IMG/VR virus record: IMGVR_UViG_3300043436_000100
Coordinates: 1 to 22,273 of that record
Direction: 5' to 3' (one strand)
DNA from: a virus
Length of the DNA stretch: 22,273 nt
This document shows positions 1 to 22,273 of this stretch, in pieces (the stretch's first letter is position 1; each line of letters begins with the position of its first letter). Below the pieces are notes generated by a model, which searched no databases, was not told the DNA's origin, and worked only from the letters and a program-made list of their open reading frames with translations. The translations under genes and the position numbers were made by a program.

Positions 1-647
1 GCGGCCAAGCTGCCGAGTTGACCCGCACCGCGCAGTCGCAACTCAGCACCAGACAAGCCAGCCGCTTGGTTGGCCGCTTGCGCCGCTTGCTGACGTGCCA
101 AGTCAGCCGACTGCATCTGCACAGCCTGGTTGAATGCTTGCTCGTTTAGTGTCGTGCCAAGGTTGGCCGCTTGCTTGGCAAACCCTTGGTTTGTCAGAGC
201 CTCGGCCACACCTTGGCGTGATCCGCCAAAAGCACGGGCCTGTGTGGCGCGTTCGCCAGTTTGCTGAATGGCCGCACGCCGTGCTGATTCCAAGTCGCCC
301 AATGCGTTTTCACGCACCATCTGGCTGTAGGGGTTCATGTAGCTGCCAATGGAGCCTGGCCCGGTCATGCCCAAATTGGACTGAACAGCCGTTTGCATAC
401 CCGGCTGGTACACACCGCCATACGCCGCCATCTGCGCGGCAAGGTCAGTGCCAGTAATGCCTGGGCCAGCCAAGGCTGTGTTGACCAAAGCCTCTTCACC
501 CGCCTGATACATCGGGTTAAAGCCTGCAAACTGCTGCACAGGCAATGCCCCCGCAACACCTTGGGCCTGCTGGAAGTTTGTGAGATACGCTTCCTTGACT
601 TGTGGGTCAATGGAAGTTGTCGCTGTTGTGCTGCCGCCTTTTGACAT
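1..647 (-). CDS. Internal virion / ejection-type structural protein, partial (C-terminus off the left edge)
   Basis: The reading frame opens with ATG at 647 after an AAGGA site and runs out of the window without a stop (215 codons seen). It begins MSKGGSTTATTSIDP and is rich in Ala, Gln and Gly. A segment near residues 105-150 (MNPYSQMVRENALGDLESAR, then RAFGGSRQGVAEAL) is typical of large virion proteins encoded next to internal proteins in podovirus-like genomes. It starts 9 nt after the stop of the preceding Gln-rich gene, so it is the last gene of the tail/internal-protein block seen here. A role as an internal protein delivered with the DNA is inferred from position and composition. A tail structural role is the alternative. 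Confidence 0.7.
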   Translation of the reverse strand, partial: MSKGGSTTATTSIDPQVKEAYLTNFQQAQGVAGALPVQQFAGFNPMYQAGEEALVNTALAGPGITGTDLAAQMAAYGGVYQPGMQTAVQSNLGMTGPGSIGSYMNPYSQMVRENALGDLESARRAAIQQTGERATQARAFGGSRQGVAEALTNQGFAKQAANLGTTLNEQAFNQAVQMQSADLARQQAAQAANQAAGLSGAELRLRGAGQLGSLA

Positions 648-656
648 ATCTGTTCC

Positions 657-1769
657 TTAACCCAAAAGGGATTTCATTTTTTTGGCTGGAATCTTGCCAT
701 CGTTCAGCATGTCAAGAAGTCCTTTGCCATACTTGTTTACGCTGGATTTTTTGATGACGTATTCGCCAATGTCCAACATGCCAGCGCCATCATCAGGTCC
801 AGCAGGGTTGGGGCCAGCAACACGATCAACCAAGCCGCCTCGTGCGTAACCCGGTGTGCCGCTGACTGCTGCTCCTGCGCTGCCATCGCTGCCAAAGCCA
901 AACCCACCATCGGCTGCATCGCCAGCACCACCGCCCATGCCTGGCTGGTCAAGAACACCACCGTAGGGGTTGATGCCTGCGTCACGCAGCGCAATGTTGG
1001 CCACGCGCTGGCGCTCATACAGGCCGGGGTCATAGCCGCCCATGGCCATGCCACCCTGCGCAGTTGCGTAGGGGTTGCCTGCTGGACTCATCTGGGCCAT
1101 AACTTGGCTGTAGGGGGATGCACCGCCAGCAGTTACGCCGGGGTTGTACTGCGCACCAATTGGGATGGATGTGTAATTGCGAAAGTTTTGGTCAAGTGTC
1201 GAGACAGGGACATTGGCAAAAGGGTTTGTTTGAGCCTGCTGGGCAGCAAGTTGTTGCTGATTTTGCAAATACGCTTGGTAGGCTTTTTGATTGTCTGCAA
1301 TTTGCTGCTGACTTGCCAACTGGTTAAGCCGCTGCTGCTCCGCTGACCTCAAATTGTTAAGCCGCTGCTCTTCTGCATATCTGGCTTGGTTTGCAGCAAT
1401 CTGCTGTTGATTGGCAATTTCGTTTAACCGCTTTTGCTCATCGGACAAACGCTGATTGGCCGCAATCTGCTGTTGGTTTTGTGCCTCACGACCAGCCAAC
1501 TCTGTCATGGCCGTTTGATTAAATGCAATGTCTTGTGGCGTTGTTGGCGTTGCGGCCTCAAACCGCTGCTCAATTACGCTGGGCGCTGCCCGCGTGACTC
1601 GGGCCACATCATCGGTGCTAATGCCCCACTGCGACATCAAGCTGCGAAAGTTTGCATCGGTCAAGCCCTGCGCTTCGCCTTGCTTGATGGCATTGAAAAT
1701 GTTTTGGTCGTACTCTTGTTGGCTGATGCCATTGGCCAGTGACCATGCCAAACCTGGGGAAATTGCCAT
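657..1769 (-). CDS. Gln-rich coiled-coil virion protein (probable internal/ejection protein)
   Basis: This 370-residue protein starts at the second of two adjacent ATGs (1769), because AGGAG lies 7 nt before it and only 4 nt before the first (1772). Residues 1-70 are helical. Residues 95-180 are a Gln/Ala/Asn-rich coiled coil with recurring QQQIAANQ-type blocks. Residues 200-310 are Gly/Pro-rich and probably flexible. The C-terminus has a compact conserved-looking segment (GEYVIKKSSVNKYGKGLLD, about 332-350) that resembles the ends of other phage structural proteins. It sits between a GNAT-like internal-protein gene and another internal-type gene. Known podoviral internal core proteins share this long-helix composition. 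The exact role is inferred, not shown. Confidence 0.7.
   Translation of the reverse strand: MAISPGLAWSLANGISQQEYDQNIFNAIKQGEAQGLTDANFRSLMSQWGISTDDVARVTRAAPSVIEQRFEAATPTTPQDIAFNQTAMTELAGREAQNQQQIAANQRLSDEQKRLNEIANQQQIAANQARYAEEQRLNNLRSAEQQRLNQLASQQQIADNQKAYQAYLQNQQQLAAQQAQTNPFANVPVSTLDQNFRNYTSIPIGAQYNPGVTAGGASPYSQVMAQMSPAGNPYATAQGGMAMGGYDPGLYERQRVANIALRDAGINPYGGVLDQPGMGGGAGDAADGGFGFGSDGSAGAAVSGTPGYARGGLVDRVAGPNPAGPDDGAGMLDIGEYVIKKSSVNKYGKGLLDMLNDGKIPAKKMKSLLG
1236..1475 (-). repeat. Gln-rich QQQIAANQ repeats with 11-residue spacing
   Basis: Within the Gln-rich virion protein, QQQIAANQ occurs at residues 99-106 and 121-128, QQQIADNQ at 154-161 and QQQLAAQQ at 171-178. The first two intervals are 22 and 33 residues, multiples of 11, which fits a hendecad coiled coil. 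The last interval (17) breaks the pattern. Confidence 0.7.
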
Positions 1770-1779
1770 CATCTATCTC

Positions 1780-2148
1780 CTAAAGTGCTTTTGCAAGGAC
1801 AGTCCACTGTGGGCTGTACCCTTCATCTTTCAAAAATGTCTTGGCCCAGCCCCTTCGGCCTGCCAATGACACCCTGGTGCAGCCAATCGACTTGCCCCAG
1901 GATTCGATCATCGGTCGCATCCGTGAGAGTTCATCGAGGTCGCCACCAGCCAAGAAGTAATGCAAATTCTTGAGCCTTGGATAGACAATGATCTCAGTCA
2001 GCACCACAGAATTCACCGCAGGCCATAGCTGCAACTTGTTCTGCTCGACCATTTCCCTGACGTCAGCAAAATGGTGTGTGCCTCCAGAGTATTCTAATGC
2101 CGCCTCCACATGGTGGCGCAGTCTCTCCAGTTGCTCTAAGTCATTCAT
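1780..2148 (-). CDS. GNAT-like phage internal virion protein (T7 gp13-like)
   Basis: A 122-residue protein whose ATG overlaps the stop of the tail nozzle gene (ATGA). The core (LQLWPAVNSVVLTEIIVYPR, then LHYFLAGGDLDEL and GWAKTFLKDEGY) has the strand-strand-helix layout of a small GNAT fold. Similar short proteins in many podoviruses are annotated as internal virion protein, after T7 gp13. No clear acetyl-CoA-binding Q/RxxGxG/A loop is visible, so catalysis is doubtful and a structural or assembly role is more likely. The neighbours, nozzle upstream and Gln-rich internal proteins downstream, support a virion role. Family assignment is from recalled sequence pattern. Confidence 0.65.
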   Translation of the reverse strand: MNDLEQLERLRHHVEAALEYSGGTHHFADVREMVEQNKLQLWPAVNSVVLTEIIVYPRLKNLHYFLAGGDLDELSRMRPMIESWGKSIGCTRVSLAGRRGWAKTFLKDEGYSPQWTVLAKAL

Positions 2149-3623
2149 CGCTTGCCAGCAGCCACCGCATCAAGGCGCATGACACCCACGCGCCAATCAG
2201 CCAAAACAGCGCCCGTCACCTTCATGTTGATCTGGCGTCCAGAAAATCGCACGCTGGTCGGGTTAGCAGCCGAATAAGGCCCATATGAGAACTCAGCGCC
2301 TGTGGGATAGTTTCTGGCAGTGAATGACACCACAGCCTCGCCCAGCGCCTGCTCGTCAGGGATTACTTGCAGCACGCTCATGATGTTGTCACCGTTGCCG
2401 ATCTGCACAGGTCCAGACTCGGCAAAGACTGACGCGCCGTCATAGTCAAAACCCACCTCATGCTCATACACATAGCCATCCACCGACACCATCATGGGGC
2501 GTGAGAACACCCCAGAGTCTGTGCCTGCGGTACGCGCCAGTGTGCCAACAGCCCAATGGTTCTCCCGGTAATTGAAAGTGACGTAGCTGTCATTCTCGTT
2601 GCTGCTGTTGCTGGGGTAGTACCACCAGATTTCACCATACTGACTGTTGTGAACAGCGTAAATCTTGCTGGCTTGGTTGTAGTTGATGTTTCCAAGGATG
2701 TAATCACCCACATCACTTGGCAGTGGCTTGACGTAACCGTCATAAATCCAAAAGCCCGACTTGCTCATCCAGATGGCCGCAGTGTCAATGGCAGCCACTG
2801 CCTGCGCCGAAATCAGGCCGCAGCCCGAGCCAGCCTTTTCAAAGCCGTAAACGAATGGAGCGCCCACATACTGCGCTGTATGCACATCCACATCGGTAAA
2901 CAGCAAGTTGATGCCCTTGACGCGCTTGCCTGCCAGCAGCGTGCCAGGTGTGGCCAGTTCGTAGTCACCAGCCAAGTTGTCGGTGGAAGGCGTCCAAAGC
3001 GTGTTGTCTTCTTGGTCGCACCACTGAACCTTGCGTGGGTTGCCACCAGCGCCAAGGGCAAAAAGAATGCGCTCGGCAGTCACCAGCAAGGCGCTGTTAT
3101 CTTCTGGCGCGTTGGCAATTGGCGCTGCAATCGTTGGCGTGGTGAAACCAAGCTGCCACTCGTACAGTTTGCCATCGGCGTTGGAGCAGGCCACCAGATA
3201 CTCACCCCAGGTGTCCATGCTCCATGTGGTGGCTGGCGTGATGGAGCCAAGGTCAGGTCGCGCAATGCCATAGCTGAACTTGCCGTAATCGCTGTAACCG
3301 TAACCAGTTTTTACAAGCGCATCCGCAATGCCAGCCGTAAATCCAGTTGGCGTGATGTCCTTAATCGTGCCGGACTCGCTCATGGCATACAGCTTGGAAT
3401 GCGTGCCGATGCCCGTCCAGCGTGTGGCGTTGTTGTCGCGCCAGTTGATCAATCCTCGTCCTAGGCCAGTGACCTGCTGGCTGGAGCGTTTGCGCCAGCC
3501 ACCAATAGGCCGCAGGGTGTTCTCGTACCAGCGCACTAGGTTGGCGTCATACCAGCGGCCAGCAGCTTGGTACTCAGTGCCATTGCGGTAGATGCCTGGT
3601 GGAAGTTTGATGGGGATGTACAT
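2145..3623 (-). CDS. Tail nozzle / stabilisation protein (P22 gp10-like beta-propeller)
   Basis: About 492 residues, starting MYIPIKLPPGIYRNGTEYQA. That opening, followed by WYDANLVRWYENTLRPIGGW, is characteristic of podoviral tail proteins that form the nozzle (P22 gp10 stabilisation protein and relatives). The body is rich in Trp, Tyr, Gly and short beta segments with repeated WxxxG/YxxG patterns (residues 60-430), as expected of a beta-propeller. The ATG at 3623 lies just after the stop of the previous gene. A GTG at 3629 overlapping that stop would add two residues. It forms the distal tail tube through which DNA leaves. Confident as a tail protein; the exact family is somewhat less sure. 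Confidence 0.8.
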   Translation of the reverse strand: MYIPIKLPPGIYRNGTEYQAAGRWYDANLVRWYENTLRPIGGWRKRSSQQVTGLGRGLINWRDNNATRWTGIGTHSKLYAMSESGTIKDITPTGFTAGIADALVKTGYGYSDYGKFSYGIARPDLGSITPATTWSMDTWGEYLVACSNADGKLYEWQLGFTTPTIAAPIANAPEDNSALLVTAERILFALGAGGNPRKVQWCDQEDNTLWTPSTDNLAGDYELATPGTLLAGKRVKGINLLFTDVDVHTAQYVGAPFVYGFEKAGSGCGLISAQAVAAIDTAAIWMSKSGFWIYDGYVKPLPSDVGDYILGNINYNQASKIYAVHNSQYGEIWWYYPSNSSNENDSYVTFNYRENHWAVGTLARTAGTDSGVFSRPMMVSVDGYVYEHEVGFDYDGASVFAESGPVQIGNGDNIMSVLQVIPDEQALGEAVVSFTARNYPTGAEFSYGPYSAANPTSVRFSGRQINMKVTGAVLADWRVGVMRLDAVAAGKR

Positions 3624-3625
3624 AT

Positions 3626-4282
3626 TCACACCGTTGGTAAATTGGAGACAAACGTCATGGTCGCAATTGCCGATGGCACTGCTGGGCGTGTGGGGCTTGT
3701 GCCAGCAGCGAATGCCTCAAGGCTCACATCTGTGCTGGTCACGCAGCCCACAACCTCAACGTAATCACCAGCCGACAAGCTGACAAAAAAGTTTAAAGCA
3801 GCGATCAGGTGGCTTGGGTCGCCACCAGATTTTCGGGCTGGGATGTGAAACCTGCTGTTGGAGTCTGCAATGTTTGTGCCGTTTTTACGAAACCACACAT
3901 CAAAATCTTGGCCATCATTGCTGACGTTTTTGATTTGCAAAGAAAACTGCAAGTTCCAAATGCCATCCACCGCCACAGTGATGCGAGAGTCGCTTGCAAT
4001 GCTGACGCCATTGGAGATGTCAGTATTGCGAAAAAAAACAGGGTAAGCAGTGGTCGTATTTGCAGCCACCTGGTCGGTGCTGTCGTGAAACGCCCCATGC
4101 GGGTTGTTCAGATTCTTGCCACCCATTGGGCCAAACAATGCACCCAGCACGCTGGTCAGCTTGCGAAAGTACAGATTCAAAGACCCATAGTTTTCGCTGA
4201 AATGCCTGCGCTCATACCCCTCTGGCGCAAAGCCAAGGCTTGGTATTGAGGGGACTTCCAGTTGCTGCTTGATGTTTGCCAT
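3626..4282 (-). CDS. Beta-rich (jelly-roll-like) virion protein
   Basis: 218 residues. The N-terminal 60 residues (IPSLGFAPEGYERRHFSENY...) look like a helical anchoring segment. Residues 80-200 alternate hydrophobic and polar strands (SRITVAVDGIWNLQFSLQIK, DFDVWFRKNGTNI, LSAGDYVEVVGCVT), which is the C1q/TNF-like jelly-roll pattern. Proteins like this are frequent in podoviral tail regions and probably decorate the virion or bind a surface. The gene starts at ATG 4282, 18 nt after the endolysin stop, with a GGTGG somewhat far upstream, and ends against the nozzle gene. No enzyme motif is seen. Virion location is inferred from fold and context. Confidence 0.6.
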   Translation of the reverse strand: MANIKQQLEVPSIPSLGFAPEGYERRHFSENYGSLNLYFRKLTSVLGALFGPMGGKNLNNPHGAFHDSTDQVAANTTTAYPVFFRNTDISNGVSIASDSRITVAVDGIWNLQFSLQIKNVSNDGQDFDVWFRKNGTNIADSNSRFHIPARKSGGDPSHLIAALNFFVSLSAGDYVEVVGCVTSTDVSLEAFAAGTSPTRPAVPSAIATMTFVSNLPTV

Positions 4283-4300
4283 GGCGCAATTATTCCACCT

Positions 4301-4915
4301 TTACCCGCCCAGCACTTCTAAGGCGTGGTTGGTGTGCAAGATGCGGTCATCCAACCCAATCGTGCCGCCGTTGATTTTCTTTGTGAGCGCCAGGTGGTTG
4401 CCAGCTTCGGCCAAAGCATTCAGCTTCTGGGTGTCCCAAAACCAGCCTGCGGTCATGGCAGCGTATTGAGGCGTGGACACCAGGTCAGGCTCCATGATGA
4501 AGTCCACACCCAGCGCCTGCCCTGCATGGTGGTAATTTGCAGATCCCGTCAACTGGATGCAGCCACGGCCACGAAAACGATACCCATCACCAGAAGCCTC
4601 GTCCCGATTTGACATGCGGTTGCCGTAAATGCGGTTTGCAATTTTCTTTGGTTGTCGTTCATATGCAGCAGCCTCTTCAGGCGTAAAGCCCCATGTGCGC
4701 CGTGGCGTGCGGGGAAATAGTTTGAGCAGCGTTGCGGCCCTGTAGTTGAGGTTTTCCTCCAGCACACGGAAGTTGGCGCTCTCATGGCCGCACTGACCGA
4801 TAAACGCAGCCTGCTGGCGCGGTGTCAGGATATTGAATCGCTCAAAAGTGGCGTTCAGTGCATCGACCCACTGAGGGCCGATGTGCAGTTTTTTAAGTTG
4901 TTCACTGTTGACCAT
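4301..4915 (-). CDS. Endolysin, GH19 (chitinase-like) muramidase
   Basis: 204 residues matching the glycoside hydrolase 19 family used by many phage lysins to cut peptidoglycan. The catalytic region is AFIGQCGHESANFRVLEENL (residues 38-57), with the expected general acid Glu45 and nearby Glu53/54. The second signature, GYRFRGRGCIQLTG (111-124), lines the substrate cleft. A Trp/Phe-rich segment (GWFWDTQKLNALAE, 157-170) follows. There is no signal peptide or membrane anchor, so it needs a holin to reach the wall. GGAG lies 8 nt before the ATG, and the gene overlaps the end of Rz by 14 nt. Length is normal for a single-domain lysin. Confidence 0.92.
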   Translation of the reverse strand: MVNSEQLKKLHIGPQWVDALNATFERFNILTPRQQAAFIGQCGHESANFRVLEENLNYRAATLLKLFPRTPRRTWGFTPEEAAAYERQPKKIANRIYGNRMSNRDEASGDGYRFRGRGCIQLTGSANYHHAGQALGVDFIMEPDLVSTPQYAAMTAGWFWDTQKLNALAEAGNHLALTKKINGGTIGLDDRILHTNHALEVLGG

Positions 4916-5423
4916 TGATGATGCTCCTCATGTTCTCGTATGCGTCCACGCACGCATTCAGTTGGTTGATGGCCCTGTCGCCATCGGCTGCGATCTGCGC
5001 GATCAGTTCGAGGGTTTGGCGCTCGGAGTCGCTGGGGCCACTGGCATCAGAATTTGCGTCAGGCGCTCGGTCAGGTTGGCTTCTCTCTTGGTTGCTATCT
5101 CCGCTGGCAGCGGGGGCACTTGCGGGGGCTTGTGGACAACTGGTGGTGTAGAGCCGCACCCTGCCAGCACGAATGGCAGAATTAAGATCAGTTTGCTTTT
5201 TGGCAATGACATTGTTGGCCTTTCTGAGTTCGGTTTCTTTGTCAGCGACAGCCTTGGCCATCTCTTGCTCTTTGGCTCGCGCCTCTTCGTTCTTTCTGGC
5301 GATCTCGATTTGCATCTCAGCATCCCGGTCATCCCAGCCGCTGCTGTAGCCGTATTTGTAAAAGCCGCCCATCGCCAGCACGGCTACCAGTGCCAGCGCA
5401 GGGTACAGGGTCATCGGACTCAT
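4902..5423 (-). CDS. Rz: Rz-like inner-membrane spanin
   Basis: 173 residues. An N-terminal anchor (about 5-22, LALVAVLAMGGFYKYGY) is followed by a long charged coiled coil (37-85) and a C-terminal block (TLELIAQIAADGDRAINQLN, 137-156) typical of Rz proteins. Residues 100-135 are an Ala/Pro/Ser linker. With Rz1 it spans the periplasm and fuses inner and outer membranes at the end of lysis. The start ATG overlaps the upstream stop (ATGA), and the end overlaps the endolysin start. The nested lipoprotein frame at 5003-5212 confirms the assignment. In lambda the spanins follow the endolysin; here they come first. Confidence 0.87.
   Translation of the reverse strand: MSPMTLYPALALVAVLAMGGFYKYGYSSGWDDRDAEMQIEIARKNEEARAKEQEMAKAVADKETELRKANNVIAKKQTDLNSAIRAGRVRLYTTSCPQAPASAPAASGDSNQERSQPDRAPDANSDASGPSDSERQTLELIAQIAADGDRAINQLNACVDAYENMRSIINGQQ
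5003..5212 (-). CDS. Rz1: Rz1-like outer-membrane spanin lipoprotein, nested inside Rz
   Basis: A 69-residue frame wholly inside Rz in another register. It has a short basic N-terminus, a hydrophobic stretch and a lipobox (LAGC, Cys19). It then becomes Pro-rich (STPPVVHKPPQVPPLPAEIA, 21-40), the classic Rz1 signature. Signal peptidase II would cleave before Cys19, leaving about 51 residues attached to the outer membrane to meet the Rz C-terminus. The frame extends further upstream, but the ATG at 5212 places the signal sequence at the N-terminus as required. Nested Rz1 genes are known from lambda and many other phages. Confidence 0.85.
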   Translation of the reverse strand: MSLPKSKLILILPFVLAGCGSTPPVVHKPPQVPPLPAEIATKREANLTERLTQILMPVAPATPSAKPSN

Positions 5424-5953
5424 GTTGCCTCTTTCCGAGCCGCTGCAATCTCTGCACGGTCTTCTTCAGGTTCTTGGTAGTCTGGTGGTGTGGTTGGTGG
5501 TGGGCCGGGGGTCCATGTCTCGTCCAAATCAGGGTTCTTGTAGCCCATCCAGTTGAAGTCAGGCATCGACACTGTGGTCGAAGGGGCGCAGTATGACTGG
5601 TGCGGCGCATGGTGCGCTGAATGCGCGTGGTGCATGGAGTTGTTGTATGCCATGTTGGTGTTCATGGGTGGCGGTGACATCCTGCTTGTGATGCCGTTGA
5701 CTGCACGCTTGCCCACAATACCGCCGATGCCGCCCACAATCAGCAGCACGATGTCGTTGAGCATCTTGGTGTATGCCTGATCAATGGGGGCCATTGACTT
5801 GATTGGCTGGGTCACAAAGGTCACTGAGTACAGCAGCGCAATGACGATACCAGCCAAGATCAGTGTGATCATCACGACCACAAAGGCCCACACCCTGACC
5901 TCTAAAGCCTCTGCCGACATCGGCTGTTTTGGTTCATTGCTTTGGTTGATCAA
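5420..5953 (-). CDS. Two-TM membrane protein with His-rich tail, holin candidate
   Basis: About 177 residues. Two hydrophobic segments, residues 21-47 and 66-81 (the second Gly-rich, LLIVGGIGGIVG), are separated by a short loop. The C-terminal tail is long and polar, with a His cluster (MHHAHSAHHAPH, 107-118) and Pro-rich acidic stretches. It lies directly before Rz/Rz1 and the endolysin, so a holin or holin partner is plausible. A TTG at 5953 is chosen because GGAG sits 7 nt upstream. The first ATG, at 5920, lacks a good site and would shorten the protein to 166 residues. The stop overlaps the Rz start (ATGA). The 95-residue tail is long for a holin. Confidence 0.6.
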   Translation of the reverse strand: MINQSNEPKQPMSAEALEVRVWAFVVVMITLILAGIVIALLYSVTFVTQPIKSMAPIDQAYTKMLNDIVLLIVGGIGGIVGKRAVNGITSRMSPPPMNTNMAYNNSMHHAHSAHHAPHQSYCAPSTTVSMPDFNWMGYKNPDLDETWTPGPPPTTPPDYQEPEEDRAEIAAARKEAT

Positions 5954-6128
5954 TTTGCTTCTCCAGTATGGGGGCCACCAGATACTCAGGGCACTGCTGC
6001 GTGAACAGACACTTGGGCTTTTGGCAGTCGGGTTTGTGGAAGTTGTCAGGGTTCTGGCACTCGTAGCGGTAGGAGTTCTCACACCCAGCCAGAGCCACCA
6101 GCGCCAAGATCAGTGCAGTGTGTTTCAT
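5934..6128 (-). CDS. Small Cys-rich lipoprotein
   Basis: 64 residues with a lipoprotein signal (MKHTALILALVALAGC, lipid-attachment Cys16). The mature part is only about 49 residues and carries four more cysteines (24, 35, 40, 46) in a segment containing ECQNPDNFHKPDCQKPKC. Disulfides in the periplasm are likely. The ATG overlaps the preceding stop (ATGA), and the 3' end overlaps the proposed TTG start of the next gene by 20 nt. Function is unknown. A role in superinfection exclusion or as an accessory spanin-like lysis factor are options. It lacks the Pro-rich tract of Rz1, and a clear Rz1 exists downstream. Confidence 0.75.
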   Translation of the reverse strand: MKHTALILALVALAGCENSYRYECQNPDNFHKPDCQKPKCLFTQQCPEYLVAPILEKQIDQPKQ

Positions 6129-6283
6129 ATGCCTAGTTTCTCCAAGAACGCTTCGATGACTCGGTTGGCAATGTCTGGGGGCAAGAACTGAAGCACCTTA
6201 AAGCCGACCCAGATAAAGGCCAGATAGCAGTTGATTTTGAGCCACTTGTCAAAACCATCTCGGACTTCTTTCCACTTGTCCAC
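6125..6283 (-). CDS. Small single-TM protein
   Basis: About 52 residues (MDKWKEVRDGFDKWLKINCY, then a TM segment near LAFIWVGFKVLQFL, then a short amphipathic tail). The start is uncertain. The GTG at 6283 begins right after the upstream stop and is preferred. An in-frame TTG at 6325 would add 14 residues but overlap the preceding gene by 41 nt and has no convincing ribosome site. The stop overlaps the lipoprotein ATG (ATGA). It belongs to the membrane-protein run before the spanins. I do not recognise the family. Confidence 0.6.
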   Translation of the reverse strand: MDKWKEVRDGFDKWLKINCYLAFIWVGFKVLQFLPPDIANRVIEAFLEKLGI

Positions 6284-6284
6284 A

Positions 6285-6773
6285 TCAGCCGCACCCCACG
6301 GCTGCACAATAAGTGATGAGCTCAAGAACGCCCCACAGAACAGCTATAGACATGAAGCCGATCAACCCCAAGGCAATCGCCATTTCGATGTTTTCAGCTC
6401 GCTTTCTGGCGGCATTGAGAGCCCTAGCAGCCTCACGGCGCTGCTCTGCAATATCTTCCTTGTTCATCTCCATAACACGCTGCTGGATTGAGTTCCAAAC
6501 ATCCATGTTGTTGGTGGAAAAGAACAGACCCTTGAGTTGTTCCTCAAAATCTCTTTGGGCTTTCAGAGCCAGTTCGATTTCGATGGCCTTGCCCATGTTT
6601 GAGCCGCCAGCCTTCTTGGCCTGATTCGCGGCTTTGGTGGCCGTGTGCTTGGCATCAAAGTATTTGCCGATCAGGGGGCCAAGACTTGAGACATCATCGA
6701 CTGTTGCCGATGCTTTTTTAATCATGTCAACCGCAGCACTAACTGCAGCCATCGCAGTTACAGGATCAATCAT
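6285..6773 (-). CDS. Conserved phage protein with helical domain and C-terminal TM
   Basis: 162 residues starting MIDPVTAMAAVSAAVDMIKK. A predicted helical body (1-128) includes FFSTNNMDVWNSIQQRVMEM (84-103) and a charged coiled stretch (RREAARALNAARKRAEN). A TM segment follows at about 130-155. Proteins with this layout recur in marine and freshwater podoviruses between tail and lysis genes, without known function. The ATG overlaps the upstream stop as TGATG. The same frame stays open upstream to 6902, but that extension is Cys/Arg-rich and overlaps two small genes, so it is not used. The protein could anchor a lysis or virion-associated complex to the inner membrane; this is inference. Confidence 0.75.
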   Translation of the reverse strand: MIDPVTAMAAVSAAVDMIKKASATVDDVSSLGPLIGKYFDAKHTATKAANQAKKAGGSNMGKAIEIELALKAQRDFEEQLKGLFFSTNNMDVWNSIQQRVMEMNKEDIAEQRREAARALNAARKRAENIEMAIALGLIGFMSIAVLWGVLELITYCAAVGCG

Positions 6774-6853
6774 CACAGCCCCCTTACAACAACTAAAGCG
6801 ACCTGCAACAGCCACCACACAACAACGATGCCGACGGCAAGTTTCACCCTCAT
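6773..6853 (-). CDS. Very small hydrophobic protein (26 aa)
   Basis: MRVKLAVGIVVVWWLLQVAL then VVVRGL: one TM segment with a basic N-terminus and almost nothing else. Its ATG overlaps the stop of the 30-residue gene upstream (ATGA), and its stop overlaps the next start (TGATG). That perfect fit in a coupled series is the main evidence that it is real. It could be a holin modulator or another lysis accessory. It is too short to classify. Confidence 0.5.
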   Translation of the reverse strand: MRVKLAVGIVVVWWLLQVALVVVRGL

Positions 6854-6942
6854 GACAGCACCCAGATAAACACCTTGGCGCACCAGATGACCATCCCGAC
6901 AAGAAGGACCGCAGCGATGAAGCTAACGGCCCAGTCTTTCAT
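6850..6942 (-). CDS. Very small hydrophobic protein (30 aa)
   Basis: MKDWAVSFIAAVLLVGMVIW then CAKVFIWVLS: one TM segment over nearly the whole length. The ATG overlaps the stop of the 68-residue gene, and the stop overlaps the ATG of the 26-residue gene, both as ATGA. Size and context fit a holin-associated peptide. No family is recognised, and coding status rests on the overlaps and the hydrophobic pattern. Confidence 0.5.
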   Translation of the reverse strand: MKDWAVSFIAAVLLVGMVIWCAKVFIWVLS

Positions 6943-7145
6943 ATGCCAAAAACTTTTTTGACGAACTCAGCAGCTACGCCGGGGCCAAGCAGCACAGCAG
7001 CAATGACAGCGTAAAGCAGATACTCAATCTTTGCCATGCGCTTTGAGCCTGACTCAAAAGACTTTTGGATGCCCTCATAGCGATGGGCGCAGACTTGTTC
7101 ATGCGTGGTCAATCTAGCCTCCGTTGCGTCAATCTGCTCCGACAT
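6939..7145 (-). CDS. Small coiled-coil plus TM protein (XhlA/holin-like)
   Basis: 68 residues. A polar N-terminal helix (ATEARLTTHEQVCAHRYEGI, 7-26) leads into a TM segment (about 42-60, EYLLYAVIAAVLLGPGVAAE) and a short basic tail. This N-terminal coiled coil with C-terminal TM matches the layout of XhlA-type holin-associated proteins. The ATG has GGAG six nt upstream, lying within the end of the previous gene, and the stop overlaps the next ATG (ATGA). It is either a holin component or a membrane tether; sequence alone does not decide. Confidence 0.65.
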   Translation of the reverse strand: MSEQIDATEARLTTHEQVCAHRYEGIQKSFESGSKRMAKIEYLLYAVIAAVLLGPGVAAEFVKKVFGI

Positions 7146-7148
7146 CGT

Positions 7149-7289
7149 TTACTCCGCTGGCGGGGCTTCCGCTGCTTTGGCTTGCTCTTGAATCTTGACG
7201 ATCAAGGGCCACACACCTGACTTGGCTGGCATCTCGCCAAGCACGTTCAGGATGAATTGCACTTCGTTTGGTTCAAGGTTCAAGTTCAT
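7149..7289 (-). CDS. Small conserved phage protein (46 aa)
   Basis: MNLNLEPNEVQFILNVLGEM then PAKSGVWPLIVKIQEQAKAAEAP...: two short helices and an Ala/Glu/Pro tail. Proteins with this pattern (a start resembling MNLxLxxxxVxxILxxLxxxP, then xLVxxIQxQA) are frequent beside tail-fibre accessory genes in phages. Its ATG overlaps the stop of the preceding gene (ATGA), and the next ATG follows after 3 nt. No function is known. Confidence 0.7.
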   Translation of the reverse strand: MNLNLEPNEVQFILNVLGEMPAKSGVWPLIVKIQEQAKAAEAPPAE

Positions 7290-7594
7290 GCTGCGCTCCA
7301 CGGAGTTCCGGAGGCTTGCACGGGGTTCTTCTGTGCATCAATTTGGCTTTGCAGGCTTGCTTCCACAGTGTCTTTGCCAAGGCTTGTTTGAACCCACCCC
7401 ACCACCTGATCTTGCGTTAGTTCTGAGTAGGGCACATAAGTCTCACCGGGCTGCTCTGTGTAGCCCACAGTGCCGTAGGTGGAGGCGTTGTATGTGCCAT
7501 CAGTGGCTGATACGTTGTAGTGAACAGTTACCACAAAGCCATCAGCAGTGAGGCGATCCATGTTGACGATAGACCAGTTAAAAGAGGTAGTCAT
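7286..7594 (-). CDS. Tail-fibre-adjacent conserved protein (DUF7936-like)
   Basis: 102 residues. A beta-rich first half (FNWSIVNMDRLTADGFVVTV, then HYNVSATDGTYNASTYGTVG) is followed by a helical second half (LTQDQVVGWVQTSLGKDTVE, then ASLQSQIDAQKNPV). This matches a widespread phage family found right after fibre genes, which I recall as DUF7936. A good GGA(A)AAACC site precedes ATG 7594. It may assist fibre assembly, or it may be a small tail protein. The family name is from memory and the role from position. Confidence 0.7.
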   Translation of the reverse strand: MTTSFNWSIVNMDRLTADGFVVTVHYNVSATDGTYNASTYGTVGYTEQPGETYVPYSELTQDQVVGWVQTSLGKDTVEASLQSQIDAQKNPVQASGTPWSAA

Positions 7595-7619
7595 GGTTTT
7601 TCCTTTCGGGGGTTAAATG

Positions 7620-9125
7620 TTAAGCAACGATCCAGTTTGTGCCGTTGTAAAAAACAGGGATGGTGACAGCACCGCTGCCAGCGACAGCAACGCCAAAAGA
7701 CGGAGCCAGTGCGTCTGTCACATACGTTCTCATGCCGACAGTTCCAGCGGGTAATGTTGCAACCGTGTAGCCTGTAGTCCGGATAGGCCCAGATACTTGC
7801 AGCTTTGCAACACCAGTGGCAGAAGTAAGGCCAACAAGATATTCCCCGTTTGCTGTAAGAGTGGCCGCCTGAGTGAAGGTGATGGCGTTACCTGCTGTGC
7901 CGGAGGGGGCGGTTGACCAAACGTGAGCACCTTGGAACTGGTAGTAATGTGACGCTTGAGCGCCGGTGTTGGCGTACTTAAAGCCGCTATTGAAGTAGGC
8001 GTTGGCTATTGAATAAATACTGGCAGTGCCGTTCCAGATTCCGTAACCTTGCCCAAAAACTTCAATCGCTCTGCCTTGACCCCAAGCACTCGGAGTAACC
8101 CCCAAGCCGAGGTTGCCGGAGGAGTCGAGGCGCATGCGTTCGGTGGGTCTAGTTGACGAAGTCGAACTATCTGGGCGCGTCTTGAAAAGTAAAATGCCTC
8201 CATTTGAAGCAGTTCCAAACTCTTCAAAACCAATCGCCGCACTTGCTTCAGCAGAAGTGTCAAAATAGCCAAAACCAATATCCGCTTTGGCCTGAATGCC
8301 TCCAGAACCGCCGAAAGCGTTGATGCGCAAAACTTCTACATCGTTTGTGACGCTGTTAAGGGTGAGCAACTTGTTAGGCGAACTCGTCCCAATACCTACG
8401 TTGCCATCGCTGGCGATGCGCATGGCTTCAACACCACCTTCAGAAAAAGCAATGGTGTCAGCGGCAGGGAAGAAGATGCCGGTGTTGGTGTCGCCGGAGG
8501 TGGTGATTGCAGGAGCCGCAGCAGTGCCAGCTTGAACTGTTGTCACCCCTGTGGCACTCAGCGTAGTAAACGCGCCCGTAGAAGCCGTTGTAGCGCCCAC
8601 AGTGCCGTTGATGTTGATGGAGGCTGTGCCGGTCAGGTTTGTCACCACACCCGATGCAGGAGTGCCCAGAGCTGGAGTGACCAAGGTGGGGCTGTTGGCA
8701 AACACCAAAGCGCCTGTGCCTGTTTCGTCTGTGACGGCTGCGGCAAGGTTGGCCGATGATGGTGTTCCCAAGAATGTCGCAACACCAGAGCCAAGGCTTG
8801 TAATGCCTGTGCCGCCATTCGCAACAGGCAAAGTGCCTGTCACGCCAGTGGTCAAGGGCAAGCCTGTGGCATTTGTCAGGGTTGCAGATGAAGGCGTACC
8901 CAATGCAGGCGTTACCAGTGTCGGGCTGTTGGACAAGACGTTGCTGCCAGATCCAGTGGATGTGCCGACACCTGTGCCGCCCTTGTCAACTTTGAGCAGC
9001 GGCCCAGCGTTGAACAGCGCATCAATGGTGTCCAAGTCGGAATTAAGTTTTTGGCCCCAAGTATCTGTTGATGCACCGACCTCTGGTTTGGTCAATAACA
9101 AATTTGTGGTTGTTGAATCTGCCAT
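7620..9125 (-). CDS. Tail fibre / receptor-binding protein
   Basis: 501 residues, Thr/Ser/Gly/Ala-rich. The start ([20 protein letters not shown], then [18 protein letters not shown]) is the usual virion-attachment opening of podoviral fibres. Residues 48-170 hold fibre-shaft repeats with [13 protein letters not shown] at both 66-78 and 144-156 and [13 protein letters not shown] between. Residues 230-260 contain [20 protein letters not shown] and a related [18 protein letters not shown] occurs later, modules common in trimeric fibres. The C-terminus ends in a short beta domain ([15 protein letters not shown]) that probably contacts the receptor. No S74 intramolecular chaperone is seen. A GGGGTAA site precedes ATG 9125. 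Confidence 0.87.
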
Positions 9126-9134
9126 GTTTTACCC

Positions 9135-9896
9135 CTATGCGGCGATTTGCCAAGTTTCTGAATTATCTGCGATTGGTGTCCAGGTTTCACTGGCGTCAGC
9201 AATCGCATCCCATGCCTCTGAAGTGTCAGACACTGGCGTCCATGTCTCGCCCGTGTCGGCAATGGCTTCCCAGCTTTCAGGTGTGTCACCCTCTGGGACC
9301 CACTTAAGATTTGCATCCACCGTCATGCCGGACACGCCAGCAAACGTCAGCCCAATGCTTTGCCTGCGCGTGCCGTTCACGGTCATGGCCGACTGCGCCT
9401 GAATCAGCACAGCCTGGTTGACGATCACGCTGGTGCTGACCGTCATGGTCGCAAAGTCTTCAATCAGGATCTGGATCAGCGGCACTCGGATGGCGCTGAC
9501 CGTCATGGCGCTCTCGTCCACCGCAGTCGCTTGTGCAATCGCCACCCGCAAAGCTGCCACAGAGGCGCTGGAGGTAGATGCAGCCGTTGCAGCACCTATG
9601 GCATACCGCACGCCTGACACGGCCATGCTGGAGGCGCTTGAGGCCGTAGCAGCCGCAACAGCTACACGCTGCGCAGCCACTGATGCGCTGCTGGATGCGG
9701 CCACCGCAAAAGATGCATCTTTAATGACGTTGGTGGCCACGGCCACAGTGCTGGACGCAGAAACAGAAAACGCACCTATGCAGATGCGTTTTGCGTCCAC
9801 AGCCACCGTGCTGGTGGCTGCGAGTGTGACGGAGGCAAGGCTTATGCCGTAGCTGTAATTGCCCTCGCCATACGGACCACGGCCATACGCTGCCAT
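9135..9896 (-). CDS. Repeat protein of the tail region (nine 20-residue units plus Trp repeats)
   Basis: 253 residues, almost entirely repeats. After a Gly/Tyr-rich leader (MAAYGRGPYGEGNYSYG), residues 18-197 divide exactly into nine 20-residue units ending near V-x-x-x-R (for example YAIGAATAASTSSASVAALR). A short linker (198-206) leads to a second array, residues 207-246, of four 10-residue units of the form E-x-W-x-x-I/V-A/S-D-x-S/G, followed by a partial fifth. Alternating small and hydrophobic residues suggest beta-strand stacking, such as a solenoid or shaft. The gene sits between a Gp80-like tail protein and the fibre gene, so a tail or fibre accessory is likely. I do not recognise a named family. 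Confidence 0.75.
   Translation of the reverse strand: MAAYGRGPYGEGNYSYGISLASVTLAATSTVAVDAKRICIGAFSVSASSTVAVATNVIKDASFAVAASSSASVAAQRVAVAAATASSASSMAVSGVRYAIGAATAASTSSASVAALRVAIAQATAVDESAMTVSAIRVPLIQILIEDFATMTVSTSVIVNQAVLIQAQSAMTVNGTRRQSIGLTFAGVSGMTVDANLKWVPEGDTPESWEAIADTGETWTPVSDTSEAWDAIADASETWTPIADNSETWQIAA
9159..9278 (-). repeat. Trp-containing 10-residue repeats (two 60-bp units)
   Basis: Encodes ESWEAIADTG, ETWTPVSDTS, EAWDAIADAS and ETWTPIADNS (residues 207-246), with a partial ETWQ after. The alternating AIAD and TPxxD forms give a 20-residue super-period, the same length as in the neighbouring array. Confidence 0.85.
9306..9845 (-). repeat. Nine tandem 60-bp (20-residue) repeats
   Basis: Encodes residues 18-197 of the repeat protein. 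Each unit is 20 residues with no gaps. The most regular units are VAVAAATASSASSMAVSGVR, YAIGAATAASTSSASVAALR and VAIAQATAVDESAMTVSAIR. The outer units keep the ...S-x-M/V-T/A-V ending but differ elsewhere. DNA identity between units is low, so the array is old or under selection for the protein pattern. Confidence 0.85.
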
Positions 9897-9897
9897 G

Positions 9898-10296
9898 TCA
9901 TGTCAATGTGACGTCAAGGTCACCGGCAGGGATGCGCAGCACATCGCCATCATTGATGGTGCGTGCCGTACTCAGTGCAGCCCAAGCAAGCATATTGCCG
10001 CCCGTGCTGGCATCAAAAATAGCCGCCCAGCCAATCGACCCCCAATTGCCACCAGAGGCCGCTGCAAACTCAATGGCCGCAGCGTTGGTGGCGTTGGTAG
10101 GGCTTGTGCCAGAAACCGTGATCGTGCCAGTGACCACACGGGCGTACCCGTTGCCTGTCACCTCAGTGCCGCCACCAGTGTCAGATGGGGCAGCCGTAAA
10201 CAGGCCAACATACCAAGCTGTCGGGCGTGTGGCTGTGTTGGCGGTCAACAAAAAGTTGAGCACCAGATTTTCTGTGTAATCGGTAAAAGATGACAT
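9898..10296 (-). CDS. Gp80-like phage tail protein
   Basis: 132 residues opening MSSFTDYTENLVLNFLLTAN, then TAWYVGLFTAAPSDTGGGTE and GYARVVTG, with a later AAIFDASTGGNMLAWAAL. This order of motifs matches a common small virion protein family in tailed phages (I recall it as Gp80-like). The fold is beta-rich. The gene follows the head-tail adaptor by 9 nt and ends one base before the ATG of the repeat protein. It is probably a structural component of the tail or a fibre base. Motif match is good; role is from context. Confidence 0.75.
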   Translation of the reverse strand: MSSFTDYTENLVLNFLLTANTATRPTAWYVGLFTAAPSDTGGGTEVTGNGYARVVTGTITVSGTSPTNATNAAAIEFAAASGGNWGSIGWAAIFDASTGGNMLAWAALSTARTINDGDVLRIPAGDLDVTLT

Positions 10297-10305
10297 ATCC
10301 AGCCC

Positions 10306-10929
10306 TTATCCAAAAGTCTTTGCACGGGTCAGCAGCGCACCACCAGAAGTCGACGCCCTGCTGTCTGCTGTTCTCAAATCATTCAAGGCTCGCTCATACA
10401 GAGTTGCCCATGTCTGAATTCTCGCATCGTCTTGCAGGTATGGCGCAGCCTGCAACAGCGCACCGTACAAATAGATGTCTGGACTTGATGCCAAAAGCCA
10501 ATTGCTGGCCACACTGTTTGACAACTTCGTCAACTTTGCAAAGTAGATCAGTTCGGCTGTGTAGGTTGCATCAGGTGTTGGACTGATTCGGAATTGGCCA
10601 CCCACCACACTGAAGAACCGTGGCCGACCACTGGCTGTGTAATGTGACCGTGATTCGTCCATGTCATCAATCGACAGGAACTCCAAGGGCGTCAAGGGGT
10701 TGGTGCTGGTCAGCTTGAGGGACTTGACCTCCAAGAAGTCAGCAGGCACAGCGCCATACTCAGAGTCAAAAGACGCATTGGCACGCACAATCATTTGGCG
10801 CGTGCGCAGCGTGCGCTCAATCTGGGCCTCGGCCAGAGAGATGAAGTCAGGGATGGTGGCCGACAGGTCGGACCTGTTCAGCCAATCCCCGATGGATGTC
10901 CTCAACTCTGCATATGTGCTAAGTGCCAT
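10306..10929 (-). CDS. Head-tail adaptor protein (SU10/podovirus type)
   Basis: 207 residues, largely helical. MALSTYAELRTSIGDWLNRS, IPDFISLAEAQIERTLRTRQ (26-45), ADFLEVKSLKL and NWLLASSPDIYLYGALLQAA (142-161) match the phage adaptor family that docks under the portal in SU10-like podoviruses. It would form the ring linking portal to nozzle. GAGG lies 6 nt before ATG 10929, and the start overlaps the glycosyltransferase end by 11 nt. Length is typical for the family. Confidence 0.82.
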   Translation of the reverse strand: MALSTYAELRTSIGDWLNRSDLSATIPDFISLAEAQIERTLRTRQMIVRANASFDSEYGAVPADFLEVKSLKLTSTNPLTPLEFLSIDDMDESRSHYTASGRPRFFSVVGGQFRISPTPDATYTAELIYFAKLTKLSNSVASNWLLASSPDIYLYGALLQAAPYLQDDARIQTWATLYERALNDLRTADSRASTSGGALLTRAKTFG

Positions 10930-11581
10930 TTCCAGCCTCTTTTTCCATTTCCTCTTTCACCACCCAGGTGTGAGGATGCCCAAATTCAAAAGTTCCGATG
11001 TGTCCGATTTCATGGGATACGTCATGGTCGATATAGACCTTGTAGCCAAGCTCCTGTGCCTTCTTGCAGAAGAACACATCCTCGCCCATGTAACCCCGTG
11101 TGGTCTGCCAAGGCATATCGAACCATGGCTCAGACATACCCTCAAACACCTCGCGCTTGATAAGCATTATGCCAGTGCCAATGCTCCCGACCTCTTCCAA
11201 TCCAGTGGACTCTGGCATGGTGAAAACAGGGACACGCTTGCCATCGGCGTCATAGTTCTGCGCTGTTGGTCCTGTTGGCATTCTGCGCCGTGCGCAGTTG
11301 GCAGCCACGATGGGCTTGTCGTGCTTTAGCAGCCGCTGCACCATGTCCTGGGGGAATGTCATGTCGCTGTCGATGAACAGAATGTGTGTGCATCCCTCAC
11401 GCATTGCATCCAAGCAAAGATCTGCCCTTTGGTTTTGGATGATCGTGCCCTGCATCAATTTCAGACTGATAGCGTCTTCTGTGTTGAGCGTGTGGTACGC
11501 GACCAAATTGACCATGCAATAGCAATAGTTCGTATGGACCTGATCACGGGCTGGCGTGCAGACTGCAATGTAATTACTCAT
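10919..11581 (-). CDS. GT-A-type glycosyltransferase
   Basis: 220 residues. The N-terminal half has a nucleotide-sugar-binding pattern with the metal-binding triad in LFIDSDMTFP (DSD at 71-73). Downstream, GSIGTGIMLIKREVF (133-147), GYMGEDVFFCKKAQELGYKV (163-182, GED) and DHDVSHEIGHIG (185-196) supply the usual acceptor-site acidic and His residues. The substrate is unknown. The ATG overlaps the HNH stop (ATGA). Position between capsid and adaptor genes suggests late expression and modification of virion or host-surface glycans. The family is clear; specificity cannot be read from sequence. Confidence 0.82.
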   Translation of the reverse strand: MSNYIAVCTPARDQVHTNYCYCMVNLVAYHTLNTEDAISLKLMQGTIIQNQRADLCLDAMREGCTHILFIDSDMTFPQDMVQRLLKHDKPIVAANCARRRMPTGPTAQNYDADGKRVPVFTMPESTGLEEVGSIGTGIMLIKREVFEGMSEPWFDMPWQTTRGYMGEDVFFCKKAQELGYKVYIDHDVSHEIGHIGTFEFGHPHTWVVKEEMEKEAGNGT

Positions 11582-12042
11582 TTATTCTCCAAGTGTTTCC
11601 ACAAATTGCCGTTTTTTATTTCACGAATCATTGACGCGGGGTAATTAAATTTAGCAGCCAACTTTATTGATGTTTCAGAGCTAAATTTGATTTCACGCGC
11701 TTGATCTTCTGTTAATTTTGCGTTGCCATGACTAGCGCCTTTTGCCTGCCTGTTTTTACGCACCTTGTCGATCATATTTTCCTGCTGCGTTCCGATAAAA
11801 ATATGATCTGGATTTACGCAAGACTTCACATCGCAATGGTGCAAAGCCATCATTCCATTTGGGATGGCTCCATACTTTTGCTCATATGACGCCCTATGCG
11901 CGTAAAAAGGTTTTTTGCCAGCACAAACCCTGCCGTACCCAGTTTTTTCAATAGTTGACATCCATATCCAACAGCCAGATTCCGGCAGTCGAATGGTGTT
12001 TTGCTCTATCTTTTCCAACAATGGTTTGCGTTTTCTAGCCAT
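11578..12042 (-). CDS. HNH homing-type endonuclease
   Basis: 154 residues. The HNH_3 core runs from GCWIWMSTIEKTGYGRV through YAHRASYEQKYGAIPNG to ALHHCDVKSCVNPDHIFIGT (66-85), with His68/His69, Asn77 and His80 as metal and catalytic candidates. A C-terminal helix-turn-helix-like tail (KLTEDQAREIKFSSE, then SIKLAAKFNYPASMIREIKN) should contact DNA. The gene is visibly more AT-rich than its neighbours and unrelated to virion function, so it is probably a mobile insertion. It is nevertheless joined at both ends: its ATG overlaps the upstream stop (TAATG) and its stop overlaps the glycosyltransferase ATG. Confidence 0.9.
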   Translation of the reverse strand: MARKRKPLLEKIEQNTIRLPESGCWIWMSTIEKTGYGRVCAGKKPFYAHRASYEQKYGAIPNGMMALHHCDVKSCVNPDHIFIGTQQENMIDKVRKNRQAKGASHGNAKLTEDQAREIKFSSETSIKLAAKFNYPASMIREIKNGNLWKHLENK

Positions 12043-12359
12043 TACACCTTCCCTGGTCGAGTCCTGAAGAATTGGTTTTCACTTGAGTTAAGCCAGCGTT
12101 TCATGTATGCCTGATCATCAATCTTTCCCTCGGCCTTCATCTTGTAATACAAAGACTCTGGGATGCTTGCAACCAAGTGCCATTCACCCGTCCAATTGGC
12201 TTTCTCGTCAACTGCATTGTAGATGGCTTTGTTGGCCTCAATCACAGCGGTTACGTCTTGCTGTGTCTCAATGGTCACATCACCTGTCTCGGCGTTTTGA
12301 TGCCAGTACCGTGTGATGCCTTGCTCTTTGTTTTGGTCAAAAATTCTTTTGTGGATCAT
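12042..12359 (-). CDS. Conserved phage protein downstream of the capsid gene
   Basis: 105 residues: MIHKRIFDQNKEQGITRYWH, a beta-containing middle (TGDVTIETQQDVTAVIEANK), GEWHLVASIPESLYYKMKAE and a C-terminal MKRWLNSSENQFFRTRPGKV. The RWLN...FRTRPGKV ending is recurrent in podoviral proteins encoded beside the capsid gene. Function is unknown; a head-completion role is possible. The ATG lies 3 nt after the T-run of a strong terminator and has no Shine-Dalgarno sequence. No other in-frame start occurs for over 70 codons. Confidence 0.75.
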   Translation of the reverse strand: MIHKRIFDQNKEQGITRYWHQNAETGDVTIETQQDVTAVIEANKAIYNAVDEKANWTGEWHLVASIPESLYYKMKAEGKIDDQAYMKRWLNSSENQFFRTRPGKV

Positions 12360-12360
12360 C

Positions 12361-12393
12361 TTAAAAAAAAGGCCAGGTTTCCCTGGCCTTTTC
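12361..12393 (-). terminator. Rho-independent terminator after the capsid gene
   Basis: On the minus strand an 11-bp perfect stem (12392-12382 pairing with 12377-12367, core GGCCAGG/CCTGGCC) closes a GAAA tetraloop and continues into eight T residues (12370-12363). It begins about 14 nt after the capsid stop. The A-run on the other side makes it formally bidirectional, but only leftward genes exist here. Confidence 0.93.
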
Positions 12394-12406
12394 CGTTGGC
12401 TTCAAA

Positions 12407-13369
12407 TCAAGAAGTAACCAGGTCAGCGGCCAAGCCGTGAGCGTTTTCAGCAGTCACTTTGTGACCCCATTCAACGATCAACATGCGCTTTTCGGCATCG
12501 CCTGTCTTGGCCAATTCGATCTGCTGGTAAGGACGCAGCACGGTCATCTTGGCGTAGTCAGGATCGATCACCCAAGCGTCACGCTCACGCTGGAATCGGT
12601 TAGCGATGACTTGCACGTTGCCGAAGTCGGACACATAGATGTCGACAGCACCAACCAAAGTTGCAGGCTTTGCGCCACCGTCAATGTTGAAACGGCTGGA
12701 AGCAATACCGGCAAAGCTCGACACGCGCTGCTTGTTCACAGGACCGCACATCAAGATCTTTGGAGTACCACCAGCAGTCCACACTTTCTGGATCACATTC
12801 TTGAGAATGGTTTCTGTGAAGGTGCGCACGTTGCCATCGGTACGGGCGCTGGTTGGCAGCGTTGTATACGATGGGTCAACACCGTTGGTCTGCTTGTCGG
12901 TGTTTGTTTTCACAAACGCGCCCAAAGAGGCAGTTGCACGGGCAGTGGTGGTGTCGCCAGCGTTGGCCACAGCACCGTTCAAGAGCGAAAACTCTTGGTC
13001 ACGCTTCATCTCAGCGCCACGCTTGGCGATTTGATAAGCCAGTTCCGAACGGCGACCAGCTTTGTTGACCACTTCTTCAGTGGCCGACAAGATGATTGTC
13101 TTGCGGCTGATCTGTGCGTAGTTTTGCAGACGCACAGTAGGAGTCACAGCATCAAAGCTGCCAACATCATCACCTTCCAACTGTGCGTTTGCAGCAGCAG
13201 CGGCCAGTGTGTCGGTTTGCCACTCATACAAGCTGTTGGACACGTTTTCACGGCCAATGTTGCTCATGTAAGGGGTTTCTTCAGGTGCAATGTTTGTGAT
13301 CACATTGGACAGGTCTTCACGGATACCCTTTGCAGAGTAGGTCGTGAACGTGTTTGCTACGATAGTCAT
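12407..13369 (-). CDS. Major capsid protein (SU10/DUF5309 type)
   Basis: 320 residues with the HK97-fold signature of the SU10 major head protein family. It opens MTIVANTFTTYSAKGIREDL, followed by PEETPYMSNIGRENV and YEWQTDTLAAAAANAQLEGD (about 48-67). RLQNYAQISRKTIILSATEE (80-99) forms the spine helix region, and the C-terminus contains FQRERDAWVIDPDYAKMTVL, then EWGHKVTAENAHGLA. A strong GAGG site precedes ATG 13369, and scaffold lies immediately upstream. A strong terminator directly follows the stop, which fits a gene expressed at high level. Confident by family pattern and position. Confidence 0.93.
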   Translation of the reverse strand: MTIVANTFTTYSAKGIREDLSNVITNIAPEETPYMSNIGRENVSNSLYEWQTDTLAAAAANAQLEGDDVGSFDAVTPTVRLQNYAQISRKTIILSATEEVVNKAGRRSELAYQIAKRGAEMKRDQEFSLLNGAVANAGDTTTARATASLGAFVKTNTDKQTNGVDPSYTTLPTSARTDGNVRTFTETILKNVIQKVWTAGGTPKILMCGPVNKQRVSSFAGIASSRFNIDGGAKPATLVGAVDIYVSDFGNVQVIANRFQRERDAWVIDPDYAKMTVLRPYQQIELAKTGDAEKRMLIVEWGHKVTAENAHGLAADLVTS

Positions 13370-13373
13370 TTGA

Positions 13374-14354
13374 TTACCTCAGTAAAAGTTCAATTGCAGA
13401 AGCCGCATCATCGACACGGCCAGTTTTTGCAAGACGCTGCTTTGCCCTCGTACTCTCTGTTGTTGTCGAAACCCGACCTGCTGCACCAGGCTTGGCAGGT
13501 CGTGGGCCATTGTTCACCACAGGCTTGATGCCTTGGCGCTTACTCACCATCTGGTCGTACATCGCCGCTTTGCGCAGCAACAGCACCAACCTGTGGTCGT
13601 AAACGCTTTTCAGGTCTTCATCAGAAAATCCCACAGCCTTGGCAGACTCCAACACTAAAGCCTTTTCAGCTTTGGCCTTCTTGGGGTCTTTCCACTCTGG
13701 CAGTGCCGCCAGCAAAGCATCTTTTTGGCTCTCAAGATGCTCTTCCATGGCACGCTGCTGCTCTTGCTGGCTCAACTGAGAAAGGCGCTGCTGTTCGGCC
13801 TGAATAGCGTATGCCTTTTCCTGTCGCTCCCGCAAGACTTCTTTCTGCCGCACCCACTCGATTGGGTCTTCATGGTAAAGACGTTCCAAATCGACTTGCG
13901 GTTCTGATACCTGAAGTTGTGCTTGCAATGCTCCCAACAACTGAGCGTACTGTTGACGCTCGGCCCGAATCGCCTGCGTTTCTTGCTCGACTTGCTTGCG
14001 CACCTCGGCAATCTGCTGCGTTTTTCGGGTGTAGTCCTGGGTGCGTGAGTAACCCTTCTGGAGTTCGTCCAGCGTCACATCGACTTCTTTGCCGTCAACC
14101 TTGACGGTAAAAGTCTGTGGCTGGTCTTGCCCCTCGGATTCATCATCGTCCTCGGACCGTTCTTCTGATGTTTCTTCTTCTGGCGCGTCTTCCACACCAG
14201 AGTCATCTGCATCAGAAGCCGCTGCCTCGGTGTCCTCTTCGGACTCCTCGGCTGGCTGCGTCTCGTCAACTTGCGCTTGTCCCTCTTCGGGGGCCAACAT
14301 TGCCGAGATAGCACTGGCCGCATCGGCCATATTCATCGCTTGTATTTCTGCCAT
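13374..14354 (-). CDS. Scaffolding protein
   Basis: 326 residues. Residues 22-78 are extremely acidic (Glu/Asp/Ser). The conserved scaffold motif FTVKVDGKEVDVTLDELQKG (82-101) follows, and the next residues (YSRTQDYTRKT) complete it. A Gln/Glu-rich coiled coil spans 110-215. The C-terminus (PAKPGAAGRVSTTTESTRAK, then QRLAKTGRVDDAA) is basic, as expected for the capsid-binding end. It guides procapsid assembly and leaves before packaging is complete. The gene precedes the capsid gene by 4 nt and follows a small helical gene. The start at ATG 14354 has no strong ribosome site; MNMADAAS a few codons in is an alternative. Confidence 0.9.
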   Translation of the reverse strand: MAEIQAMNMADAASAISAMLAPEEGQAQVDETQPAEESEEDTEAAASDADDSGVEDAPEEETSEERSEDDDESEGQDQPQTFTVKVDGKEVDVTLDELQKGYSRTQDYTRKTQQIAEVRKQVEQETQAIRAERQQYAQLLGALQAQLQVSEPQVDLERLYHEDPIEWVRQKEVLRERQEKAYAIQAEQQRLSQLSQQEQQRAMEEHLESQKDALLAALPEWKDPKKAKAEKALVLESAKAVGFSDEDLKSVYDHRLVLLLRKAAMYDQMVSKRQGIKPVVNNGPRPAKPGAAGRVSTTTESTRAKQRLAKTGRVDDAASAIELLLR

Positions 14355-14358
14355 AGTT

Positions 14359-14619
14359 TTAAATCAGTTTGGGCAAACGGTCCATGGACTTCTGCGCAAT
14401 CTTGCCGTTGTCCATGATCTTGATCAGTTCCTGCCGCAAGCCATCAATGGCCTGCAACATGCACCACGCCGTTTCACGCTTTGCCGACTCTTCGGGTTTC
14501 GAGGATCGAAACAACCAAAGCTGGTCGCCTTCTAATTTTGCAATCGCAGTGTTGAGGGTTTCGTCCTCAAGAATCTGCTGGGCCTTTCGGCCCTTGCGTA
14601 CTTGGTCTTCGTTGTTCAC
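14359..14619 (-). CDS. Small helical protein between portal and scaffold
   Basis: 86 residues, all helix by composition: DQVRKGRKAQQILEDETLNT, DQLWLFRSSKPEESAKRETA, WCMLQAIDGLRQELIKIMDN. A GTG start at 14619 overlaps the portal stop (GTGA), which decides the start. Small acidic/basic helical proteins of this size commonly sit here in P22- and SU10-like genomes and are annotated only as hypothetical. A head-assembly helper is plausible from position. Confidence 0.75.
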   Translation of the reverse strand: MNNEDQVRKGRKAQQILEDETLNTAIAKLEGDQLWLFRSSKPEESAKRETAWCMLQAIDGLRQELIKIMDNGKIAQKSMDRLPKLI

Positions 14620-16820
14620 TGTGCCATTCCGTTAAAGGTTGATGGTGCCGCCATCGGCGCTTGTGGCTGCTGCACAAACTGTGCTGCTTGTTGCTGGGCC
14701 ATCAGCGCCTGCTGTCGGATCGCTTCACGATCAATGTTTTGCGCAGCGTCAATTTCCGCTGTGCTGATCTGTGAGTTGTACTTTAACTCAATTTCATACT
14801 TCTTGAGATACAGGTCTTGCGCCATTTGATCACGCTTCAAATCGTCATCCATGATCATCTGCTGGCGCTGGAGTTCCAAATCAGCCGCCTTTTTCTGGAT
14901 GTCGGCCTTGATGCTCTCGGCTTGCACCTGAGCCAAAATCTCTTCTGGGCTTGGCTTTGGCTGTGGTGGCGCTGGCGGCACATAGTCAGCAGGGATGGCC
15001 TGAAAGTAGCTGGTCGAGTCCTTAAACCCTGACAACTCCACAATCTTGCGCAGCGTGTTGGAAAACTGCTGTGGCGTCACCAATGGGTTAGTCGGGCCAA
15101 GCTGCTGCAAGATCTGCTCTTGCTTGGCCAGAATCATCATCAAGGCTTGCAGGCGCTCGTTGGTGTCGCCATTGCCCAAGGCAATGTTGATGTTGGCATC
15201 CATGCCAGCATCCCACGCCCGTGGGTCAATCTGCACCCACTCGTTGCGCATTCGCACCATGCGTGCCTTGTCTTGGTGTGTAGTCACCAGAAACAAGATG
15301 CCTTTAAACAGCTTCTTCATGCCCTCAGCCAAGATGCGCGCTGTCAGTTCAATGCGGCCTTGGCTGGCACTGATGGTGGCATTCACCGCCGCCTTGGTGC
15401 TGGACTGCAAAGCATCGGCATTTAGGCCCATAGCCGCTTTGCTCATGCCCGTGCGATCTTCCTTGATCTGGTCCATGTATTCCATCATTGGAAATGCGGC
15501 CTGACCGACAAATGGCGTTGTCAGTGGCTGGACCATGCCAGGCGCACGCATACGAATGATTGCGCCTGTCTCGTTGTTCAGCACATCGTCAATGTTGACC
15601 TGGCCCTCCACCACCGCCGTGCGAGGGTGAATGCTTTGCGCCAAGCTGTCGAGCGTGTTGCGCAAGATTTCCGACTTGATCTCTTGCAGGTCGCGGGTGA
15701 TGTCAAAAATGGACATCGCCTCCAGTGGCGAGGTGTGTGGCTCGGGGTCACACGGGAAGTCGGCAAAGGGGATGTAAGACGCCGGCAGGTTGCGCACCAC
15801 CTTGTACCCAGCACCCATGCAGCAGACTTTGCGCAATTCAGCAATACCATCCCCGTCATAGTCCACGCGCGCATACGCCTCAACGTACAGCACCCGGCGC
15901 ATCATCGGGTTGGCTGCGTCATTCGTGCCAAACGTGGTGGACAGCGGCTGGCGTGCCAGATACTCATCGTTGCTGTCCAAGTCGTTGGACATCAGGTTTT
16001 CTTCAATCTCGTCTTGGTCGTAACCCATGGCGATCAGGTCGGCCACTGTGGCCATCTGACGATGGGCAATGATGGTGGCATCGTCAAAAGACCGGGCGCG
16101 TCTGTCCAGCAGCAATTCTTCAGGCGGCACGGCCATGATGCGGATGCGGCCATCCTTGGTGATGCGCTTGATCTGCACATCGTGCAGCATGGGCGCAGGC
16201 ATGGCCATGGGCTGGCCCGTCATCGGGTCCACCGTGGTCAATTGCATTTCGTCTACGCTGGGGTCAGGGTATGACGAAACAATCGTGACCTCGGCTTCAG
16301 GCTCTTGCATCAACATCTCAAGGGTTGGCTCGTCCAACCCTGTGTATTCTTCGATGCGAACCTTCTCGTCATCCTCCCACCAAAACTTCGCAATGCCACA
16401 TTTGCGCACCAGCGCATCTTTAAAAATTGCGTAAGTGGTCAAAAATCCAGTGTTGTCATTCTGGAAAATGTAGTTGGCATAGTCCGTGGCCTGCTGCGCA
16501 GCCTGCACATCCTCAGGCCCACGGGGGGTGAACTCGACCACATTCTCGGAATTGAAGAAAACGCGCATCAGGCTGGGCAGCATGGCGCTGACCGTATCGC
16601 GCACCTCCATGGCCACCACTTTTGAGTTGCCCTCGACCTCGTTGCCAAACAGGTCTCCACGGTAATACTCAGTCCCCTTGGCGCGTGTTGGCGACAGGTC
16701 GCTGTCCACATAGCTGACCGCATCTGTCAGGTCTTGCCCAATGATGCTCTCCAGTTCCGCATCATCCATGGGCTTGGTGGCCGCAATGTCGGTGGTGATG
16801 TTCATGTCTTGCTCGTTCAT
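14616..16820 (-). CDS. Portal protein (SU10/P22-like)
   Basis: 734 residues, typical of the large podoviral portals. The N-terminal part includes SPTRAKGTEYYRGDLFGNEV and EVRDTVSAMLPSLMRVFFNS (clip/wing region). The middle holds PASYIPFADFPCDPEPHTSP and IFDITRDLQEIKSEILRNTL, with DQIKEDRTGMSKAAMGLNAD marking the stem/tunnel region. The last 112 residues (623-734) are Gln/Ala-rich with a long coiled coil, consistent with a P22-type C-terminal barrel that reaches into the capsid. It is the DNA gateway and terminase dock. AAAGG lies 7 nt before ATG 16820, and the stop overlaps the next GTG start. Confident by family pattern and neighbours. Confidence 0.93.
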   Translation of the reverse strand: MNEQDMNITTDIAATKPMDDAELESIIGQDLTDAVSYVDSDLSPTRAKGTEYYRGDLFGNEVEGNSKVVAMEVRDTVSAMLPSLMRVFFNSENVVEFTPRGPEDVQAAQQATDYANYIFQNDNTGFLTTYAIFKDALVRKCGIAKFWWEDDEKVRIEEYTGLDEPTLEMLMQEPEAEVTIVSSYPDPSVDEMQLTTVDPMTGQPMAMPAPMLHDVQIKRITKDGRIRIMAVPPEELLLDRRARSFDDATIIAHRQMATVADLIAMGYDQDEIEENLMSNDLDSNDEYLARQPLSTTFGTNDAANPMMRRVLYVEAYARVDYDGDGIAELRKVCCMGAGYKVVRNLPASYIPFADFPCDPEPHTSPLEAMSIFDITRDLQEIKSEILRNTLDSLAQSIHPRTAVVEGQVNIDDVLNNETGAIIRMRAPGMVQPLTTPFVGQAAFPMMEYMDQIKEDRTGMSKAAMGLNADALQSSTKAAVNATISASQGRIELTARILAEGMKKLFKGILFLVTTHQDKARMVRMRNEWVQIDPRAWDAGMDANINIALGNGDTNERLQALMMILAKQEQILQQLGPTNPLVTPQQFSNTLRKIVELSGFKDSTSYFQAIPADYVPPAPPQPKPSPEEILAQVQAESIKADIQKKAADLELQRQQMIMDDDLKRDQMAQDLYLKKYEIELKYNSQISTAEIDAAQNIDREAIRQQALMAQQQAAQFVQQPQAPMAAPSTFNGMAQ

Positions 16821-16853
16821 GGCGTAACCTTTGGATTTAGGACCACAACCATT

Positions 16854-17465
16854 TTAATTGTGGACAAATAGTATTTGAGGCAACTTTAAAGGGAAAAGAC
16901 CTTCATGGGCCAGCAAGATGTCTTCAAAATAACTGGCATCCCCGTCATGCGTTCTGTCCCTAAAGCCCACCTTTTTCGCCATCTCAGTCCTGACAATGGC
17001 AGAACTGACATCAATTGACCCGCGCTGGTAGCTGGTCTCAAAATACGAATAAGGGGGCAAGTCTCGACCGCCTGGCCGGTTGTGAGAATGCACCATGTCA
17101 AACAGCACTACATCACCCTCACCCATTGCGTAGTTCAAATACTCCACCGCCTTGGGGATGAAGTAATTGTCAGCATTGGTCAGCAGCAAATAGTCGCCCG
17201 TTGCCTGGTCGATCCCGATTTGACGCAAAGTGTGGCCATAGTCGTTGCACCTTGATGGCGTGCAGAAAAACTCAATCTGCCCAGGCTTGGCATCGGCAAA
17301 GTCTTGCATGATGTCCATGAACTCAGCATTCGGTCCATCATGGATCACCTTTAGCCGCCAGTTGCTGGCAGTCTGATTGATCCAGGACTGCACAAAAACG
17401 CGCAATTCACCATGGCGCTCAAACGCCACGGCCACCACATCAAGCGTCAAACCAGGCTTTTGCAT
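16854..17465 (-). CDS. GT2-like glycosyltransferase
   Basis: 203 residues from ATG 17465. LDVVAVAFERHGELRVFVQS then WINQTASNWRLKVIHDGP (30-45) is the N-terminal beta-alpha-beta of a GT-A fold. ATGDYLLLTNADNYFIPKAV (88-107) replaces the usual DxD with NAD. HDGDASYFEDILLAHEG (173-189) supplies acidic residues expected near the acceptor. The frame is open further upstream to 17558, but that part overlaps the previous gene more deeply. With this ATG the overlap is 26 nt. It is paired with another transferase just upstream, so the two may act in sequence. Sugar and acceptor are unknown. Confidence 0.75.
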   Translation of the reverse strand: MQKPGLTLDVVAVAFERHGELRVFVQSWINQTASNWRLKVIHDGPNAEFMDIMQDFADAKPGQIEFFCTPSRCNDYGHTLRQIGIDQATGDYLLLTNADNYFIPKAVEYLNYAMGEGDVVLFDMVHSHNRPGGRDLPPYSYFETSYQRGSIDVSSAIVRTEMAKKVGFRDRTHDGDASYFEDILLAHEGLFPLKLPQILFVHN

Positions 17466-18129
17466 ATTCGGGCCTGTTGGCTTGCAGCCAAGGTAAAGCC
17501 TGGTCGTGCAGTTTTTTGGCGTCAAAGCCAATCGTGTGACTGCCAATGTGGTGCACATAGCTGGCGCTCACAAAATGCGTGTAACCGCGCTTGATCAAGT
17601 CCCAGCAATGAACGTCATCGGAATACCAGTTCAGCGGGGGGAATCCCTCGCCAAACGCTTCCTTGTTGATCCAGCCCAAGATGGGACTGACCTCCTCGGC
17701 CATCTTGATGTGGGCCTCAGACGGGAATTTGTAAAAGTGCAAACGCTCGGGCTGCTCAGTAATCCGCACGTTTTGGCATGGCCGCGCTGCGTCAGACCGT
17801 GACGCCACCCAGCCAGCACGCACGCTGTGCATGGTGTTGATGATGCCCACATCTTCCATCAGCACCTTGATGCTGTCAGGCGTCAGCACGATGTCATCGT
17901 TGGCCACCAAGCACTGGTCGTAGTCTTGCAGCGCCCTCTTGATGATGTAGTTGTAATCATCGCCAAAATTGCTCGGCTGGCCAAAGATCTTGAGAGTAGC
18001 GTCATACTTTTCAATGACCGACTCAGGGCCATGCAGATACACAGGGTGCTCTGGTGCGTACTGCCGAATGCTCTCCAGCAGCACGCCCAGACCCTTGCCA
18101 TGCACAGTCGCAATGCAAATTGGGATCAT
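17440..18129 (-). CDS. Glycosyltransferase-like protein
   Basis: 229 residues: MIPICIATVHGKGLGVLLES, a spacer, then LQDYDQCLVANDDIVLTPDS (67-86) with NDD as the likely metal-binding triad. SPILGWINKEAFGEGFPPLN, WYSDDVHCWDLIKRGYTHFV (168-187) and YVHHIGSHTIG (191-201) follow, the usual acidic and His motifs of a GT-A transferase. The ATG overlaps the DUF6321-like stop (ATGA), so it continues the same operon. Together with 16854-17465 it forms a two-gene transferase block just ahead of the portal. Likely targets are virion proteins or host surface sugars; neither is shown by the sequence. Confidence 0.75.
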   Translation of the reverse strand: MIPICIATVHGKGLGVLLESIRQYAPEHPVYLHGPESVIEKYDATLKIFGQPSNFGDDYNYIIKRALQDYDQCLVANDDIVLTPDSIKVLMEDVGIINTMHSVRAGWVASRSDAARPCQNVRITEQPERLHFYKFPSEAHIKMAEEVSPILGWINKEAFGEGFPPLNWYSDDVHCWDLIKRGYTHFVSASYVHHIGSHTIGFDAKKLHDQALPWLQANRPEYAKAWFDA

Positions 18130-18422
18130 TTCTTCGCCTTGTTTCTTGCAGAAATGGCCGCCGCCTTGGCTTTGGCGTCAGCCTTGCTCGATGCGCCCCA
18201 AGCCTTGAGAGACAGCAGCAGCCGGGTTGGCTCGCCGCCCTTCATCTCCGGCCCAGGCATGTTGCCCATGCGTGCCAAGAAGCTGGCACGCCGTGGGTTG
18301 TCACCAGACCTCACGGGCGCTTTGAGATTCATGCCCTCGGCCTTGGCGCTGGCCCTGCCCTTGGCGTTCAGCCCACCGCTTGGGCTTTTGCCCTCACTGC
18401 GCTGCCAAGCTGGCGTCTTCAT
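18126..18422 (-). CDS. DUF6321-like small basic protein
   Basis: 98 residues, strongly basic and Ala/Gly/Ser-rich. MKTPAWQRSEGKSPSGGLNA, KGRASAKAEGMNLKAPVRSG and RASFLARMGNMPGPEMKGGE match the small phage family I recall as DUF6321. The ATG overlaps the preceding stop and the stop overlaps the next ATG. The charge suggests nucleic acid contact, perhaps a packaged DNA-associated protein. The function is unknown. Confidence 0.8.
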   Translation of the reverse strand: MKTPAWQRSEGKSPSGGLNAKGRASAKAEGMNLKAPVRSGDNPRRASFLARMGNMPGPEMKGGEPTRLLLSLKAWGASSKADAKAKAAAISARNKAKK

Positions 18423-18574
18423 TTCTTGGCCTTTACTGGCTTGGCCGTTTTAGCCGCTGCCTTAAAAGCAGCAGCCGTAGGCGCACCCTTGCTTCCAGGT
18501 TGTCGCATTTTTTCCTTAGAGCCTCCCTCAATTCGAGCACGTTTTGCAGCAATGTTCGCATATAGACCTTTCAT
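18419..18574 (-). CDS. Small basic conserved phage protein (51 aa)
   Basis: MKGLYANIAAKRARIEGGSK then EKMRQPGSKGAPTAAAFKAA and a Lys/Ala tail. The LYANIAAKRxRI...GSxEKMRxPGSKGAPT pattern is very common in phage genomes near terminase, without known function. It overlaps both neighbours by ATGA. It is very basic, so it may bind DNA. Confidence 0.82.
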   Translation of the reverse strand: MKGLYANIAAKRARIEGGSKEKMRQPGSKGAPTAAAFKAAAKTAKPVKAKK

Positions 18575-19032
18575 GATTCGTCCTCCATGTCCTCACCATC
18601 TTGCTCGCCAGTGTTGGGGCCACCCACCACCCATGCATCGCAGGTTCTGCTGGCTGCGCACTTGAAATCGAAAATCTCGCAATACCCCAAGTCGGCCAGT
18701 TGAATGGTGCCCCATGGGTCAGCCTCCATGCCAATGCCCTCGGCAATGCACTGCTTGATCCCGTCCGACACGTTGAATGCCGCGCAGTTGCCGCACAGGC
18801 TTTGCTTGGCGTCATCTGTTGACACATCCCACTGGTCGGCCTTCTTCGCCCAAAACGCGCTGTTGGGCAGCTTCGGATTCTCAGGGCCGTAGGCCGCGCT
18901 GGTGATCGCCTTGGCGCGGTTCTTCAGGTTGAGCGTGATGTCTTGCGTTGGCATGGGGCAGTCTTGGCCCTCCATGTCCTCGCCATCCTCACGGTCCATG
19001 GCTTGTTCCATGGTGCGCTGCATTGTGGCCAT
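18571..19032 (-). CDS. Cys-rich HiPIP-like protein
   Basis: 153 residues. The core (45-137) carries CGNC (80-83), Cys95, GYC (Cys118), Cys125 and Cys131. The CX2C, later C, then G-aromatic-C order resembles high-potential iron-sulfur proteins, but two extra cysteines follow in FKCAASRTCDAW. It could bind an iron-sulfur cluster or zinc. Both ends are acidic and repeat the hexapeptide DGEDME (16-21 and 145-150). The ATG overlaps the upstream stop (TAATG) and the stop overlaps the next ATG. It lies among small proteins after large terminase. Similar Cys-rich proteins are seen in freshwater phages as I recall; the role is unknown. Confidence 0.75.
   Translation of the reverse strand: MATMQRTMEQAMDREDGEDMEGQDCPMPTQDITLNLKNRAKAITSAAYGPENPKLPNSAFWAKKADQWDVSTDDAKQSLCGNCAAFNVSDGIKQCIAEGIGMEADPWGTIQLADLGYCEIFDFKCAASRTCDAWVVGGPNTGEQDGEDMEDES
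18582..18600. repeat. Direct repeat copy A, 19 bp
   Basis: Matches 18969-18987 at 18 of 19 positions (CCTCCATGTCCTCaCCATC against ...CgCCATC). It encodes the C-terminal DGEDME of the Cys-rich protein. Confidence 0.7.
18969..18987. repeat. Direct repeat copy B, 19 bp
   Basis: Partner of 18582-18600. It encodes the N-terminal DGEDME of the same protein, so the pair brackets its Cys core. Confidence 0.7.
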
Positions 19033-19217
19033 TACTTTTTGCTCCGGTTGGTTGCTGTGCGCTGACCGCGCATGGGCATCTTGGCTTCAGACATTGCAAT
19101 GGCAATGGCCTGCTTGGGGTTCTTCACCACCTTGCCAGTGCCACCGCTGTGCAGCTTGCCAGCCTTGTACTCGCCCATCACCTTGCTAACCTTCTTCTCG
19201 GCTTTACTCATTGGCAT
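19032..19217 (-). CDS. DUF6496-like small basic protein
   Basis: 61 residues. SKAEKKVSKVMGEYKAGKLH then SGGTGKVVKNPKQAIAIAMS is the signature of the small phage/bacterial family I recall as DUF6496. The C-terminus is basic (RGQRTATNRSKK). ATG 19217 has GGAG six nt upstream. The frame is open farther upstream into the terminase tail, but no better start exists there. The stop overlaps the next ATG by one base (TAATG). Function is unknown; the basic charge hints at DNA binding. Confidence 0.85.
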   Translation of the reverse strand: MPMSKAEKKVSKVMGEYKAGKLHSGGTGKVVKNPKQAIAIAMSEAKMPMRGQRTATNRSKK

Positions 19218-19245
19218 AGATTGCTCCAGTTGATCAATTTGCAGA

Positions 19246-20658
19246 TTATGCGACTCTGGACAGGTTTCGGCGCAGCGGCTGACTCCACTTGCTGCTGGCC
19301 GCTGACCCGTACATTCCCGCAATCGCATCACTCGCAAACGTCAGCACAAACGCATCAGCCTTGTCAGGGCTTGGCAGGCCGCGCTTTCTAATTTCGTCCT
19401 TGCCCTCGATCTGAATCTTGCCGTTGCTGGTAAAGCTATAGCGCACCGTGGCTAGTTCTGAGATCAGCACCTCATCCTTGGCCAGCTTGCAGTCTCTGGC
19501 CTCCAGCCACGCCTTTGCCCGATACCACAGTTCAGCCTTCAGATTCCTGTACGTCCCGCCCATGGCTGGGCTTTCGGACACGTTGATCCCCCGCGCTGGC
19601 AGGCCCAACTCACGCAGCCGGTCCACCACGCCAGCGCCCAAGCCGATGCTGTCCACCAGGATTTCCTTGGGCTGCTGGCTGGGCGGCAGCACGTTGTACT
19701 CGGCCACCACCGCCCCCGTCAGTTGCATCAGGTCCAGATTTTTCCAAGTCCGTATGCTCTCGGTCACCACGTTGCCTTGGCGCTTACACAAGGCTGACCT
19801 GTCACTGCCAAACCGCGCAACGTCCAGCCCCCACACCATTGGCGCAGACATGCTTGCCGCCACATCCCGGTGCAGCGCACTTTCCAGCAAGTCCATCGCA
19901 ATCACCGTATCGTCATCGCCCTTCGGGAATTCCCCGATCACGCGAATCCGATACACGTTGCTGTCCTCGCCGTACCGCTGCGCCATCTCCTTCACATACT
20001 CATCACTGACCCGTGGCGAATCCGTACACGCCACCTGAAAGGTGGTCCACTCACCAGACAGCCGGGTGTGCGTGTCGTAGAAGAAACCGCTGGACCGCAC
20101 CGGGTTGCCAAGTAACAAAGTTACAGCGTTGTGGCCCGACATGGAGCCAGCCGCAGCCTCAAACACCTGCTCGGGCACACCAGACGCCTCATCGGCCACC
20201 AGCATCACATACTCAGAGTGAATGCCCTGCAAAGCCTCGGGCTGCTCGGCCCTGCTGGTCCTGGCTGAGATAAACATCTCAGTGGGCGCAGCGTTGAACT
20301 CAATACGCTCTTGCTTGACGGTCAGCAGCCCCTGGAGTGGCAAAGGCATCGCATTGATCCACCTCTTGAGTTCCGCGAACATCGCGTCATAAAGCTGGCT
20401 TGAGGTTGGCGCAGTCACCACCACCTTCACAGGTGATCGGGTCATGAAGTACCACAGCATGGCCCAGCTTGAGGCCGTAGATTTCCCCACCCCGTGTCCA
20501 CTTCGCACGCTGATCTTCCTGTCCCCTCGGGCAATTGCCCCCAGAAACTTCACCTGCCAAGGGTCAGGGTCTACCCCCAACACCTCACGCACAAACAGCA
20601 CCGGATCAGGGTGATACCTGTCCACCCACTGCTGAAACACATTTTCTGTTTTTGCCAT
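19246..20658 (-). CDS. terL: Terminase large subunit
   Basis: 470 residues. The N-terminal ATPase has Walker A SGHGVGKST (53-61), Walker B MLVADE (152-157) and the coupling motif LLLGNPVRSSGFF (181-193). The C-terminal RNase H-like nuclease has its acidic residues in WGLDVARFG (Asp279), ILVDSIGLGAG (Asp336) and SPDKADAF (Asp432/Asp435). It drives DNA into the capsid through the portal and cuts the concatemer. ATG 20658 is used; an in-frame TTG at 20667 would add three residues, and neither has a clear ribosome site. All key residues are present and the length is normal. Confidence 0.96.
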   Translation of the reverse strand: MAKTENVFQQWVDRYHPDPVLFVREVLGVDPDPWQVKFLGAIARGDRKISVRSGHGVGKSTASSWAMLWYFMTRSPVKVVVTAPTSSQLYDAMFAELKRWINAMPLPLQGLLTVKQERIEFNAAPTEMFISARTSRAEQPEALQGIHSEYVMLVADEASGVPEQVFEAAAGSMSGHNAVTLLLGNPVRSSGFFYDTHTRLSGEWTTFQVACTDSPRVSDEYVKEMAQRYGEDSNVYRIRVIGEFPKGDDDTVIAMDLLESALHRDVAASMSAPMVWGLDVARFGSDRSALCKRQGNVVTESIRTWKNLDLMQLTGAVVAEYNVLPPSQQPKEILVDSIGLGAGVVDRLRELGLPARGINVSESPAMGGTYRNLKAELWYRAKAWLEARDCKLAKDEVLISELATVRYSFTSNGKIQIEGKDEIRKRGLPSPDKADAFVLTFASDAIAGMYGSAASSKWSQPLRRNLSRVA

Positions 20659-20667
20659 AGGCGTCAA

Positions 20668-21078
20668 TTATGCGGCCAGTTGGCTTTGCGTGATGACCTT
20701 GGCCATTTCCCTGACCCGGTCCCTTGGCATGGCCATGTTAAACACGCTGTTCATCCTGAACTTCTTGTTCTTGTTGGCCTCGTACCTGGCCCTGATGGCC
20801 TTCACATCAGGCTTTGGCTTAGGCTTGTCGCGCCCATCACCCAGCGCAAACACCGGCCTCGGGTAACGCCTGGCCCCATCATGGGCATACACCCAATCCA
20901 CAATGTGGATGCGCTTTTCTCCAGCCTTGGTCCTCTTGTTCATGCGAATCAGCACAGCATGTGCGTCATACCGGCTGATGTCGGCCCAATCCGCAAACTC
21001 CTGCGCAGTCATACGCCCAAACTCTTTGAGCGCATCCAGCGCCCTGATCACATGCTTTCCCGTGTTGGTGGTTGTCAT
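20668..21078 (-). CDS. Winged-helix DNA-binding protein, small terminase candidate
   Basis: 136 residues from the ATG that overlaps the upstream stop (ATGA). GRMTAQEFADWADISRYDAH then AVLIRMNKRT (21-50) is a helix-turn-helix, and KRIHIVDWVYAHDGARRYPR (55-74) looks like the wing. The C-terminal part is Lys/Arg-rich and helical (VKAIRARYEANKNKKFRMNS). Position directly before the large terminase suggests small terminase, which recognises the packaging site. A transcription regulator is the other option. The fold is fairly clear; the role is inferred. Confidence 0.68.
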   Translation of the reverse strand: MTTTNTGKHVIRALDALKEFGRMTAQEFADWADISRYDAHAVLIRMNKRTKAGEKRIHIVDWVYAHDGARRYPRPVFALGDGRDKPKPKPDVKAIRARYEANKNKKFRMNSVFNMAMPRDRVREMAKVITQSQLAA

Positions 21079-21233
21079 TGCGCCTGCTTCTCCAAAACAA
21101 TCTTGTCCAGCACGTCCATTGACCGGCAAAGGGCTTCATACATGTGATCAGGCAGTTGGGCTGATTGGCTCGTGGCCCACGACTCCAAAGCGGACAGCAG
21201 CTTGATGGCTGCGAGGGCTTCTTCTTTGGTCAT
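21075..21233 (-). CDS. Small helical protein (52 aa)
   Basis: MTKEEALAAIKLLSALESWA then TSQSAQLPDHMYEALCRSMD and a short tail. Two or three helices. Both ends overlap neighbours by ATGA, and GGAG lies 8 nt upstream of the ATG. The frame runs on upstream, but those codons lie inside the previous gene. Not recognised. Confidence 0.65.
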   Translation of the reverse strand: MTKEEALAAIKLLSALESWATSQSAQLPDHMYEALCRSMDVLDKIVLEKQAQ

Positions 21234-21733
21234 TTCATCATCTCCAGCATTGCTTGCCTGCAATCGTTCCACCCTGCCACATATTCGATGTGCTCCTGAA
21301 TGTCGGCGCTTGTCATAGCATCGGGCACGGCTGGCTGTGCTGCTTTCAGGCGCTTGATCTCGGCCATATGCTCACGCAGCGATTCCTGCGTGGCTTCAAG
21401 CAAAGACCAGTCTCGACCTTCCTGCACGGCTGCTGCGGGTGGGGTGGTGTTCTTGCATTTATTTCCAAGCTGGCATCGCACACTCCAACATCCTTGCGGG
21501 TCTTTGTCGCATACAGGCTCCTGCACAGGTGCTGGCTCATAGTCCAGCCCCAGTTCTTTGGCGTTCTCTGCCTTCTTGTCGAGGGCTTGCTCCACTGCGC
21601 GGCCAGCATCGTAGCCATACATCCAACCCATCTCCACCAGATCGAGTTGGTCTTCGCTGTAATGCTCGGTGCGGGAAACGCCATGCTCCAGCACGTTGCC
21701 GCTCTTCCACTGTTCAAAGGTTCTGTAGATCAT
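21230..21733 (-). CDS. Hypothetical phage protein with central Cys cluster
   Basis: 167 residues from the ATG overlapping the upstream stop (ATGA). An N-terminal helical part (MIYRTFEQWKSGNVLEHGVS, then EMGWMYGYDAGRAVEQALDK) leads to a Cys cluster VCDKDPQGCWSVRCQLGNKC (74-93; Cys75, 82, 87, 93). A coiled stretch and AGWNDCRQAMLEMMK (153-167) end the protein. Similar modules recur in small early-type proteins of Burkholderiales phages, as I recall. The four cysteines may hold zinc. The frame is open upstream to 21901, but the TM-protein gene occupies that region. Function unknown. Confidence 0.7.
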   Translation of the reverse strand: MIYRTFEQWKSGNVLEHGVSRTEHYSEDQLDLVEMGWMYGYDAGRAVEQALDKKAENAKELGLDYEPAPVQEPVCDKDPQGCWSVRCQLGNKCKNTTPPAAAVQEGRDWSLLEATQESLREHMAEIKRLKAAQPAVPDAMTSADIQEHIEYVAGWNDCRQAMLEMMK

Positions 21734-21927
21734 GTCACCACCTCCACCAGTGCAACCACCAAAGACCACGCCCACCACAGCACTGTGACGGACACGATGG
21801 CCGAGGCAACAAACGCGCCAATCAGCAGCAACTGATGCCTCAGCCTTCTCGGTTGATCCAGCGCCTGACGCCTCACCGGGCAATCCCGGCCCTGCCTGCA
21901 ATTTCCGTATTCATCACAGCAGTTCAT
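21730..21927 (-). CDS. Cys-rich N-terminus plus TM protein
   Basis: 65 residues. MNCCDEYGNCRQGRDCPVRR has four cysteines in the first 16 residues; a basic stretch and one TM segment (about 35-62) follow. The C-x-QGRDCPxR motif is frequent in small phage membrane proteins. ATG 21927 has GGGAGG 5 nt upstream, which rules out the in-frame GTG at 21933 lying over that site. Both ends overlap neighbours by ATGA. Function unknown. Confidence 0.72.
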   Translation of the reverse strand: MNCCDEYGNCRQGRDCPVRRQALDQPRRLRHQLLLIGAFVASAIVSVTVLWWAWSLVVALVEVVT

Positions 21928-22088
21928 ACACACCTCCCAGCCGCCTGCTCTTTGAGCTTCTCATGCGGCTGCGGCTGGCCCACCAGCCACCGTGCCCCCA
22001 AATGCCGAATGCTTTTGATCCACTGCCTTTGCAGATGGCGGCTCTGCGGGTACAGCGCCCTCACTTTGATCAGGTATGTCGTGTTCAT
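21924..22088 (-). CDS. Small basic protein (54 aa), first gene of the coupled series
   Basis: MNTTYLIKVRALYPQSRHLQ then RQWIKSIRHLGARWLVGQPQ and a charged tail. ATG 22088 has GGAG 6 nt upstream, and the stop overlaps the next ATG (ATGA). Another frame is open over the same DNA (21961-22239), but it starts with GTG in a low-complexity GC tract and is not coupled to anything. No family recognised. Confidence 0.55.
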   Translation of the reverse strand: MNTTYLIKVRALYPQSRHLQRQWIKSIRHLGARWLVGQPQPHEKLKEQAAGRCV

Positions 22089-22273
22089 CGTTTACTCCAG
22101 GTTGATAGGAATTGCAGTTTAAGGCAATTAGATGAATGGGCGCAAGGCCATATTTCGGAAATAGTTTAAAAAATTTTTTAGGGATGGGGGGTTGGTAGGT
22201 GTCAAGTACCGCAGCAGCCGCCCCCGCCGCCGCGACCACCGGGGGGGGGGTCGCAGCCCCGATCCCAGGCTGA
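22089..22273. other. Noncoding right-edge segment with homopolymer tracts
   Basis: No supported gene. It contains a perfect A6T6 tract (22168-22179), which should bend DNA, a GGGATGGGGGG stretch (22181-22191), a GC-rich imperfect GCC/GCAG region and a run of ten G at 22241-22250. The promoter candidate lies inside. The G-run may be a sequencing or assembly artefact near a contig end. Confidence 0.6.
22175..22205 (-). promoter_or_regulatory. Candidate sigma70-like promoter for the leftward operon
   Basis: A perfect TTGACA (-35) reads leftward at 22205-22200, with TAAAAA (4 of 6 matches to TATAAT) at 22180-22175 after a 19-bp spacer. The spacer is 2 bp longer than ideal and C-rich. It lies about 90 bp ahead of the first gene, whose long leader is otherwise empty. 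Confidence 0.35.

Follow-up and report, generated by a model that had tools for sequence, protein, structure and literature searches.

The window, a 22,273-nucleotide stretch of viral DNA, encodes on its minus strand a 253-residue repeat protein (positions 9135..9896) that we consider, with slightly better than even confidence, to be a rope threaded through trimers of a gp80-family bead protein, with a specialised end formed by its units 7-9 and its Trp array. This rope would belong to a bead-on-a-string fibre at the tail of a podovirus, and the gp80-family gene just upstream would supply the bead. Each 20-residue unit, predicted to form two short amphipathic strands, would serve as a docking site, with the bead trimers sitting along these sites, while units 7-9 together with the Trp array would either anchor the fibre to the tail or carry the next fibre protein. 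One rope is presumed per fibre. Its unit count would determine how many beads can be accommodated, and duplication of a 60-bp unit could thereby alter fibre length. The protein is most likely the rope of an already known type of bead fibre, in a new sequence form that ends in a Trp array. This reading fits a protein that is coded beside the bead, offers many equal sites and is modelled with low confidence when taken alone.

Repeat organisation of the protein and its family

The protein was delineated from its open reading frame, the translation of which begins MAAYGRGPYGEGNYSYG, and from homologues with the same architecture. It starts with a Gly/Tyr cap (residues 1-17, MAAYGxGxYGxGxYSxG; 9846..9896, minus strand), which is almost invariant in an alignment of 85 sequences and is doubled in 270-residue homologues (L062, L069 and their relatives). 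Nine gapless 20-residue units follow (residues 18-197; 9306..9845, minus strand), as the preliminary description had proposed: self-comparison of this region gave z = 10.1 at lag 20 and z = 8.2 at lag 40, and across lags 2 to 44 none of 2000 shuffles attained the lag-20 value. This is the only ORF with such periodicity among the 18 window ORFs tested, with z = 12.7 for the whole protein and 3.4 for the next best ORF (lag 19-23). Position 12 of the unit is Ser in 91% of units, and hydrophobic residues alternate at positions 1, 3, 6, 8, 14 and 16.

The C-terminal Trp array (residues 198-253; 9138..9305, minus strand) was defined by lag self-comparison and by its spacing in homologues. It contains six Trp residues, at positions 199, 209, 219, 229, 239 and 249, with an exact spacing of 10, and gives z = 10.6 at lag 20 and 9.6 at lag 10, so that the 20-residue step previously noted for both arrays is indeed common to them. 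The decapeptides alternate in type, which creates a 20-residue super-period, again as first described; the original count of four Trp units had to be raised to six, the two outermost decapeptides being degenerate. The Trp spacing is also 10 in homologues, where the number of Trp residues was six in 216 proteins, four in 24 and three in 14, and never five, indicating that most changes in array length correspond to one 20-residue step.

The units share on average 28% identity in protein and 41% in DNA, which points to old duplications. Units 1-6 resemble one another, whereas units 7-9 (9306..9485, minus strand) are of their own type in the unit-versus-unit score matrix and also close the shorter arrays of five- and six-unit homologues. 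The unit score was 38.7 between orthologous positions, as compared with 21.8 between different positions within one protein, so that the units have fixed identities. Furthermore, dN/dS against orthologues was 0.11-0.33, indicating that these old duplications have been retained through purifying selection on the protein sequence. The earlier idea that selection maintains a pattern whose repeats have diverged in DNA is thereby borne out.

Scans of viral metagenomes in IMG/VR yielded 254 distinct homologues, a set chosen by the Trp pattern that includes a few distant or truncated members. Both arrays are retained down to about 36% identity. Comparing the number of repeats among homologues, a check put forward with the initial observation, showed that length changes occur by whole 20-residue steps: nine units are present in 219 of the 254 proteins, and six, five or 22 in others. 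Nine units correspond to a first Trp at residue 199 (146 proteins), 216 (66 proteins, whose cap is 17 residues longer) or 200 (seven proteins); six units place it at 139 (13 proteins), five at 119 (two) and 22 at 459 (two). No copy of the gene was found in prophages in a scan of genome contigs, nor among plasmids. The family is real and well conserved, and it is without a name: as anticipated, no named family spans both arrays, since the protein matched no Pfam family and its best PHROG match had an E value of only 0.027. The rope proposal gives a candidate role, open to test, to a large unnamed family of freshwater phages comprising at least 254 distinct proteins.

The gp80-family bead gene and its neighbourhood

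The gene directly upstream in the same operon (9898..10296, minus strand) encodes a 132-residue protein that matches Pfam PF23140, 'Podophage GP4 fiber I protein gp80', with E = 1.1e-39. A profile of this protein matched a single PDB entry, 8jou (8jou_a, E = 9.8e-39), which contains ten gp80 chains and three gp77 chains. That Pfam names the bead family after the solved GP4 fibre supports the rope reading. The same family is called 'head protein' in PHROG 240, in disagreement with the structure-based Pfam family, which designates a fibre protein; phage annotations that rely on PHROG for gp80 proteins may therefore mislead.

Directly downstream, and on the same strand, lies a 501-residue tail fibre protein (7620..9125, minus strand; PHROG tail fibre families, E = 2e-14), which agrees with the initial placement of the repeat protein in the tail region, just before the fibre. 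In most relatives, a protein with this fibre N-terminus is encoded after the repeat gene. On the other side of the bead gene is a head-tail adaptor (10306..10929, minus strand; Pfam PF24175, SU10 adaptor, E = 1.7e-39). With portal, capsid and adaptor all of SU10 type according to Pfam, the phage is, judging from its genes, probably a podovirus.

There was room for an upstream gene in 238 distinct homologues, and 228 of them have gp80 immediately before the repeat gene, with a gap of 1-9 nt; nested ORFs of about 60 residues, which mimicked homologues lacking gp80, were excluded by a length limit. The ten exceptions comprise four giant forms, one broken frame (L123) and five cases (L167, L315 and three L368-type proteins) with gp80 a few genes upstream. 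In the two giant forms read out, L309 and L310, the position of the bead is occupied by a different gene of about 145 codons, whose product did not match PF23140; an hhalign comparison with gp80, based on two sequences, gave no clear relation. Starting from gp80, the repeat gene was adjacent at 68 of the 76 loci with room and further down at six more. As these loci are related, the counts do not represent independent events.

We compared this arrangement with that of known fibres. Fiber I of phage GP4 reportedly consists of five trimers of one protein joined by an elongated rope protein. A literature search outside the primary GP4 tail paper found no description of that rope. A 15:12 symmetry mismatch is documented for the GP4 tail (Zheng et al. 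2023, J Mol Biol 435:168258). The likeness to GP4 fiber I (gp80 beads and the fiber-tail adaptor gp77, PDB 8jou) lies in the bead gene of the window, which belongs to the gp80 family, and in the fact that Burkholderia phages with gp80 and gp77 also have a protein with 20-residue repeats directly after gp80. The systems differ in that no gp77 was found in the window and in that no sequence homology was detected between the repeat family and the Burkholderia equivalent, which, unlike the repeat protein of the window, has no Trp array. The neck fibre of the Anabaena myophage A-1(L) (gp82-gp81-gp80) is likewise a chain of repeated bead trimers at the neck or tail, but its beads form a direct link between head and tail, and the description of the fibre includes no rope (PMC10966104). 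Its gp80 is a mere namesake, the PDB search with the bead profile having matched 8jou alone.

Periodic proteins also occur next to gp80 elsewhere. Among the 140 CDS of 16 public phage regions that carry gp80, eight had a period of 19-23 residues with z ≥ 5; six of these directly follow gp80 and two lie a few genes further on, an enrichment after gp80 (Fisher p = 2e-5) for which the z threshold was picked after inspection. One of the eight, L322, is weak (z = 5.0) and has a Gly-rich end. The equivalents in BcepIL02, CSP3 and DC1 have a 20-residue period with z of 7-8, that of JC1 is weaker, and in PhiM5 the period is not significant. BcepIL02, a Burkholderia phage of GP4 type, combines the periodic protein after gp80 with a gp77 adaptor; it was the only one of six public phages searched in which gp77 (PF23148) was found, and there was no match in the window, which may itself be a fragment. 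In PVJ1, a phage of Gram-positive hosts, gp80 is followed by the gene for a Mu Gp48-like baseplate protein with a 20-residue period in its first 125 residues (p < 0.001), and in Lietuvens the protein after gp80 has a weaker N-terminal period. Venkman and CRP-4 have gp80 with no repeat gene adjoining it. The protein that follows gp80 in Gram-positive myophages (L327, 4402-5427; L319, 4403-5326) has about six 20-residue repeats at its N-terminus and some Trp residues 10 apart at its end.

Among public gp80 phages, sequence homology to the repeat family was detected solely in ctjtQ328, ct2t2046 and MEP401, of which ct2t2046 (E = 8.5e-5) and MEP401 (E = 0.0017) were matched by the unit HMM above all shuffles. 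No homology between the repeat family and the Burkholderia equivalents was detected with hhalign, and their common period may represent convergence. A repeat of about 20 residues directly after gp80 may serve as a simple rule for finding rope proteins elsewhere.

Three further observations concern the window. An HNH endonuclease gene (11578-12042; PF13392, E = 3e-11) is inserted among the virion genes, and a gene of similar appearance precedes the bead-like gene of L309. A glycosyltransferase-like gene (10919-11581; Anp1, E = 4e-9) occupies the interval between capsid and adaptor, and a candidate endolysin of the chitinase class (GH19; E = 1e-12) is found at 4301-4915.

Predicted structure and other readings

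AlphaFold models of the monomer had a mean pLDDT of 56 with 33 sequences and 58 with 85 sequences. The latter contains strictly regular strands, which span positions 1-8 and 13-18 of each of the first seven units, and its C-terminal third is without resolved structure. The models thus support the beta architecture foreseen in the preliminary description, each 20-residue unit having two regular strands, though the self-standing stacked solenoid or shaft also suggested there did not find a confident match. Foldseek returned no PDB match at E ≤ 0.001; its weak matches were mostly beta-solenoids (ice-binding proteins, LpxD and putative adhesins), and in BFVD the best matches were uncharacterised phage proteins with large rmsd, the best viral match being at 15.6 Å. 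No PDB chain was matched in sequence searches with the repeat family or with the Burkholderia equivalent.

We considered the possibility that the protein forms on its own a beta-solenoid or a trimeric beta shaft, each rung having 20 residues, that extends from the tail to the distal fibre and carries the Trp array as a stacked cap. Twenty residues is a common rung length, both AlphaFold models have two regular strands per unit, and beta-solenoids share with the units a repeat of about this length with alternating hydrophobic strands. Yet these Foldseek matches all had E values of about 0.8 or more and the confidence of the model stayed low even with 85 sequences, so that a solenoid is possible in the light of the models and not established. 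Such a shaft would furthermore not account for the close linkage of the repeat gene to the bead gene, and the low confidence of the monomer is in keeping with a chain that depends on a partner. We therefore regard a self-standing shaft as unlikely and prefer the rope because of the gp80 neighbourhood. An adenovirus-type triple beta-spiral shaft was discarded, as this fold has a 15-residue repeat and the period here is 20.

The main evidence against the rope comes from the lack of gp77 in the window and from two phages in which its equivalent is not reported in virions. Mass spectrometry of JC1 virions detected gp53 (the bead), gp55 and gp56, but not gp54, which occupies the rope position (PMC9144972), and the PhiM5 equivalent lacks the 'detected' note that the annotations of both its neighbours have. 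The protein could accordingly be an assembly factor or chaperone for bead and fibre that is absent from the finished virion. A fibre part of low copy number is, however, easily missed, and the equivalents in BcepMigl and BcepIL02 are annotated as virion proteins. In addition, the maintenance of nine units in most homologues down to 36% identity and the expansions to 22 units look structural, making a chaperone decidedly improbable. Least probable of all is a surface adhesin or decoration protein whose Trp array binds host glycans: Trp-rich repeats can bind sugars and the protein is located in the tail, but the high conservation of the Trp array (dN/dS about 0.1-0.3) is unlike that of a receptor-binding tip, and the next gene codes for a fibre in its own right.

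Unit number and fibre length

The rope reading can be extended, tentatively and with appreciably less confidence, to the view that gp80-type beads generally dock on the 20-residue unit, a module shared by or convergent between podoviruses and Gram-positive myophages, and that the units act as a ruler of fibre length. The ruler would usually count nine units, sometimes 5, 6 or 22, and 25-30 in the giant forms with a different bead, and it would be altered through tandem duplication of 60-bp units. As a conjecture the ruler is attractive: should the number of beads indeed depend on that of the units, it would amount to a length control that can be read from sequence and is distinct from tape-measure proteins. 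Against the rope, the unit numbers 5, 6, 9 and 22 share no obvious bead multiple, and a fixed rule of three units per bead trimer was dropped because arrays of 5 and 22 units occur.

The giant homologues (558-662 residues) have a different repeat of 20-21 residues between the same cap and the same Trp end; in L304-L310 the repeats are of the TGNASTTAVGSV type. Clear recent duplications of 20 and 80 residues are present in the two 22-unit proteins, L401 and L377. In L401 (3402-4943), the 22-unit array is made of near-identical 60-bp tandem units, and in its close relative L404 (3402-4846) the frame is broken inside the array.
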